A DNA stretch of 64,000 bases from Coriobacteriia bacterium (GTDB lineage Bacteria > Actinomycetota > Coriobacteriia > Anaerosomatales > Anaerosomataceae), in contig JAUSOQ010000028.1 in the NCBI GenBank assembly GCA_030655755.1, positions 1 to 64,000 of the forward strand. Reading direction: 5' to 3'. Positions 1 through 64,000 of this stretch are shown here, one piece after another (positions within the stretch are counted from its first letter, which is position 1; every line of letters starts with the position of its first letter). Made by a program: the position numbers and the translations under genes. The notes below the pieces were generated by a model that was not told the origin of the DNA, ran no database searches, and saw only the letters and a program-made list of their open reading frames with translations.

Positions 1-181
1 TGCGCCCGCGGGTCTCCGGACCATGGCGCTTCTTCGGTTCGTGCCGCAAGACGCGCGACGCATAGCTGCGACACCAACCGGTGAGCGCAACGAGCTCGTC
101 GAGCATCGTGGCCTTCCCGGCCTTGGACGCCTTATGGTAACGACGTCGCATCTCACGCGTGATCGCCTTCTTCTCAGCCAT
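1..181 (-). CDS. transposase/integrase-type protein, N-terminal part (cut by window edge)
   Basis: An open reading frame on the minus strand starts at the ATG at 181-179, preceded by an AAAGGA ribosome binding site, and runs without a stop off the left edge. The roughly 60 visible residues are very basic. They include a segment around LTGWCRSYASRVLR that resembles the N-terminal helix-turn-helix of IS transposases with an integrase core, where LTGYHRKYAIRLL-like strings are typical. No catalytic residue lies in the visible part, so the family is tentative. The neighbouring tRNA and toxin-like genes fit an accessory, mobile-element-rich region. Confidence 0.55.
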   Translation of the reverse strand, partial: MAEKKAITREMRRRYHKASKAGKATMLDELVALTGWCRSYASRVLRHEPKKRHGPETRGR

Positions 182-230
182 CGATAACGGCATCCTTTTG
201 ACCCTTCGCCGGTCGATCCGGCAAGGGCCG

Positions 231-275
231 GTTCGAGTACCTTCTTTTGTGAGGCATCGAATCGGTTTCGAGTAC
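231..275. repeat. two direct copies of a TTCGAGTAC motif upstream of the transposase
   Basis: GTTCGAGTAC at 231-240 and TTTCGAGTAC at 266-275 are direct repeats about 35 bases apart, just outside the transposase start. IS ends often carry repeated transposase-binding motifs, so this could be the terminal region of the element. No matching inverted end can be seen because the other end lies outside the window. The rest of 182-456 shows no gene I would support. Confidence 0.35.
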
Positions 276-456
276 ATTTATTCTGAGTCAACGCGGCGGG
301 TTGCCTGTGTTCGGCCGCGGTGGTACTATCGCCAGGCGTTGAAAACTGAACAGCGGTTCGTCCGAGGAGACTGTGCTCGGATTGTGCTCCAAAGAATGTC
401 CCGATTACGGGTAGGGGGCACAGCCGGAAACGGAGAAACCGCAGGTCAGAATACGG

Positions 457-533
<77 letters not shown>

Positions 534-542
534 ACAAACTCG

Positions 543-581
543 CAGGTCAGAGGCCAATCGGCTCTCTGGCCTGTTCTGTTT
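543..581 (+). terminator. Rho-independent terminator of the initiator tRNA
   Basis: The segment 543-555 pairs with 560-573 (13 pairs including one G-T, one bulged T, loop AATC) and is followed by a T-rich tract, TTCTGTTT. An almost identical copy lies at 2012-2050. Confidence 0.8.
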
Positions 582-686
582 CTCGAGGTGGCTACTGAGG
601 GGTTCACTAAGACGTGTTTATCCACGTGCCAGCGGTGCTCGATCGCCTAGGCGAGCTTCCGCATTCTCGGGACTTGCTCGACTTGT

Positions 687-720
687 GTTATACGCAGCAT
701 CGACGTATCGTGCGTATAAC
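687..720. promoter_or_regulatory. perfect 10-bp inverted repeat, probable operator of the downstream nucleotidyltransferase gene
   Basis: GTTATACGCA at 687-696 and its exact reverse complement TGCGTATAAC at 711-720 are separated by 14 bases. The second arm ends 17 bases before the start codon. Each arm contains a -10-like TTATAC or TATAAC, so a bound protein would block the promoter. This layout is typical of autoregulated toxin-antitoxin genes. Confidence 0.6.
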
Positions 721-737
721 TACAAGGGGGTGAGCCT

Positions 738-1781
738 ATGCAGCGACAGCCGCTCGAAGTCCAGACTATCTACGCCGAGCTTCTTGAACAGATTGCTGCC
801 TATGAGGCCGCACGTACCATCGGACATACTGCTGGCTCCTTCGTGACGAAGATGGTGAAGGGTCAGGAGTACTACTACTTCCAGCACGTGGGGCCTGACG
901 GGGCAAAGCGCCAGACCTATCTGGGTCGTCGGGACGCCGCGCTTGACGAGTTGGCCAATCGGTTCGCCGAGGGGAGAGTCAACGTCGCCGCCGACCAACG
1001 ATCCATCGAGCGGTTGGCGGCTCTGCTGCGTGCAGGTGGCGCAATGGTCACCGATGCGTCCTCGGCTCGAGTGCTTCGTGCGCTCGCGGACGCAGGGGTG
1101 TTCCATGCTGGCGGAGTCCTTGTCGGAACTCACGCGTTCATCGTGCTTGGCAACCTTCTCGGGGTCCGCTGGGGCACCTCTCTGAGGACTCAGGATGTTG
1201 ACATCGCGGCTGATTCCAAGCTCGATATTGCGGTTCCGGGCATCAACGCTGACTTGCCTTCAGCCCTGGATAGCCTGGAGATGGGGTTCCTGCCGGTTCC
1301 CGGTCTTGACCCCAAGAGTCCGACCACCTCGTTCAAGGTGCGGGGGCAGAGTTTGCGGGTGGACCTTCTGACGCCGGCCGCAAGGGCCCAATCGCGTCCC
1401 GTAAGCCTGTTGAGGTTCGCTGCCGCCGCGCAGCCCTTGAGATTCCTGGACTACCTCATCGACTCGTCCGTGAGGGCGGCAGTAGTTGACGGCGGGGTTG
1501 TTGCGGTGAATGTGCCGGATGCGGCGCGGTTCGCTCTCCACAAGTTGATCGTCGCAGGGGAGCGTCCGGCCGCAATGCAGCCGAAACGGGATAAGGACCT
1601 CTCGCAGGCGGCGCAGATACTCGAGGTGCTGAGTGAGGACCGGCCCGGGGACCTCGTCCTTGCCTGGGAGGCACTAGTCGTCCGGGGGAAGTCGTGGGCG
1701 AGCCGGGTAGCAAAGTCAGTCTCTGCGCTTGATCGCATTTCGCCTGTCGCAGCACAGAGCGTTCGGGATCTCGCCGGATAG
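738..1781 (+). CDS. GSU2403-type nucleotidyltransferase-fold protein (NTP_transf_8-like)
   Basis: The 347-residue protein has a helical N-terminal region followed by a nucleotidyltransferase signature. Around residues 127-155 a GVLVGTHAF strand-turn is followed by TQDVDIA, which gives the two metal-binding aspartates of the polymerase-beta fold. This matches the GSU2403 family, whose members are often found alone or in defence and toxin contexts. The substrate is unknown. The start at 738 follows a GGGGG ribosome binding site. The gene is solitary, lies behind a perfect inverted repeat and is bounded by the tRNA-derived repeats, so it is probably horizontally acquired cargo. A partner antitoxin was not seen. 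Confidence 0.7.
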   Translation: MQRQPLEVQTIYAELLEQIAAYEAARTIGHTAGSFVTKMVKGQEYYYFQHVGPDGAKRQTYLGRRDAALDELANRFAEGRVNVAADQRSIERLAALLRAGGAMVTDASSARVLRALADAGVFHAGGVLVGTHAFIVLGNLLGVRWGTSLRTQDVDIAADSKLDIAVPGINADLPSALDSLEMGFLPVPGLDPKSPTTSFKVRGQSLRVDLLTPAARAQSRPVSLLRFAAAAQPLRFLDYLIDSSVRAAVVDGGVVAVNVPDAARFALHKLIVAGERPAAMQPKRDKDLSQAAQILEVLSEDRPGDLVLAWEALVVRGKSWASRVAKSVSALDRISPVAAQSVRDLAG

Positions 1782-1956
1782 GCGGCCAAGTACAACAGAC
1801 AGATCTGCACCGACAAGAACGAGTGAGGCATTCGCTCACGATTCACCGAAAGTCATTGAGCACGTGAGCGTGAAGACCGGCACTCGGTCGAATGGGTGCG
1901 ATGGAGGGAAACAGCAGACCAAGGTGGCAGCGTGCAGGTCAGGGCGCGGCTGGTGA

Positions 1957-2001
1957 CTCATAGCCCGAAGGTCACAGGTTCAAATCCTGTCCCCGCGACC
2001 A
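1957..2001 (+). pseudogene. remnant of the initiator tRNA-fMet (anticodon loop to CCA)
   Basis: These 45 bases match 489-533 of the intact tRNA with one substitution (AACCC to AGCCC), covering the anticodon loop, variable region, T-arm, 3' acceptor strand and CCA. The upstream sequence contains no GCGGGG strand to pair with CCCCGC, so it cannot form an acceptor stem. It is a duplicated 3' end, most simply an attachment-site relic. The nonamer GCAGGTCAG occurs just upstream of it (1933-1941), upstream of the intact tRNA (441-449), and downstream of both copies. Confidence 0.75.
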
Positions 2002-2011
2002 TACATATACG

Positions 2012-2050
2012 CAGGTCAGAGGCCAATCGGCTCTCTGGCCTGTTTTGTTT
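2012..2050 (+). terminator. second copy of the tRNA-fMet terminator
   Basis: The same hairpin as at 543-573, here followed by TTTTGTTT. It was duplicated together with the tRNA 3' end. Confidence 0.7.
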
Positions 2051-2345
2051 GTCAGGGGCGACTTCTAATGTTCTTCTAACACGTGGTTAGGTCTCCCTCA
2101 CCGCTCATCGCCGATAACGTAGAGGCCGACCAAGATCAAGATCATCCAGAACCAGGAACACACCAGATCTTTCATGTGACGCTCACGTCCCCCGAACGAG
2201 TCAGTCTTTTCGCACAGCCCACGATCCGAGCTCGCTCTGACAGCTTCGGACCCACCTCTAAGTGGAAAGCCCTCCGACCGAAGTCAAGAGGCCTGTACAA
2301 CATCGTGCACTTTCTGCGTATCTACTGGAAGCGCGCGCTAGGCGT
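2051..2345. other. non-coding stretch without a supported gene
   Basis: About 300 bases lie between the tRNA relic and the promoter of the next gene. An 88-codon plus-strand frame (2083-2349) runs through it, but it has no ribosome binding site and no recognisable motif, so I do not call it. Confidence 0.5.
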
Positions 2346-2381
2346 TTGATATTTCTACTTTTGAGGAATAGTATTCTACAA
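2346..2381 (+). promoter_or_regulatory. promoter with palindromic operator over the -10 box
   Basis: TTGATA (2346-2351) and TAGTAT (2369-2374) are separated by 17 bases. The -10 box lies inside an interrupted palindrome, TTG-N2-GAATA-g-TATTC-N2-CAA (2361-2381), centred on 2371. The AGGAG-type ribosome binding site and GTG start of the downstream gene follow. A repressor bound here would occlude RNA polymerase, which fits an autoregulated two-gene module. Confidence 0.6.
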
Positions 2382-2406
2382 ACAGAGATTCACTAAGGAG
2401 CGAACC

Positions 2407-2943
2407 GTGACAGGCCTGCTGGAACTAGGAAAGGAAGAACTTGAAGACCGACTGCGCCAGTTCGATCGCGCAGGTGCGCTGCTGTACCCAGGCCGATCCT
2501 TCCGACTTGTGTTGGTCGGTGGCGGTGCGATGGTTCTACTGGGCTGCCTTGCGCGTTCGACGGCCGACCTCGACGCACTTGAGGTGCCACGCGAGCTCGC
2601 AACCTTGATGGGCAAGTACGACATCAACTGCCGGGTGACCGCCTACCTCGATCACTTCGCCTACAACCTCGAGGACAGGCTCGTTTCGCTGAACCTTGGA
2701 ACCACGGCTGTTGAGTGTTACGTGGCCTCACTCGAGGATGTGGTGGCCTCCAAGCTGTACTCGGACAGGGAGACCGATGAGCACGACATCCGTCGTCCGG
2801 AAGTCCTCGAAGCGCTTGGCTGGGAGCGATTGGAGGAGGTGGCAATCGCCATGCAGGGCAGCAAGATGAACGACCGCCGCTACAAGCAGTTCCTCCACAA
2901 CTACCGAGAGTACCGACAGGAGTGCAAGCCATGCGACGCCTGA
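2407..2943 (+). CDS. DUF6036-like minimal nucleotidyltransferase, putative toxin
   Basis: This is a 178-residue protein starting with GTG after AAGGAG. Residues around 36-60 contain VGGGAMVLLG followed by TADLDAL, the G-G/S plus D-x-D pattern of minimal nucleotidyltransferases (DUF6036/AbiEii-like). Such proteins often act as toxins that modify tRNA or proteins, although the target cannot be read from sequence. The gene overlaps the next one by 13 bases, so the two are translationally coupled. Its operator-promoter suggests autoregulation. It is unrelated in sequence to the nucleotidyltransferase at 738-1781. Confidence 0.65.
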   Translation: MTGLLELGKEELEDRLRQFDRAGALLYPGRSFRLVLVGGGAMVLLGCLARSTADLDALEVPRELATLMGKYDINCRVTAYLDHFAYNLEDRLVSLNLGTTAVECYVASLEDVVASKLYSDRETDEHDIRRPEVLEALGWERLEEVAIAMQGSKMNDRRYKQFLHNYREYRQECKPCDA

Positions 2944-3461
2944 CCTTCGCCGGATTTCTTGAGTCATACGTACGGACCCTGGCCGGCGGAGACACTCTTG
3001 CCCTATCCAAGCTTGTGGAGTCGAGCAAGTCGGAGCCAAGGCTCGTCGAGCCAATGCTGCTCTGGGTAGCCATGACGGACCGCGCTGATCGGCTGAACGG
3101 TCTGCTGGAGGGTCGCGAAAGCTTGCAGCGAGAACTCATGACGCTCGTGAAACTGCAAGATGCGGAATCACTTGAGTCTGCGCTGGCTGCTGAGAACCCG
3201 AGATTGCGACCCGAGTATTCCAAGGCTTGGCGGAGCTATGTGGTCCGACGTGATGCGGCGACCCGAGACGCGGAGCTCCGACTTGAGGCACGGGAAAGAG
3301 TGCTTGCCTTGGAGTCGCGCAAGAGCGTTACGCGCTATCGAATGGCAAAGGATCTGGGACTGAACCCCGGAAACCTGCATGCTTTCTTGGCGCAAGGCAA
3401 TCCAACCAAGCTCTCGCTGGACCGGGTCGTCGAGTTGTTGGAGTACCTTGAGGTGACGTAG
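2931..3461 (+). CDS. helix-turn-helix protein, putative antitoxin partner
   Basis: The 176-residue product starts at the ATG at 2931, 7-8 bases after CAGGAG; a GTG at 2922 is possible but lies too close to that site. The N-terminal two thirds are helical and charged. The C-terminal part (SVTRYRMAKDLGLNPGNLHAFL, then KLSLDRVVELLEYL) looks like a lambda-repressor-type helix-turn-helix. Coupling to a DUF6036 nucleotidyltransferase and the palindrome at the promoter fit an antitoxin/repressor role. This is inferred from gene organisation, not from a recognised antitoxin family. Confidence 0.55.
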   Translation: MRRLTFAGFLESYVRTLAGGDTLALSKLVESSKSEPRLVEPMLLWVAMTDRADRLNGLLEGRESLQRELMTLVKLQDAESLESALAAENPRLRPEYSKAWRSYVVRRDAATRDAELRLEARERVLALESRKSVTRYRMAKDLGLNPGNLHAFLAQGNPTKLSLDRVVELLEYLEVT

Positions 3462-3560
3462 AAGGCCCTTGGCAACACGTCTAACCAACAATCCTACTGG
3501 AGTTCTGCGACAGGGGCTTACCGGATAGGGGGTACACTAAGACTGAAGGGGGAGTGCAGT

Positions 3561-4091
3561 ATGCCAAACAGACGTGTCCTGATTCCGGCGATTCTTGTGA
3601 TGACGGTCTTGATGTGCGCAGGGTGCAGTAGCAGCGGTGATGCGACCGACAGTCTGGGCGATGGTGAATCGGCAGGTTTGACCACCTCTGAGTCGAACGC
3701 GCTTGCCGCCGATTGCAGCTGGCTCTCCGGCTCGTGGGTCGTCAAGACGACACTCGTCTTCATCGACAACCCGGTGATGGAGCCGGCGGCGAACCAGCCC
3801 GGGGCCGATTGGGTCTGCGAGGTGGACGGCTCCATGATGTATCTCGTCACCGACCTTCACACCTATGAGGGTATTGTGACGTGCGAGGATGGCACGCACT
3901 GGAAGTACGTTGCAAGCTCGACCTACACAGACGAGGGCGGTGTCGTCTGGACCAGCGCCATAGAAGTGACTGGCGTCAAGAACAGCGAAGACTCGTTCGT
4001 CGGGGAAATGCTCGGCGAGATATCCTCGGACACTGATGGACACCTCTACAGTGCGCAGTGGAACCTCGATGGCAGTCGTATGGCGGACTAG
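3561..4091 (+). CDS. lipoprotein of unknown function
   Basis: The 176-residue protein has a signal peptide ending in a lipobox (MCAGC, Cys22), so it should be anchored to the outer face of the membrane. The mature part is acidic, contains several cysteines (for example in DCSW, WVCEV and VTCEDG) and several tryptophans, and looks like a small beta-rich domain. I do not recognise the family. A TACACT -10-like element and GGGGGAG ribosome binding site precede the start. It is convergent with the next gene and probably monocistronic. Confidence 0.75.
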   Translation: MPNRRVLIPAILVMTVLMCAGCSSSGDATDSLGDGESAGLTTSESNALAADCSWLSGSWVVKTTLVFIDNPVMEPAANQPGADWVCEVDGSMMYLVTDLHTYEGIVTCEDGTHWKYVASSTYTDEGGVVWTSAIEVTGVKNSEDSFVGEMLGEISSDTDGHLYSAQWNLDGSRMAD

Positions 4092-4103
4092 CAAACCATC
4101 TCG

Positions 4104-5291
4104 CTACAGCTTGTAGTCCCAGATGCGCCACTTCTTGTACTCGTGACCGCCCATGAACTCTGACGCCCGGATGACGAGGTCGTTGTTCTCGAGCAGCAGC
4201 GAGGCGTCGCAGTCCTTGTAGCCGTGGCTTTGTGCATACTCGAGCACTTCCTCAAAGAGCAAAGCGTCTGTGCCCATGCGACGGTAGCCCGGCAGCACGC
4301 CGAAGAACATGAGTCGTACTCGCGGCAGGTGGCGTCGAATCTTGAGGAGCCGTGCGATGCGTACGTAGTCGGAGTCGCCGTACCACTTCCAGCGTGGTCG
4401 AAGCGCAACGTTGGGGTCGGGGAAGCAGCCGAGCACCGCGATGGGCTTGCCGTCATGGTACGCGAAACGGATGAGTCCCGGGTCGAGGATCAGCTTCAAT
4501 GACTCGAGTAGCGCGTCTGCCTCCCAGTCCGTGATGGGGAGGAATCCCCAGTTCTCAGCCCAAGCCTGGTTGTATATGTCGATGATGAGCTTCACTTCTG
4601 ACGCGAGGTTCTCCAGCTCGACCTGCCGGGTCTGAATCGAGGCCCGCTTGCGGACAGCCGCGGCTACGCGTGTCAGGCGTTCGTTGGCCGGCTTCGTGAG
4701 GTCGATGAGATACGCGACGTAGTCCTTGGTCTTCTCAAAACCGTAGCGTTCGATGAACTCGGCGTAGTACGGCGGGTTGTACGTGTGCTCCACGTAGACG
4801 TCCTGGTCATAGCCCTCTGTCAGGCACGCCTGGCGCTCATGTGTGATGTTGGAATACTCGCCGGGGCCGCGTAGGATCTTGGCGCCATGCGCTTTGGTCC
4901 AGTCACGTGCTGCGTCGAGCAGCGCCTCGGCCACCGCATAGTCCTCGATGACCTCAAAAAAGCCGAAGAAGCCGAACTTGTCGCCCCAGCCCTCGTCGAT
5001 ACGCTGGTTCACGACTGCCGAGACGCGCCCTACAGGCTCGCCGTTGCGGTGCGCCATGAAATGCGTTGCCTGCGCGGTCTTGTGGTACGGGTGGTCGGGC
5101 ATGAGCAGCCCCTGCATGCCGAGCAGCTTGTTGCCGAGAAGATCCGCATCGAGTTGTGGCGTCCAGCGCTCGTCGCCCTTGTAGATGCTGTAAGGGAAAC
5201 GCACGAATTCTTTGAGACGGGGATCGCCGAGGGGGATCTCGGTGATCGTGAGTGTGCCGACTTGCGTGCCAGGCTCGGGTTCCCCGCTCAT
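4104..5291 (-). CDS. YghO / bacterial ceramide synthase-like GNAT acyltransferase
   Basis: The 395-residue protein has the overall pattern of the YghO family: an N-terminal segment with RFPYSIYKGDERWTPQL, a central FFGFFEV and GPGEYSN...ERQACLTEGYD block, and a C-terminal GNAT-like core (LMFFGVLPGYRRMGTDALL). In Caulobacter a member of this family is the bacterial ceramide synthase, which acylates the sphingoid base; other members have unknown acyl-transfer roles. The start follows GGAGAGACC. It is divergent from the acyltransferase gene at 5404 and lies 2.5 kb from a serine-palmitoyltransferase-like gene, which supports a lipid role. Substrate assignment is inference. Confidence 0.65.
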   Translation of the reverse strand: MSGEPEPGTQVGTLTITEIPLGDPRLKEFVRFPYSIYKGDERWTPQLDADLLGNKLLGMQGLLMPDHPYHKTAQATHFMAHRNGEPVGRVSAVVNQRIDEGWGDKFGFFGFFEVIEDYAVAEALLDAARDWTKAHGAKILRGPGEYSNITHERQACLTEGYDQDVYVEHTYNPPYYAEFIERYGFEKTKDYVAYLIDLTKPANERLTRVAAAVRKRASIQTRQVELENLASEVKLIIDIYNQAWAENWGFLPITDWEADALLESLKLILDPGLIRFAYHDGKPIAVLGCFPDPNVALRPRWKWYGDSDYVRIARLLKIRRHLPRVRLMFFGVLPGYRRMGTDALLFEEVLEYAQSHGYKDCDASLLLENNDLVIRASEFMGGHEYKKWRIWDYKL

Positions 5292-5403
5292 GGTCTCTCC
5301 TTGTCCGACTGTATGGTCCCTTGTCGAGCGTAGCAGACGCCCCGCGACCCGACGAGAGTACTGCTACACTTTGAGTACCAACGGGAGGAAGTGACCGAGC
5401 GGC

Positions 5404-6297
5404 ATGGACCTGAGTGCGATCTCCAACAGCAAATGGGCGACCGGCGTCGTGCTCGGTGTCGGTAAGATGATGCCTCCGAGTGTCGGACACCGACTTGCCA
5501 GACAGGTCGGTTCGCACATCGCCGCTAATCATGACGATCCCATGGTGCAGACGATGCGCGCCAATCAGTGGATGGCGTCTCGCGGGACGCTCTCAGGTCA
5601 GGCGCTCGACGATGCTGTTCGCGATGCGTTTTCCTACAGCGGCCGCTTCCTCTACGACCTCTATCACGTGATGGAGGATCCCGATTCACTCATGGGGATG
5701 GTCGAGGTCGACGAGACCTTCGAGCGCGTGCTTGCCGAGGACAAGGAGAGGCCGCATGTCTACGCAGGCGTCCACCTCGGCAACTTCGATCTTATCGGGC
5801 GCGCGCTCGGCCATCATGGGTGGAAGCAGCAGCTCCTGAGCATTGCTAACCCGAACGAGGGTTATCAGTGGCAGAACGAGATGCGCGAGCGCTACGGCTT
5901 CGACGTGACGCCGGTGAGTATTGAAGCGCTGAAGCGGGCCGCCCGAAGGCTTGCTGATGGCAGCTCGGTCACCACGGGTCTGGACAGGCCGCTTCTGGAC
6001 GCCAAGCAGTTCCCGAGTTTCTTCGGAAGACCGTCTTCGTTGCCGTTGCTCCACATCCGTCTCGCCATGCACGCGAGGGTGCCCGTCGTGGTGTTTTCCG
6101 CGCTTCTTGGCGATGACGGCAAGTATCGCGTGCAGGTCTCCGAGCCGCTGGAGATGGAGACCGGGGGCGACACCGCCTCGGCCATGATCATCAATGGCGA
6201 GCGTGTGCTGCGTGAGGCCGAGAAGCTCATCGAATGTGCGCCTCGCCAATGGGCGATGACGCACGCCGTGTGGCCCGACATCGTCGGGACTGTCTAG
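5404..6297 (+). CDS. lysophospholipid acyltransferase, LpxL/PatA-type
   Basis: This 297-residue protein belongs to the LpxL/HtrB-like acyltransferase superfamily, which moves acyl chains onto glycolipids or lysophospholipids at the cytoplasmic membrane face. The signature H-x4-D is seen as HLGNFD near residue 123, followed by a substrate-pocket region with a conserved-looking PSFFGR segment near residue 200. In actinobacteria the best-known relative is PatA, which acylates phosphatidylinositol mannosides. The CDP-alcohol phosphatidyltransferase gene follows 44 bases later on the same strand, so the two probably form an operon making a polar membrane lipid. Confidence 0.75.
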   Translation: MDLSAISNSKWATGVVLGVGKMMPPSVGHRLARQVGSHIAANHDDPMVQTMRANQWMASRGTLSGQALDDAVRDAFSYSGRFLYDLYHVMEDPDSLMGMVEVDETFERVLAEDKERPHVYAGVHLGNFDLIGRALGHHGWKQQLLSIANPNEGYQWQNEMRERYGFDVTPVSIEALKRAARRLADGSSVTTGLDRPLLDAKQFPSFFGRPSSLPLLHIRLAMHARVPVVVFSALLGDDGKYRVQVSEPLEMETGGDTASAMIINGERVLREAEKLIECAPRQWAMTHAVWPDIVGTV

Positions 6298-6341
6298 CAG
6301 CCGTCAGCGCCCGCAAAGGCGCACGCGAAGGGAAGACCCGC

Positions 6342-7022
6342 ATGAGCGCGGAGATGGAAGACATCAAACAGCATAAGCGCGTCAACGACATGCTGCTCGG
6401 TCCACTCGAGCGACCTGCACTGCAGTGGCTCGCGAAGAACAGCCCCTCGTGGATCACACCTGACGTTCTAACGACCGTTGGTACGCTAGCCAGTGTTGCC
6501 ATCTTCGTGGGCTATGCGCTCAGCAACCAGAGCATCTGGTGGTTGTGGCTCGTCAACCTCGGTTTCATCGTCAACTGGTACGGCGACAGCCTAGACGGCA
6601 CGCTCGCGCGGTACCGCAAGATCGAGCGCCCAAAGTTCGGCTTCTACATCGATCACACGGTGGATGCGGTAAGCGAGTTCCTGACGATCATCGGTATCGG
6701 CGTCTCGCCGTTCCTGCGTCTGGACATCGCGGCGTTCGCGCTTATCGGCTACCTGCTCATGAGCGTGCACGTGTACGTGCGTACCTGCGTCGACGGCGTC
6801 TTCAAGATCAGCTACTCCAAGATCGGACCCACCGAGATGCGCGGCATTATCATGCTCGTCAACGTCGCCATCTTCTTTGCGCCGGACTTCTTCCTGCGTG
6901 AGCTGGCGTTCGGCCTCAGGCCGTTCGACTGGATCGGTGGGGGGCTCGCGGTCGGCATGGGCGTCGCCTTCTTGATCTCATCATCGCGTGAGGCGGTTCG
7001 CCTGGCGCGACTCGGAGGGTAG
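6342..7022 (+). CDS. CDP-alcohol phosphatidyltransferase
   Basis: This integral membrane enzyme transfers a phosphatidyl group from a CDP-lipid to an alcohol such as inositol phosphate, glycerol phosphate or a similar acceptor. The family signature is complete: D-x2-D-G-x2-A-R, then G-x3-D-x3-D, within GDSLDGTLARYRK and GFYIDHTVD around residues 79-110. About six hydrophobic segments surround it. The ATG at 6342 follows GAAGGGAAG; a longer frame upstream overlaps the acyltransferase gene and is rejected. The acceptor cannot be read from sequence. Pairing with an LpxL-type acyltransferase recalls phosphatidylinositol or sphingolipid headgroup synthesis. Confidence 0.8.
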   Translation: MSAEMEDIKQHKRVNDMLLGPLERPALQWLAKNSPSWITPDVLTTVGTLASVAIFVGYALSNQSIWWLWLVNLGFIVNWYGDSLDGTLARYRKIERPKFGFYIDHTVDAVSEFLTIIGIGVSPFLRLDIAAFALIGYLLMSVHVYVRTCVDGVFKISYSKIGPTEMRGIIMLVNVAIFFAPDFFLRELAFGLRPFDWIGGGLAVGMGVAFLISSSREAVRLARLGG

Positions 7023-7154
7023 GCGACACATAAGCAGGCCGCTACGCGTGCGCTGTCTGAGATCGAGCGACGGCTGGGCGTCCACCGGCACTGAGCGCCG
7101 TCCTCGGCATGCTACCTGCTACCATGGGCGAGTCGTCGTCTCGAGGAGGTATGC

Positions 7155-7781
7155 GTGTCAGCTCCAGTCAAGTCCGGTTCCCGAAACGTCCTGTACGCCG
7201 TGGCCGTTGTGGTCGCTGTTGTGGCCGGTATCTTCGTCGCGGTCATCCCGCCGGACGACAAACTCGGGGGCATGGTGCGACTCGTGATGACACATGGCGC
7301 TTTGACGTGGGTGAACATGGTCACGTTCACGCTCGCGGGTGTTCTCGGCGTCGCCTTCGTTGCAGGAAAGGCGTCGGCACGCCGCTGGGGCGAGGCGTTC
7401 CGGTGGATATCACTGCCGCTCTGGGCGATCAATACGGCGCTCGGCCTGCTGTCGATGAAGCTCATCTGGGGTGGGATCCTGTGGGACGAGCCGCGGCTGT
7501 GGATGACCTTCGGGCTGCTCGCCGCCGCCATGATAGTGGTCGCGCTGCAGTTGGTGTTCGATCGGCCGAGGTTGACCGCGCTGCTCGATGCCGCTTTGGC
7601 CGGCTGCCTGTGGGCGCTTGTGTTGCTGCTCCCGAACCTCTTCCATCCAGACAGCCCGGTTTTCAGCTCCGGCAACTGGGCGTTCATCGGGCCGTTCCTC
7701 GGCATCGTGGTGTCTCTGCTGATGGTCGCGATCATCATCGCCACGCTCATCGCGCGTGAGGCGCTGCCTAACCAGGAATGA
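7155..7781 (+). CDS. CcmC-like haem-handling membrane protein
   Basis: This is a 208-residue protein with about six membrane segments. It starts with GTG at 7155 after GAGGAGGT. Features recall CcmC/CcsA cytochrome c maturation proteins: a histidine in the second segment (VMTHGALTWVN), a WGGILWDEPRL stretch that resembles the WWD motif, and a second histidine after the fifth segment (NLFHPDSPV). It is shorter than typical CcmC (about 245 residues), and no other ccm genes are nearby. It may bind haem or be a divergent relative with another role. It is convergent with the next gene. Confidence 0.5.
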   Translation: MSAPVKSGSRNVLYAVAVVVAVVAGIFVAVIPPDDKLGGMVRLVMTHGALTWVNMVTFTLAGVLGVAFVAGKASARRWGEAFRWISLPLWAINTALGLLSMKLIWGGILWDEPRLWMTFGLLAAAMIVVALQLVFDRPRLTALLDAALAGCLWALVLLLPNLFHPDSPVFSSGNWAFIGPFLGIVVSLLMVAIIIATLIAREALPNQE

Positions 7782-7790
7782 TCGCGTTCC

Positions 7791-8981
7791 CTAGCTGATG
7801 ACGCCGAGTTCCCGGCCGATCTTGGCGAACGTTTCCAGTACGAAGTCCATCTGCTCGTCGGTGTGTGACGCCATATAGCTCGTCCGCAACAGCGAACGGC
7901 CCGCAGGCACCGCCGGCGGGCGTACGGGGTTCACGAAGATGCCCTCGTCTAAGAGTCGTTTCCAGAATGCGAAGACGAGCATCTCCTTGCCGAGGATGAT
8001 CGGGATGACGGGGGTCTCGCTCGTGCCCAGGTCGAATCCGAGATCGCGATAGCTTTTCTGCATCCGGGTGGTGATCTCCCAGAGACGCTTACGATGCTGA
8101 GGCTCGTTCTCCATGACGTCGAGCGCGCCGAGGCAGGCGCCCACCGAAGCAGGGGCCATGGCCGCCGAGAAGATGAACGGCCGCGAGTTGTGTTTGATGA
8201 AGTCGATCACGTTGGCGTCGCCGGCGATGAAGCCGCCGAGTGAGGCGAAGCTCTTGGAGAACGTTCCCATGATGAGGTCGATGTCTTTGGTCACGCCGAA
8301 GTGTGCCGCGGTGCCTTCACCGCGCGGACCGAGTACGCCGCTCGCATGTGCGTCGTCCACCATGAGCCGGGCGCCGAACTCTCGGCAGACCTCGATCATC
8401 TCGGGCAGGGGGGCCACGTCGCCCTCCATGCTGAACACGCCGTCCACCACCACGAGAATGCCGCCGTGCTCGTTCGTGTCGAGCGAGGCCAGCGTCTTGC
8501 GCAGGCTTTCGAGGTTGTTGTGCTCGAAACGCGAGGTCTTGCCGTAGGAGAGCTTGCAGCCGTCGTAGATGCTCGCGTGGTCTTCCTTGTCGATGACGAT
8601 GTGGTCGTGGCGGCCGACGATGGCCGAGATCGTTCCGAGATTGGTCTGGAAGCCGGTCGAGAAGACGAGGGTGGACTCCATCCCAACGAACGAGGCGAGG
8701 CGCTGCTCGAGTTCCTCGTGGATGGCGAAGTTGCCGTTCAGGAGTCGAGAGCCGGTGCAGCTGGGTCCCCACTTCTCGAGCGCTTCGCGCGCCCGTTCGC
8801 GAACGTGGGGGTGCGTTGTCAGACCGAGGTAGTTGTTCGAGCCGAGCATGATGAGTTCGCGGTCGTCGATCAGTACCGTGGCGTCGGACTCTGACTCGAT
8901 GACTTGGAAGTAAGGGTAGTAGCCGGACGCCTTCGCGATGTCGGCGTCATCAAAGTCCCAGCACTTCTGGAAGACGTCCAT
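7791..8981 (-). CDS. spt: serine palmitoyltransferase-like alpha-oxoamine synthase
   Basis: The 396-residue PLP enzyme is of the alpha-oxoamine synthase family, which condenses an amino acid with an acyl thioester. PLP contacts are visible: the stacking His135 in DHASI, the aspartate-histidine pair in DDAHASG, and the Schiff-base lysine in GTFSKSFASLGGF (K243). The N-terminus with YPYFQVIES and GSNNYLGLTTHP, together with GTFSKS-ASLGGF, looks like Bacteroides-type serine palmitoyltransferases more than BioF or KBL; no tdh or bio genes adjoin. The ATG at 8981 follows GAGGGGAG and is preferred to the ATG at 8999. Together with the ceramide-synthase-like GNAT it suggests sphingoid base synthesis, which is inference. 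Confidence 0.7.
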   Translation of the reverse strand: MDVFQKCWDFDDADIAKASGYYPYFQVIESESDATVLIDDRELIMLGSNNYLGLTTHPHVRERAREALEKWGPSCTGSRLLNGNFAIHEELEQRLASFVGMESTLVFSTGFQTNLGTISAIVGRHDHIVIDKEDHASIYDGCKLSYGKTSRFEHNNLESLRKTLASLDTNEHGGILVVVDGVFSMEGDVAPLPEMIEVCREFGARLMVDDAHASGVLGPRGEGTAAHFGVTKDIDLIMGTFSKSFASLGGFIAGDANVIDFIKHNSRPFIFSAAMAPASVGACLGALDVMENEPQHRKRLWEITTRMQKSYRDLGFDLGTSETPVIPIILGKEMLVFAFWKRLLDEGIFVNPVRPPAVPAGRSLLRTSYMASHTDEQMDFVLETFAKIGRELGVIS

Positions 8982-9107
8982 CGGGCTCCCCTCGGACATG
9001 CGTGATTGCGTACCCTGTCATTCTAGCTGTTTCGTCCGCGCTCATGTTGCTTCCTGAATCTCACTTCCCAAGGCATCAGACGGCGCGTACTATGGGCCTA
9101 CAACCGA

Positions 9108-9230
9108 ACACGGGTCCTGGGTGCTCAACATCGTTGTTGAGAGAATAGGGAAGTCGGTGAGATTCCGACACGGACCCGCCACTGTGAAGAGGCGCGAGCG
9201 CCTCTGAGTCAGGAACCTGCCCAGGATCTG
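9108..9230 (+). ncRNA. cobalamin riboswitch (aptamer)
   Basis: The segment carries the conserved cobalamin elements in order: an initial GGGTCCTGGGTGC, an AGGGAAGTCGGTGAGATTCC core, the B12 box GCCACTGTGA (9178-9187), a variable GAGGCGC/GCGCCTC hairpin, and the closing GTCAGGAACCTGCCC. It precedes the cobalamin transporter genes. An intrinsic terminator downstream completes the switch. Confidence 0.93.
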
Positions 9231-9301
9231 CGATGCGGCCTTCGAGGTGGAGGCACGGTCGCTGCCTGCGTGCATGCGTTCCGGCAGACCGAGACACCTT
9301 G

Positions 9302-9329
9302 AAGACTCTCGCATCGGCGAGGGTCTTTT
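9302..9329 (+). terminator. expression-platform terminator of the cobalamin riboswitch
   Basis: AAGACTCTCGC and GCGAGGGTCTT form a near-perfect stem around a short loop, followed by TTTT. It lies between the aptamer and the start codon at 9393, so B12 binding should favour premature termination. Confidence 0.75.
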
Positions 9330-9392
9330 CGTGTTTCGGCCCGCGTTCGGCGGATCTGTCGGAAGTGTACGTACGGACACAGGAGGAATCGA

Positions 9393-10334
9393 ATGAAAGC
9401 ACGGATCGGAACAAGGGCTCGCATCACTGCCGGATTGCTGGCGGTCATGCTGCTCGCAACGGCGCTCACTGGATGCGGTGGCGCGCAAGACGACGCCGAG
9501 ATCGAGGCACCTAAGACAGCGACGTTCCCGGTAACGGTGACCGACGATGCCGGCCGAGAAGTGACGGTCGACGCCAGGCCTGAGCGCATCGTGTCGCTCG
9601 CGCCGGCGAACACGGAGATACTGTACGGTCTGGACGCGCTCGACCGCGTCGTCGGTGTCACCACCTACGATGACTACCCGCCCGAGGTAGCCACGCTCGA
9701 GAAGGTCGGTGACTTCGTCGGCCCCAACCTCGAAGCCATCGCAGCGCTCGAGCCCGACCTCGTACTGGTGACGACAGGCGTACAGGCCGACATCATCTCG
9801 CAGATCGAGGCGCTTGGCGCCACGGTCATCGCGGTCGACCCGCAGTCGCTCGATGCGCTCTATATCTCGATCGGTACGGTCGGCGCCGCCATCGGCGAGC
9901 CGGCGAAGGCCGACGAGGTCGTCTCGGAGATGAAGCGTGAACTGGCTGCGATCCAGGAGGCCATCGACGCCTCGCCGGTGCGCTGCTTCATCGAGATCGC
10001 ACAGGCCCCGCTCTTCACTGCAGGAACCGGCACGCTACTCAACGACCTCATCGAGCAGGCAGGTGGCGAGAACGTGGTCGTGCAGGAGGGTTACGTGGGC
10101 TACTCCGTGGAGCAGCTGCTGACTGATGACCCGGAGGTCTATCTGGCGACTCTCGGCTCCATGAGCGATCCGGCGGACCTCGCGCAGCGTCCCGGCTACG
10201 ATAATCTCTCGGCGGTCAAGAACGGTCGCGTGGCCGTGCTTGAGGACAACCTTGTGAGCCGTCCCGGTCCCCGCATCATCCAGGGCGTGCGTCAGATCGC
10301 CGAAGCGCTGCATCCGGAAGCGTTCGGGCAGTAG
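9393..10334 (+). CDS. btuF: cobalamin ABC transporter substrate-binding lipoprotein
   Basis: This 313-residue protein has a signal peptide and lipobox (ATALTGC, Cys28), then a BtuF/FecB-type periplasmic-binding fold: RIVSLAPANTEILYGL, VVGVTTYDDYP, LVLVTTGVQ and GRVAVLED segments. It should capture cobalamin or corrinoids outside the membrane and deliver them to the permease encoded next. The start follows CAGGAGGAA. Its leader carries the cobalamin riboswitch, which supports corrinoid rather than iron-siderophore specificity. Length is normal for the family. Confidence 0.88.
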   Translation: MKARIGTRARITAGLLAVMLLATALTGCGGAQDDAEIEAPKTATFPVTVTDDAGREVTVDARPERIVSLAPANTEILYGLDALDRVVGVTTYDDYPPEVATLEKVGDFVGPNLEAIAALEPDLVLVTTGVQADIISQIEALGATVIAVDPQSLDALYISIGTVGAAIGEPAKADEVVSEMKRELAAIQEAIDASPVRCFIEIAQAPLFTAGTGTLLNDLIEQAGGENVVVQEGYVGYSVEQLLTDDPEVYLATLGSMSDPADLAQRPGYDNLSAVKNGRVAVLEDNLVSRPGPRIIQGVRQIAEALHPEAFGQ

Positions 10335-10336
10335 CC

Positions 10337-11359
10337 GTGACGTCTGCACCCGGACCGGCGCGCCGGCGCCTCGCGATCGCGACCCTCGTGGTCGTGCTCC
10401 TTGTCGCGATGGTGCTCGCCGTCGGTCTGGGTGCGGTGCACATCGCTCCCGGTGAGGTGATCGGGGCGATCTCTCGCGGAGTATCAGGCGCGGACCTGAA
10501 CAAGGCAGACGCCGTCGTACTCACGCTTCGCTTGCCGAGGGTCGTCCTCGCGGCGCTCGTGGGAGCGGCGCTTGCGCTTGCGGGCGTGCTCTACCAGGCG
10601 CTGTTCAAGAACCCGTTGGCCGACCCCTACATCCTGGGCGTTTCCTCGGGGGCGGGTCTCGGTGCGACGATCGTGCTGGTGACCGTTGGTACCAGCTTTG
10701 CCAATCGTGCGTTCGGCGTGCCCGCGGGCGCGTTTGCAGGAGCGCTCGTCACCATTGCGCTCGTCGTCCGTCTCGCCTCGCGCGCCGGACGTGCGGACAC
10801 GACCTCGCTGCTGCTTGCGGGTGTGGCGATCTCCTACACGCTCGCGGCCGTCACGTCGTTTCTGCTCGTCGTGTTCCGCAGCTCGATGCACTCCGTCGTG
10901 TTCTGGATGATGGGTGGACTGACTGCCGCGTCCTGGCAGTATGTCGGCGTGGTCGCCGGCATGTTCGCCGCCGGCCTGGTGATTCCCACGTTCTACGCCC
11001 GCGAACTCAACATCATGCTCCTGGGTGATGAGCGCGCGGCGCAGCTTGGCGTCAACGTCGAGCGCTTCAAGCTGCTCGTCCTCGCTTCGGCGTCGTTGGT
11101 GGTCGCTGCAGCGGTCTCGGTCTCCGGACTCATCGGTTTCGTGGGCCTGATGACGCCGCACATGGCGCGTCTCGTGCTCGGACCGGACCATCGACTCCTC
11201 CTGCCGGCTTCGACGCTCGCGGGCGCCATCGTGATGGTGCTCGCCGACCTCGCAGCGCGTACCGTGCTTGCACCGGTCGAGATCCCGGTCGGCATCGTGA
11301 CGGCGGTGCTCGGCGGGCCGTTCTTCGTGTGGCTGCTCGTCCGCAAGGAGCGCCGATGA
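10337..11359 (+). CDS. btuC: cobalamin ABC transporter permease
   Basis: This is a FecCD/BtuC family permease of 340 residues with about ten membrane helices. Typical strings are visible: LRLPRVVLAALVGAALALAG near the N-terminus, NPLADPYILGVSSGAG, and GLIGFVGLMTPHMARLVLGPDH, the loop that contacts the ATPase. The GTG start lies two bases after the btuF stop and the gene overlaps the next by four bases. It moves the B12 ligand across the membrane together with the binding protein and ATPase. Confidence 0.9.
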   Translation: MTSAPGPARRRLAIATLVVVLLVAMVLAVGLGAVHIAPGEVIGAISRGVSGADLNKADAVVLTLRLPRVVLAALVGAALALAGVLYQALFKNPLADPYILGVSSGAGLGATIVLVTVGTSFANRAFGVPAGAFAGALVTIALVVRLASRAGRADTTSLLLAGVAISYTLAAVTSFLLVVFRSSMHSVVFWMMGGLTAASWQYVGVVAGMFAAGLVIPTFYARELNIMLLGDERAAQLGVNVERFKLLVLASASLVVAAAVSVSGLIGFVGLMTPHMARLVLGPDHRLLLPASTLAGAIVMVLADLAARTVLAPVEIPVGIVTAVLGGPFFVWLLVRKERR

Positions 11360-12630
11360 GTACTCCTCAGGCGCCGCTTCTTGCTTTCTCCTCGGCCACC
11401 GTCGGGTACGGTAGTGTCGCTATCGTGCGCGAGGTCGAACTCGAGGTCTCGGCGGGCGCCTTCGTCGGTCTGGTGGGTCCCAACGGCGCTGGCAAGTCGA
11501 CGCTGCTGCGTTCGGTGACGGGTGCGGCAGAGGTCCTCTCAGGAGCCATCACGCTCGGCGGGGGATCGATCGTTCGCATGTCGCCCAAGCAGCGCGCGCG
11601 GATCGTCGGTGTCGTGCCGCAGACGCTTCCCGTGGCGTTCGCGTTCGACGGACGCGCATTCGTCGAGATGGGACGGCACCCGTGGCTCGGGAGGCTGCAG
11701 GACCTTTCGGCCGAGGACGCCGCCATCGTCGACGAGGTGATGGAGCTCACCGACACATCCAGGCTCGCACGCGAGCGCGTGGACACGCTCTCGGGTGGCG
11801 ATCTGCAGCGTCTGACGGTCGCCCAGGCGCTCGCGCAGCGGCCGCGCGTCCTGCTGCTCGACGAACCGACGAGCCACCTCGACCTGAACCATCGCCTCCA
11901 GGTACTCGATCTGGTGCGGAGACTTGCCGATGAGGGCATGGCGGTCCTCGGTGTCTTCCACGACCTCGATATCGCCGCCCGTTACAGCGATCACATCGCC
12001 GTTGTGGCCGACGGGTCTATGGCGCCCGCCCAAACACCGGAACGTGCTCTGAGCGCCGCAGTGATCGAGTCCGTTTTCGGCGTGAAGGCTGTCGTCCGAA
12101 CCGACCCCGTCACCGGGACGCTCGCCATAACGCCGGTCGTGCGCCGTGCGGACATCGAGCGTCCCACGCGGGGTCGTGTGGGAGTCGTCTGCGGCTCGGG
12201 AGCCGGTGCCGCGCTCATGCGCAAGCTCGCGCTGGCCAGCGTCTCGGTCGCATGTGGTGCGCTCAACCGCGGCGATGTCGACCAGGCGGTCGCCGAGGCG
12301 CTCGATGCCGACCACGTCGATCTGCCCGCGTTCGGTGAGATGACCGCTGCGGCCGAGGAAGTGGTGCGTCAGGAGTACGCCGCATGCGCGTGTGTCATCG
12401 TCGCACCCACACCCTTCGGCCGTGCGAACGTCGGTAATCTTCGCGCAGCGGTGAGGTGCGGCGCTCCGCTCGTACTTGTGGGCGAGATGACCGCCGAACG
12501 AGACTTCTCGGGCGGTGAGGCGACCAGTCTATGGGGCGAGGTCGTCAAAGCGGGTGCGCTCGGGGTACGTACCGATGAGGAGGCGCTGGACACTGCGCTG
12601 GGATTCATTCGTGACGGAGCCGAGGAGTGA
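11356..12630 (+). CDS. btuD: cobalamin ABC transporter ATPase with C-terminal extension
   Basis: The N-terminal half (residues 1-250) is an ABC ATPase: Walker A GPNGAGKST, signature TLSGGDLQR, Walker B LLLDEPTSHLD and the H-loop histidine in VFHD. The remaining 170 residues form a separate domain beginning at VGVVCGSGAGAALMRKLAL, with PTPFGRANVGNL and LVLVGEMTAERDFSGG, which looks like a nucleotide-binding alpha/beta fold. Similar tails occur on some corrinoid or iron-complex ATPases; their role is not known to me. The ATG at 11356 overlaps the btuC stop (ATGA). It powers B12 uptake. Confidence 0.85.
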   Translation: MSTPQAPLLAFSSATVGYGSVAIVREVELEVSAGAFVGLVGPNGAGKSTLLRSVTGAAEVLSGAITLGGGSIVRMSPKQRARIVGVVPQTLPVAFAFDGRAFVEMGRHPWLGRLQDLSAEDAAIVDEVMELTDTSRLARERVDTLSGGDLQRLTVAQALAQRPRVLLLDEPTSHLDLNHRLQVLDLVRRLADEGMAVLGVFHDLDIAARYSDHIAVVADGSMAPAQTPERALSAAVIESVFGVKAVVRTDPVTGTLAITPVVRRADIERPTRGRVGVVCGSGAGAALMRKLALASVSVACGALNRGDVDQAVAEALDADHVDLPAFGEMTAAAEEVVRQEYAACACVIVAPTPFGRANVGNLRAAVRCGAPLVLVGEMTAERDFSGGEATSLWGEVVKAGALGVRTDEEALDTALGFIRDGAEE

Positions 12631-12632
12631 AC

Positions 12633-13166
12633 ATGACAGGACAAGGACGGGTCGGTCGCGTTCAGGTCTACACGGGCGAGGGCAAAGGCAAGACGACCGC
12701 AGGCGTGGGTCTTTGCGTGCGCGCCGTTGGCGCCGGCTTACGCGTGTTCTTCGTGCAGTTCGTGAAAGGCGGGCGTCGCAGCAGCGAGCTCGACGTCTTA
12801 GAGCGTGCCGGTATAGAGGTCGTTCGTCCGGCGCGTGCATGGACCGGGCTTCTCGGCCCGGGTCCGACCGATGAGGACTATCGCTCGGTGGCCGAGGCCT
12901 GGGAGGTCTCTGAGGCGGCGATCGCCAGTGGTGAGTACGACGTCGTCATGCTTGATGAGATCAATGTCGCACTTGCCCATGAGCTTCTCCAGCTGCCGCC
13001 GGTCCTTAAGGCCCTGCAGTCCAGGCCGTTGCACGTAGAAGTGGTGCTGACGGGCCGAGGGGCGCCCGAGGGTCTTGCGGAGGTCGCCGATCTGGTCACG
13101 GAGATGGTTCCTCGCAAGCACTACTACGACGCTGGCGTGAACGCTCGTCTCGGCATCGAGTTCTAG
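12633..13166 (+). CDS. cobA: cob(I)alamin adenosyltransferase, CobA/BtuR type
   Basis: This enzyme attaches the 5'-deoxyadenosyl group to the corrinoid, making coenzyme B12. Walker A-type GEGKGKTTAGVG near the N-terminus, the VFFVQFVKGG strand, VVMLDEIN, and the closing DLVTEMVPRKHYYDAGVNARLGIEF are characteristic of the BtuR/CobO/CobP family; length (177 residues) is typical. The ATG at 12633 follows GAGGAG, two bases after the btuD stop. Transport and adenosylation are therefore in one riboswitch-controlled operon. The 3' end overlaps the convergent MBL gene by four bases. Confidence 0.92.
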   Translation: MTGQGRVGRVQVYTGEGKGKTTAGVGLCVRAVGAGLRVFFVQFVKGGRRSSELDVLERAGIEVVRPARAWTGLLGPGPTDEDYRSVAEAWEVSEAAIASGEYDVVMLDEINVALAHELLQLPPVLKALQSRPLHVEVVLTGRGAPEGLAEVADLVTEMVPRKHYYDAGVNARLGIEF

Positions 13167-13966
13167 GCCGAGCAGATCACCGTGGTGTGCTGCGATGCGA
13201 TCATGACCTCGATGTCCGCTCCGAGTCTGTCGACGCAACATCCCAGTGTGCGTCTCACGATCTGGGGACTGTTGTTCTGTTCCGAAAGATGCAGAGCGCA
13301 CACGCTGCTCACACCGCCTGCGATGAGGCGCTCAAGGACCGACGCCGCATCGTCGTTGGACAGGTGACCGGTGCGCGAGAGGATCCGCTCCTTCAAGAAG
13401 CGAGGGTAGGACCCCGTGCGCAGCATGCCTACATCGTGGTTGGCCTCTAGGCCGACGATGGTGCAGCTCTCCAAGACTTCCAACGCCTCGGCAGGTACAT
13501 GACCTGTGTCGCTGGCCAGGCCGAAGCGGACACCCCTGGCATCCTCGAAGACGTAGCCCACAGGCTCCATCGCGTCGTGGCTCGTGCGAAAGGCGCGGAT
13601 ACGCAGGCCGCCGATCGTGAAATCGCAGTCTGGTCGGACGCGTTCCATGACCGCTACGGCTGCCAGATGTCTCGAGCCGTTGATGGTGCCTTCTGTAGCA
13701 AGCACCGGCACATCAAGCTGCTTCGCAAGGACCCGTACACCGGCGACGTGGTCGGAGTGTTCGTGTGTGAGCAGGATGGCACGTATGCGGCTCTCGTCGA
13801 TCGCTGCCTCGGCCAGCCGCCGTCTTGTCTCCCGAGCGGAGAGTCCGGCGTCCACCAAGACGACGTCATCTGCCGAGCAGACCGCGAGAGTGTTGCCGCG
13901 AGAGCCCGATGCCAGGAACGCGACGCGCAACCCGGCATCGGCGTGGGAATGTGGCGATGAAGTCAT
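13163..13966 (-). CDS. MBL-fold metallo-hydrolase, YycJ/WalJ type
   Basis: The 267-residue protein starts with a strand LRVAFLASGSRGNT, followed by the metal-binding motif THEHSDH (near residue 67) and further ligands in FRTSHDAMEP, LASDTGH and LHLSEQNN. This pattern matches the YycJ/WalJ subfamily of DNA-acting metallo-beta-lactamase proteins, cytosolic 5'-exonucleases linked to cell-wall or mismatch repair in Firmicutes. No walRK genes are nearby. The gene is monocistronic and tail-to-tail with cobA. Confidence 0.8.
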   Translation of the reverse strand: MTSSPHSHADAGLRVAFLASGSRGNTLAVCSADDVVLVDAGLSARETRRRLAEAAIDESRIRAILLTHEHSDHVAGVRVLAKQLDVPVLATEGTINGSRHLAAVAVMERVRPDCDFTIGGLRIRAFRTSHDAMEPVGYVFEDARGVRFGLASDTGHVPAEALEVLESCTIVGLEANHDVGMLRTGSYPRFLKERILSRTGHLSNDDAASVLERLIAGGVSSVCALHLSEQNNSPQIVRRTLGCCVDRLGADIEVMIASQHTTVICSA

Positions 13967-14036
13967 GAGCGCATTGTAACGCCGTGCGGCGGGTGGGCAT
14001 AATCAACTGTGTGGTTCCCCTATGAAGGAGACATCG

Positions 14037-14396
14037 ATGACGGCAGACCGCTGGTCACTCAGGAACATCTACCTGTACCTCGTTTGTCTTATCACGCTCA
14101 TCATGGTGATTGTCGCTGCGGTCGGGTTCGTGCGTGGCATCGTCGAATTCGCATATCCGGATTCGTATCAATATGGCATGCGACCGCTTGACGAGAAAGG
14201 TGAGCCTGCTATGACCGACGAGGAGTGGGAGCGGGAGATGGAGGCGCAGGAGCGTTCTTCACGCCGCTACGCGGTACTCAGTCTCGTCGGCAACGGAGCG
14301 ATGCTGTTCATTGCCGGGCCGCTGTACGTCTACCACTGGCGCAAGATCGAAGTCGAGCATGGTGACCCGGTACCGAGCGGCACCGCAGGCGCCTGA
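14037..14396 (+). CDS. small two-helix membrane protein, unknown function
   Basis: The 119-residue product has an N-terminal membrane helix (IYLYLVCLITLIMVIVAAVGF), an acidic cytosolic or external middle (MTDEEWEREMEAQE) and a second helix (YAVLSLVGNGAMLFIAGPLYV). It resembles DUF5671-like small membrane proteins, but weakly. The ATG at 14037 follows AAGGAG with good spacing, so the upstream ATG at 14022 is rejected. It precedes the glutaredoxin gene by 44 bases. Confidence 0.65.
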   Translation: MTADRWSLRNIYLYLVCLITLIMVIVAAVGFVRGIVEFAYPDSYQYGMRPLDEKGEPAMTDEEWEREMEAQERSSRRYAVLSLVGNGAMLFIAGPLYVYHWRKIEVEHGDPVPSGTAGA

Positions 14397-14440
14397 GCAT
14401 CGCAGTCAGCGTTTTGCCGCGTATCGTGAGGAGACTTCGC

Positions 14441-14686
14441 ATGGCTGTTAAGCTGTACGCCCTTTCCACGTGTCCGTACTGCCGGATGACGCGCAAGTAC
14501 CTCGAGGACAACGAGGTCGTGTTCGATCTGGCCGAGGTCGATCTGCTCGAAGGTCAGGAACGGGCAGACACGATCGCGGAGGTGAAAGCACTCTCAGGCG
14601 GTACATCGTTTCCTGTGGTCGTCATCGATGGGGAAGTGGTCGTCGGCTTCAATAAGAAGAAGATCAAGGAGCTGCTCGTCCTATGA
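14441..14686 (+). CDS. glutaredoxin-like protein
   Basis: This is an 81-residue thioredoxin-fold protein with the active site CPYC (STCPYCRMTRKYL), the cis-proline segment TSFPVVVIDGEVVVGF and the expected length of a glutaredoxin or NrdH-like protein. It overlaps the next gene (ferredoxin-thioredoxin reductase/Rieske fusion) by four bases, so the two products are probably made together and may exchange electrons. The start follows GAGGAG. Confidence 0.85.
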   Translation: MAVKLYALSTCPYCRMTRKYLEDNEVVFDLAEVDLLEGQERADTIAEVKALSGGTSFPVVVIDGEVVVGFNKKKIKELLVL

Positions 14687-15360
14687 GTGGCAAAACCGAT
14701 CGCCTGGTCCGCCAACGCTTCGCACCGGGAACCACCACTGAAGACCTCAAGGCGTACATGGCGCCGTTCGTGGCTACGCTCGGTTACAAGTTCAACACCG
14801 AAGACGAGTTCGTTGACGAGGTGCTCGCTTCCGAGCTCGAGATCATGGAGAAGACCGGTGACGTGTTCTGCCCGTGCAGGATCAGGACCGGCGACCCCAA
14901 AGAAGACGCGAAGATCGTCTGTCCGTGTATCCCGTTCTACCTCGAGCAGTTCGCCGCGATGCGTAAGTGCTGGTGCGGCCTGTTCATCCGCACGGATGTA
15001 GAGGATGGCGCGGAGCTTATCGGTGTGATCGAAGAACCTGAGGACGGCGTGCCCGTTGACGTGCCGGTCTGTCGCGTAGAGGATCTGGCCGATGGGCAGG
15101 TACGTCACATCAAGATCGGCAAGCGCGATATCGCGCTCGTTCGGGTGGGCGAGGAGTACTTCGCGCTCTCCAACCTATGTCGCCATGCGTACGGGCCACT
15201 TTCCGACGGTGTCCTCGATGGCTGCTACCTGATGTGTCCCTGGCATGGCTGGCGCTATGACGTGCGAGACGGCAGTACCGATCATCCTGATGCGGACGTG
15301 CGGACGTACGAGGTCGTGATGCGTGACGGTCTGGTCATGGTGGTGGTGACGTTACACTAG
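14683..15360 (+). CDS. ferredoxin-thioredoxin reductase catalytic subunit fused to a Rieske domain
   Basis: The 225-residue protein has two parts. Residues 1-110 carry the FTR cysteine set: CPC at 63-65, CPC at 80-82 and CWC at 96-98, within DVFCPCRIR, IVCPCIPF and RKCWCGLF. In FTR these bind a [4Fe-4S] cluster and form the redox-active disulfide. Residues 128-225 are a Rieske-type [2Fe-2S] domain with C-x-H at 166-168 (CRHAYGPL) and C-x2-H at 185-188 (CPWHGW). A fused Rieske could feed electrons to the FTR centre, which then reduces the neighbouring glutaredoxin. That route is inference. No separate variable FTR chain is seen. Confidence 0.82.
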   Translation: MSGKTDRLVRQRFAPGTTTEDLKAYMAPFVATLGYKFNTEDEFVDEVLASELEIMEKTGDVFCPCRIRTGDPKEDAKIVCPCIPFYLEQFAAMRKCWCGLFIRTDVEDGAELIGVIEEPEDGVPVDVPVCRVEDLADGQVRHIKIGKRDIALVRVGEEYFALSNLCRHAYGPLSDGVLDGCYLMCPWHGWRYDVRDGSTDHPDADVRTYEVVMRDGLVMVVVTLH

Positions 15361-15374
15361 GATCACGAAACGAA

Positions 15375-15400
15375 AGAGAGGCGCCCAGGGGCGCCTCTCT
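15375..15400. terminator. bidirectional terminator between converging genes
   Basis: AGAGAGGCGCC (15375-15385) and its exact complement (15390-15400) form an 11-bp stem with a four-base loop, between the FTR-Rieske gene and the SPFH gene. AAA precedes it and TTGT follows it. Confidence 0.75.
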
Positions 15401-15423
15401 TGTCTACACGATAGGCCTACGTT

Positions 15424-16350
15424 CTACTCGGCGGTCTTCTCCTTGAACAGTTCGGCGATACCGCCGATGCTGCCCATGATCCCGCTGACTTCCATCGGAA
15501 GGAACACCTTGTTTGCGGGGCCGTCGGCGATCGCCTTGAGGGCCTCGAGATAGCGGATCGCGATGAGGTCGTTGGTGGGCTCGCCCTTGTGGATGGCGCC
15601 GAAGACCGACTTGATGGCGAGCGCTTCACCTTCAGCGAGTGCGATCTTCTGGAACTTCTCGGCCTCGGCGACGTCTTTGATGGCCTGCGCCTTACCCTCG
15701 GCTTCAAGGATTGCGGCGCCCTTCGAGCCTTCTGCTCTCGTGATGGCCGCCTGCTTGTCGCCGTCGGCTTCAAGGATCAGTGCGCGACGGGTGCGCTCGG
15801 CCTTCATCTGGCGGTGCATGGCCTCGGTGACGTCGCTCGGCGGCTCGATACGCTGCAGCTCGACGCGTACGACACGCACGCCCCACTTGTCGGTCGCGTC
15901 ATCGAGGATCTGACGAAGCGCCGCGTTGATCTTCTCGCGCGACGTCAGTGACTCGTCGAGTTGCATCTCGCCGATGACGTTGCGCAGGTTCGTCTGCGCC
16001 AGCTTGGTGGCGGCGACGTAGAAATTGGCCACGTTGTAGACGAGTTTGACCGGGTCGGTCGCTTCGTAATAGACCACAGCGTCGACAGTGACGACGACAT
16101 TGTCTTTGGTGATGACTTCCTGCGGGGGGACGTCGACGACGTTCTCACGCATGTCCACCTTCGTCAGCTTGTCGATGACGGGGATGATGATCGTCAATCC
16201 GGAATCGACCGTGCGCTGATACTTGCCGAGACGCTCGACGAGGCCCTTCTCGTATGGTCGCACGATGCGAATGCCGGCCACGGCGTAGAAGAACACCACG
16301 AAGAGCACCACAGCGCCGAACAGGACCGCGAACGTTGCTCCAGTCGTCAT
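15424..16350 (-). CDS. SPFH/band 7 membrane protein (stomatin/QmcA-like)
   Basis: The 308-residue protein has an N-terminal membrane helix ([18 protein letters not shown]), the SPFH domain beginning [19 protein letters not shown], and a long Ala/Glu-rich coiled coil with the typical [25 protein letters not shown] pattern (only partly repeated here). Such proteins form large membrane-associated oligomers. The NfeD-like gene lies immediately upstream with a one-base gap, which is the usual stomatin-NfeD operon. Confidence 0.88.
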
Positions 16351-16351
16351 G

Positions 16352-16807
16352 TCAGTCCCCCTTCGTACCAGTCGTTTCGACAGGTGTTACCACCAGGTGG
16401 GTACCCTCGACACGATCGATGACGACCCGCGTGCCGACCGGGATGAGCGTGTCGACCGGCGAATCCGCTCGCCACTCCTCGCGCGCGATCCTGATGCGCC
16501 CCGCAGCGTCGCCGGGCTCGATGCCCTCGATCACCACACCGGTCTTGCCGATGAGCCGATCCACGCCGACCTTCTCGGGTGGCTCATGCGTCACGCGATC
16601 GGCGAAGTTACGCAGGCCGAAGAGGAGTGCGACGGAGACGGCGAGGAATGCCGCCCACTGCCATCCGAGTGCGAGGCCGAGGTAGTCTGCTGCCGCTGCT
16701 GCTGTGGCGCCTATTCCGAACGGCAACAGAAAGAAGCCGGCGGTGAACATCTCACCGACGATGAGTACTGCAGCGAGGGTAGCCCATACCCAGAACCAAA
16801 CGTCCAT
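16352..16807 (-). CDS. NfeD-like membrane protein
   Basis: This 151-residue protein has three to four membrane helices ([23 protein letters not shown] onwards) and a C-terminal OB-fold of the NfeD family ([23 protein letters not shown]...WRADS...[19 protein letters not shown]). It partners band 7 proteins. The ATG at 16807 follows GAGGAG; the 16 extra upstream codons have no such site. It is the short form without the serine protease domain. Confidence 0.85.
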
Positions 16808-16879
16808 TGCACCACACTCCTCGAGTGATCCGATGGCACCAGAACAGGCGAACACCGAGCACTGAAGGAAGTGTGTACC

Positions 16880-17782
16880 CTAATTCGCGACTCGATCTTC
16901 ATTCTCGCCGAGCGGGGACATCCCACGTTCGGCGGCCACGGCGTCGAGAGCCAGCATGACGACCTCTTCGACGACCGGATCGACCGAGAAACCAAGGTCC
17001 TTCTCAAACGACGTCTTCAGGTAGCCGTGGCACGTTTGGCAGGTGTGGATACGATGTCCCTTGTCCTGCTCGTCGAGAAGGTACTCAAGTTTGGCATGCG
17101 AACGTTCGCCGCACCTTGAGCAGCGGAGGCGGGTGAAGCCCCACTCGGCACGACACAGCGGGCATGAGAGCATACGAACGCCGCCCTGCAGTGCGCCGCT
17201 GTCCAGCACTCGACCGGAAGACGCAGGGGTGCTGCAGACAGGGCAGAGTCCGGAATCCCAGCGCGTCCAGTCGAAGTCCTTGAGGGGCTTCAGCGCTTTC
17301 GTTGCGCTGGCGGCGATGAACGGTGTGAGTGCAGTGGTCACGACGAACGAGTATGTCGTCAACGGCACGCCGGCGTCTTCTCCGCCCAACTTGTCGTACA
17401 TGGTCGAGATGAAGGCATCCACGCCCTTCAGGATGTCGGCGACCATCTCTTCGGTGACAGCAGTGTCGAAGTCAGCGTCCTTCAATACATCGGCGTGCTC
17501 AAGCGGTAGACCACCCTCGTTTGCAAGCAGACTGGAGACCGAGTGTAGTGCGACGCGGAACGCCTCAGCAGGTACGAGTGGAGCCGAGATCGCAAAGACG
17601 ATGCGACCCGACGCCAAAGCACTTTCTACCTCGTTGGCTGCAGGCGGCTGCCAATCGGGCGCTTCTTGTGCGATGGAGTCTTGAAGAGTCCAGAGTTTCT
17701 CGAAGAAAGAGAGCGTAGGAGCCATGTCTGGACGGGTCTCACTGTAGCGCTGGATGGATTTCGAGCGCAGGGAAGGAGTCAT
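16880..17782 (-). CDS. fdhE: formate dehydrogenase accessory protein FdhE
   Basis: FdhE is a rubredoxin-like zinc/iron protein needed for activity of respiratory formate dehydrogenases. The 300-residue product carries the expected cysteine pairs in its C-terminal half: CPVC, CPLC, CSRCGE and CQTCHGY, the four knuckles of the family. The ATG at 17782 is preceded by GGAGGTAGT; codons upstream to 17926 lack support. The gene lies 1.4 kb from fdhI-H-G, same strand, separated by the selenoprotein pair on the other strand. Confidence 0.85.
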   Translation of the reverse strand: MTPSLRSKSIQRYSETRPDMAPTLSFFEKLWTLQDSIAQEAPDWQPPAANEVESALASGRIVFAISAPLVPAEAFRVALHSVSSLLANEGGLPLEHADVLKDADFDTAVTEEMVADILKGVDAFISTMYDKLGGEDAGVPLTTYSFVVTTALTPFIAASATKALKPLKDFDWTRWDSGLCPVCSTPASSGRVLDSGALQGGVRMLSCPLCRAEWGFTRLRCSRCGERSHAKLEYLLDEQDKGHRIHTCQTCHGYLKTSFEKDLGFSVDPVVEEVVMLALDAVAAERGMSPLGENEDRVAN

Positions 17783-17959
17783 ACTACCTCCATGGTGGGT
17801 TGCCGGTTTGAGGTTTTTATCCTCTGACAGGGTACCGCAACACCTCGCTGGGTACCAGGTCTCTGTGCCGGTTTGCCACGTTGGAAAAGAAGCCCAGTGG
17901 GTACAATAGTCCCAGCCCAAAAGCACAGGTCCGGTAATCCGATAGGTGGAGGTGAAGGT

Positions 17960-18556
17960 GTGCAGCGAAAACGCATCTGGGTTTTAGGCGTGGTCCTGAC
18001 TGCTGTAGCGGTGATGGCGCTACCATTGACGGGCTGCACCACGGACAGCACGGGAGCGACAGATGCGGACACGACGGCTGACCTGCCCGCTCAGGACGGT
18101 CTGGAAGTCGGCATCATAGCGCCGGATTTCCGCATGCAAAGCCAAGATCAAGTCACGGTCGCTCTTAAGGACTATGTAGGCACGAAGAACGTGGTCGTGG
18201 TCTTCTATCCGGCGGATTTCACCCCGGTTTGAGAAGGCGAGCTGTCCGGGTACCGTGACAACTACCAGTTCTTCCAAGATCGCGACACCGAGGTCTTCGG
18301 CGTCAGCCTTGACGGATGGGCGTCCCATGCAGAGTTCCGCAAGCAGTTGGAGATCCCGTTCGATCTGCTCAGCGATTGGGACCGTACGACGACACCCAAG
18401 TTTGGAGCGTTCAACGAGCTTCAGATACTCGCGAATCGTTGGAGCTACCTGATCGACAAGGACGGCACGATCATCTACACCCAGCACTCGGGTCTCAATG
18501 AACCCCGGGACATCGACGCCATGATGGAGGCCGCCGACAAGCTCTTTGCGGAGTGA
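17960..18556 (+). CDS. selenocysteine-containing peroxiredoxin lipoprotein (in-frame TGA at 18230-18232)
   Basis: Read through the TGA, this gene gives 198 residues. A GTG start at 17960 follows GGAGGTGA. A signal peptide ends in a lipobox (PLTGC, Cys26), then an AhpC/TSA-fold domain follows. The catalytic motif P-x3-T-x2-C is present as PADFTPV plus the TGA codon (P84, T88, U91), so the TGA replaces the peroxidatic cysteine exactly. The catalytic arginine (R160 in NRWSYLID) is also present. The frame stays open with good peroxiredoxin sequence to a TGA at 18556. There is no other cysteine in the mature protein after Cys26, so reduction would need an external thiol, probably the thioredoxin lipoprotein encoded next. 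A hairpin just after the TGA is a plausible SECIS. A nonsense mutation is the alternative but is unlikely. Confidence 0.85.
18230..18260 (+). promoter_or_regulatory. UGA-Sec codon and candidate bacterial SECIS hairpin
   Basis: Bases 18243-18249 pair with 18253-18260 (seven pairs, one bulged T at 18256), leaving a GTA apical loop that starts 18 bases after the TGA. A loop G at the first position and this spacing match the general bacterial SECIS pattern, where the element lies inside the coding region just after UGA. An alternative outer stem pairs GAGCTG (18239-18244) with CAGTTC (18266-18271). Confidence 0.6.
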
Positions 18557-18612
18557 CAGACAGGGCATGTCGATCGCGTCCTCGAGGGACGCATTGTTGC
18601 AGAGGAGGAAAG

Positions 18613-19053
18613 ATGAGAAGAGTTATCAGCACGGTGCTTGCTCTGGCGTTCCTCGCCAGCATGGTGGTGCTTCCCGGTTGTAGCAGTGCTCCCGAGGAGA
18701 AGGCGCCCCTGACGTTCATGCAGTTCTTCGATCCCGAGTGTCCGTTCTGCCAGGCGATGGAGCCCATCGTCGCGAGCTTGCGCACGGAGTACGAACCGAA
18801 GATAGAGAGTTTCCAGATCATCGATGTCTCTACCGACGAAGGCCGGGTCCAGGCCGAGGAGTACGGCGTGTTCATCACGCCGACCTTCTTCCTACTTGAT
18901 GCGGACGGTAAGATCTTAGACAAGATCTCCGGTGCGGCTACCGAAGAGAACATGGTCAAGTTCATCGACCGCGGTATAGCCGATGTGACGGGTGAAGCCA
19001 CTGGTTCCCGGGAGACGATTCCGACCGAGGGTGGCACGGAGCAGACGCAGTAG
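18613..19053 (+). CDS. thioredoxin-fold lipoprotein
   Basis: The 146-residue protein has a signal peptide with lipobox (LPGC, Cys23) and a thioredoxin fold with active site CPFC at 43-46 (DPECPFCQAM) and the cis-proline region FITPTFFLLDADGK. It would sit on the outer membrane face beside the peroxiredoxin encoded 57 bases upstream and is its obvious reductant. The ATG at 18613 follows AGAGGAGGAAAG, an excellent site, so the longer frame from 18553 is rejected. A strong terminator follows. Confidence 0.85.
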   Translation: MRRVISTVLALAFLASMVVLPGCSSAPEEKAPLTFMQFFDPECPFCQAMEPIVASLRTEYEPKIESFQIIDVSTDEGRVQAEEYGVFITPTFFLLDADGKILDKISGAATEENMVKFIDRGIADVTGEATGSRETIPTEGGTEQTQ

Positions 19054-19073
19054 CAGAGGTTGCTATCGACGTA

Positions 19074-19107
19074 GAAAGGGCCGGATCCTGATGGATCCGG
19101 CCCTTTC
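19074..19107. terminator. bidirectional terminator
   Basis: A perfect 15-bp stem (GAAAGGGCCGGATCC and its complement) with a TGAT loop lies between the thioredoxin gene and the convergent fdhI gene. Confidence 0.85.
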
Positions 19108-19139
19108 CGTTTAGCAGGGTGAGAAGTTGGTAGACGAGA

Positions 19140-19820
19140 CTAGTCTGCCGAGATATGGTCACCCTTCTGGAACTCTTCCCTTGCCCAGGTGCCCCAGTGG
19201 TACAGAGCGTCGGACTCAGGAACGCGACCATCACCGAACATGAGTCTGACGGAACCACGGTATGGCTGGAACACGCCGGCACCCAGGTAGATGTGGATGA
19301 TCATCAAGAGACCCAACAGAACGAAGGCCACATCGTGAGCCACGAGCATCCACAAGGCCAGGACTCCACTGATCTCGACGCCAGCGGCGGAAAGCCACAG
19401 GAACACGCCGGAGACCGATATGAGGAGAGCCAAAGCCAGGATGATCCAGTCAGAGAACGCCTGGCCGGACTTCAGTTCCTTCTGCTCAGGCATGTGCTGC
19501 TTGGCAGGGCCCAGGAACAGGTATGGGAAGAACTTGCCCATGAACTTCCAGTCATTGGCGTCCCATTTGTAGAACATACACTTCATGAAGTGTATGAAGC
19601 CCTTCGGGTTCACGGCGACACCCAATAGCGGTGCGGCGATGAAGATGACGGCCATCACACGGTGGATGGTCCGCGCACCCTGCATGGCGCCAACGCCGAC
19701 AGACGATGCCACGGCCGGGACGAAGAGCATGATACCGGTCACAAACAGTGACATGCATGCGATCGTGTGGATCCAGTGAAGGCCACGTGCGAACGAACTC
19801 TGGCGCTGTATGTATCTCAT
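19140..19820 (-). CDS. fdhI: formate dehydrogenase cytochrome b subunit
   Basis: This FdnI-like subunit anchors the enzyme and passes electrons to menaquinone. The 226-residue protein has four to five membrane helices and haem-ligand histidines in FARGLHWIHTIACM, TIHRVMAV and MIIHIYLGAG, as in FdnI/FdoI. The ATG at 19820 shares one base with the stop of fdhH (TAATG). Menaquinone synthesis genes are nearby in the same window. Confidence 0.88.
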   Translation of the reverse strand: MRYIQRQSSFARGLHWIHTIACMSLFVTGIMLFVPAVASSVGVGAMQGARTIHRVMAVIFIAAPLLGVAVNPKGFIHFMKCMFYKWDANDWKFMGKFFPYLFLGPAKQHMPEQKELKSGQAFSDWIILALALLISVSGVFLWLSAAGVEISGVLALWMLVAHDVAFVLLGLLMIIHIYLGAGVFQPYRGSVRLMFGDGRVPESDALYHWGTWAREEFQKGDHISAD

Positions 19821-20659
19821 TACTCCACCTCCCCGATCGTCACGGTGTCAGTCTTCTCGTCGTAGGTGTGCTCGCCGCGCTTGTAGCCTAGACCCATGGC
19901 AAAAGACAGGCCGAGGGCAGCGCCGACAACACCAACGCCGACCACACTGAGTGGCTTTGCGAGGTCGAGCAGGCTGGTCGCCGCAGACACCTTCGGGTCA
20001 CGGATGAGACCGTGAGCTTCGAGGCCGCGATGCGCCACGATGATCGTGTGCATACCACCGAGTTCGTCAACGCCGTAGACCTCAGCCTTGGCGAAGCCCT
20101 GATCCTTGAGCACATCCACGCGTGCCTTGGCCTTGGCCACGATTTCGGCACGGTCGCCGTACTCGAGGGCGTTGGTCGGGCATGTGGTTACGCACGCGGG
20201 GGCCTTATCATTGGACGTGCGGTCGAAGCACTGCCAGCACTTGAACGTCTTCGCGTAATCGGTGCCGCCCATGATCTTGGCGCGGGGAATCGAGAACGGG
20301 CAGTTGCTCACGCAGTACTGACAACCGATGCACTTGTCCTGGTCGATGACGACCGCGCCATTGTCCTTGTGGCTGATGGCGCCCACGGGGCAGGCCATCG
20401 CACATGCGGCATCGGTGCAGTGGAAGCATGCGTGACGCATGAAGTTCCACTCAACGCCGATATCCATCGGGACTTCGGCGAAGGTCATGATCAACCACGT
20501 GTCGGGGTCTACATCGAGCGGGGCCTGGTAGCTCTTCGTGAACTCATACTCGTCGGCCGTAAGCGGCGCGGGGAGCTGATTCCACTGCTTGCAGGCTATC
20601 TGGCAACCCTTACAGGCGGTGCACTTGGAGGCGTCATAAAGAATCGCTGTCTCAGCCAT
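19820..20659 (-). CDS. fdhH: formate dehydrogenase iron-sulfur subunit
   Basis: The 279-residue protein carries four [4Fe-4S] cluster motifs: CTACKGCQIACKQWN at the N-terminus, CFHCTDAACAMACP, CIGCQYCVSNCP and CWQCFDR...ACVTTCP. A single membrane helix near the C-terminus (LSVVGVGVVGAALGLSFAMGLG) is like that of FdnH. It wires the catalytic subunit to the cytochrome. The ATG at 20659 follows GGAGGTGTGAC, one base after the fdhG stop; ten upstream codons are not needed. Gene symbols follow FdnGHI by analogy. Confidence 0.9.
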   Translation of the reverse strand: MAETAILYDASKCTACKGCQIACKQWNQLPAPLTADEYEFTKSYQAPLDVDPDTWLIMTFAEVPMDIGVEWNFMRHACFHCTDAACAMACPVGAISHKDNGAVVIDQDKCIGCQYCVSNCPFSIPRAKIMGGTDYAKTFKCWQCFDRTSNDKAPACVTTCPTNALEYGDRAEIVAKAKARVDVLKDQGFAKAEVYGVDELGGMHTIIVAHRGLEAHGLIRDPKVSAATSLLDLAKPLSVVGVGVVGAALGLSFAMGLGYKRGEHTYDEKTDTVTIGEVE

Positions 20660-20660
20660 G

Positions 20661-23600
20661 TCACACCTCCTGCTTCCGGATGTTGACAAGGAACGCCTTG
20701 CTTTCCGGAATCATCGTGTTGGCATCGCCAACGTTCGGAGAGATCTCGTTCGCTGAACCACCGACGGAGCACGTACCGGCATAGCCCCAGTGCCACGGGG
20801 TGCCGATCAGGTGGACTATCTTGCCGCCGATAGTGAACGGCTTGACGCGGCTGGTCACCATTGCGTAGGCCGTGATGGCGCCACGCTTGTTCTCGATGAC
20901 CACGTTGTCGCCGGACACGATGTCCTTTTCCTTGGCCAGTTCTGGCGAGAGTTCGACGAACATCTTCGGCATCGTCTGGACGAGCCACGGCAGGTTGCGG
21001 GTAAGAACGCCCGACTGCCAGTGCTCGGTGACACGGAACGTCGTCATGACGATCGGGAACTCGTCCGCCGTACCGCGGGTCTCCGCCGCCGTCGGGTAGA
21101 TCGTGATGGCGGGATCGCACTGCGTGCCGGACATCTGGTTTTCGTCCGGGCTCTCGAAGGGCTCGTAGTGCTCCGGGAACGGACCGTCCGCCATACCTGA
21201 TGGGGTGAAGAAGCGACCGGCACCCTCCGGCGTCATGATGAACGCTGTCGAGTTCGGCGGAGTCGCTGTGACTGTGCCGTCCGCGGCTGTGACTGACCAG
21301 CCGAAGTCCGGAACGTCGTTGCGAAGCCACTTGGCGCCGTCCCACTTCACGAGGATCTTGCTCTCGTTCCAGGGCTTGCCGCTGGGATCTGCGGATGCGC
21401 GGTTGTAGATGATGCGGCGGTTGACCGGCCACGCGAACGACCATCCGAGGTACGAACCGACGGGCTCAGTGAGTCCTGCGCCTGGCTCGTCGACGTTGTT
21501 GCGGGCACCGGTCGGCTGGTCTGCGGGCTCGTTGGAGTCGTTGTTGTTCCAGTAGCCGGAGTAGACCCAGTTGCCGCATGCGGTGGAGCCATCAGCAGCA
21601 AGCACAGTGAAGTTCTTCAGCAGCTTGCCATCGGCGACTGTGTAGCCGTTGAGCGCGCGGGCGACCTTGGTGATGTCGGCGTGACCGTCGTCACCGATGT
21701 AGTCCCAAGTCAGCTTCGTGATCTGCTCAGGGTTCGCTCCGCCCTCGGCCTCATAGAGCTCCTTGAGCTTGAGAACGAGCTCGGTGCAGATCTCCAGGTC
21801 GTCCTTCTGGTCCTCGCGAGGCTCTACTGCCTTGTAGCGCCACTGGATCCAGCGACCGGAGTTTGCGACCTCGCCCTGCTTCTCGTAGTGACAAGCGGCA
21901 GGGAGCAAGAAGACCTCGGTGTTGATGTCTGCAGGATTGACGCCGGCTGCTTCGGTCCAGAAGATCGATGTCTCGGTCTCCCAGAGGTCGGCACAGACCA
22001 TCCACTTGAGGTTGGCCATGGCCTTGCGCTCCATGCTGCAGTTCGGACCGGCCTGCGCGGGGTTCTGACCCCAGCAGAACAGACCTTCGATCTCGCCGTT
22101 GTACATCTTCTCGAACATCGTGATGTGGCTGTGGTTCGAGCCATCGTACTTGGGAAGCATGTCGTAGGCGTAGTCGTTAGCGGTCGTGGCGTAGTCTCCG
22201 TACAGCTCCTTGAGGAGGCTGATGAAGAACTTCGGCTTGTTGGTCCAGTAACCACCTGCAGGAGTCTCCGTCGTCAGGTAGTCGGTGAGCGTCGGGTGCT
22301 TGACGCTAGTCGACGACGACATGTAACCAGGGACGATGTGGAACAGCAGCGCCATGTCGGTGGAACCCTGGACGTTGGACTCACCACGAAGCGCGTTGAC
22401 GCCGCCGCCTGCTACACCCATGTTGCCGAGAAGCAGCTGGGTCATGGCCATAGCGCGGACGTTCTGTGAACCGTAGGTGTGCTGTGTCTGGCCCATCGCG
22501 TAGAGGATGGAGCCGGCCTTGCCGGGTTCACCGGTGGAGGCGTACAGCGCATAGACTTCGAGCAGCCGCTCAAGCGGGGTACCCGTGATGCTGGAGACGA
22601 GCTCCGGCGTGTAGCGCGAGTAGTGTGCTTTCATGAGCTGCCAGACGCAGTTGGGGTCCGTGAGGGTCGCGTCTTTCTTGGCGTTCTTGATCGTAGGGGT
22701 CGTGAAGGCCGGCGTGCCAGCCTTGTTGACCCATGCCATCTTGCCACCCTCGGCGGTGTCCCACTGAGCTTCGGAATCGATCTGGTAGGACCAGGTCGTC
22801 GAAGCGTACTTGCTGGTTGCCGCGTCGAAGCCGCTGAAGATGCCGTCCGAGAAACTATAGTCCGGCGTTACGAGCCAAGAAGCCGTCGTGTAACTCTTGA
22901 CGTACTCCTCGTGGTACAGGTTGTTCTCGATGACGTAGTTGAACAGACCGCCATAGAAGGCGATGTCTGTTCCCGAGCGGAGCGGAACGTACAGGTCGGC
23001 GACAGCGGCGCTACGCGTGAAGCGTGGGTCGACGACGATCAACTTGCCGCCCTTGAGCTTGGCTTCGGTTATCCACTTCATCGAGATCGGGTGGTTCTCA
23101 GCGCAGTTGGAGCCGTTCACCATCAGAACGTCGGAGTTCTTCAGGTCGACCCAGTGATTCGTCATGGCACCGCGCCCGAATGTGTTGCCCAAACCTTGGA
23201 CAGTGGCGCTGTGGCATATACGGGCCTGGTGCTCGATGAACGTCACGCCGAGCGCGCGAGCGAACTTCTGCACCGCATAGCACTCTTCACCATCAAGACC
23301 TGCGCCGCCGAGGTTACCGATCGCTTCGCAGCGGTTCACGGTAACACCCTTGGAGTCAGTGGTCTCATAGTTGGCGTCGCGAGTCGCCTTGACGCGCTTG
23401 GCGATCTCTTCGACGGCCCACTCCCAATCTTTCACTTCCCACTCGGAAGATCCGGGAGCGCGGTACTGAACCTTTGTCAATCGATACGGGTTTGGTTCAA
23501 GCGCACCGGTCTCAGGGTTGTACACGTTGCGGATGTTGAACTGGGCCGAGCCCTTGGAACACAACGCACCGCGGTTGATGGGGTGATCCGGATCGCCTTC

Positions 23601-23816
23601 AAGGTTCACGAGCTCGCCATCGATGACCGAAAGAACACTGCCGCACCCTACAGCGCAGTAGCAGCAGATAGACGGTGACTCGACGGCACCCTTGATACGC
23701 AATTCCGGAACGGCATCAGCCGCAAGGGCGTTGGCAGGGCCAAAAACCTCGGCCAGGGCACCAGCAGCGAAAGTCGCGCCGGTTAGCTTGAAGAAGCCAC
23801 GCCTGGAAAGGTTCAC
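20661..23816 (-). CDS. fdhG: formate dehydrogenase catalytic subunit, cysteine form, Tat-exported
   Basis: This molybdo- or tungsto-bis-pterin enzyme oxidises formate. The N-terminus has a twin-arginine signal (LSRRGFFKLTG), so catalysis occurs outside the membrane. A [4Fe-4S] motif follows (CCYCAVGCGSVL...ALCSKG). The residue that is selenocysteine in E. coli FdnG is cysteine here, within ARICHSATVQGLG, so no stop codon interrupts the frame. Length (1051 residues) is normal. The GTG at 23816 sits five to six bases after GGAGG and is preferred over the ATG at 23828, which overlaps that site. The fdhG-H-I order implies one operon. Confidence 0.92.
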   Translation of the reverse strand: MNLSRRGFFKLTGATFAAGALAEVFGPANALAADAVPELRIKGAVESPSICCYCAVGCGSVLSVIDGELVNLEGDPDHPINRGALCSKGSAQFNIRNVYNPETGALEPNPYRLTKVQYRAPGSSEWEVKDWEWAVEEIAKRVKATRDANYETTDSKGVTVNRCEAIGNLGGAGLDGEECYAVQKFARALGVTFIEHQARICHSATVQGLGNTFGRGAMTNHWVDLKNSDVLMVNGSNCAENHPISMKWITEAKLKGGKLIVVDPRFTRSAAVADLYVPLRSGTDIAFYGGLFNYVIENNLYHEEYVKSYTTASWLVTPDYSFSDGIFSGFDAATSKYASTTWSYQIDSEAQWDTAEGGKMAWVNKAGTPAFTTPTIKNAKKDATLTDPNCVWQLMKAHYSRYTPELVSSITGTPLERLLEVYALYASTGEPGKAGSILYAMGQTQHTYGSQNVRAMAMTQLLLGNMGVAGGGVNALRGESNVQGSTDMALLFHIVPGYMSSSTSVKHPTLTDYLTTETPAGGYWTNKPKFFISLLKELYGDYATTANDYAYDMLPKYDGSNHSHITMFEKMYNGEIEGLFCWGQNPAQAGPNCSMERKAMANLKWMVCADLWETETSIFWTEAAGVNPADINTEVFLLPAACHYEKQGEVANSGRWIQWRYKAVEPREDQKDDLEICTELVLKLKELYEAEGGANPEQITKLTWDYIGDDGHADITKVARALNGYTVADGKLLKNFTVLAADGSTACGNWVYSGYWNNNDSNEPADQPTGARNNVDEPGAGLTEPVGSYLGWSFAWPVNRRIIYNRASADPSGKPWNESKILVKWDGAKWLRNDVPDFGWSVTAADGTVTATPPNSTAFIMTPEGAGRFFTPSGMADGPFPEHYEPFESPDENQMSGTQCDPAITIYPTAAETRGTADEFPIVMTTFRVTEHWQSGVLTRNLPWLVQTMPKMFVELSPELAKEKDIVSGDNVVIENKRGAITAYAMVTSRVKPFTIGGKIVHLIGTPWHWGYAGTCSVGGSANEISPNVGDANTMIPESKAFLVNIRKQEV

Positions 23817-23828
23817 CCTTACCTCCAT

Positions 23829-24405
23829 TCATAGATTCGTAGAAACGGTTGGTTCGTCAGTACGCGTTCCAGTCTTTACTGGACGCTTGTGTGTGCTGCC
23901 GGCACCCCTCCAATCTGCGCACGTTAGTGCCGTCGGATCGACGCTTCGACGAGGATTCCTCCCGGCCGACCGCGTCTTTCAATCAGCGGCGAGTGTATAG
24001 GATGCCCCCGTCGTCTTCGAACGAGGGGCGTGGGGGGTCGAGAGGAGAAATGCAAAAGGCGCCAACAGGATGTACCGGCCGTGTGACAGCCGTGCCTGTA
24101 GCGCCCGCTCTGAGTATGTTTCGTGTCGTGGAGAATGCCGGTTCTCTCACGTCAACCCCCTTACCATTCAACGAGAGTAGCACAGCTGCGCGGAGGCTGT
24201 GTAGAGTCTGATTGCTGAGTGGTAGGCGACCATCGTACACGTTCAGATGTCTTCAGTAGCAGCACTCCGTTTCGCGCGCGGTCTCTTTTCTGATCGTTCT
24301 TATGGAAACGTGCGCGAAATGAATCATCGGCCATCTTCTCAAGCGTGCTCATCAGGAAGTCTGCTCATCTGTTGAATAATCCGAGAATCTTGAGAAGAAC
24401 CTCAG
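23829..24405. other. 577-base intergenic region upstream of fdhG
   Basis: I see no supported gene here; the frames present lack ribosome binding sites and family motifs. It must contain the fdhG promoter on the minus strand. A GAGAGAACCGGCATTCTC stretch (minus strand, about 24133-24150) is weakly self-complementary. I could not recognise a molybdenum-cofactor riboswitch or other known leader. Confidence 0.5.
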
Positions 24406-25707
24406 CTAGTTTGCGATCGCCCGGGTCGCCTTCGCGGTGACCTGGGCGATCGCTTTTTGGATGGTGATCGTCGGGAACGTCGGCACACCACCGAGCACTC
24501 TCGCCACGCCATCCGTCACGACTGTTCTGACCCGCGCGGGACTGCCGAGATCGATCACCGCCTGGAGAGGGTTGCCGGTTTCGCCGATCCTCACCGCTAT
24601 CACGTCCGCGTTGTAGCCCGGCGCTAGCCGACCGAAACGGTTACCGAGGCCGAGGACCTCGGCCCCTGTCTCGGTCATCATCCTGATGAGCTGTGTGACG
24701 GTGAGCTGCGGCTCGAGCTCTCTGAGTGCACGCGCTTCAGCGAACAGGTCGAGGTCCGCGTTCGAAGCGGCCGAATCGGTTCCCAGCGCCATGCGGGCTT
24801 TCGCATCGAGCAGCGTGCGGATGGGGGGCCTTCCGTTGCCGAGGAATGCGTTCGAGCGGGGGCAGAGCACGACACCGCGGGCTTTCTCGGCAAGAAGATG
24901 AGCCTCGCCGGGCATGAGGTGCACGCAGTGTACGACGATCGCACCATCAAGGACGCCCAGATGGTCGAGGTAGTGGATCGCACCGGACCGGGGCGGGTGG
25001 AACCCGTGCGCGAGACGGCGCGCTTTCTCTGCGAAGGGGCCGTCACCGGTTGTAAGGAGTTGCAGCTCTGCGAGGGATTCGGCGGCGTGGATGGCGAAGG
25101 GGACATCAAAGCCATCCGCGACTTGTTTGACCGCGCGCAGGAGGTCGGGGCCGGAGGAGTAGGGAGCATGGGGCGATAGGCCGCAGCGCGTACGCGATGG
25201 GCACCGATCGCCGGGTATCGAGGGGAACTCGATCATCGCGAGTGCTTCGGGGAGCTCGGCAGGCGTGATGCCGAGGACCTCCCAGAAGAACGTCCCGCCG
25301 AGTCCGAGATCGCTCGCGGTGGCAGGCGATTCGGGTCCGTACACGATGTCTCCGACGACCGTCACTCCACCGAGCAGGCACTGTGCGGCACCCGCTGCGG
25401 CTGAGGCGGCGAAGTCGTTGCGGTCCAATGCGAGGATCGCGCGGGTGATGCGATCGATCCACGGGCTGAGCTCTCCTTCCGGAGGCACGATGCCCTGGAG
25501 CGCGGTGAGCGCAAGGTGTGTGTGGGCGTTCACGAGTCCCGGCATGATGATGCAACCCGGGTGGTCGCGCACGATCGCCTTCGGGTAGCGCGCGACGAGC
25601 GCGTCCTTTGTCCCCACGTCTTGTATGTGGCTGCCGTTCATGAAGACGGCGCCGTGCTCCAGCGTTTTGACGCCCGGGGTGATCGCCCAGTCGCCCGCTA
25701 CGATCAT
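24406..25707 (-). CDS. amidohydrolase, probable aminofutalosine (or MTA/SAH) deaminase
   Basis: The 433-residue amidohydrolase-superfamily protein carries VNAHTHLALTALQG, HAAESLAEL, the metal-ligand histidine in VHCVHL and the aspartate in ALGTDSAASN. The NAHTHL-LTAL-GI-PP pattern resembles MqnX-type deaminases that convert 6-amino-6-deoxyfutalosine to futalosine; SAH/MTA deaminases are the close alternative. The ATG at 25707 overlaps the stop of the MTA-phosphorylase-family gene, so the two are coupled. Nearby mqnA, mqnC and mqnE favour the menaquinone role. Confidence 0.68.
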   Translation of the reverse strand: MIVAGDWAITPGVKTLEHGAVFMNGSHIQDVGTKDALVARYPKAIVRDHPGCIIMPGLVNAHTHLALTALQGIVPPEGELSPWIDRITRAILALDRNDFAASAAAGAAQCLLGGVTVVGDIVYGPESPATASDLGLGGTFFWEVLGITPAELPEALAMIEFPSIPGDRCPSRTRCGLSPHAPYSSGPDLLRAVKQVADGFDVPFAIHAAESLAELQLLTTGDGPFAEKARRLAHGFHPPRSGAIHYLDHLGVLDGAIVVHCVHLMPGEAHLLAEKARGVVLCPRSNAFLGNGRPPIRTLLDAKARMALGTDSAASNADLDLFAEARALRELEPQLTVTQLIRMMTETGAEVLGLGNRFGRLAPGYNADVIAVRIGETGNPLQAVIDLGSPARVRTVVTDGVARVLGGVPTFPTITIQKAIAQVTAKATRAIAN

Positions 25708-26552
25708 TGCGGTTCCTCGGGAAGTCCCAGCAGGCTCGGCTTGCGCAGCTCCATACATCCGCACGCGGCATCCAGGTCCGCCTCGGCAACCGTATCGAGG
25801 ACACAGCGCGCGATCGTCTCGGACTCGTCGAAGAAGATCGACTCCATCTCGGCGTGTTCCCACTGCTTGACGACGCCTTCACCGTAGTTGACGACGATGT
25901 AGATGCCGGCGTAGCAGGCGCCGATGTCGCGGGCGAGGAAGACCTCGGGTGCGAACGACTGCCCGATGACGTCACCGCCCAGTCGCTTCATGTAGTCGAC
26001 CTCCGCAGGCGACTCGAAGCGCGGGCCGTCGGTGACGAGGTAGGTGCCGCGACGATAGACGCGAGTGAAGTGCGGACTTGCCGAGAGGTACAGATGCTTC
26101 GAGAGGTCGGGGCAGACCGGCTGACGCATGATCAGCAGGTGATCACCTACTATGTATATGTCTTGCTTCATCGTGAGGTCGATGAAGTCGCTGGGGATGA
26201 TCACGTCACGCGGATCGAGTAGGTGGTTGAGCGAGCCCACGCCACCGTCGGCCACGACCTTGCGGACTCCGGCCTCGGCAAACACCCAGAAGACCTGCAG
26301 AGAGGCGTCTGCGCGCTTCACACCGCGGCGCCAACCGTGCATCTTCACCGCGAGGACGTGTCGGATGCCGTGAGAACCCTCGACGCTGAAGTGCGTGAAG
26401 GCGGGAGAGCGCCCGAAGGGGGTGTCGAAGACGAGGTTCTTGGCAAGGATGTTGACGCGTTCGTCGGCGAGTCCCGCAGGGAACGCGAACGAGAGCGTGC
26501 CGCTTCCTCCGCAGATGCCGAACTCGGCCGCAGGTACCTTATCGGGCGCCAT
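25704..26552 (-). CDS. MTA phosphorylase-family nucleoside phosphorylase
   Basis: This 282-residue member of the purine nucleoside/MTA phosphorylase family has a GICGGSG start, the purine-site region TDGPRFESPAEVDYMKRLGGDVIGQS and NYGEGVVKQWEH. It would cleave the glycosidic bond of methylthioadenosine, methylthioinosine or a futalosine. Coupling to a deaminase gene suggests that the substrate is the deaminated form (methylthioinosine or futalosine), but sequence alone does not decide. It is part of the minus-strand block with NDH-2 and, further upstream, the mqn genes. Confidence 0.75.
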   Translation of the reverse strand: MAPDKVPAAEFGICGGSGTLSFAFPAGLADERVNILAKNLVFDTPFGRSPAFTHFSVEGSHGIRHVLAVKMHGWRRGVKRADASLQVFWVFAEAGVRKVVADGGVGSLNHLLDPRDVIIPSDFIDLTMKQDIYIVGDHLLIMRQPVCPDLSKHLYLSASPHFTRVYRRGTYLVTDGPRFESPAEVDYMKRLGGDVIGQSFAPEVFLARDIGACYAGIYIVVNYGEGVVKQWEHAEMESIFFDESETIARCVLDTVAEADLDAACGCMELRKPSLLGLPEEPQ

Positions 26553-26570
26553 CAGACTCCCCCCTCAGAT

Positions 26571-27842
26571 CTAGCGCTGCATTTTCAACATCTCACGGGT
26601 ACGGCGTACGGCCAGCAGGATCCCGCCCACCTGCAACCAGTACAGCACATAGGTGAGACGCTTCATGATGATGGCCGGTATCCCGGACAGGTTCAGGCCG
26701 AACATCCATCCGATTCCCCAGCGGGGGCCTGCGCTTACGAACTCGCCATGCATGCCCGACGGGAACGGTGTCGGTTGCTCGCAGCGCAATTCGCGCAGGA
26801 TGTTTTTAGCAGTATGTTCTGCTTCGCGGATGGCGAACTGCGCCAGCATCGGAATCGTGCGTCCGGTCTCGGTGTCGCGGAATGCGGAGATATCGCCTAC
26901 GACGTAGATGTCATCATAGCCAGGCGCCTTGCAGACCTCTGAGACTACCAGACGTCCGGAAGCGTCGGCTTCAAGGCCCCACTCAAGTGCACTCGGTTCG
27001 GCTTTCGCGCCGCCGCAGAAGACAAGTACCGATGAGTCGATGACGGAGCCGTTCTCAAGATGTACGGTGTCTCGCTCGACGCGGGAGACCATAGAACCGG
27101 TGATGAGTTCAACGCCGAGCTTGGCAAGGTGGCGCTTCGTACGCTCGCGGAGTTGTTGCGGAAGGTCGTAGAGGATGTCTGGCCGTCCCTCCACGAGTCG
27201 TATGCGGAGGTCGCTGCGGTCCAGGCCGAAAGTGTGTATGCGCTTGGGAAGCAGTTCCGCAAGGGTGCCGACGATCTCGATGCCGGTAGCTCCACCGCCG
27301 ATGACGGTGAACGACAGCGCGCGAGGCCGATCGATGGGGTCTAGCTTCGCGGCGACGCGAAACTGCACCTCACCGCGGCGCTGGAGCTCCTGCGCATCAG
27401 CGACCGACCACATGGTGACCGCATGTTCCGCGAGTCCCGGGACGGGCGGTACGAACGCGACTGCGCCGGTTGCAAGTACGAGGCGCCAGTAGTCCACTTC
27501 GCCTGTGGTCACACCGTGTGACCCGACCGTGACCGAATGACTCGCCGGGTTGACCGAGGTCACACGGTTGTAGCAGACGGTCACCGGCAGGTTCTTGAAG
27601 ACACGGGCAAGCCACAGCTCACAGAACTCCGCCCGAGCCGGACCGACGGCAACGAGGTCGAGTTCCGATAGCGCCTGCTGATGTGCGTTCGGTTCGATGA
27701 GCATGATCTCGACGTCGCTTCTACCCTTGAGCTTCCTGCCGAGGTTGACTGCGGCCGTCGTGCCTGCGTAACCGCCTCCCGCGATGACGATGCGCTTGCC
27801 GACACTCGGAGTTGCACAGGTTGCGCACGGTGCTTGGCGCAT
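26571..27842 (-). CDS. ndh: type II NADH dehydrogenase-like FAD oxidoreductase
   Basis: This 423-residue protein has two Rossmann nucleotide-binding motifs: IVIAGGGYAGTTAA for FAD near residue 19 and FTVIGGGATGIEIVG for NADH, followed by the second FAD signature DIYVVGDISAF. The C-terminus (MKRLTYVLYWLQVGGILLAV) is amphipathic, as in NDH-2 enzymes that sit on the membrane and reduce quinone. An unusual Cys-rich start (APCATCATP) is present. It is consistent with menaquinone reduction without proton pumping. Confidence 0.78.
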   Translation of the reverse strand: MRQAPCATCATPSVGKRIVIAGGGYAGTTAAVNLGRKLKGRSDVEIMLIEPNAHQQALSELDLVAVGPARAEFCELWLARVFKNLPVTVCYNRVTSVNPASHSVTVGSHGVTTGEVDYWRLVLATGAVAFVPPVPGLAEHAVTMWSVADAQELQRRGEVQFRVAAKLDPIDRPRALSFTVIGGGATGIEIVGTLAELLPKRIHTFGLDRSDLRIRLVEGRPDILYDLPQQLRERTKRHLAKLGVELITGSMVSRVERDTVHLENGSVIDSSVLVFCGGAKAEPSALEWGLEADASGRLVVSEVCKAPGYDDIYVVGDISAFRDTETGRTIPMLAQFAIREAEHTAKNILRELRCEQPTPFPSGMHGEFVSAGPRWGIGWMFGLNLSGIPAIIMKRLTYVLYWLQVGGILLAVRRTREMLKMQR

Positions 27843-28039
27843 GAAAACTCCTTTCGTAAGGTCCTTCGAGTAGGTACTTGAATCGTCTTGCAGCTAAGTT
27901 TGCATGAATAGCGGTTAGCGACACTTCTGAATCGCGCCGGATTCGGTGGAGACCCTGTTGCTGGAGCCCAATAATATCCGCCTTGTGCTACAGCCCGTCA
28001 AGCGATTGACGATCTTGGAGCAGCTAGTCTGCTGCTCAG

Positions 28040-29242
28040 TCAGAATCGCCGTACCTCGCGATACAGCGTGTCGCGCTGCACGGGCGTGAAGCCCGCGTCG
28101 GCGATGAGGCGCACCAGTTCCTCTCGGGCAAGCATGAACCTCGTACCTGCCGAGGCCACCACGTTCTCCTCGATCATCGTGGAGCCCATGTCGTTGGCGC
28201 CGAAGCAGAGCGCCACCTGCCCGATCTTGGGGCCCTGGGTCACCCAGGACGCCTGGATGTTGGTGACGTTGTCGAGGAAGAGTCGCGAGACTGCGAGCGT
28301 GCGCAGGTACTCCCAGCCGCTGGCGGCTTTGCCGGTGAACTCGCCTTCGGCGAGCTTGGTGTTGCCGGGCTGGAAGCTCCACGGGATGAACGCGCGGAAG
28401 CCCACGGCACCCTTCTCGACAGCCTCGTCCTGCACCTCGCGGACGCGCTGCATGTGCTGCACGCGGTCCTCGATGCTTTCCAGCCCGCCGAACATCATCG
28501 TGGCGGTGGTGGACATGCCGAGCTCGTGCGCCTCGCGCATCACGTCGAGCCATTCGTCGCTGGTGGCCTTCTTGGGGGAGACGTGGGAGCGCACGCTGTC
28601 CACGAGGATCTCGGCGCCGCCGCCGGGCAGCGAATCGAGGCCGGCGGCGCGCAGACGCTGCAGTACCTCGCGCGTGCTGATGTGTGAGACGCGTGCGATG
28701 TGCACCATCTCCGGCGGGCCGAAGCCGTGCACGTGGATGGGGTAGCGTTCTTTGAGCGCGCGCAGCATGTCCTCGTACCACTCGATACCGAGGTCGGGGT
28801 GCAGGCCGCCCTGGAACAGGATCGCGGTACCCTCGAGCGCCAGTGTCTCCTCGACCTTGGCGTAGAGTTCGTCAGGCTGCATGACGTAGGCGTCGTCATC
28901 TGCTGCGTCGCGGTAGAAAGCACAGAAGCTGCAGCCGCTCACGCAGACGTTGGTGTAGTTGACGTTGCGATCCACGATGAACGTGACCTCGCGCTCCGGG
29001 TGCAGCCGGTCGCGCATCTCCGTGGCCGCGGCACCCAGCACGAGGATGTCGGCGTACTCGAGGAGCTGCAGCGCTTCCTCGGCGGTGAGCCGATGCTCCC
29101 CTCGCGCAGTCGCGAACGCAAGCTCGTGAAGGGCCGGGGTAGGGGTCGTCGGCGAGTTCCGCAGCGTAGGCGCGGATGCGCCGGAGCGAGGACTGTCTGA
29201 GCCGCCGACTTCTACCCCGGCCCTCTTCTCACGCTCGCTCAT
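28040..29242 (-). CDS. mqnC: cyclic dehypoxanthinyl futalosine synthase
   Basis: This radical SAM enzyme makes the spiro-ring intermediate of menaquinone synthesis. The cluster motif C-x3-C-x2-C is seen as CVSGCSFCAF, and the family-specific LFQGGLHPDLGIEWYEDMLR, LPGGGAEI and FGANDMGSTMIEENVV are clear. The protein is 400 residues, with an N-terminal tail of about 45 residues; a shorter start is possible. The ATG overlaps the mqnA stop by four bases. Confidence 0.9.
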   Translation of the reverse strand: MSEREKRAGVEVGGSDSPRSGASAPTLRNSPTTPTPALHELAFATARGEHRLTAEEALQLLEYADILVLGAAATEMRDRLHPEREVTFIVDRNVNYTNVCVSGCSFCAFYRDAADDDAYVMQPDELYAKVEETLALEGTAILFQGGLHPDLGIEWYEDMLRALKERYPIHVHGFGPPEMVHIARVSHISTREVLQRLRAAGLDSLPGGGAEILVDSVRSHVSPKKATSDEWLDVMREAHELGMSTTATMMFGGLESIEDRVQHMQRVREVQDEAVEKGAVGFRAFIPWSFQPGNTKLAEGEFTGKAASGWEYLRTLAVSRLFLDNVTNIQASWVTQGPKIGQVALCFGANDMGSTMIEENVVASAGTRFMLAREELVRLIADAGFTPVQRDTLYREVRRF

Positions 29243-30069
29243 TCGCCGAACACCTCGATCGCCGGTACCGCCTCGAGCTGCCCGATTGCGGCCGCCTCAG
29301 CCAGATAACGTGCGAGCCCTTCACGGTAACGCGGCTGGAAGCGGAACTGCAGCGCATCGAAGTAGCTGCGGAACTTCTCGGCGGGGAACTGTTCCCAGCG
29401 CGCGGCGTAGGTGGCGATGTCGTCCAGATGCGCGCGGCAGTAGGTGAGCGAGCCGGAGAGCGCATCGGCGACAGTCTGCACCGCTTCCGGTTGCTCGGCC
29501 GCATAGCTGCGGCGCACAGCCCACACGGCGTAGACCATGGGCAGGCCGGTCCACTCGGTCCACACGGTCCCCAGGTCGTAGGCGAAAAGTCCCTCAGGCT
29601 GGTCCCAGTAGGCGCGCAGGGCCTCGTCGCCGATGAGTAGTGCGGCGTCGGCGTCGCGCAACATGGCCGGGAGGTCCGGCGGCATCTCGACGTAGGTGGC
29701 CGAGGCACCCCAGTGCTTCTCGATGAGTATGCGTGCGAGCACCTGCGATGTGCGCGAGGTGTCAGTGAGCGCGACGGTGCGGCCGGAGAGCTCGGTGGCA
29801 GGTACCTTTGAGATCAGGAGGATCGATTGCACCTTGCCGTCTGATGAGATGGCGATGTCGGGCAGCAGCACGAAGTCCTCCGCGTGCCGCGCGTACTCGA
29901 TGGCCGGGATGGGGGCCACGTCCAGCGTGCCGTCGATCAGTTCGCGCGCGAGGTCGGCGGGGTTCGCCTTCACCAAGTCGACGTCGAGCAGCACATCGTT
30001 TTTCACCATGCCGTAGTAGAGAGGCAGGCAGTTGATGAACTGGATGTGGCCGAGCCGCGGGCGGGCCAT
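29239..30069 (-). CDS. mqnA: chorismate dehydratase
   Basis: MqnA removes water from chorismate to give 3-enolpyruvoyl benzoate, the first futalosine-pathway step. The 276-residue protein has the periplasmic-binding-like fold of the family, with LGHIQFINCLPLYYG at the N-terminus and the conserved-looking IPAIEYAR and ALTDTSRTSQVLARILIE segments. It sits between mqnE (four-base gap) and mqnC (four-base overlap), so the three are one operon. Confidence 0.9.
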   Translation of the reverse strand: MARPRLGHIQFINCLPLYYGMVKNDVLLDVDLVKANPADLARELIDGTLDVAPIPAIEYARHAEDFVLLPDIAISSDGKVQSILLISKVPATELSGRTVALTDTSRTSQVLARILIEKHWGASATYVEMPPDLPAMLRDADAALLIGDEALRAYWDQPEGLFAYDLGTVWTEWTGLPMVYAVWAVRRSYAAEQPEAVQTVADALSGSLTYCRAHLDDIATYAARWEQFPAEKFRSYFDALQFRFQPRYREGLARYLAEAAAIGQLEAVPAIEVFGE

Positions 30070-30072
30070 CGG

Positions 30073-31179
30073 TTACTCTCCGTAGACGCGCACGACGTTA
30101 TAGAGTGTGTCGCGCTCCACCGCCACGTGCCCGGTCTCCTCGATCATCGCGACCAGGTCCTCTTTAGAGAGCGCCTCCGGTGTGGTGGCGCCCGCCATGT
30201 GCGTGATGCGCTCCTGAACCACGGTGCCGTCGAGGTCGTCGACGCCGAACGCGGTGGAGAGCTGCGCCACCTTCAGGCCGAGCATGATCCAGAACGCTTT
30301 GATGTGTGGGATGTTGTCGATCATCAGGCGCCCGATGGCGAGCGTCTTGAGGTCGTCGAAACCGGTCGTTGCCGGCAGGTCGGAGAGTTCAGTGTTGGCG
30401 GGATGGAACGCCAGCGGGATGAACGCGAGGAAGCCGCCGCTTTTGTCCTGCTGCTCGCGCAGCAAGATCATGTGGTCGATGCGCTCCTCGCGCGTCTCGA
30501 TGTGACCGTAGAGCATCGTGCAGTTGGTCTTGATGCCGAGCGAATGTGCCTCCCCGTGGATGCGTAGCCATACGTCGCTCTGGGTCTTCTTCTCCCATGC
30601 GGCTGCGCGCGTTCTGTCCGAGAAGATCTCGGCGCCTCCGCCGGGCAGCGCATCAAGGCCTGCCGCCTTAAGGTCGGTGAGGGTCTCGAGCGTGGACTTG
30701 TTGCCCATGATGGCGATGTGTTCGATCTCGACGGCGGTGAACGCTTGCACGATGACGTGCTTGGGCGCAGCTTCGCGAACACGGCGGACTATGTCGACGT
30801 AGAACTCATAGCTCCAGTCGGGGTGCAGGCCGCTCACGATGTGGATCTCGTACGCGCCGTCGGCCACGCCTTCACGTGTGGCTTCGGCCATGCTGTCCAG
30901 CGTCATCTCGTACGCGCCCTCTTCGCCCTTGCTGCGGGCGAACGCGCAGAACTTGCACCGGTTACGGCAGATGTTGGTGGGGTTGATGTGGCGGTTCACC
31001 ATGAAGTGCACATGGTCGCCGTTCTTGGCCTGGCGAACGTGGTCGGCCATCTGGCCGATGCCGAGCAGGTCGTTGCTTCCGTAGAGTGTGATGCCGTCTT
31101 CGCGGGTGAGGCGCGTGCCGGCCATGACCTTCTCGGCGATGGGAGCGAGCGCGGGATCGGTGAGATGGAATGTAGACAA
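30073..31179 (-). CDS. mqnE: aminodeoxyfutalosine synthase
   Basis: This radical SAM enzyme joins 3-enolpyruvoyl benzoate to SAM-derived adenosine. The cluster motif is CRNRCKFCAF. IHIVSGLHPDWSYEFYVDIVR, LPGGGAEIFSDRTR and NCTMLYGHIET are typical of MqnE rather than MqnC. I place the start at TTG 31179, six bases after GGAGGT; an in-frame ATG at 31203 would put that site inside the gene. The product is then 368 residues, the normal length. It leads the mqnE-A-C operon. Confidence 0.88.
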   Translation of the reverse strand: MSTFHLTDPALAPIAEKVMAGTRLTREDGITLYGSNDLLGIGQMADHVRQAKNGDHVHFMVNRHINPTNICRNRCKFCAFARSKGEEGAYEMTLDSMAEATREGVADGAYEIHIVSGLHPDWSYEFYVDIVRRVREAAPKHVIVQAFTAVEIEHIAIMGNKSTLETLTDLKAAGLDALPGGGAEIFSDRTRAAAWEKKTQSDVWLRIHGEAHSLGIKTNCTMLYGHIETREERIDHMILLREQQDKSGGFLAFIPLAFHPANTELSDLPATTGFDDLKTLAIGRLMIDNIPHIKAFWIMLGLKVAQLSTAFGVDDLDGTVVQERITHMAGATTPEALSKEDLVAMIEETGHVAVERDTLYNVVRVYGE

Positions 31180-31338
31180 GGGGATACCTCCATGCGTTTT
31201 CATGGGATCTTGGGTGACGCGACCTGCTGATTCTAGCACCGCTCCCCCGACTGGTGCAGCTGTCGCGGTGGCCGAGGCGTAGCGACTGGTGCGCGACGTC
31301 CCCTGGCGCGCCCGTCCCACACCTCGTACCCTGGACGC

Positions 31339-32745
31339 ATGCCTTCGCTTTCCGACATCGCCTGCGTCACCGCCGCCGAGCACGACATGCTGCCGACAGG
31401 CTCCGTGGTGCTCGCGCTCGTCTCAGGCGGCGCCGATAGCGTCGCGCTGCTACGCCTGCTTGCGGGCGGAGAGTTGGGCGGCGGTCTGCGTCTCTCTGTC
31501 CTGCACGTGAACCACATGCTGCGCGGTGAGGCGGCCGATGCCGATGAGGCGTTCGTCGAGGCACTCTGCGTGCAGCTCGGTATCGAGTGCCGGGTCGTGC
31601 GCTTCGATGTAGCCGCTCACGCCGAGACCGAAGGCCTCAACCTCGAGGACGCCGGTAGGCGCGTGCGCTACCGCTTCGCCTCAGACGAACTCGACGCACG
31701 CTGCATGGCAGCGGACGTCGCGCCGCTTCGCGGCCGGATCGCCGTGGCGCACACGCTCGACGACCAACTCGAGACGTTCCTGATGCGTTTGGTGACCGGC
31801 GCCGGCCCCGCCGGGCTGCGCGCCATCGCGCCGGTACGCGGCCGCATCGTGCGGCCACTGCTGGGCGGGCGACGCACCGAGGTCGTCGAGTACCTCACCT
31901 CGCTCGGCCAGTCGTGGTGCGAAGACGCTACTAATGCCGACACCTCGCGTTTGCGTTCCTGGGTCCGTCACGAACTCAAGCCGCTCGTCGAGCACGTGAA
32001 TCCGTCGTTCGACACCACACTGGAGCGCACCATACGACTACTCTCCGATGAGGACGAGTTCCTCTCGGAGATGGCCGAGGCCTTCAGCCACGACTTCGTC
32101 GAGCGCATCGATGGCGGCATCGCGTTCGATCGCGAGCATATGGCGTCTCTCTCTCGCGCGATGGCACGCCGCAGCGTGCGGCAGGCGCTGTTCCAAGCGT
32201 TTCCCGAGGCGTCCCGTCTTGAGTTCGAGCACATCGAAGCGATCGTGGACGGTCTTGGCGATGAGTCTTTCGCGCGCGATCTGCCCTTCGGTCTGCACGC
32301 GCGCACGGAGTACGGTAAACTCATGGTTTCCCGCAGGGGAGCTGTCGCTGCGCCTCTGGTACCATGCTTGCTCGAGGTGCCCGGTAGGTGCGACCTCGGT
32401 CGGTTCGGCGTCATCGAGGCGCGCCGCGCGCGTCTTGAAGAGGTGAACGACGATCCGCAGTATGCGTTCGTCGATGCTGTGACAGTCGGGGGGGCGCTCA
32501 CCGTTGACGGCCCTCATGAGGGCGATCGGTTCAAGCCTCTCGGGATGGAGGGCACCAAAAAGCTCTCCGATCTGTTCGTTGACGAGAAAGTGCCGAAGCG
32601 GCTGAGGGCTTCAACGCCTGTGGTACGGTACCGCGACCGGATCGTATGGGTCGTCGGACTCAGGCTCAGCGATGAGTTCAAGGTCACGTCGCAGACCTCA
32701 GAGGTACTGGAGTTGTGTTGGCGAAGGGAACAGACTAGTGGGTGA
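31339..32745 (+). CDS. tilS: tRNA(Ile)-lysidine synthase
   Basis: TilS puts lysine on C34 of the AUA-reading tRNA-Ile. The PP-loop ATPase motif [13 protein letters not shown] is near residue 30, followed by [23 protein letters not shown] and the [14 protein letters not shown] segment, all family hallmarks. At 468 residues it includes the C-terminal TilS substrate-binding domain. The gene is divergent from mqnE and followed by hpt and ftsH, the classical tilS-hpt-ftsH order of Gram-positive bacteria. Confidence 0.92.
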
Positions 32746-32782
32746 CGGCGACAGGCCGTCACATGTGTCGAAAGGTGAGTGG

Positions 32783-33322
32783 ATGCACGCAGACGTCGAG
32801 AGCATCGTCTTATCCGAGGACGAGATCCAGCAGCGTGTCCGGGAGTTGGGCGCCGAGATAGCGGCCGACTACGAAGGGCGTTCGTTGCTGCTCGTTGCCG
32901 TTCTGCGCGGAGCCGCCCTTTTCGTAGCCGACCTTGCGCGCGCCATCGACGGTCCGGTGGAGATCGACTTCATGGCGGTCTCAAGTTACGGAAGCTCGAC
33001 GAAGTCCTCGGGTGTAGTGCGGATCCTTAAGGATCTGGATGAGACGATCGACGGGCGCGACGTGCTTGTCGTCGAGGATATCTTGGATACCGGTCTCACA
33101 CTGAAGTACTTGTTGCGTAACCTTGCATCGCGCAAGCCGCGCAGCCTGGAGGTCTGCACGCTGCTCTCCAAGACCGGTAAGCGGCGTGTGCCGATCGACT
33201 GCAGGTACATCGGGTTCGAGATACCGGATGAGTTCGTTATCGGTTATGGATTGGACTACGCCGAGCGGTATAGGAATCTACCGTACATAGGCGTTCTGAA
33301 ACCGGCGGTCTACTCCGTGTAG
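32783..33322 (+). CDS. hpt: hypoxanthine phosphoribosyltransferase
   Basis: This purine salvage enzyme is 179 residues long. The PRPP-binding signature [18 protein letters not shown] and the flexible-loop [11 protein letters not shown] are clear, and it ends as expected for the family. The ATG at 32783 follows AAAGGTGAG; the longer frame overlapping tilS is rejected. It lies between tilS and ftsH. Confidence 0.93.
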
Positions 33323-33345
33323 TCCGCCCCCAAGGGGTGTTGAGT

Positions 33346-35337
<1,992 letters not shown>

Positions 35338-35358
35338 GGCGCTCCGGGGGAGCTGCGA

Positions 35359-36564
35359 ATGACGGACAAGAGCGTGACGTGCGGCCAGGAAGGCGCATTC
35401 AATGTGCGTCGCCTTCTGTCTGTGCACAGGAGCTTTCTCTCCGGGAAGATGCCTCCGGTTGCATACCGACAAAGTGTACTTGTCTCTTCGTTGAACGAAG
35501 TCGCAGCTTCCGTTTCCGGTGCTCATGATCTTGGAGAGGTACCGGGGATAATCGTCGACGCTGCGAAACTCTTCACCGGTACCGAGAAGATCGTGCTGTA
35601 CCTGTTTGAGGACGATGAGATGTCGGGCAGTGTGAGCACCGAGGTGTTCGTGAGGGGCTCCAAGAACGAACATCTTGAGTCGTGGTGGGAGGAATGGCTG
35701 CCGCGGGTGATAGAGCGCGTCTTGACGGATGGTCGGCCATACGTCGAAACCGACCCTGTGGAGGGGGCCTGGGTGCTCGCAGTGCCGGTGCGCGTGAAGG
35801 ACCGGACACTCGGCGTGCTCTGTGCGATCAACTCCGTCAAACACCAGCTACGTGAAGAGCAGACGGCGTTCCTATCCATTCTTGCTGCGTTCGCGGCCAC
35901 ATCACTAGAGAACGCGAAACTTGCCGAGGAGAGTCGCTACTCGCTGCTCGCCAGTGAACGAGAGCGTATCTCTCGCGAGATGCACGATGGTATCGCGCAG
36001 GCGCTCTTCTCAATATCGCTTGGTCTCGAAGTGTGCAAGAAGAAGGTACATCGGAACCCAGACGCGGTGGCCAGGCAGCTAGATGAGATCCAGGATCTGC
36101 TGGGTGCCAGCATGGGAGAACTACGCAGGTACATCTACGATCTGCGTCCTGCCAAACTGCAGGAACTGGGACTGGTGGGAGCGATCGAGTACTGGCTCAG
36201 AGAGATAACACCGCCCGATAGGATGAAGGCCATGATCGAGCTCGGTGGTATCCCTCGCCCGCTTAGCGCGGAGGTCGAGGCATGTCTCTACCGGGTGGCC
36301 AGGGAGGCGGTGACGAATGCCGTGAAGCATGCCTCACCAACGCAGGTGCATGTGCGTATCGACTATGCTCCCGATTCGGTGACCCTCCTGGTGGAGGACG
36401 ACGGGCATGGTTTCGACGTGTGTTCCGCAACGGCCGAGAGCGAGAGCGGCGCCACAGTAGGGCTCCGGAGCTTGCACGAACGGGTTCGCAGCGCAGGTGG
36501 TGGGCTGGCGATCGACTCGGCGCCGGGGAACGGCTGCCGTCTGTGTGTGCGTGTTCCGTGCTGA
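35359..36564 (+). CDS. GAF-domain sensor histidine kinase (NarX/DegS class)
   Basis: The 401-residue protein has no obvious membrane helix. Residues 40-195 form a GAF domain (VPGIIVDAAKLFTGTEKIVLYL to TSLENAKLAEES). The HisKA_3 dimerisation helix follows, with the phosphorylated histidine in ERERISREMHDGIAQAL, then an HATPase domain with N-box AREAVTNAVKHA and G-boxes DDGHGFD and GLRSLHERV. It is a cytosolic sensor of an unknown signal. It is ten bases from the cognate regulator gene and upstream of the Tad pilus genes, which it may control. Confidence 0.88.
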   Translation: MTDKSVTCGQEGAFNVRRLLSVHRSFLSGKMPPVAYRQSVLVSSLNEVAASVSGAHDLGEVPGIIVDAAKLFTGTEKIVLYLFEDDEMSGSVSTEVFVRGSKNEHLESWWEEWLPRVIERVLTDGRPYVETDPVEGAWVLAVPVRVKDRTLGVLCAINSVKHQLREEQTAFLSILAAFAATSLENAKLAEESRYSLLASERERISREMHDGIAQALFSISLGLEVCKKKVHRNPDAVARQLDEIQDLLGASMGELRRYIYDLRPAKLQELGLVGAIEYWLREITPPDRMKAMIELGGIPRPLSAEVEACLYRVAREAVTNAVKHASPTQVHVRIDYAPDSVTLLVEDDGHGFDVCSATAESESGATVGLRSLHERVRSAGGGLAIDSAPGNGCRLCVRVPC

Positions 36565-36573
36565 GGAGATGAT

Positions 36574-37233
36574 ATGTCGAAGACGTCTGTCTACATCATC
36601 GATGATCACGAACTCGTCCGCTACGGTCTCAGGACGGCGATCGAGGCGGACGGAGACATGGTAGTCGTCGGTGAGGCGGCGTCGGGCGAGGAGGCGCTGG
36701 ATGCGTTGCTGGAAGTCCGCCCCGAACTCGTGCTCCTCGACATGCGGATGCCGGGAATTGGTGGCGTAGAGACATGCAGGCGACTACTGGACCGCGACCC
36801 GACGATGCGGGTGGTCGTGCTGACAAGCTACGATGACGATGACGAGGTCTTTGGCGTGCTCACTGCGGGTGCCGTCGGCTATCTGATGAAGGATACGAGC
36901 GCCGAGTCTCTGCTCCAGTCCCTGCGTGGCGTGGCTGACGGTCAGACGGTCTTGGACTCGGCCGTGGCCCGACGTGTCATCGACGCCGGGGGGGTGCCGG
37001 CTGACGTGGCTGACGTGCCGGCGCTCTCTGCACGCGAGATGGACGTGCTCGCACTGATGGCGCGGGGATGCAACAACCGGTGCATCGCACAAGAACTCTG
37101 GATCTCAGAGCCCACGGTGAAGTCACACGTCAGCCACATTCTGCGCAAGCTTCATACGCGCGATCGCACCCAGGCCGTGGTCGAAGCGATCAGACTGCAT
37201 CTTGTGGACGTGCCGTCCAACGACATCGGGTAG
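36574..37233 (+). CDS. NarL/FixJ-family response regulator
   Basis: This 219-residue regulator has a receiver domain with acidic pocket IDDHE, phospho-acceptor aspartate in LVLLDMRMPG and the K in LMKDTS. A LuxR-type helix-turn-helix follows (LSAREMDVLALMARGCNNRCIAQELWISEPTVKSHV in part). It pairs with the upstream histidine kinase. Repeated TCATACCA motifs in the intergenic region before the pilin gene are candidate binding sites. Confidence 0.9.
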   Translation: MSKTSVYIIDDHELVRYGLRTAIEADGDMVVVGEAASGEEALDALLEVRPELVLLDMRMPGIGGVETCRRLLDRDPTMRVVVLTSYDDDDEVFGVLTAGAVGYLMKDTSAESLLQSLRGVADGQTVLDSAVARRVIDAGGVPADVADVPALSAREMDVLALMARGCNNRCIAQELWISEPTVKSHVSHILRKLHTRDRTQAVVEAIRLHLVDVPSNDIG

Positions 37234-37259
37234 CACTCATCCCATAGGCCGACCGCGTT

Positions 37260-37278
37260 TCATACCACGCTCATACCA
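37260..37278. repeat. tandem TCATACCA motifs upstream of the pilin gene
   Basis: TCATACCA occurs at 37260-37267 and 37271-37278, one helical turn (11 bases) apart, with a further GTACCCTCAT nearby. The spacing suits a NarL-type dimer or tandem binding by the regulator encoded just upstream. This is inference. Confidence 0.4.
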
Positions 37279-37357
37279 TGGGAGCATGTACCCTCATCCC
37301 CGCTCCGGGCATCCAAAGCACATGGGCTAGCGAGTCGATGGGAGGGGGTGTCTCGAA

Positions 37358-37537
37358 ATGCTACTCAAATGGTATGTGAAAGCCACGACATTGGCCGTTA
37401 GTGACGAAGGTGCTACGGCCGTTGAGTACGGCATCATGGTTGCTGGTATCGCGGTTGTTATCATGGCGACGGTGTGGCTGCTCGGCGGGGAAATCAAGAC
37501 GCTGTTCGAAACGGTGATCACCAAGCTTAAAGGTTAA
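37358..37537 (+). CDS. flp: Flp/Fap-type pilin
   Basis: This small gene encodes 59 residues. The product has a short positively charged leader, then DEGATAVEYGIMVAGIAVVIMATVWLLGG, where the E in AVEYG is the conserved glutamate after the prepilin cleavage region, followed by a single hydrophobic helix and a short tail. This is the type IVb pilin of Tad systems. A GGAGGGGG ribosome binding site precedes the ATG. A strong hairpin separates it from the assembly genes, which would allow much higher pilin expression. No prepilin peptidase is seen in the window. Confidence 0.9.
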   Translation: MLLKWYVKATTLAVSDEGATAVEYGIMVAGIAVVIMATVWLLGGEIKTLFETVITKLKG

Positions 37538-37559
37538 CAGTCTCCGAGTGAACCGATGA

Positions 37560-37591
37560 TTGCATGGGCCCGGCTCGCCGGGCCCATGCAA
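37560..37591 (+). terminator. strong hairpin between pilin and tadE (attenuator or mRNA stabiliser)
   Basis: Bases 37560-37574 are exactly complementary to 37577-37591, giving a stem of up to 15 pairs rich in G-C. No T-run follows, so full termination is doubtful. Partial termination or 3'-end protection of the pilin message is more likely. Confidence 0.6.
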
Positions 37592-37629
37592 GCTCCAAGC
37601 AAAGCCAAGACAGCGAGAGCGAGGGGCCG

Positions 37630-38061
37630 GTGTCAATCTCAAGACGACATACTCCGTCTGATGAGGGCGCAGCGGCGGTCGAGTTTGCGCTCGTCGCTAT
37701 GATCCTCGTGATGCTGCTCGTCGGCATCATCCAGTTCGGCTACCTGTTCTACCAGTGGAACGAGATCACCCATGCGGCCCGCGAGGGTGCGCGTTGGTCA
37801 GCGCTTGAGTATCCGGGTGGTTTGGTCACAATACCCGATACGGTCCGCTACAAGGTGGCGCAGGCGGCGCCGGGCATGGAGCTGACGGATGCCGATATCG
37901 CGGTGTCTCCCGAGGCGCCGTCGATCGAGGATGTGGGCGACCCCGCGACGGTCACCGTTACGCGCGCGGTACCGATCTTCACGCCGTTGATGCAGTCGAT
38001 CTTTGGAACCGCCGACAACACGTTCGTGTTGCACAGTACCGCAACACTAAGGATCGAGTGA
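37630..38061 (+). CDS. tadE: TadE-like pseudopilin
   Basis: The 143-residue protein begins with a short leader and DEGAAAVEFALVAMILVMLLVGIIQFGYLFYQW, the classic TadE pseudopilin helix with its glutamate, followed by EITHAAREGARWSA and a small beta-rich domain. A GTG at 37630 after GAGGGG is chosen; the longer frame from 37564 would read through the hairpin. It is part of the Tad pilus assembly operon and overlaps the next gene by four bases. Confidence 0.85.
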   Translation: MSISRRHTPSDEGAAAVEFALVAMILVMLLVGIIQFGYLFYQWNEITHAAREGARWSALEYPGGLVTIPDTVRYKVAQAAPGMELTDADIAVSPEAPSIEDVGDPATVTVTRAVPIFTPLMQSIFGTADNTFVLHSTATLRIE

Positions 38062-39692
38062 GTATTATGTCTCATTTCCTGAGAGATGATGAGGGAGCGA
38101 CGATCGTCACGGTCGCCATCATGATGGTCGTACTCATTCTGTTCACGGCCCTCGCCGTGGATGTCGGGTATGCGTACACCGTGAGGCGTCAGTTGCAGAC
38201 AGCGGCCGACGCCGCCGCTCTTGCAGGATGTCGTGTGCTTGCTGACGGCGGCAGTGAGCCCGAGGTGCTGGCCGAGGCCGAGGCCTACGCCGCGAACAAT
38301 GCGTCCAGGCCCGGCGACGACCTCTATGTCGTGGATGGGACTCCGGAGACCGAGGTCGGCATCGACTTCGTACAGGTGACCGTTGCGAAAGACGCGCCGC
38401 TGTTCTTCGGTAGGATATTGGGCTCCAACTCGTGGCTGGTGCGAACGAGTGCGCGTGCCCAGATCGTCTATCTAACCGGCAGCAAGGGCCTCGTTCCCTG
38501 GGGAGTTCCCATCATAAGCGCCAACAAGGTCAAGGTCGCGATCGCCGGTGGTCCGGAGATCGATCTGGTCGATAAAGGCTCCGGCCTCTGGGAGAAGTCC
38601 CTCTCAGTTCCCGGTGTTGCCGCGCAAAGCGGCTACCCGCTGGATGTCATCGTCTACAACAGCCAGACGGCATATCCGGACGGGACTACCGATCCTGCGT
38701 ACGTGGATGGCGTCCCAGAGCCCCTGCGGCCTGCCGCTACAATCTTCGTTCCGCCGCTAGGCTGCCCCATTCACGAGGTTTCTCTCGACCAGTCTGTCGT
38801 AACCGCCGGTCAGGACTCGTGGGTCGAGCTTGAAGTGAGTGCTGACAGTCAGCCTACGGTCAGATTCGACGGCAAGAACTTCGACATGAGTGGAGGCGGT
38901 GCTCCCGGACTCTGGATCCTTTCACTCGCGGTACCCGAATCGGAGGGCACAATCGCGTCATATCCGATGGACGTGACCGCAGATGGCTATAAGGTCAGTT
39001 CTGCAGCCGTCCTCCTCGTCAGGCGCTCGACGTACCCTGTGCTTGACGTCTCTGTGAGCGGCTACGACGGGACCCCCGGTGACCTTGTGACGGTCTCGGT
39101 ACAACTTCACGACTACACATACGGGGAGCGCTGCGAGTTGAGGGTCAATGGCGGCGGAGGCGAAGTCGGGAACTTTTGTGCGCTGGATCTGTCTGCCATC
39201 TATAGCCCGCCCAAGTGGAGGAACCCTCAGGACGCCCCCGCCGAGTATGATGTGACTTCCGTTTCTGGCTACGTTCCGCCGCCGTACTACTACTATCTGG
39301 AGAACCAGTTCCCGTTCGTGATCGAAATAGGCGACACGATCTGGACCCTGACGGGTGTCCTGTCCGGTCCGTCAACCGAGAAGGCGCTAGAGGTGCGCTT
39401 CGGTGACGACGTCCGGACGTGGGAGCAGTACCTTGCAGCAGTTGAAGCAGGCAACTTGGGTTCGCGCAGAATCGTATTTGTGCCCGTTCTCGAGAAGATG
39501 CAGTACGTGACGGGGACAACGCCGCTTCGGGTAGTGAATCTCGCGTCGTTTTATGTTGAGCCTGAGTCCGACATCAAGGGAAACGACATCGTCGGACGTT
39601 TCCTGGAGTACGTTATCCCGTCCGACGCGATATCTGAGACACCCATCGAGGGTCTGAACATTCGAACGGTCCGACTCGTACCTCCGCAGTAA
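38058..39692 (+). CDS. TadG-like pilus-associated protein
   Basis: This 544-residue protein has an N-terminal Tad domain: DEGATIVTVAIMMVVLILFTALAVDVG followed by QTAADAAALAG, as in TadG and related minor components. The long external part contains repeated Ig-like segments (for example CPIHEVSLDQSVVTAGQDSW and YPVLDVSVSGYDGTPGDLV), which may act in adhesion or as a shaft component. It lacks the von Willebrand domain usual in long TadG proteins; that domain is fused to TadB here instead. The GTG overlaps the tadE stop; an ATG at 38067 is also possible. Confidence 0.75.
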   Translation: MSIMSHFLRDDEGATIVTVAIMMVVLILFTALAVDVGYAYTVRRQLQTAADAAALAGCRVLADGGSEPEVLAEAEAYAANNASRPGDDLYVVDGTPETEVGIDFVQVTVAKDAPLFFGRILGSNSWLVRTSARAQIVYLTGSKGLVPWGVPIISANKVKVAIAGGPEIDLVDKGSGLWEKSLSVPGVAAQSGYPLDVIVYNSQTAYPDGTTDPAYVDGVPEPLRPAATIFVPPLGCPIHEVSLDQSVVTAGQDSWVELEVSADSQPTVRFDGKNFDMSGGGAPGLWILSLAVPESEGTIASYPMDVTADGYKVSSAAVLLVRRSTYPVLDVSVSGYDGTPGDLVTVSVQLHDYTYGERCELRVNGGGGEVGNFCALDLSAIYSPPKWRNPQDAPAEYDVTSVSGYVPPPYYYYLENQFPFVIEIGDTIWTLTGVLSGPSTEKALEVRFGDDVRTWEQYLAAVEAGNLGSRRIVFVPVLEKMQYVTGTTPLRVVNLASFYVEPESDIKGNDIVGRFLEYVIPSDAISETPIEGLNIRTVRLVPPQ

Positions 39693-39717
39693 CGATGCGA
39701 CACGAAGGGATGGCGTG

Positions 39718-40485
39718 ATGAAGTCCAGACTGCTGATTCTCGTGGCAGCCATACTCCTCGGTGTGACCGCCGCGTTCATGACGGTTCGCTACCTGGATGA
39801 CGCTACTGCGCGTCTGAATGCCGACGCAGAACCCGTTCAGGTGATGGTGGCGACGCAGGATGTCCCGCGTGGCATGACTGCGGAGGAGATGCTCGCCAAA
39901 GGCTACGCTACGCTCGAGGAGGTCCCCAGGCGCTACGTTGCAGACGGGGCGGTCTCCGCGATGAGTACGATCGAAGGCAAGGTGCTCGCCACCTCTCTCA
40001 GCAGCGGCGAGCAACTGACGATGGCGAGATTCCGCTATCCGAGCGCCATAGGTCTCTCCTACAGCATCCCTGAGGGCTTTGTTGCTATGTCGATCTCGGC
40101 AAACGACGTCAAGTGTGTGGGGGGGATGTTAAAGCCGGGCGATTTCGTGCTTGTCGTGGTCACCTTGGAGCCCGGTCCTGCCGAAGAGGGCGCCGAGACC
40201 CAGATACTGCTGTCGAAGGTCAGAGTACTGGCCGTGGGTGTGCAGACCGAGGTGGAGCCTGCACCTGCCACGTCGCAAGAGTCTCAGACGACAGGACTCG
40301 TCGGCAGTACGGAACCTGAGCAGAGAGCCACTGCGGTCACGATCACGCTTGCGCTGTCACCGGCCGATGTTGAGAAGCTTGTATTCGCGGAAGAGCAAGG
40401 TTCCGTGCGGCTGGCACTGTTGCCAGCCACGGCGACCGATGTGCCGGTAACGACAGGCCGCACGCTACAGTCGATCTTCGAGTAG
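39718..40485 (+). CDS. cpaB: Flp pilus assembly protein CpaB/RcpC
   Basis: The 255-residue protein has one N-terminal membrane helix (LLILVAAILLGVTAAFMTV), then an SAF domain (VMVATQDVPRGMTAEEMLAKGYATLEEVP) and the RcpC/CpaB C-terminal domain (VGGMLKPGDFVLVVVTL). In Gram-negative bacteria it links to the secretin; in a monoderm it would sit in the cell-wall space. The ATG at 39718 follows AAGGGA. It is in the middle of the Tad operon. Confidence 0.85.
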   Translation: MKSRLLILVAAILLGVTAAFMTVRYLDDATARLNADAEPVQVMVATQDVPRGMTAEEMLAKGYATLEEVPRRYVADGAVSAMSTIEGKVLATSLSSGEQLTMARFRYPSAIGLSYSIPEGFVAMSISANDVKCVGGMLKPGDFVLVVVTLEPGPAEEGAETQILLSKVRVLAVGVQTEVEPAPATSQESQTTGLVGSTEPEQRATAVTITLALSPADVEKLVFAEEQGSVRLALLPATATDVPVTTGRTLQSIFE

Positions 40486-40488
40486 GCG

Positions 40489-41655
40489 ATGACGATGAGC
40501 CTCATACTCGTCGTGGATTCGGACGCAAGCTTCTGCCGAAGAGTGCGTGCCGCGGCCGAAGGCGCCGACAGTGTCCGAGTGGAAGAAGTGCGGACGCTGG
40601 CTGACGCTTCGGTGCTCATGGGGTTACGGGAGCCACAGGTTCTGCTCATTGGGCCGAGCGTTTCCGCAGATGAGGCTCTGGACTTCAGCGAGGGTATGTC
40701 GACTGAGCGCCCGTCGGTGGCGATCGTGATGGTCGCTGCTGAGGTCACGACCGACGTGCTCCGACGTGCGATGCGCCTCGGCGTCCATGACGTGATCCCG
40801 GCGGATAAGCCGTGGAGCGAGATTGTGGACGCGCTGCTTGGTGTGCTTGCCGGTACCGCCGATCAGCGTCGCGAGGAGAAGCCCACGGCAGAAGAGACCG
40901 GCGTCGCCGGTCGCGTCGTCACGGTGTTCAGCACGAAGGGCGGGGTAGGGAAGTCCGTCATCGCGTGCAACGTGGCTGCGGCTCTTGCTCGTATGGGATC
41001 CAATGTCGTTCTCGTGGATCTTGATCTTCAGTTCGGCGATGCCGGCATCATGCTTGACCTCAAACCCGAGCGCACGATCTTCGACGCCGTTCAGAACTAC
41101 GACCGGCTGGACGCGGAGATGCTGCGTGGATACCTTGTGCCGCACAGCTCCGGTCTTCGAGTCCTGCTCGCACCGGTGCATCCTGAAGATGCGGACGCGA
41201 TCACTGTTGGAAGGATCGGGACGATCCTCCGTATGCTTCGTGATATCGCCGACATCGTCGTCGTGGATACGGCGGCGACCTTCGACGAGGTCGTGCTCGC
41301 AGCGATCGATGCAAGCGACGCGATCTACGCGGTGGCCACGATGGACGTGGCAAGCATCAAGAACACCAGGGTGTCGCTGCAGAAGCTGAAGCAGCTTGGC
41401 TACGACGAGGGACGCACGAGACTCGTGATGAACAGAGCCGACAGCAAAGTGTGGCTTGACGCGGGAGAGGTGGAGCACAGCATCGACGCTGAGTTGGTCG
41501 CCAAGGTCCCGAGCGATCGGCTTGTGCCGCGGTCGGTCAACCGTGGCGTGCCCGTCGTCATCGATTCCCCGCGTTCAGCAGTGGCGCGCAGTCTCGTCGA
41601 TCTGGCAAAAAAAATCAGCATGTCCGAAGGCGAGGTGACACACAGTGTCGCTTAA
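40489..41655 (+). CDS. cpaE: CpaE/TadZ-like ATPase
   Basis: The 388-residue protein has an N-terminal receiver-like domain (LILVVDSDASFCRRVR, to about residue 125) and a ParA/MinD-type ATPase with deviant Walker A FSTKGGVGKSVIACN. TadZ proteins place the pilus machine in the cell. The end overlaps the start of the TadA ATPase gene by 11 bases, showing tight coupling. Confidence 0.85.
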   Translation: MTMSLILVVDSDASFCRRVRAAAEGADSVRVEEVRTLADASVLMGLREPQVLLIGPSVSADEALDFSEGMSTERPSVAIVMVAAEVTTDVLRRAMRLGVHDVIPADKPWSEIVDALLGVLAGTADQRREEKPTAEETGVAGRVVTVFSTKGGVGKSVIACNVAAALARMGSNVVLVDLDLQFGDAGIMLDLKPERTIFDAVQNYDRLDAEMLRGYLVPHSSGLRVLLAPVHPEDADAITVGRIGTILRMLRDIADIVVVDTAATFDEVVLAAIDASDAIYAVATMDVASIKNTRVSLQKLKQLGYDEGRTRLVMNRADSKVWLDAGEVEHSIDAELVAKVPSDRLVPRSVNRGVPVVIDSPRSAVARSLVDLAKKISMSEGEVTHSVA

Positions 41656-43003
41656 AGATCGACTCAACGATGTGGCCGAGACGGTTGCATTGCGGGAAGT
41701 CCCCACGAGCTCTTCCGTGTCCCGCACCGGCAAGGACGCCATCAAGCGCAATCTGCACTACCTATTGATCGAGGAGATGGGCACGGAGCTCGCGACAGCC
41801 ACGGACGAGGAGGCGACCAGACGCTCGCTGGAGCGGAAACTGCAGGAGTTCCTTGGTCAGGAGAGCACGCCCCTGTCCACCGCGGACCGGCGCGAGATCG
41901 CCACTGATGTGCTGGACAATATACTCGGCTACGGGCCGATCCAGTCGTTGCTCGAGGATCCCGAGATCACCGAGATCATGGTCAACAACCCTACGACGGT
42001 CTACATCGAACGGCGCGGACGGCTCCATCTTACCGACCGGCGCTTCATCGACGAGGCGCACCTGCTGCGCATCATCGACAAGATCGTTGCCCAGGTCGGC
42101 CGACGGATCGACGAGTCCTCGCCGATGGTCGATGCTCGCCTGCCCGACGGATCAAGGGTGAACGCCGTCATCCATCCGCTCGCCATCAACGGTCCGATGC
42201 TCACCGTGCGCAAGTTCTCGCGCGAGCCGTATACGGTCGATGACCTCATCGGCTTCGGGACACTTGACCAACGACTGGCGGCGTTCATTGAGGCCGGCGT
42301 TCGCGGGAAGCTCAATGTTCTGATCTCCGGCGGAACCGGTACAGGAAAGACTACACTGCTCAACGTGGTATCGGCGTTCATTCCCGATGACGAACGCATC
42401 GTCACGATCGAAGACGCGGCCGAGTTGCGCCTGAGCCAAAGCCACGTGCTGCGTCTCGAATCGCGTCCGCCCAACATCGAGGGAAAAGGCCAGGTGAAGA
42501 TACGAGACCTGGTGCGGAACTCCCTGCGTATGCGTCCTGACAGGATCATCGTAGGCGAGGTGCGAGGCGCCGAGGCGCTCGACATGCTGCAGGCGATGAA
42601 CACGGGTCACGAAGGATCGCTCTCGACGGTCCATGCCAACTCCCCGCGCGATTCGTTGTCGCGTCTCGAGACGATGGTTCTCATGGGTGGATTCGACCTG
42701 CCCGTTCGGGCGGTGCGGGAGCAAGTGGCGTCCGCACTGGACATGGTCATCCAACTGGCGCGGCTGCGCGATGGTTCAAGGCGTGTCGTGCAGGTGGCGG
42801 AGATCGATGGCATGGAAGGCGACACCATCGTGATGCAGGACCTCTTCTACTATGACCATTCCATGGGGATAGACGAGCACGGCGTTTCACGCGGTCGTCT
42901 CAAGAGCACCGGACTGCGCCCGAAGTTCATGGAGCGCCTTGAGGACTTCGGAATACAGGTGCCGGCCGAGGTATTCGCTTTCGAGCCTCCGGCCCGGCGG
43001 TGA
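41645..43003 (+). CDS. cpaF: Tad pilus assembly ATPase TadA/CpaF
   Basis: This 452-residue secretion-type ATPase powers pilin polymerisation. Walker A is ISGGTGTGKTTLLN, the Asp box and Walker B region include IVGEVRGAEALDML, and the His box is GHEGSLSTVHAN, all typical of CpaF. A GTG start is used. It should be a hexamer at the inner membrane face working with the TadB and TadC proteins encoded next. Confidence 0.93.
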   Translation: MSLKDRLNDVAETVALREVPTSSSVSRTGKDAIKRNLHYLLIEEMGTELATATDEEATRRSLERKLQEFLGQESTPLSTADRREIATDVLDNILGYGPIQSLLEDPEITEIMVNNPTTVYIERRGRLHLTDRRFIDEAHLLRIIDKIVAQVGRRIDESSPMVDARLPDGSRVNAVIHPLAINGPMLTVRKFSREPYTVDDLIGFGTLDQRLAAFIEAGVRGKLNVLISGGTGTGKTTLLNVVSAFIPDDERIVTIEDAAELRLSQSHVLRLESRPPNIEGKGQVKIRDLVRNSLRMRPDRIIVGEVRGAEALDMLQAMNTGHEGSLSTVHANSPRDSLSRLETMVLMGGFDLPVRAVREQVASALDMVIQLARLRDGSRRVVQVAEIDGMEGDTIVMQDLFYYDHSMGIDEHGVSRGRLKSTGLRPKFMERLEDFGIQVPAEVFAFEPPARR

Positions 43004-43007
43004 GACC

Positions 43008-44918
43008 ATGAAGAGCGTGTTGAGAGTCTTACTGGCAGTCGCGTTGGTGTTGGTGATCGCGACACCGGCGCTTGCGCAGCAGTCTTCCGCGCTCGCTGTT
43101 GACATGCTGGATACGGATGCGTATCCGGAGGTTACTCTCGCGGTCACGCTGCCCGCCGATATGCTTGGAACGCAGGCGGGAGCGCCGACCTTCACGGTCG
43201 CCGAGAACGGCTCCTCAGTGGAAGTCATCTCGGTTGTGGCCGAGTCCGCCGAGTATCGTCCGCAAGACGTGGTGCTGCTGATCGACACGAGCGGGAGTAT
43301 GCAGGGTGCGCCCCTGCGGGACGCGAAGTCGGCGGCGGGCACGTTTCTGGAGAGCATGACGGGTGACGATCGCGTGGCTCTTGTGAGCTTCGCGTTTGCA
43401 CCGGAAGTCGTCTCAGGGTTCACGAGTGATCGTGCGGAGCTCCTCAAGGCGATCGAAGGCCTGAGCGCGGCGGGGGAGACCGCTGTGTATGACGCAATCG
43501 TGGCGGCCGCGAAGCTGGTCTCGGACACCGACCGGCACGTGACGTTCGTGCTGCTCTCCGACGGTGGTGACACGGTGAGCATCAACTCCCTCGACAGCGC
43601 AGTGGCTGCGGTGAGAGCTACCGGTGTTCCCGTATTCGCCGTCGCGCTCGAATCAGGCGAGTGGGACCCGCAAGCGCTGCAGCTGCTCGCCTCGGCATCA
43701 AGCGGACGCTACCTCGGCGTCGCCGACTCGACCGAGCTGACCTCGTTGTACCGTGGCATTGCCACCGAACTCCGAAGCCGGTACCTCGTCACCTACCGGA
43801 GTCTCGGCCCCAACACGAAGGACCTTGAAGTCTCGGTGAGCGCGCAACTTGACGGAGCATCCGTCGACGGCGACGTCGTGTTCAAAAATCCGCTGTATGC
43901 CAGCGTTGACAGGACGGAAGCGCCGCAGCTCTTGGTTCCTCGGCCGCCGCCATGGCGTTCGACGCTGGTGGTAGCCCTCACCTTCCTGGCGATGACAGGC
44001 TTCGCCTGGTCCGTCGGGGCGATGCTCGTTCGTCCGGCCGTGCGCCTGGACAGGGTCAAGTTCTACGACCAGACACACTCGTCCACGGTGGCGAGCGATG
44101 AGAGCCCGGGGACAACAGGTTCGTTGCGTGCTCACATGCTTGATGCCGTCGGCTACGTCGCCGGCCGCCGGGGATTCACCAAGCTCCTGCACGGGAAGCT
44201 CGAGCAGGCCGACCTTCCGCTTCGTCCGGTCGAATACATCTACCTGCACCTGGTTCTTGTTCTTGCGGTCGGCCTTGTGATCGGCCTTGCCACAGCGTCG
44301 CTTGTCGCTGCCATCATCGCGGTACTTCTTACCGTGTTCGTGCCCATCCTCTTGCTGGAGAATGCGATAGGGCGTCGGCGCAGGCGGTTCGAGGAACAGC
44401 TTCCTGAGTTGCTCAACCTCGTCGCAGGGTCTCTGCGTGCCGGGTGGGGGCTGCTGCAAGCGGTGGGGCTGGTGGTCGAGCAGATGGCAGCGCCTGCATC
44501 TGTCGAGTTCCGTCGCATCCAGACCGAAGCGCGTCTGGGTCTGTCGGTCGAAGAAGCGCTCGAGGGGATGGCCGAGCGGCTCCAGAGCGATGACTTCCGT
44601 TGGACGGTGGCCGCCATCAACATCCAGCGCGAAGTCGGCGGTAACCTGGCAGAGGTGCTGGATATCGTGGCCGCCACGATGCGCGATCGTGCTGAGCTGA
44701 AGCGTCACATCCACGCACTCACGGCCGAGGGACGTCTTTCGGGGATGATCCTCATCCTGCTTCCCATCGTGGAACTGGGCCTCCTTCTGCTCGTGAACCC
44801 CACGTACATGGCGGGCATGTTCACACACCCGTTCGGATGGTTCTTGGCGTTTTCCGGTATCGCGCTGTTGATCGTCGGTGCCGTCTGGCTCCGACGTGCG
44901 ATGGCAGTGGAGGTGTAG
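43008..44918 (+). CDS. tadB: von Willebrand A domain fused to TadB-like type II secretion F protein
   Basis: The 636-residue protein has a signal peptide (VLRVLLAVALVLVIATPALAQ) and an external von Willebrand A domain whose metal site D-x-S-x-S is in LLIDTSGSMQG. A membrane helix around residue 325 leads to a linker and a TadB platform domain with membrane helices (for example VEYIYLHLVLVLAVGLVIG) and the F-domain LLNLVAGSLRAGWGLLQAV. The ATG at 43008 precedes the signal peptide directly. The fusion ties a surface adhesion or assembly module to the pilus motor platform. An additional odd point is that TadG in this locus lacks the domain. Confidence 0.85.
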   Translation: MKSVLRVLLAVALVLVIATPALAQQSSALAVDMLDTDAYPEVTLAVTLPADMLGTQAGAPTFTVAENGSSVEVISVVAESAEYRPQDVVLLIDTSGSMQGAPLRDAKSAAGTFLESMTGDDRVALVSFAFAPEVVSGFTSDRAELLKAIEGLSAAGETAVYDAIVAAAKLVSDTDRHVTFVLLSDGGDTVSINSLDSAVAAVRATGVPVFAVALESGEWDPQALQLLASASSGRYLGVADSTELTSLYRGIATELRSRYLVTYRSLGPNTKDLEVSVSAQLDGASVDGDVVFKNPLYASVDRTEAPQLLVPRPPPWRSTLVVALTFLAMTGFAWSVGAMLVRPAVRLDRVKFYDQTHSSTVASDESPGTTGSLRAHMLDAVGYVAGRRGFTKLLHGKLEQADLPLRPVEYIYLHLVLVLAVGLVIGLATASLVAAIIAVLLTVFVPILLLENAIGRRRRRFEEQLPELLNLVAGSLRAGWGLLQAVGLVVEQMAAPASVEFRRIQTEARLGLSVEEALEGMAERLQSDDFRWTVAAINIQREVGGNLAEVLDIVAATMRDRAELKRHIHALTAEGRLSGMILILLPIVELGLLLLVNPTYMAGMFTHPFGWFLAFSGIALLIVGAVWLRRAMAVEV

Positions 44919-44921
44919 CGC

Positions 44922-45851
44922 GTGGCTATTGTGGCGGTGGTGATCGCGGGGGTCTCGGTAGCACTGTTCGTCTATGCCGGGTTGAGCCTGTTCGCTCCTG
45001 AAGAGCGGCGGGTCAAGCGCAGGCTTGCGGGTTTGAGCGACTACGAGATCGAACAGGCGGCTGCGGCCGAACCGTTGCTTCAGCCGTTTTCCGCTCGGGT
45101 GATCGCGCCTACGGCCGGTTCGATCGCAAACGTCGTGCGACGTCTGAGCCCGACCGGCTACAGCGAGCGTATGCGCGGCCGTCTGACTCGTGCGGGACAT
45201 CCCGCCGGCATGAGCGTGGAGGCGCTGCTTGCCCTCAAGGTCGTGGGCGCCGTCTCTGCGGGCGCCATCTGTCTGGGGGTCATGCTCTTGATGGCGTCCA
45301 GCCAGGCGGGTCTGGTGGTTTTCGTTCTCGCCGCCACGGTCGTGGGATTCTTCATCCCCGAACTCTGGCTCAGAAACGTCGAGTCCAAGCGCAAGACGGC
45401 GATTCGCAGGGCGTTGCCCGACATGCTGGACATGTTGACGATCAGCGTCGAGGCAGGTCTGGGCTTCGATGCTGCTGTGGCCAAGCTCGTATCGAACAGC
45501 ACGGGGCCGCTTGCCGAGGAGTTCGCGCACATGCTGCAAGAGATCCAGGCGGGCATTTCGCGATCGGAGGCGTTCCGTCACCTTTCGACTCGCACCGACG
45601 TACCGGAGGTCTCCACGTTCGTGACGTCCATGGTACAGGCGGATGTGTTCGGCATCAGCGTCTCCGGCGTCTTGCGCTCTCAGGCCAAGGAGATGCGCAC
45701 GAAGCGGCGTCAATATGCCGAGGAAGCCGCTCAGAAAGCGCCGGTGAAGATCGTCTTCCCGCTTGTGCTATGCATCCTTCCGGCCACGTTGATCGTCATT
45801 CTTGGCCCCGCCATCGTGTCCATCGGCCAGGCGTTCGGCCTCATTGAGTGA
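44922..45851 (+). CDS. tadC: TadC-like type II secretion F protein
   Basis: The 309-residue protein has membrane helices at both ends and in the middle, and a T2SSF domain with LPDMLDMLTISVEAGLGFDAAVAKL and FRHLSTRTDVPEVSTFVTSMVQADVFG, typical of TadC. It pairs with TadB as the platform for the CpaF ATPase. It starts with GTG three bases after the tadB stop and closes the Tad operon. Confidence 0.9.
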   Translation: MAIVAVVIAGVSVALFVYAGLSLFAPEERRVKRRLAGLSDYEIEQAAAAEPLLQPFSARVIAPTAGSIANVVRRLSPTGYSERMRGRLTRAGHPAGMSVEALLALKVVGAVSAGAICLGVMLLMASSQAGLVVFVLAATVVGFFIPELWLRNVESKRKTAIRRALPDMLDMLTISVEAGLGFDAAVAKLVSNSTGPLAEEFAHMLQEIQAGISRSEAFRHLSTRTDVPEVSTFVTSMVQADVFGISVSGVLRSQAKEMRTKRRQYAEEAAQKAPVKIVFPLVLCILPATLIVILGPAIVSIGQAFGLIE

Positions 45852-45912
45852 GTCCATGTACTTCGACCTGCGGTAGAATGCCCGTATCGCTGCCGACAGG
45901 GGAGTGCGTGCC

Positions 45913-46476
45913 ATGGACCCGAAGATGATCGAACAGGGCGTTCGTCTGATCCTTGAAGGTATCGGCGAGGATCCTTCACGTGAGGGGCTGCTCGACACGC
46001 CTCGCCGTGTGGCGGACATGTACGAGGAGATCTTCGCCGGTATCGGCCAGGAGGCTGCCGAGCACTTCTGTATCACCTTCAACGAGGGGCATCAGGAGAT
46101 GGTGCTCATTAGAGACATCCCGCTGTACTCGATGTGTGAACACCACCTGCTGCCGTTCCTCGGCCGGGCGCATGTAGCCTACATCCCCGGCAAGCACGGG
46201 CGCATCTGCGGGCTCTCCAAGATCGCGCGCCTCATCGACGTGTTCGCTAAGCGTCCGCAGGTCCAAGAGCGCCTGACCTCACAGATAGCGGACACACTCG
46301 TGACGAACCTCGATCCGCAGGGTGTGATCGTGGTGATCGAGGCGGAGCACCTGTGTATGTCGATGCGGGGCGTGCGTAAGCCGGGCGCCATCACGACTAC
46401 CTCGGCGGTCCGCGGCATCTTCGAGCGTAACCCCGCGACGCGCGCCGAGGCGATGTCACTCATCAAGGGTGCGTAG
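45913..46476 (+). CDS. folE: GTP cyclohydrolase I
   Basis: This enzyme makes dihydroneopterin triphosphate, the first pterin of folate synthesis. The 187-residue protein has the zinc-binding [43 protein letters not shown] and [17 protein letters not shown] motifs. The ATG at 45913 follows GGGGAG. It heads the folE-folP-folK operon. Confidence 0.95.
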
Positions 46477-46477
46477 C

Positions 46478-47326
46478 ATGGCAGCGTCGATCTGGCGGTG
46501 CGGCCGGTTCGAGTTCGCTCTCGACCACTCGCTCATCATGGGCATCGTCAACGTCACGCCCGACTCGTTCTCCGACGGCGGCATGTGTGAGGACCCGCTC
46601 GTCGCCGTCGTATGCGGACGAGAACTTGTCGCCTGGGGCGCCTCGATCATCGATGTGGGTGGCGAGTCGACCCGCCCCGGTGCTGCCGGGGTATCGGTGG
46701 CCGAGGAGATTGCGCGGGTCCGGCCGGTGATCGGTGGGCTTACAGGGGAACTCGATGTCCCGATCTCCGTAGACACGCGTCACCCTGAAGTGGCACGCGC
46801 GTGCCTTGATGTTGGTGCGGCGATCATCAACGACGTCTCCGGTTTCCGCGATCCGGCTATGGTCGACGTTGCCGCCGCATCTGATGCGGGTGTCGTCATC
46901 ATGCACATGCTCGGCGAGCCACGCACGATGCAGGCGGAGCCGCACTACGATGACGTTGTGGCCGAGGTCGGCGAGTACCTTGCGCGACAGGCGGCCGCCC
47001 TGGAACGTGCAGGCGTTGCACGCGAACGCATTGCCCTAGACCCCGGTATCGGTTTCGGCAAGACGTTGGAGCACAACATCGAGCTGCTCCATCGGCTGCC
47101 CGAGCTGGCGACGCTCGGCTATCCGCTCGTCGTCGGCGCCTCGCGCAAGTCGATGATCGGGATGATCCTCGGCGAGCCGGATCCCGGGAAGCGCCTTGAG
47201 GGAAGTCTCGCCATCGCTGCGTGGGCGGTGACGCATGGTGCCAGTATCGTGCGCGTACATGATGTTGCCGAGACGGTGCGCTTGCTGCGTGTCACGCAAG
47301 CGATAGCCGACGGGGGTGCGAGATGA
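46478..47326 (+). CDS. folP: dihydropteroate synthase
   Basis: FolP joins the pterin to p-aminobenzoate. Family signatures are MGIVNVTPDSFSDGG near the N-terminus, IDVGGESTRPGA, INDVSG and LDPGIGFGKT, with GASRKSMIG near the end. Length (282 residues) is normal. The ATG lies one base after the folE stop and the gene overlaps folK by four bases. Confidence 0.95.
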   Translation: MAASIWRCGRFEFALDHSLIMGIVNVTPDSFSDGGMCEDPLVAVVCGRELVAWGASIIDVGGESTRPGAAGVSVAEEIARVRPVIGGLTGELDVPISVDTRHPEVARACLDVGAAIINDVSGFRDPAMVDVAAASDAGVVIMHMLGEPRTMQAEPHYDDVVAEVGEYLARQAAALERAGVARERIALDPGIGFGKTLEHNIELLHRLPELATLGYPLVVGASRKSMIGMILGEPDPGKRLEGSLAIAAWAVTHGASIVRVHDVAETVRLLRVTQAIADGGAR

Positions 47327-48138
47327 CCGACGCCTACATCGGACTCGGCGCCAATCTTGGTGATCGTCTGGAGACGCTTTCCCGGGCGTTGCACCTGATC
47401 GACGAGCTGCCCGAGACACATATCGTGGCTGTGTCGCACGTCTACGAGACCGAACCGTGGGGCGTCACCGACCAGCCCGATTTCGCGAACGCAGTGGCCC
47501 ATGTGCGGACGTCGTTGCGTGCAGACGTTCTTCTCGGCGGGTTGCAGGACATCGAGACGACACTCGGGCGCGCGCGTGCGGAGCGGTATGGCGCGCGGAC
47601 CATCGACCTCGACATCCTGCTCTTCGGCGATGAAGAGTGGGCGAGCCCGACGCTCACCATCCCACACCCGCATCTGCTGGAGCGCGAGTTCGCGGTCGTG
47701 CCGCTGCTGAAGATCGCGCCGGACGTTCGTCTGCCGGACGGTTCGTCCGTGTCCCGCGATGGTGCCGTGCACGGTCGTATCACGAGCGTGCTGGGTATCG
47801 TGTCGGGCTTTAAGGATCGTGGCGTGAGCGATGTCTTCGCAGCGACGAACACCGTGCCGCACGTTCAGGCGGATGGTCAAGACTGGGTCGAGGTCGCTTC
47901 GAGCTCCGCAGCTAGCCGTATCGACCGGGCGCCCGACCTGAGGCTGCTGTTCTTCCAGTCGGTTCTCGACGCCGAGCAGATCCCTTACGTCTATGATCCC
48001 TTTGCTCCCACGGAGAACTACAACCCATGGGGGCTCACCAGGGCGGTGCGGCTGCTCGTGCCTGCGTCATACGCCGCACGTGCGAGGCGATTGCTCGCCG
48101 AGGTCGCCACTGCATCACCGCAGTTCCCGCAGGAGTAG
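47323..48138 (+). CDS. folK: HPPK (FolK) fused to a DUF2007-like domain
   Basis: Residues 1-165 are 2-amino-4-hydroxy-6-hydroxymethyldihydropteridine pyrophosphokinase: GLGANLGDRLETLSRAL, VYETEPWG, and RYGARTIDLDILLFG. The last 70 or so residues (LRLLFFQSVLDAEQIPYVYDPF...AVRLLVPASYAARARRLLAEV) look like DUF2007, a small domain often described as a putative signal-transducing domain. A linker of about 40 residues joins them. The usual length of FolK is about 160, so the tail is extra. No folB is next to it. Confidence 0.85.
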   Translation: MTDAYIGLGANLGDRLETLSRALHLIDELPETHIVAVSHVYETEPWGVTDQPDFANAVAHVRTSLRADVLLGGLQDIETTLGRARAERYGARTIDLDILLFGDEEWASPTLTIPHPHLLEREFAVVPLLKIAPDVRLPDGSSVSRDGAVHGRITSVLGIVSGFKDRGVSDVFAATNTVPHVQADGQDWVEVASSSAASRIDRAPDLRLLFFQSVLDAEQIPYVYDPFAPTENYNPWGLTRAVRLLVPASYAARARRLLAEVATASPQFPQE

Positions 48139-48141
48139 CCG

Positions 48142-48159
48142 TCGGAAGCTATGCTTCCG
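48142..48159. terminator. short hairpin between converging folK and thiF-like genes
   Basis: CGGAAGC (48143-48149) and GCTTCCG (48153-48159) form a 7-bp stem that overlaps the end of the minus-strand gene. It is a weak candidate bidirectional terminator. Confidence 0.4.
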
Positions 48160-48778
48160 GGTAGCCGAGCAGGATACGGATCGCCATGTGCGCCTCGTGG
48201 CCGGCGGCCACGCACACGCGGCTCGCAAACAACGGATGTTCGGCGGACACCTCACTGACCAGGTCGCCGACCATCCACAGGTTGCCCATCAGGTGGCGCG
48301 TGATGATGTCGTTGGTGGAGCCGTAGCCCGCGAGTCCTGATGCCGAGACGATCGGTACGCCGGGAAGCAGCTCGGAACTCACCGCCACGAGCATGGCCTT
48401 GTCGTGCGCACTGTCGACGGCTTCGATGAGCAGGTCGATGCCCGAGAAGATCTCCGCGAAGTTCTGCTCGTCGATGTGCGCCTGGAAGAGTTCGAGGCGC
48501 ACGGCCGGGTCGATGCGTGTCAGGTTGGTCGCCAGCGCTTCGGTCTTGGGGAGCCCGATCTGATCCCGGAAGAAGAACTGACGGTCGAGATTGCTCTCTT
48601 CGACCAGGTCGTGATCGGCCAGCACGAGTGAGCCGATGCCGCTTCGTACGAGCATCCATGCGGCGTTGCTCCCCAGCCCGCCACACCCCACGATACCGAT
48701 GCGTTTGTGGCCGAGCTTGGCGCGCAGGTCGCGGTACTCCTCGGCAGCGGGAACCGGATGGGTGTGGGGGACGGGCAT
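48149..48778 (-). CDS. ThiF/MoeB-family sulfur-carrier adenylyltransferase
   Basis: This 209-residue E1-like protein has the Rossmann motif RIGIVGCGGLGSNAAWML, then LVLADHDLVEESNLDRQFFF and the ATP-contact region typical of ThiF/MoeB. It would adenylate the C-terminal Gly-Gly of the small protein encoded upstream. The ATG at 48778 lies one base after that gene's stop. The trio with aldehyde oxidoreductase suggests that it serves pyranopterin cofactor sulfuration for that enzyme, as with MoeB and MoaD; thiamine synthesis is the alternative. Confidence 0.82.
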   Translation of the reverse strand: MPVPHTHPVPAAEEYRDLRAKLGHKRIGIVGCGGLGSNAAWMLVRSGIGSLVLADHDLVEESNLDRQFFFRDQIGLPKTEALATNLTRIDPAVRLELFQAHIDEQNFAEIFSGIDLLIEAVDSAHDKAMLVAVSSELLPGVPIVSASGLAGYGSTNDIITRHLMGNLWMVGDLVSEVSAEHPLFASRVCVAAGHEAHMAIRILLGYPEA

Positions 48779-48779
48779 G

Positions 48780-49031
48780 TCAGCCACCTGCAACAGGCGG
48801 GAACACCGCTAGGCGTTCGCCCTCGTCCAGGACGTACTCATCCGGGGCATGTCGATTGTTCACGAAGACTATCCGCGGTTCGTCAGGCAGACCGAGACGA
48901 TCGATCACCTGCCCGACGGTCATCCCGTCGGGCAGGTCGACCAGTTGCGCGTGCGCACTCAGCCGGTTGCCGTTCTCCGTCTCAGGCAGGTACTGCGTCA
49001 GACTGGCGAACAGTGCGAGTTGTATGCGCAT
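48780..49031 (-). CDS. MoaD/ThiS-family sulfur carrier protein
   Basis: The 83-residue ubiquitin-like protein ends in Gly-Gly (VFPPVAGG), the site of adenylation and thiocarboxylate formation, after the typical DEGERLAVFPPVAGG tail. It lies between the ThiF-like gene and the aldehyde oxidoreductase gene, all on one strand, so it is probably a dedicated MoaD for the tungstopterin. Confidence 0.85.
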   Translation of the reverse strand: MRIQLALFASLTQYLPETENGNRLSAHAQLVDLPDGMTVGQVIDRLGLPDEPRIVFVNNRHAPDEYVLDEGERLAVFPPVAGG

Positions 49032-49051
49032 GCAGGTTTCCTCTTCGCTGG

Positions 49052-50827
49052 CTAGCTGATGCCCATCCCGGCGGCGGTTGCAGGTACAAAGTCGAACACC
49101 GCGTCGAGCTCCTCGTCGGAGACGGTGAACACGACGTTATGCGGCGGCAGCTTCTCGGTGTAGAAGTACGCGGGAAGCCTGTCGTCGGCTGCCGTGAACC
49201 CGGCGTGTGTGTTGAAGAGCCGCTCGTAGGTGAGTACCTCTTTGCCGAGTTGCATGAGCTCGTCGGCGCCCCATGTCTTGCCGGTGTGTGCGGTGACCAT
49301 CTCGCCGATGGCTTCGAATGCCGCGGGAATGTCCAGCACCGGGAAGGCGACGAAGATGCACAGGCCGAGTGAGTCGAGCATAGCGGTCGCGATCTGCAGA
49401 TTCTTAGAGAGCTCGGCTTGGCCCTCTGACTTGAGCGGATCGACGGTCCCACCGACTGCCAGCACGTTCGCCGTGATCGAGTAGCCGGCCGTATGGTCGG
49501 CGCCCATGGTCGACGTCGCATACGTGACACCGATGCCCTGGATCGGGCGCGGGTCGTAGGCTGGCATGGCTTGGTGCTTGACGACAGGGATACGCGTGAC
49601 GCCGAACGCCTTACCTGTGGCCTCAGCACCGGAGGCGATGATCTTGCCGAGCTCGGTGCCCTTGCGGATCTCTTTGAGTACACTGAGTGCCCCTGGTCCA
49701 TCGCCGAACGCGAGTTTGCCGGACTCCATGTAGACGGCGAGTGTGGCGCCCATCTCGATCGTGTCGATGCCGAGGTCACCGCACTCACGGTCGAGCGCTG
49801 CGACCGAATCCATGTCACCGATGCCACAATCTGCGCCCAGCGACCATGCGGACTCGTACTCGGGACCCTTCGTCCAGTAGCTGCCGTCCTCGTGGACGTA
49901 GTAGCGCGAGCACTGGATCACACATCCGGTATGGCAGCCGTGCTTGACGTTGCCACCGCGCTTGACCGTGATCTCGCGCATCGTCTCGCCGGAGATGCCG
50001 TCTACGCCCTCGAACTGGCCCGAAGAGAAGTTGCGCGTGGGGTAGCCGCCCGCCTCGTTGATGATGTTGGCGAGCACGTTCGTGCCATAGGTGGGAAGAC
50101 CGGTGCCGCTGACAGGATGCTCACGCAATGCGGCCGCGAACTTCTTGACCGCTGCGTTGAACGCGTCTTTGTCGGTGTGCTCGAGGTATGCGTCACCGGC
50201 GTCGTTGACGACGACGGCCTTAAGACCTTTGGCGCCCATGACGGCTCCAAGGCCGCCACGGCCGGCGAAGCGGTTGGGATAGCCGTTCGGATCGGAGACG
50301 GCGATGCCGGCGCCGGGGAGCAGCATTTCGCCCGCAGGGCCGTTGGTCATGGTCGAGTAGCGACCTTCCTCGGCAAATCCCTTCGTGAGCTCGTCGACGG
50401 TGGCGTAGTTCCCAAGGCCGGCGAGTTCGTCGTGACGTACCAGCGTGGCTTCGCCATCGGGGCCGATCTCGAGAACGTAGCGCGCTGCCGCATCAGCCGG
50501 CGCGCCTTCAACGATGATCGCCGCGATCCCGATGCGAGCGAGCGAGTGGGCGACCTGGCCGCCGGAGTTCGATTCCTTGATGCCGAGGGTCAGCGGGCTC
50601 TTTGCACCCACGGACAGGCGTCCGCCGTTGGGTGCGGTCGTTCCGCCGAGCAGACCGGGTGCGATGACGAGCTTGTTGTCCGGGCCCAAAGGATCGGCGT
50701 CAGCCGGTACCTCGGTGAAGACCAGCGCATCGGTGAGCGCCCGGCCTCCGTAGTTCGCCCATTTGTCGGGCAGTGGTTCTTTGGTGATGGATAGATCGGA
50801 CATGTTGACGCGGAGGATCGTTCTCAC
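49052..50827 (-). CDS. aor: tungsten/molybdenum aldehyde:ferredoxin oxidoreductase family enzyme
   Basis: AOR-family enzymes use a bis-pyranopterin metal centre and a [4Fe-4S] cluster to oxidise aldehydes. The N-terminal domain has NYGGRALTDALVF and NSGGQVAHSLARIG; three cluster cysteines lie in HGCHTGCVIQCS, and the fourth is in LDSLGLCIF. The product is 591 residues, near the family norm of about 600. The GTG at 50827 follows GGAGGT and gives the expected MRTILRVN start, so the upstream codons are rejected. The aldehyde substrate is unknown. The electron partner is probably ferredoxin. Confidence 0.88.
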   Translation of the reverse strand: MRTILRVNMSDLSITKEPLPDKWANYGGRALTDALVFTEVPADADPLGPDNKLVIAPGLLGGTTAPNGGRLSVGAKSPLTLGIKESNSGGQVAHSLARIGIAAIIVEGAPADAAARYVLEIGPDGEATLVRHDELAGLGNYATVDELTKGFAEEGRYSTMTNGPAGEMLLPGAGIAVSDPNGYPNRFAGRGGLGAVMGAKGLKAVVVNDAGDAYLEHTDKDAFNAAVKKFAAALREHPVSGTGLPTYGTNVLANIINEAGGYPTRNFSSGQFEGVDGISGETMREITVKRGGNVKHGCHTGCVIQCSRYYVHEDGSYWTKGPEYESAWSLGADCGIGDMDSVAALDRECGDLGIDTIEMGATLAVYMESGKLAFGDGPGALSVLKEIRKGTELGKIIASGAEATGKAFGVTRIPVVKHQAMPAYDPRPIQGIGVTYATSTMGADHTAGYSITANVLAVGGTVDPLKSEGQAELSKNLQIATAMLDSLGLCIFVAFPVLDIPAAFEAIGEMVTAHTGKTWGADELMQLGKEVLTYERLFNTHAGFTAADDRLPAYFYTEKLPPHNVVFTVSDEELDAVFDFVPATAAGMGIS

Positions 50828-50964
50828 AGGCCACCTCCATGCTTGACGGGCGACGCCCTGCCGGGGGTCGCATTTATGTGGTTCCAACTAAATGGATATA
50901 CCCTTCACGCCTTGTTACATCGCTTTAGAGAGGCTCTTTCGTCCGGTGGGGACTTGCATCACGA

Positions 50965-50991
50965 CATCTAGATGTGTTATACATATAGATG
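50965..50991. promoter_or_regulatory. operator of the PadR-like regulator
   Basis: CATCTAGATGT (50965-50975) and ACATATAGATG (50981-50991) form an 11-bp inverted repeat with one mismatch and a five-base spacer. ATGT/ACAT half-sites around an A/T-rich centre are typical of PadR operators. It contains a -10-like TTATAC and ends 22 bases before the regulator's start, implying autorepression; it could also face the divergent aor operon. Confidence 0.7.
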
Positions 50992-51012
50992 ATTTGAGAA
51001 GGAGCTGGTTGA

Positions 51013-51411
51013 ATGCCGGGTCAGGGACGCAGACGCCGCTGTGAGGCTGCCGACGGAACGCACCGCCAGCTCGGCCGTGGCAGGGGTGCGCTCCTTGAGC
51101 CGGCAGTTCTTGCGGCTCTTGCGGACTCGGAGGCGCACGGCTATGACGTCCGTAAGAGCATCGAGGACATGACGAGTGGTCTGGTGTCAGCCGACTCCGG
51201 TGGGCTCTATCGGCTGCTTCGTCGGCTAGAGGATGACGGAGTCGTCGTCTCTACGTGGGTCGAAGGTGGATCCGGACCGCAGCGCCGTGAGTATGCATTG
51301 ACTGCCGAGGGGCGCGAGCTCCTGGCGCACTGGCTCGACCACTTGCGCGAGCGTGAGCGGGTGCTGTCGCTGCTGGTGGCTGCGGTGGAGCGTGTGGTAG
51401 CAAAGGACTAG
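51013..51411 (+). CDS. PadR-family transcriptional regulator
   Basis: The 132-residue protein has a basic N-terminal tail, then the PadR winged helix: LLEPAVLAALADSEAHGYDVRKSI, SGGLYRLLRRLEDDGVVVS and the wing RREYALTAEGRELL. The start follows GAAGGAGCTG. It lies directly behind a near-perfect operator and before the DUF5320/NifX-like cluster, which it probably controls. The inducer is unknown. Confidence 0.85.
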   Translation: MPGQGRRRRCEAADGTHRQLGRGRGALLEPAVLAALADSEAHGYDVRKSIEDMTSGLVSADSGGLYRLLRRLEDDGVVVSTWVEGGSGPQRREYALTAEGRELLAHWLDHLRERERVLSLLVAAVERVVAKD

Positions 51412-51454
51412 ATGACGCGATCTTCAGGTCGCGTCGCAGAAGGAGGTCTTGATC

Positions 51455-51643
51455 ATGCCAGGACAGGATGGAACAGGCCCGCAGGGCCAGGGACCGATGA
51501 CAGGTGGCGGTCGTGGTAACTGCGTGACCGACGCTCCGGGTGCGGGACTGGGCCGTGGACTCGGCCGTGGACTCGGCCGTGGGCTCGGTCGTCTGGGCCG
51601 GGGAGTCGGTCGTGGACTCGGTTTGGGAAGAAGGGGTCGATAG
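51455..51643 (+). CDS. DUF5320-like Gly/Arg-rich small protein
   Basis: This 62-residue protein begins MPGQDGTGPQGQGPMTGGGRGNC, the pattern of DUF5320 proteins, and ends in repeated GLGRGLGR units. The ATG at 51455 is eight bases after AGGAGGT. Such small proteins regularly accompany NifX-like and MinD-ferredoxin genes in anaerobes; their function is not established. The gene overlaps the next by one base. Confidence 0.75.
   Translation: MPGQDGTGPQGQGPMTGGGRGNCVTDAPGAGLGRGLGRGLGRGLGRLGRGVGRGLGLGRRGR
51544..51630 (+). repeat. 12-base tandem repeat coding for Gly-Leu-Gly-Arg
   Basis: Units close to GGACTCGGCCGT repeat in tandem within the 3' part of the DUF5320-like gene, with degenerating copies at both ends. 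They encode alternating GLGR units. Copy number is likely to vary between strains. Confidence 0.65.
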
Positions 51644-52002
51644 TGAAGGTCGCAGTATCAGCTGTGGGTCCGACCTTGGACGACAAGGTCGATGAAAGGT
51701 TCGGGCGTGCGCGGTACTTCCTCATCACGGACGGTACGGCCGGTGACGTCGAAGTGATCGACAACTCTACGAACCGCAACGCCATGCAGGCTGCCGGTAT
51801 CGCCTCGGCAGAACTCGTCGCCGATCATGGTGTCGAGGCCGTGGTGACTGGGCACCTCGGGCCCAAGGCGTTCCCCGCACTTGGGTTAGCCGGTATCAAA
51901 GGGTACAGTGCGGTTGGTATGACGGTGCGTGAGGCGCTCGAGGCGCTCGCGGCCGGCACGCTCGTCGAGCTCACAGAAGCTGGACAAGCATTCCCTCACT
52001 AG
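51643..52002 (+). CDS. NifX/NifB-associated domain protein (dinitrogenase cofactor-binding family)
   Basis: The 119-residue protein has the family pattern: MKVAVSAVGPTLDDKVDERFGRARYFLI, a central IASAELVADHGVEAVVTGHLGPKAF and a closing TVREALEAL segment. Members bind iron-sulfur or iron-molybdenum cluster precursors in nitrogenase systems, but no nitrogenase genes are in this window. It lies between the DUF5320-like gene and a second paralogue. Confidence 0.85.
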   Translation: MKVAVSAVGPTLDDKVDERFGRARYFLITDGTAGDVEVIDNSTNRNAMQAAGIASAELVADHGVEAVVTGHLGPKAFPALGLAGIKGYSAVGMTVREALEALAAGTLVELTEAGQAFPH

Positions 52003-52026
52003 CATGTATCACTGAAAGGACGATGA

Positions 52027-52416
52027 ATGACTGAGAAGAGCTGCATGACACTTGCTGTTCCTTCGAGCGGCCAGGGAGGCATGGAAGTCGAACGCTCGGG
52101 CCATTTCGGCCACTGCGACTGCTTCACTCTCGTGGACATCGAGGATGGTGTGGTGAGTGCCGTGCGTGTCATCGACAACCCACCCCACCAGGAGGGTGGT
52201 TGCTTGCAGCCCGTGCAGTTGCTCGCCTCTCATGGAGTGAACGCCCTTATCGTCGCAGGGATCGGCGCTCGTCCGCTTGCCGGTTTCAATGACGTGGGTA
52301 TCGCGGTCTACTTCGACAACCAGCTGCCGATCGTCAGTGACGCGGTGGCTGCGCTGATCGCGGGACGGATGGAGATCATCGATCCGTCAGCCGTGTGTGG
52401 CGGCGGCAACCACTAG
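52027..52416 (+). CDS. second NifX-like domain protein
   Basis: This 129-residue paralogue of the preceding protein has MEVERSGHFGHCDCFTLVDI, NPPHQEGGCLQPVQLLASHGVNALIVAGIGARPL and a C-terminal CGGGNH tail. The extra cysteines and histidines (HFGHCDC, CGGG) could bind a metal cluster. The start follows AAAGGA. The MinD-ferredoxin gene begins two bases after its stop codon. Confidence 0.85.
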   Translation: MTEKSCMTLAVPSSGQGGMEVERSGHFGHCDCFTLVDIEDGVVSAVRVIDNPPHQEGGCLQPVQLLASHGVNALIVAGIGARPLAGFNDVGIAVYFDNQLPIVSDAVAALIAGRMEIIDPSAVCGGGNH

Positions 52417-52418
52417 TC

Positions 52419-53306
52419 GTGTCCGACGTGGGCAGCACGTTCATCGTTGCCGTGGCTTCCGGCAAAGGCGGCACCGGTAAGACGCTTGTCGCGACCAACC
52501 TCGCCGTCGCTTTGGCGCGAGATGGTCGCGACGTCGTTTTGGTCGACTGCGACGTCGAGGCGCCCAACGACCATCTCTTCTTCGAGATGGACGCGCAGCA
52601 TCGTGCGGTGATGGTGCCCCTGGCCGAGGTCGACGAGGAAGCATGTACGGCGTGCGGCGCCTGTCGCGATGCGTGCGCGTACGGCGCGATCCGCATCCTG
52701 GGCGGGCACACGCTCGTGTTCCCCGAGCTCTGCCACGGCTGTGGCGCTTGTGTCATAGCGTGCCCCATCGGGGCGATGGGCGAGACCCGGCGCCGGGTCG
52801 GCGAGGTGTCTTGGGGACCCGTTCGGGGTCTTGCTGCGCAAGACCGGCTCACGCTTGTCAGCGGCACGCTCGATATCGGTGACGTGAAGGCGCCTGATGT
52901 CATCCGCGCCGCGCGTTCGCTTGCCGCAGGGCACGCATGTGTGGTGCTCGATGCACCGCCGGGCGTGTCGTGTGCGGCAGTGGCAGCCGTCAAGGGCGCC
53001 GGCTTGCTCCTTCTCGTGACGGAGCCTACGCCCTTCGGTCTGCACGATCTTGAACTTGCCGCCCGTCTCGGCCACGAACTCGAGGTTCCGATGGCGGTGG
53101 TACTCAACCGCGCCGGTACGGGCTCGGTGGATATCGAGGCATGGTGCACACGCGAAGGGATACCCCTCGTCGCTCGCATACCCTTCATGCGCGAAGTGGC
53201 CGAGAAGTATGCGGACGCGTGCCTCGTAGCCGACGAGGTCCCGGCGGTCGCCGACGCCATCGCCGCTATGGTGGCGCTCGTCGCCGAAAGGGAGGCGAGT
53301 GTGTGA
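52419..53306 (+). CDS. MinD-superfamily ATPase with inserted ferredoxin domain (first)
   Basis: The 295-residue P-loop protein has the deviant Walker A SGKGGTGKTLVATN, a two-cluster ferredoxin insert (CTACGACRDACAYGAIRI and CHGCGACVIACPIGAM, residues about 70-115) and the MinD motif DAPPGVSC. Proteins of this family are scaffolds or carriers for iron-sulfur clusters and are common in anaerobes. It overlaps the second copy by four bases. The GTG at 52419 is chosen because the frame upstream overlaps the NifX-like gene. Confidence 0.88.
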   Translation: MSDVGSTFIVAVASGKGGTGKTLVATNLAVALARDGRDVVLVDCDVEAPNDHLFFEMDAQHRAVMVPLAEVDEEACTACGACRDACAYGAIRILGGHTLVFPELCHGCGACVIACPIGAMGETRRRVGEVSWGPVRGLAAQDRLTLVSGTLDIGDVKAPDVIRAARSLAAGHACVVLDAPPGVSCAAVAAVKGAGLLLLVTEPTPFGLHDLELAARLGHELEVPMAVVLNRAGTGSVDIEAWCTREGIPLVARIPFMREVAEKYADACLVADEVPAVADAIAAMVALVAEREASV

Positions 53307-54214
53307 AAGCGCTCGTGGTCGCATCCGGTAAAGGCGGCACCGGCAAGACGACGCTGTCGGCGGCGTTCGCGCATTTCGCTTCGGCGGAACGCTCAGTGGT
53401 GGTCGCCGACTGCGATGTCGAGGCGGCGAACCTGCCCATCGCACTCGGTGCGGTCGATGTGACGTGCGAGGCGTTCGGAGGTGCGAGCGAGGCCGTGATC
53501 GATGTCGCGGCATGCAGCGCGTGCGGCGCCTGTGTGGATGTCTGTCGCTTTGGCGCCGTCGAGCCGAAGGTCACGGGCCAGGATGTCGGCTACTGCATCG
53601 ATCCCTGGTCATGTGAGGGGTGCGGAGCGTGCGCTTTAGTCTGCCCGACCGGAGCGGTGACGATGCGCCCGAAGCAGGCCGGGGAGGCATGCTCGGGTGT
53701 CACGCGGGTCGGTCCGATCGTGTATGGGGATCTGCGTCCCGGTGAGGACCTTTCCGGCAAGCTCGTGACCGAGGTGCGCGAACGCGCCAAAGGTCTCGCT
53801 GAGCAGCATGATGGGACATTGATGATCATCGATGGACCTCCGGGCATCGGATGCCCGGTCATCGCGGCCATCACCAACACCGACCATCTCGTCGCGGTCA
53901 CCGAGCCCACCGCATCCGGCGTCCACGATCTCGATCGACTCGTGCAGCTCGCTCGCAAGCTCGGCGTGTCCGTCTCGGCGGTACTGAACAAAGCCGACCT
54001 GTCTGCGAGCGGAGCGGAGCGCATCAGAAGGTACTGCGCAGATGCCGGTGTCGAGCTGATCGGCGAGGTCCCGTTCGATCCCGCACTGGCGGCGCTTCTC
54101 GGGGGAATGGCCGAGGGAAGCGGCATGCCCGCTCCCGGTGACGATGCCGATAGCCCCGGCCTTTCCGCGGTCAGAGACGTCTGGGGACACGTTCGCGCGG
54201 TCGTCGCTCCCTGA
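53303..54214 (+). CDS. MinD-superfamily ATPase with inserted ferredoxin domain (second)
   Basis: The 303-residue product has Walker A SGKGGTGKTTLSAAF, two ferredoxin motifs (CSACGACVDVCRFGAV, CEGCGACALVCPTGAV) and IDGPPGIGCPV. Two such ATPases side by side are usual and probably form a heterodimer acting on the NifX-like proteins encoded upstream. The GTG start at 53303 overlaps the stop of the first copy. Confidence 0.88.
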   Translation: MKALVVASGKGGTGKTTLSAAFAHFASAERSVVVADCDVEAANLPIALGAVDVTCEAFGGASEAVIDVAACSACGACVDVCRFGAVEPKVTGQDVGYCIDPWSCEGCGACALVCPTGAVTMRPKQAGEACSGVTRVGPIVYGDLRPGEDLSGKLVTEVRERAKGLAEQHDGTLMIIDGPPGIGCPVIAAITNTDHLVAVTEPTASGVHDLDRLVQLARKLGVSVSAVLNKADLSASGAERIRRYCADAGVELIGEVPFDPALAALLGGMAEGSGMPAPGDDADSPGLSAVRDVWGHVRAVVAP

Positions 54215-54340
54215 CGTGCGCGGAATACCTTCGTCGGCGATGGCGCGCACGGCGCTCACCTGGTGCTATACTCGGAAACCCATCCGAGGAGGACTGCCTG
54301 GACCCGGGGACGGGCTGGGACGGTCGGGAAGGAGCCGATG

Positions 54341-55228
54341 ATGAGCGCTGCCGCTCCACACAGCGACGGCAAGCCCGTCACGACCCTGAAGCTTCGCGAC
54401 ATGAAGGCTGCAGGGGAACCCATCGTCATGATCACCGCCTACGACGTAGCTTCGGCGCGCATCGTTGACGCTGCCGGCGTCGATGTCGTGTTGGTGGGCG
54501 ACTCGCTCGGCATGGTGCTGCTCGGCTACACGTCCACGCTGCCGGTGACCATGGACGACATGGTGCGTCACACGGCGGCTGTCGCCCGTGGTATCACGCA
54601 CGCACTGCTCGTCGCCGACATGCCGTTCATGAGCTATCGCATCACCCACGAGGAGGCGCTGCGCAACGCCGCACGCTTTCTTGCCAAGGCGGGAGCGAGC
54701 GCCGTCAAGATCGAAGGTGGCGCCGACGTCGCGCCGCTCGTGGAACGCATGGTCGCCGCCGGCATCCCGGTGATGGGACACGTGGGACTCACGCCGCAGT
54801 CGGTCAACGTCTTCGGTGGCTACAAGGTTCAGGCCCGCGACGCGGCTTCCGCGTTGCGCCTGGTCGAGGACTGCCTGGTGCTCGAAGCGGCCGGTGCGTT
54901 CGCCATCGTGCTCGAACTCGTCCCCACCGAGGTCGCTGCGATCGTGAGCGAGGAGCTTTCGATACCCACGATCGGCATCGGCGCCGGAGACGGTTGCGAC
55001 GGGCAGGTGCAGGTCTTCCACGACCTGCTCGGCATAGGGGACTTTGCGCCGCGGCATGCCAGGCGCTACGCGGAGATCGGCGCGGCGATGACGGAGGCTG
55101 TCACACGCTACGCCGCTGATGTGCGTGGCGGGGCGTTTCCGGGTGAGGAACAGCTCACCCACGCAGAGGAGAGCGTCGTCGCCGAGCTCGAGCGCGCGCT
55201 GCCGTTGACGCTCGAAGCGGAGGAGTAA
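54341..55228 (+). CDS. panB: 3-methyl-2-oxobutanoate hydroxymethyltransferase
   Basis: PanB makes ketopantoate for pantothenate and CoA. Family motifs are ITAYDVASARIVDAAGVDVVLVGDSLGMVLLGY, GGADVAPLVERMVAAGIPVMGHVGLTPQSV and the catalytic glutamate region FAIVLELVP. The ATG at 54341 is well placed after GGAAGGAG; the ATG three bases upstream is equally in frame. It heads the panB-panC-nadA-nadB-nadC cluster. Confidence 0.94.
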   Translation: MSAAAPHSDGKPVTTLKLRDMKAAGEPIVMITAYDVASARIVDAAGVDVVLVGDSLGMVLLGYTSTLPVTMDDMVRHTAAVARGITHALLVADMPFMSYRITHEEALRNAARFLAKAGASAVKIEGGADVAPLVERMVAAGIPVMGHVGLTPQSVNVFGGYKVQARDAASALRLVEDCLVLEAAGAFAIVLELVPTEVAAIVSEELSIPTIGIGAGDGCDGQVQVFHDLLGIGDFAPRHARRYAEIGAAMTEAVTRYAADVRGGAFPGEEQLTHAEESVVAELERALPLTLEAEE

Positions 55229-55229
55229 C

Positions 55230-56090
55230 GTGGAGCGGTTGTCGTCAAAAGCAGAAGTCCATGGAGCGGTGCTTGCTGCGAAGCGCGAAGGCAAGAGCGT
55301 CGCGCTCGTTCCCACCATGGGTGCGCTGCACGACGGACATCTCTCTCTCGTGCAGGCCGCGTGCGCCCGCGCGGACTACGTGGTGGTCTCCGTCTTCGTG
55401 AACCCCACGCAGTTCGGTCCCGGTGAGGACTTCGAAGCGTATCCTCGTGACCTCGAGCACGATCTCGCGTTGCTTGCCGCCGAGGGCGCCGATATCGTCT
55501 TCACGCCGAACGTCAGCGCGATGTATGCGGCAGACGCCGCCGTGACGGTCGGCCCCGGTCCGCTCGGCGGTATGTGGGAGGGCGCCATCAGGCCCGCCCA
55601 CTTCAGTGGCGTCTGCACCGTGGTCACCAAGCTGCTCTCGATCGTCGGTCCCGACCTCGCGTTCTTCGGCGAGAAGGACTACCAGCAACTGCAGGTCGTC
55701 AAGCGGTTGGTGTGTGACCTCGATCTTCCGGCGAAAGTCGTCGGCTGCCCCATCGTGCGCGAGTGCGACGGCCTGGCGATGTCGAGCCGCAACGCGTATC
55801 TGGACCGCGACGAGCGTGCCGCAGCGACCGTGCTCTACCGGGCGCTTCGCACTGCCGAGACCCTGGCGTTGGACGGCGAGCGCGATGCACGCGTCATCGC
55901 CACGGCGCTCCGTGACACCGTCGAGGCGGAGCCGTTGGCCACACTCGACTATGCTGAACTCGTGGATCCGGTGACGCTACAGTCACTTAAGACGCTTGAT
56001 CGTCCGCTGCGTGCGATCGTGGCGGCGCGGGTAGGCGCCACCCGTCTCATCGACAACATGGCGATCGTCCCCCGACAGGAGCAGCAGTGA
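55230..56090 (+). CDS. panC: pantothenate synthetase
   Basis: PanC joins pantoate and beta-alanine. The HIGH-like motif appears in PTMGALHDGHLSLV and the KMSKS-like end in SSRNAYL; FFGEKDYQQLQVVKRLV is typical. The 286-residue length is normal. It begins with GTG one base after the panB stop, behind GGAGGAG, and overlaps nadA by four bases. No panD is seen here. Confidence 0.94.
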   Translation: MERLSSKAEVHGAVLAAKREGKSVALVPTMGALHDGHLSLVQAACARADYVVVSVFVNPTQFGPGEDFEAYPRDLEHDLALLAAEGADIVFTPNVSAMYAADAAVTVGPGPLGGMWEGAIRPAHFSGVCTVVTKLLSIVGPDLAFFGEKDYQQLQVVKRLVCDLDLPAKVVGCPIVRECDGLAMSSRNAYLDRDERAAATVLYRALRTAETLALDGERDARVIATALRDTVEAEPLATLDYAELVDPVTLQSLKTLDRPLRAIVAARVGATRLIDNMAIVPRQEQQ

Positions 56091-57001
56091 CCGATCTGTA
56101 CGCCATGCACGCGGAGATCAGAGCACTCGCGATACAGCGCGACGCTATGGTCCTGGCCCATAACTACCAGTGCGCCGAGGTGCAGGACACGGCGCATCAC
56201 GTGGGCGACTCCCTCGGGCTGTCGAAGATAGCCGCCCGGACGGATGCCTCGGTCATCGTGTTCGCGGGCGTGCACTTCATGGCCGAGACCGCCAAGATCC
56301 TCTCACCTGACAAGACGGTGCTGCTGCCTGAGCCGCGTGCCGGTTGCCCGATGGCCGACATGATCACCGCCGAGCAGGCGGTCGCGTTCAAGGCGGCGCA
56401 TCCCGGGCTACCCCTCGTGACGTACGTGAACTCCTCGGCGGCGGTCAAAGCCGTCACCGACATCTGCTGCACCTCGGCCAACGCTGTCGAGGTCGTTCGT
56501 TCGCTCGGCGAATCCAAGGTGCTCTTCGCGCCCGACCGCAACCTCGCGGCATGGGTCGCCTCCAGGCTGCCGGAGGTCGAGGTCATCGCATGGGACGGCT
56601 ACTGCCCGGTGCACGATATGGTCACGCCTGCGATGGTCATCGAGATGATGGATATCCACCCGCTGGCCGAGATCCTCACGCACCCGGAGTGCCGTCCCGA
56701 GGTGAATGCGCTGGCCGATGCCGTGCTCTCCACGAGCGGCATGCTCCGTCACGTCGTGACTTCTTCGGCTGACGAGTTCGTCGTGGTCACCGAGCGGGGC
56801 CTGCTGCATGGCCTTGCGAAGGAGGCGCGGGACAAGCGTTTCTACGGCATCGAGCCGAAGATGCTGTGCTCCGACATGAGACTCACCACGATCGAGAAGG
56901 TGCGCGACGCGTTGCGCGATATGACCGGCGAGGTCGTGGTGCCCGAAGATGTACGGGCTGCAGCGTTCGCGTCCGTCGAGCGGATGGTGCACGTTGGCTG
57001 A
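56087..57001 (+). CDS. nadA: quinolinate synthase
   Basis: NadA condenses iminoaspartate with dihydroxyacetone phosphate, using a [4Fe-4S] cluster. The 304-residue protein has MVLAHNYQCAEVQDTAHHVGDSLGLSK, VFAGVHFMAETAKIL, the cluster cysteines including those in CCTSAN and HPECRPEV, and GIEPKMLCSDM. It begins with GTG inside the panC end. It works with nadB and nadC next to it. Confidence 0.94.
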   Translation: MTDLYAMHAEIRALAIQRDAMVLAHNYQCAEVQDTAHHVGDSLGLSKIAARTDASVIVFAGVHFMAETAKILSPDKTVLLPEPRAGCPMADMITAEQAVAFKAAHPGLPLVTYVNSSAAVKAVTDICCTSANAVEVVRSLGESKVLFAPDRNLAAWVASRLPEVEVIAWDGYCPVHDMVTPAMVIEMMDIHPLAEILTHPECRPEVNALADAVLSTSGMLRHVVTSSADEFVVVTERGLLHGLAKEARDKRFYGIEPKMLCSDMRLTTIEKVRDALRDMTGEVVVPEDVRAAAFASVERMVHVG

Positions 57002-57011
57002 CACTGACGTC

Positions 57012-58667
57012 ATGCGCCTGCCTGACGGGCTGGGACGGCGCTACCTCCTTGAGTTCGACACAGCTGAGCTTGTTTCCAAGCGATACGATGTGCTGGTGAT
57101 CGGTTCGGGGATCGCCGGACTCACGGCGGCGCTCATGGCATCGAAGCGGGGACGAGTCGCGCTTGTCACCAAAGGTGAGGTCAAAGAGACCAATACCTGG
57201 TATGCGCAGGGTGGCATCGCCGGCGCCGTTGGCGAGGCGGATTCGGTGGAGTTGCATCTGGCCGACACGCTCGTGGTGGGGCAGGGGCTGTGTGATCCCG
57301 ACGTCGTCCGGGCGGTGGTGGCCGAGGCAGGCGAAGCGCTGCAGGACCTCGTGACGCTCGGTGTCCATTTCGATCGCGGCGAGGATGGGCGTGTAGAGCT
57401 GGCGCGCGAGGGCGGGCACAGTCTTCCTCGAGTACTACACTCGGGCGACGCCACAGGCGCCGAGGTGCAGAACACGCTTTCGGGCGTTGTCAGACTCTCG
57501 CCCTCGATAGACGTGATCGAGAACGCGTTCCTGATCGACCTGCTCACCGCCGGCGACACGTGTGTGGGTGCGCTCATCCACGATCCCGTGACGCATAGGC
57601 CGCAGGCGTACTGGGCGGAAGCGACCGTGCTTGCCACCGGCGGCTGCGGGCAGGTCTACCAGGTCACGACGAACCCGCTCGTGGCCACTGGCGACGGTGT
57701 TGCCGCAGCGTGGCGGGCCGGCGCGGACATCACTGACCTCGAGTTCGTGCAGTTCCACCCCACGGGGCTCGACAGTGCCGCCAGCCCCAAGTTCCTCATC
57801 ACCGAGGCGTTGCGTGGTGAGGGTGCGTATCTGCTCGACTGCCATGAGGAACGCTTCATGCTTGGCGTCCACCCACTCGCCGAGCTCGCGCCGCGCGATG
57901 TCGTGAGTCGGGAGATCGAGAAAGTGATGGCGCGGTGCAAGCGGCCGAACGTCTGGCTCGATGCGCGACACCTCGGCGCGGACTATCTAAAGAAGCGTTT
58001 CCCGACGATCTGGGGAGCGTGTAAAGAGGCTGGTCTGGATCTCTCGACAGATCTCATCCCCGTCGCTCCGGTGGCACACTACATGGTCGGCGGTGTGCGT
58101 ATCGACATCGATGGCCGGACCTCGATTCCCGGGCTGTATGCCTCGGGCGAGGTCACAGCATCCGGGCTGCATGGGGCGAACCGGCTTGCCAGCAACTCGC
58201 TGCTCGAAGGACTCGTGTTCTCGCGGCGGATCATGCGCGCGCTTGAACGCTCGCAGACCCCGCCACTGCCCGCCCGTGTTGTGTCGGGGCCAGTGCCCTC
58301 CACGGCTCTGTTCACCGGCTCCAAGGGCCGGGCGACGTTGCAGGAGACGATGAGCGCCTTCGTCGGTATGACGCGTACCGCGGGTAGTCTGCGTGAGGCG
58401 GCGGACGTGTTAGGGGGACTCTCCGGTGTGCTCGACGTGAGTCTGCGCCGACCCGAAGAGCTTGAGTTCCAGAACATGGTCACGATAGCGACGCTCATCA
58501 CCCATGCGGCATGGCTGCGTGCCGAGAGCCGCGGGGCGCACTTTCGGGGCGACTTCCCCGCGCGCGATGATGAGCACTGGCTCGGCCACAGTGTGTGGAG
58601 GCGCGGAGCCGCGCCTCGCATGGTACCGCTGGCCGGAGTCGATGACCGTGAGCCGCAGGAGGTCTGA
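57012..58667 (+). CDS. nadB: L-aspartate oxidase
   Basis: NadB oxidises aspartate to iminoaspartate with FAD. The FAD motif VIGSGIAGLTAAL is near residue 32, followed by TKGEVKETNTWYAQGGIAGA, ATGGCGQVYQVTTNP and the ASGEVTASGLHGANRLASNSLLEGL block (only part quoted), and a C-terminal helical domain. I use the ATG at 57012; a TTG at 56994 after GGATGG, overlapping the nadA end, is a real alternative. Confidence 0.92.
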   Translation: MRLPDGLGRRYLLEFDTAELVSKRYDVLVIGSGIAGLTAALMASKRGRVALVTKGEVKETNTWYAQGGIAGAVGEADSVELHLADTLVVGQGLCDPDVVRAVVAEAGEALQDLVTLGVHFDRGEDGRVELAREGGHSLPRVLHSGDATGAEVQNTLSGVVRLSPSIDVIENAFLIDLLTAGDTCVGALIHDPVTHRPQAYWAEATVLATGGCGQVYQVTTNPLVATGDGVAAAWRAGADITDLEFVQFHPTGLDSAASPKFLITEALRGEGAYLLDCHEERFMLGVHPLAELAPRDVVSREIEKVMARCKRPNVWLDARHLGADYLKKRFPTIWGACKEAGLDLSTDLIPVAPVAHYMVGGVRIDIDGRTSIPGLYASGEVTASGLHGANRLASNSLLEGLVFSRRIMRALERSQTPPLPARVVSGPVPSTALFTGSKGRATLQETMSAFVGMTRTAGSLREAADVLGGLSGVLDVSLRRPEELEFQNMVTIATLITHAAWLRAESRGAHFRGDFPARDDEHWLGHSVWRRGAAPRMVPLAGVDDREPQEV

Positions 58668-59575
58668 TGTTCTTGCTGCCCGACTGCGACGCACTCATCG
58701 CCTCGGCGCTTGCCGAGGACCTTGGTGTGCCCGTTGCTCGCGTGCTGCGTCCGGGGGACGTTTCGCTGCTGGAGCGTGATGTCACCAGCGCGTCCGTGGT
58801 TCCCGCAGGTGTGCGTTTCCAAGGTCGCATCGTCGCTCGGGAGGCGTGTGTCGTCTGCGGACTACCGGTCGCCGAGCGCGTCTTCGAGATGTTGGCGATC
58901 GCTGCCGGTCTCGGTGATGACGTCGAGGTCTTCCCACTGCTTGCCGAGGGGACCGCTGTCACGGCAGGCACGCCTGTCGCCGAGGTGAGCGGTTCTGCGC
59001 GAGTGGTCCTTGCGGCCGAGCGCACCGCGCTCGATCTCGTCATGCTGCTGTCGGGTATCGCCACCGAGGCGGCACGCTGGCAGGCCGAGGCGGGCGAGAG
59101 CATCGCTGTCACCGACACGCGTAAGACGCTGCCCGGACTGCGGGATCTCTCGAAGTACGCGGTCGCCGTTGGCGGCGCGCACAACCACCGCGTCGGCCTG
59201 TGGGACATGGTGCTCGTCAAGGACAATCACATCGCACACGCGGGGGGCATCGCTGCGGCCGTTGGAGCTGCCCGCGCCGTGCATCCGGAACTGCTCGTGG
59301 AGGTGGAGGCCGACACGATCGGCCAGGCGACGGAAGCGGCGGCTGCGGGCGCCGATATCGTGCTTCTCGACAACATGGACGATGCGACCACTGCCGAGGC
59401 GGTCAGAGCCGTGCGCGCTGCGTGTCCTATGGAGAAGGAGTGTCTGACGGAGGCGTCGGGAAAGATCACCTTCGAACGCCTCGCGGGCCTGCGGGCGACG
59501 GGTGTCGATCGGGTGTCCTCGAGTGCTCTCACGCTTGCTCTGCCGGTCGATTTCGGGTTGGATGAAGTGACCTGA
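58667..59575 (+). CDS. nadC: nicotinate-nucleotide pyrophosphorylase (carboxylating)
   Basis: NadC converts quinolinate and PRPP to nicotinate mononucleotide. Signatures are TDTRKTLPGLRDLSKYAV, GGAHNHRVGLWDMVLVKDNH and VEVEADTIGQATEAAAAGADIVLLDNM. The 302-residue length is slightly above the norm of about 285. The ATG overlaps the nadB stop by one base, behind AGGAGGT. Confidence 0.93.
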   Translation: MFLLPDCDALIASALAEDLGVPVARVLRPGDVSLLERDVTSASVVPAGVRFQGRIVAREACVVCGLPVAERVFEMLAIAAGLGDDVEVFPLLAEGTAVTAGTPVAEVSGSARVVLAAERTALDLVMLLSGIATEAARWQAEAGESIAVTDTRKTLPGLRDLSKYAVAVGGAHNHRVGLWDMVLVKDNHIAHAGGIAAAVGAARAVHPELLVEVEADTIGQATEAAAAGADIVLLDNMDDATTAEAVRAVRAACPMEKECLTEASGKITFERLAGLRATGVDRVSSSALTLALPVDFGLDEVT

Positions 59576-59729
59576 CCGAGTGTTGGTCATCTTGACCCGA
59601 AGGGGGCGCGCGCTGGGAATCATAGGTTGGATCATCATGTTCCCCCGGGCTGCGCAGCTGCACGAATGGTACGCTCGTCAGATGGGATATGAGCCTGCAC
59701 CGTCGATCATCCACTGACACGAGGACACT

Positions 59730-60185
59730 TTGATCCCTGACACCGAAGCCATCCGCATCGCCTATCTCACCTGGGTGCGCCGTTCGACCGCGCTCGGCTT
59801 CGTCCTGGTCGTGCTCATCGCGGCCGAGCAGATGGCGGTGCGCGCCGACTTCTGGGGTGCCCCGGGCGGAGGCGAGTCGCTCCGCTACCTCTTCTGGGCG
59901 GCGGCGGTCGCCGGGGCGTTTTTGGGACGCGGGCTCAAGCAGCGTGGCGTGACCGCCGGGAAGGCCGACACGCTCGCCGCCTCGGTCTCGCTCTCGTGGA
60001 CGCTGGTCGCGCTGGCGCAACTGCCTGCGGCCGTGGGCTTCGTCCTTTCTGTCATGACCCGCAGTGCACTCGATTTCTTCGTGATGCTGCTCGTATCGCT
60101 CGGCGCGTACGTGGTGCTCTTCCCGCACTACAAGGACTGGCTGGCGTGGGCAGCGCCCGCTCTTGTCGAAGGAGGAGACGGGTGA
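59730..60185 (+). CDS. four-helix membrane protein, unknown function
   Basis: The 151-residue protein begins with TTG after GAGGA and has about four hydrophobic segments (LGFVLVVLIAAEQM, YLFWAAAVAGAFLG, LSWTLVALAQLPAAVGFVLSVM, FFVMLLVSLGAYVVLF). I do not recognise a family. It overlaps the dedA start by four bases and is probably in its operon. Confidence 0.65.
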   Translation: MIPDTEAIRIAYLTWVRRSTALGFVLVVLIAAEQMAVRADFWGAPGGGESLRYLFWAAAVAGAFLGRGLKQRGVTAGKADTLAASVSLSWTLVALAQLPAAVGFVLSVMTRSALDFFVMLLVSLGAYVVLFPHYKDWLAWAAPALVEGGDG

Positions 60186-60880
60186 TCGCGCCGCAGACCG
60201 GCTTCGCCCCCCTCGACTGGTTCCTTGCCGCGCTCGACAGCTGGGGCTATCTGATCGTCACCGGCTTCACCATCTTCGAGAACCTGTTCATCATCGGTTC
60301 GATGACGCCAGGTGAGATTGTCGTCATGGCTGGCGGCTTCGTCTCCGTCCAGGGCACGCTCAGCATGTGGCTCGTCGGCATCGCGTCACTCGTTGGGACG
60401 TTGATCGGCAGCAACCTGAGCTACCTGTTCGGCCGACGCGGTGGCCGAGAGGCGCTTTTCCGTTGGGGTACGCGTTTCTTCGATGAGGACGACATCAAGG
60501 CCGCCGAGGAGTACTTCGAACGTCACGGCTCCAAGACGGTGCTCGTCTCGCGTTTCGCCGCCGGTTTCAAGAACTGGGTTCCCGCGCTCGCGGGCGTCAC
60601 GCGCATGAACCTCGCCGTCTTCGAGCTATGGACATTGGCGGGAGCGATCCTTTACACCACGCTGATGATCGCGCTCGGCCGTATATTCGCCGAGAACTTC
60701 GACAAGGCGCTCCGTGTGGCACGCAACCTCAGTTGGTTTGGTTTGTTCCTTCTGTTGGCGATGGTCGTGTTCCTCGTGTGGGGTCGGCGTTGTTTCGTGA
60801 GGAGCAGGATCGAACGGCTTGCCACGCAGGCCGAACTCGGGGAAGCGCTGGAGGAAGCAAGCGATGACGGGAGCGCGTAG
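60182..60880 (+). CDS. DedA-family membrane protein
   Basis: The 232-residue protein has the DedA/SNARE-associated pattern: FENLFIIGSMTPGEIVVMAGG, GTLIGSNLSYLFGRRGG, FERHGSKTVLVSRFAAGFKNWVPALAG, with several membrane helices. DedA proteins act as lipid scramblases or flippases, for example for undecaprenyl phosphate, in known cases. The GTG at 60182 follows GGAGGAG. It overlaps birA by 17 bases. Confidence 0.85.
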   Translation: MIAPQTGFAPLDWFLAALDSWGYLIVTGFTIFENLFIIGSMTPGEIVVMAGGFVSVQGTLSMWLVGIASLVGTLIGSNLSYLFGRRGGREALFRWGTRFFDEDDIKAAEEYFERHGSKTVLVSRFAAGFKNWVPALAGVTRMNLAVFELWTLAGAILYTTLMIALGRIFAENFDKALRVARNLSWFGLFLLLAMVVFLVWGRRCFVRSRIERLATQAELGEALEEASDDGSA

Positions 60881-61814
60881 GGCCGCCATCGTGCGCGCAC
60901 TCCTCGCTGCGGACGGGAAGCCTGTCTCAGGCGAGGTTCTTGCGGCCGACCTCGGCATCAGTCGCGTCGCGGTGGGAAAGCATGTAGCCGCCCTGTGCGA
61001 TCGAGGCTTCGTGATAGAGCCCGTGCGTCGCACCGGCTATCGACTCGTGAGTATGCCTTCGATCACGCTCCCCGAGACCGTTGCACCGCTGGTCCACGAC
61101 CGGCTGTGGCAGCGTTTCGAGGGTGGTGCCGTGACAGCTTCCACCAACGATGACGCGAAGCGACTCGCGTCAGGCGCCGCCGCCGAGGGCACCGTCGTCG
61201 TCGCCGCCCGACAGGAAGGCGGTCGTGGACGTCTCGGCCGCAACTGGGAGTCGCCGGAAGGCGGCGCGTACTTCTCGGCGGTGCTCAGGCCCAACATCGT
61301 ACCGATGGCGGTGCCTCCCCTCACCCTCGTCATCGCGCTTGGTGTCGCCAACGGACTGGCGAGCCTCGGCGTGGAGACGACAGTGAAGTGGCCCAACGAC
61401 GTGCTTCTGGGCGGGCGCAAGCTCGTCGGCGTGTTGGTGGAGATGTCTGCCGAAGCCGACAAGGTGGAGTGGGTCGTCGTCGGCGTCGGCATCAACGTGC
61501 GTCGTCCGGCGGGCGATCGCAGTGGGTTCGCCTACGTCGAGGATGTCGCAGCCGACATCGGACCCGCACATGCCGTCGCTGCGGTGCTGGACGCGATCGC
61601 GGTGGTCTATCGGCGCTTCGTCGCTGAGGGCTTCGAGGGTCTTAGGGCGCAATATGCGGAACTGGATGCGATCTACGGCTGCGATGTCGTTGTCCGTGAC
61701 GCAACGGGTGCGGTCGTGGCCGGGGGAGTCGCGGGTGGCGTGGATGGATCCGGCAGGTTGCTCGTGGGGAAGACGCCGGTGTCCGGCGGCGAGGTGACGC
61801 TACGGAACGCGTGA
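60864..61814 (+). CDS. birA: biotin-protein ligase and biotin repressor BirA
   Basis: The bifunctional 316-residue protein has an N-terminal winged helix (RRAAIVRALLAADGKPVSGEVLAADLGISRVAVGKHV, in part) and a ligase domain with the ATP-binding loop GGRGRLGRNW and the catalytic KWPNDVLLGGRKLVGVL, plus the small C-terminal domain. It attaches biotin to carboxylases and, as biotinyl-AMP complex, represses biotin genes; a BirA-type operator lies in front of bioY 0.6 kb downstream. The ATG at 60864 follows GGAGGAAGC. Confidence 0.93.
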   Translation: MTGARRAAIVRALLAADGKPVSGEVLAADLGISRVAVGKHVAALCDRGFVIEPVRRTGYRLVSMPSITLPETVAPLVHDRLWQRFEGGAVTASTNDDAKRLASGAAAEGTVVVAARQEGGRGRLGRNWESPEGGAYFSAVLRPNIVPMAVPPLTLVIALGVANGLASLGVETTVKWPNDVLLGGRKLVGVLVEMSAEADKVEWVVVGVGINVRRPAGDRSGFAYVEDVAADIGPAHAVAAVLDAIAVVYRRFVAEGFEGLRAQYAELDAIYGCDVVVRDATGAVVAGGVAGGVDGSGRLLVGKTPVSGGEVTLRNA

Positions 61815-61925
61815 TACCCCGTTGACCTTGCAGGGCCACGTGCTGAAGTTGACGGCTCTGCGAGCACACTTTAGGGTGAACGGATGCCCATCGTGGCGCC
61901 TGAAACCGATCGAAAGAAGGTCATC

Positions 61926-62360
61926 ATGCCTGCAGCACATGGCGACACTGTCGCTGTCCATTACACCGGCACCCTCGACGACGGCTCCGAGTTCGATTCG
62001 AGCAGCGGCCGCGACCCGCTCTCGTTCACCCTTGGTGAAGCGGAGGTCATTCCCGGCTTCGAGAACGCCGTTCTCGGTCTCGAGCCTGGCGACTCCGCTT
62101 CGATCGTGATCGTTCCCGATGACGCATACGGTCCGCGCCATCCCGAGGCCGTTCAGGAAGTACCCATGGAGCTCTTCGGCGAGAATGTGCCGCCGGTCGG
62201 CGTCATCGTGACGCTCGTCGCTCCTGACGGAACGAAGGTGCCGGCGACCGTGGCCTCGTTTACCGAGGACGGGACGAGCGCGACGCTCGACTTCAACCAT
62301 CCGCTCGCCGGTCAGACGCTCCACTTCGATATCGAGCTTGTGGAGATCGCCGAGGCCTAG
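61926..62360 (+). CDS. FKBP-type peptidyl-prolyl isomerase (SlyD-like)
   Basis: The 144-residue protein carries the FKBP core: VAVHYTGTLDDGSEFDSSSGRDPLSF, FTLGEAEVIPGFENAVLGL and DDAYGPRHPEAVQEVP, with an insert-in-flap part (PVGVIVTLVAPDGTKVPATVASFTEDG) as in SlyD. No histidine-rich metal tail is present. It is cytosolic and assists proline-limited folding. The ATG at 61926 follows GAAAGAAGG. Confidence 0.9.
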   Translation: MPAAHGDTVAVHYTGTLDDGSEFDSSSGRDPLSFTLGEAEVIPGFENAVLGLEPGDSASIVIVPDDAYGPRHPEAVQEVPMELFGENVPPVGVIVTLVAPDGTKVPATVASFTEDGTSATLDFNHPLAGQTLHFDIELVEIAEA

Positions 62361-62374
62361 GCGCTCTTCCTGTG

Positions 62375-62403
62375 TTGACACTGCTGCATGCGGCACCTAA
62401 AGT
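62375..62403 (+). promoter_or_regulatory. sigma-70-type promoter of bioY
   Basis: A consensus TTGACA (62375-62380) is separated by exactly 17 bases from TAAAGT (62398-62403). The BirA operator starts inside this -10 box. Confidence 0.75.
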
Positions 62404-62429
62404 AAACCAACATTCAATGAGGGTTTACT
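62401..62429. promoter_or_regulatory. BirA operator upstream of bioY
   Basis: AGTAAACC (62401-62408) and GGTTTACT (62422-62429) are perfect inverted 8-mers with a 13-base spacer, matching the GTAAACC-N-GGTTTAC core of known BirA boxes. Overlap with the -10 region predicts repression when biotin is plentiful. Confidence 0.85.
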
Positions 62430-62443
62430 AAGAAAGGTGTCGC

Positions 62444-62989
62444 ATGCAGCAGGTCACTTCATCTCGAACGCGGACGCTGGTGGTCTCGGCCCTTTTCGCT
62501 GCTCTTATCGCCGCCTCCGCGCTCATCGCCGTGCCGTTCGGTGAGGTCCCCTTCACGTTACAGACACTGCTCATCGCTCTCGTCGCCCTCGTGCTGCCGC
62601 CTGCTGCGGCTGCCGGCGCGGTCGGGACGTATGTGCTCATCGGCGCCGTCGGCATGCCGGTGTATGCGGGCGGCAAAGCCGGTCTGGCGGTCCTCGCGGG
62701 ACCGACCGGCGGCTTCTTGGTCGGTTTTATCGTCGGCGCATGGCTTGGCTCGGCGGTCCGCTCGGCGCTCACAAAGAGCCGGCCCACGATCACCGCTGAT
62801 GTCGCTGCGGTCGTCACGGTCATCGCCGTCACCTATCTTGCCGGTTGGATTCAGCTCGCCTTTGTCACAGGGATGGGTGTGCAGCAGGCGTTCGCGGTCG
62901 GCGTGCTGCCGTTCCTGCTGGTCGATGCGCTGAAGGGCGCTGGCGCTGTCGCCATCGCGGGCACACTGCGCAGAGCGCGTCTCGTCTGA
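62444..62989 (+). CDS. bioY: biotin transporter BioY
   Basis: BioY is the biotin-binding membrane component of an ECF-type importer. The 181-residue protein has about six helices and the family pattern IAVPFGEVPFTLQTLLIALVALVLPP (in part), GAVGMPVYAGGKAGLAVLAGPTGGFLVGFIVG. The ATG follows AAAGGTG. No bioM/N (ECF ATPase or T component) is next to it, so it may work alone or with a shared module. Control by BirA is clear from the upstream operator. Confidence 0.92.
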   Translation: MQQVTSSRTRTLVVSALFAALIAASALIAVPFGEVPFTLQTLLIALVALVLPPAAAAGAVGTYVLIGAVGMPVYAGGKAGLAVLAGPTGGFLVGFIVGAWLGSAVRSALTKSRPTITADVAAVVTVIAVTYLAGWIQLAFVTGMGVQQAFAVGVLPFLLVDALKGAGAVAIAGTLRRARLV

Positions 62990-63054
62990 GATACCCTGTC
63001 GCGTGTCAGCCACTCCCTATAAGATGGGGTGCAGGCAGATGACAGGGAGAGTCG

Positions 63055-64000
63055 ATGGGCCAGTCCGTCCGTTTCATCCATGCTGCAGATCTTCATCTCG
63101 ACGCGCCGTTCAAAGGTGTGGATGCGACTGACGAGCGCGTTCGTCACACACTCATCGAGGCGACCTACCGTGCGCTCGACGAGGTCGTCAACGCATGCAT
63201 CGAGCGTCAGGTCGACTTCCTGGTGATCGCCGGCGATGCGTACAACAGCCGCGACAAGAGTGTGCGTGCGCAGTTCGCCTTCCAGCGAGCGATGCAGCGT
63301 CTTGCCGAGGCGGACATCCCCGTCTATCTGGTCTGGGGCAACCACGATCCGGCCGACGGCTGGTCGGCGGGCATCTCGCTGCCGGAGTCGGTGCATATCT
63401 TCTCGGCAAGACAGGTCGAGCGCGTCGTCTTCGAGCGCGAGGGCGTCACATGCGCGATCTACGGGCGGAGCTTTCGCAAGGCGGCCGAGACCGAGAACCT
63501 TGCGAGCGCGTTCGTGCGCGACCCGGCCGACCGGCTTGCGATCGGGGTGCTGCACGCCAACGTCGGCGGCAGGCTCGACTACGACGACTACGCGCCTTGC
63601 TCGGCCGATGATCTCAAGACCGCGCGTATGGATTACTGGGCGCTCGGTCATATCCACAAGCCCGAGCAGCTGTTCTCCGGTGCGGTGACGGCCGCGTATG
63701 CCGGATGCACCCAGGGACTCGACCCCACGCAGACCGGTCCTCGCGGCTGCTGGGAGGTGACGCTCGATGAGAGTGGCGCCCGGGCCACGTTCGTCACCAC
63801 CGCGGCGGTCGTTTGGGACGCACGAGTGGTAGACGTCAGTGACGCGACGGGTGTCGAGGACGTGCACGCACTGCTCGCCGATGCTTATGGGGCGGTTTCG
63901 CGTGACGCGGGAGGCTTTCCTGCCATCGTGCGCTTCGATCTTGTCGGTCGCACCGAGGTCCACGGTGAGCTCATGCGGCCGGGCGTGTTGCGTGATATCA
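63055..64000 (+). CDS. SbcD/Mre11-type metallophosphoesterase (cut by window edge)
   Basis: An open frame from the ATG at 63055 (behind AGGGAGA) runs off the right edge without a stop, 315 codons. Calcineurin-like metal motifs are in order: FIHAADLHLDAPF, VIAGDAYNSRD, VYLVWGNHDPADGW, IGVLHANVGG and YWALGHIHKPEQ. This is the nuclease/phosphoesterase core of SbcD/YhaO-type DNA repair proteins. The partner ATPase (SbcC/YhaN) is expected downstream outside the window. Confidence 0.88.
   Translation, partial: MGQSVRFIHAADLHLDAPFKGVDATDERVRHTLIEATYRALDEVVNACIERQVDFLVIAGDAYNSRDKSVRAQFAFQRAMQRLAEADIPVYLVWGNHDPADGWSAGISLPESVHIFSARQVERVVFEREGVTCAIYGRSFRKAAETENLASAFVRDPADRLAIGVLHANVGGRLDYDDYAPCSADDLKTARMDYWALGHIHKPEQLFSGAVTAAYAGCTQGLDPTQTGPRGCWEVTLDESGARATFVTTAAVVWDARVVDVSDATGVEDVHALLADAYGAVSRDAGGFPAIVRFDLVGRTEVHGELMRPGVLRDI

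Follow-up and report, generated by a model that had tools for sequence, protein, structure and literature searches.

A predicted selenocysteine peroxiredoxin lipoprotein conserved beside formate dehydrogenase genes in Anaerosomatales

The window (the whole 64,000-nucleotide stretch of DNA that was analysed, from a Coriobacteriia bacterium of the order Anaerosomatales) carries a peroxiredoxin (Prx) gene that is interrupted by an in-frame TGA codon (Table 1). The gene reads GTG CAG CGA ... GGC TGC ACC ... TTC ACC CCG GTT TGA GAA GGC ... GCG GAG TGA, and its terminal stop at positions 18554–18556, which lies 107 codons beyond the first TGA, is likewise TGA. The frame, the internal TGA, the codons that follow it and the normal stop are all exactly as claimed in a preliminary description of this DNA. 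Standard-code translation halts at the internal TGA, making this gene a clear case of the standard code cutting one gene in two. When read through, the product includes the motif PADFTPVU together with an NRWSYLID segment that is conserved. The only Cys or selenocysteine (Sec) positions among its 198 residues are C26 of the lipobox and U91.

Table 1 Features of the Prx locus and coordinates of related loci
Feature	Position	Strand	Remark
Predicted Sec-peroxiredoxin lipoprotein gene	17960..18556	+	GTG start, 198 residues, in-frame TGA (predicted Sec), terminal TGA stop
Probable ribosome-binding site AGGTGGAGGTGA	17944..17955	+	4–6 bases 5′ of GTG start; inference from sequence read directly
Lipobox Cys codon	18035..18037	+	Residue 26, LPLTGC; invariant in aligned orthologues
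Pro84	18209..18211	+	P-x3-T-x2-U motif
Thr88	18221..18223	+	P-x3-T-x2-U motif
In-frame TGA, predicted Sec91	18230..18232	+	Peroxidatic residue
Codons +3 to +14 after TGA	18239..18274	+	Presumed SECIS region; synonymous positions nearly frozen
Predicted core hairpin	18244..18259	+	GUC-CGG-[GUA]-CCG-(bulged U)-GAC, loop 17 nt after TGA; structure prediction only
Arg160	18437..18439	+	Aligns with catalytic Arg116 of AhpE
Thioredoxin (Trx)-fold lipoprotein	18613..19053	+	CPFC active site; likely Prx reductant
FdhE-like formate dehydrogenase accessory protein	16880..17926	-	Divergent; ORF, true start may lie inside
Cytochrome b-type formate dehydrogenase membrane subunit, FdnI-like	19140..19820	-	Named from sequence and gene context
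4Fe-4S formate dehydrogenase subunit, FdnH-like	19820..20689	-	Named from sequence and gene context
Formate dehydrogenase-N alpha subunit	20661..23828	-	Twin-arginine-like N-terminus (SRRGFFK), Cys (ARICHS)
Further TGA-containing Prx-like genes	L035:1501-1950, L036:1501-1848, L037:1501-1974, L038:1501-1887		
Further TGA-containing Prx-like genes, continued	L041:1501-1941, L048:1501-1878, L049:1501-1869, L050:1501-1908		

The frame is open on both sides of the internal TGA, which is unremarkable by itself because 99 TGA codons in this GC-rich window are flanked on either side by more than 60 open codons. Homology, however, continues across the codon. A single Pfam AhpC-TSA match (PF00578; residues 50–173, E = 2.4e-33, 115 bits versus a cut-off of 26) spans it, and this is the sole match to that family in the source genome. 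The TGA also aligns with the peroxidatic Cys of AhpE from Mycobacterium tuberculosis (Rv2238c), which is the best match both by sequence (E = 6e-24) and by fold: an AlphaFold model of the Prx (mean pLDDT of 73) retrieves AhpE as its best Foldseek match with E = 5e-15. This places the codon on the AhpE catalytic column, as expected from the earlier assignment of the TGA to the peroxidatic residue of a P-x3-T-x2-U motif, and the alignment of Arg160 likewise bears out the catalytic arginine that had been proposed downstream.

Orthologues were sought in 69 genomes of the Anaerosomatales and in a phylum-wide sample. The order yielded 12 full-length orthologues, counting the window gene, to which the other 11 are 56–77% identical, together with two partial ones, of which one is cut 5′ of the TGA and the other before the 3′ end. 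All 13 orthologues that reach the position carry TGA, with no Cys and no other stop. One genome of another class (G399, from the phylum-wide sample) has an orthologue with both the TGA and the lipobox, bringing the carriers to 14 genomes. Cys occupies the aligned position in cytosolic-looking homologues from Acidimicrobiia, large-genome Actinomycetota and Sumerlaeota, so that the proposed alignment with homologues gives TGA in close relatives, never another stop, and Cys in distant ones. The P-x3-T-x2-U motif and the Arg are invariant across 12 orthologues, and pN/pS is low (about 0.1–0.4) both before and after the TGA. In a midpoint-rooted tree that includes some long branches, the Sec lipoproteins form one clade (support 100/99) outside the group that holds AhpE.

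It is thus homology across the TGA (the AhpC-TSA match, the AhpE column, the conserved codon and purifying selection), and not the open frame, that exceeds chance. A nonsense mutation or pseudogene, in which the two fragments are remnants of a dead peroxiredoxin, would agree with the halt of standard translation at the TGA, but it is extremely improbable given a TGA shared by 14 genomes, selection on both sides, nearly frozen codons after it and the Sec machinery described below. Insertion of another residue, through near-cognate read-through or a reassigned code, has nothing found in its favour and is highly improbable because homologues have Cys at the matching position, the genome encodes tRNA-Sec and SelB, and TGA also ends the gene. 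Conservation leads us to reject both the pseudogene and the alternative-code readings.

Two kinds of match were set aside during these searches. TGA-containing matches at roughly 30% identity in relatives belong to other peroxiredoxin families and are not orthologues, and the TGA that seems to lie within certain Cys homologues from the phylum search (for example, L114 and L115) is an ordinary terminal stop. Separately, the order contains further TGA-containing Prx-like genes (Table 1), comprising Prx-glutaredoxin fusions (AWTPVUT), AhpC-like proteins (DFTFVUP), FNRTFAUPFC types and BCP-like proteins (NTPGUTHE), and it looks unusually rich in Sec peroxiredoxins.

The source genome (2.13 Mb in 81 contigs, with an estimated completeness of 100%) encodes the Sec machinery. 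Genes for selD (362 bits), selA (592 bits), selB (384 bits) and tRNA-Sec(TCA) lie side by side within 5 kb of one contig, and a YedF-like ORF recognized by eye sits between selD and selA. The genome search suggested in the preliminary description therefore recovered selA, selB, selD and tRNA-Sec, and the selenoprotein reading is supported by this machinery together with the conserved TGA. The selD gene carries its own in-frame TGA at the catalytic position (TKSGUAAK).

Among the other TGA carriers, selB is present in full or as a fragment in all but G001, a 70% complete bin with a weak selB match, and most carriers have a selB that scores above the cut-off. The G399 genome holds two full selB copies, and in G025, G023 and G034 selB was recovered as fragments, some of them at contig ends. 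Four TGA carriers yielded no complete tRNA-Sec and selB. One of the genomes with a fragmentary selB, G025, very likely decodes Sec, because the Sec position of its formate dehydrogenase alpha subunit (FdhA) is likewise TGA. Several members of the order have the Sec machinery without the Prx gene. Identical tRNA-Sec sequences with the same downstream flank occur at the ends of contigs C15 and C77 (L001:1501-1637 and L002:1501-1637), representing either a duplication or a repeat at which the assembly was interrupted.

The RNA that follows the TGA carries a signal of its own. In nine family-level orthologues, the rate at which codon pairs for the same residue differ is 0.04 in codons +3 to +14, compared with a median of 0.41 over all 135 windows of codons. 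No other such window has so low a rate, and permuting the columns gave a value this low once in 100,000 trials. Nearly frozen codons immediately after the TGA are what an overlapping SECIS predicts. In addition, every examined orthologue from the order uses GTT for the Val codon just 5′ of the TGA, and the octamer GTCCGGGT after the Prx TGA recurs at nearly equal distance past the Sec TGA of selD in the same genome.

The predicted hairpin in this region conforms to published bSECIS rules, which specify a loop of 3–9 nt with G in its first two positions, a distance of 16–37 nt from the UGA and an MFE of −7.5 or below (PMC13188914). Its loop is GUA, 17 nt from the UGA, and its predicted energy is −8.8 kcal/mol. 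Under these rules 7 of 13 orthologues pass, as do 48 of 184 control positions (26%), so the scan is too unspecific to discriminate. Folding found the post-TGA RNA of the Prx gene no more stable than shuffled sequences, the same simple hairpin fits neither G399 nor members from three further families within the order, and an Rfam scan of the region for SECIS or other RNA returned nothing relevant. The SECIS hairpin structure is unproven, and the codon constraint is what we take as evidence for a probable SECIS here. The pattern TTGA-N-CCGGGT has 44 matches in the genome versus 18 for a reversed control. Those tied to known Sec codons are only the ones in the Prx gene and selD, and the 15 of the 44 matches that were inspected included no convincing further selenoprotein.

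Taken with the machinery and the conserved UGA, this codon constraint makes it almost certain that the Prx is decoded with Sec. Peroxiredoxin selenoproteins with a TxxU motif are an established family (PMC1794560, PMC13188914). PrxU of Eubacterium acidaminophilum (NF040737) and the TxxU family resemble the window Prx in having an AhpC/TSA domain, a PxxxTxxU motif, a peroxidatic Sec and mostly anaerobic hosts. However, the window Prx scores 65.3 bits against the PrxU equivalog NF040737, below the cut-off of 270, and differs from PrxU in its N-terminal lipobox, its formate dehydrogenase locus and its adjoining Trx-fold lipoprotein. Like AhpE, a 1-Cys Prx, it has a single peroxidatic residue with matching Thr and Arg. 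Unlike it, it has Sec in place of Cys and a lipobox, which the compared AhpE chain lacks. AhpE provides its nearest solved structure, yet the tree, with some long branches, puts the Sec clade outside the AhpE group. BCP/PrxQ peroxiredoxins share the AhpC/TSA domain and lie on the same side of the midpoint-rooted tree as the Sec clade, but the class relatives have a C-x4-C resolving pair, where the window Prx has Ser at the second position and no resolving Cys.

The lipobox, which was recognized by eye, retains its Gly-Cys in all 12 aligned orthologues, and these share no other invariant Cys, in keeping with the earlier view of a lipobox protein with a mature domain otherwise free of Cys. The Prx is very probably a lipoprotein, with its lipidation and its location outside the cytoplasm suggested by this motif. 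Lipoprotein forms of Sec-Prx are not mentioned in two recent reviews (PMC13188914, PMC9312934), though the literature at large may contain them, and the paper describing the Anaerosomatales makes no mention of selenoproteins (PMC9686372). What seems new is the lipoprotein clade linked to formate dehydrogenase; Sec-peroxiredoxins as such were already known. Here an anaerobic actinobacterial lineage would hold a peroxidatic Sec outside the cytoplasm by means of a lipid anchor.

The preliminary description included neither a conserved partner lipoprotein nor a formate dehydrogenase neighbourhood. The Trx-fold lipoprotein is directly downstream of the Prx in every examined locus that reaches past the gene. 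In loci of adequate length, this pair is flanked by the fdhE-like gene, which is divergent, and by an fdhI-fdhB-fdhA cluster, which is convergent, and the loci of the order that are long enough have the synteny FdhE-Prx-Trx-FdhI-FdhB-FdhA. The alpha subunit encoded in the window scores 1176 bits against TIGR01553, for which the cut-off is 814. The G399 genes run prx-trx-fdhA-fdhB-fdhI along a single strand, and TGA occupies the active sites of three predicted selenoproteins encoded by adjacent genes, namely Prx (TPVU), Trx (UPRC, L121:962-1330) and FdhA (ARIUHS, L121:1416-4460). Because the linkage occurs in two classes in which the genes are oriented differently, a functional tie is favoured over inheritance of a frozen locus.

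These observations suggest a mechanism in which SelB and Sec-tRNA(Sec) would read the UGA of codon 91 as Sec, directed by a SECIS overlapping the codons just after it. Export and lipidation at C26 would then leave the protein anchored to the outer face of the membrane, where Sec91, activated by Thr88 and Arg160, would reduce hydroperoxides, as its family and conserved residues indicate. It would probably work as a 1-Cys-type enzyme like AhpE, in which case an external thiol must resolve the selenenic acid, because the protein has no resolving Cys. The best candidate donor is the downstream CPFC Trx lipoprotein, and on the strength of gene linkage this neighbour is likely to be the reductant. 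The pair may remove peroxides near the adjacent Mo/W-Fe-S formate dehydrogenase, or keep that enzyme reduced; gene linkage gives such protection a modest edge in our judgement. We put the probability of the entire chain, from a lipid-anchored extracytoplasmic 1-Sec Prx through reduction by the Trx lipoprotein to protection of formate dehydrogenase, at roughly 0.6.

Two other roles for a genuine selenoprotein have to be weighed against protection of the dehydrogenase. The pair could form a general envelope peroxidase, linked to formate dehydrogenase through shared anaerobic, selenium-dependent regulation. With no other PF00578 match in the genome, the Prx could carry such a general role, but the linkage persists in two classes whose gene orientation differs, which makes this unlikely. 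Alternatively, the Prx might serve in maturation of the dehydrogenase or in thiol/selenol upkeep instead of peroxide removal, keeping the Cys/Sec or Fe-S ligands of the enzyme reduced during assembly outside the cell. The fixed linkage to formate dehydrogenase and FdhE-like genes and the Trx-fold partner fit this role. We nevertheless consider it improbable, since the full P-x3-T-x2-U motif and Arg are invariant, the role of these residues in the family is to reduce peroxides, and the single redox residue of the Prx is unsuited to dithiol exchange.

If the protective role is correct, the Sec-Prx and Trx lipoproteins might form a dedicated selenium peroxidase system outside the cytoplasm that arose as a respiratory formate dehydrogenase module and guards this oxygen-sensitive enzyme, with the Trx also a selenoprotein in one lineage; we offer this only tentatively. 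The locus allows a connection between selenium use and the protection of formate dehydrogenase from peroxides to be tested. It also provides a natural Sec-to-Cys series, in which FdhA and Trx have Sec or Cys depending on the relative and the Prx has Sec in every member found. Among FdnGHI-type enzymes, the alpha subunit contains Sec in G025, G035 and G399, whereas that of the window has Cys (ARICHS), apparently a Sec-to-Cys change next to a gene in which Sec was retained. For a cultivated Anaerosomatales strain, thiosulfate or sulfur reduction has also been considered as a possible function of its FdnGHI-like complex (PMC9686372), and the substrate of the neighbouring complex is therefore a homology assignment.

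A search for plasmid DNA gave no match. Elsewhere in the window, positions 14414–15360 hold a glutaredoxin-like gene followed by a gene for a ferredoxin-thioredoxin reductase catalytic (beta) domain fused to a Rieske domain, and both are kept near the Prx locus in several relatives. A cobalamin riboswitch (82.5 bits) lies at positions 9102–9238 on the + strand.
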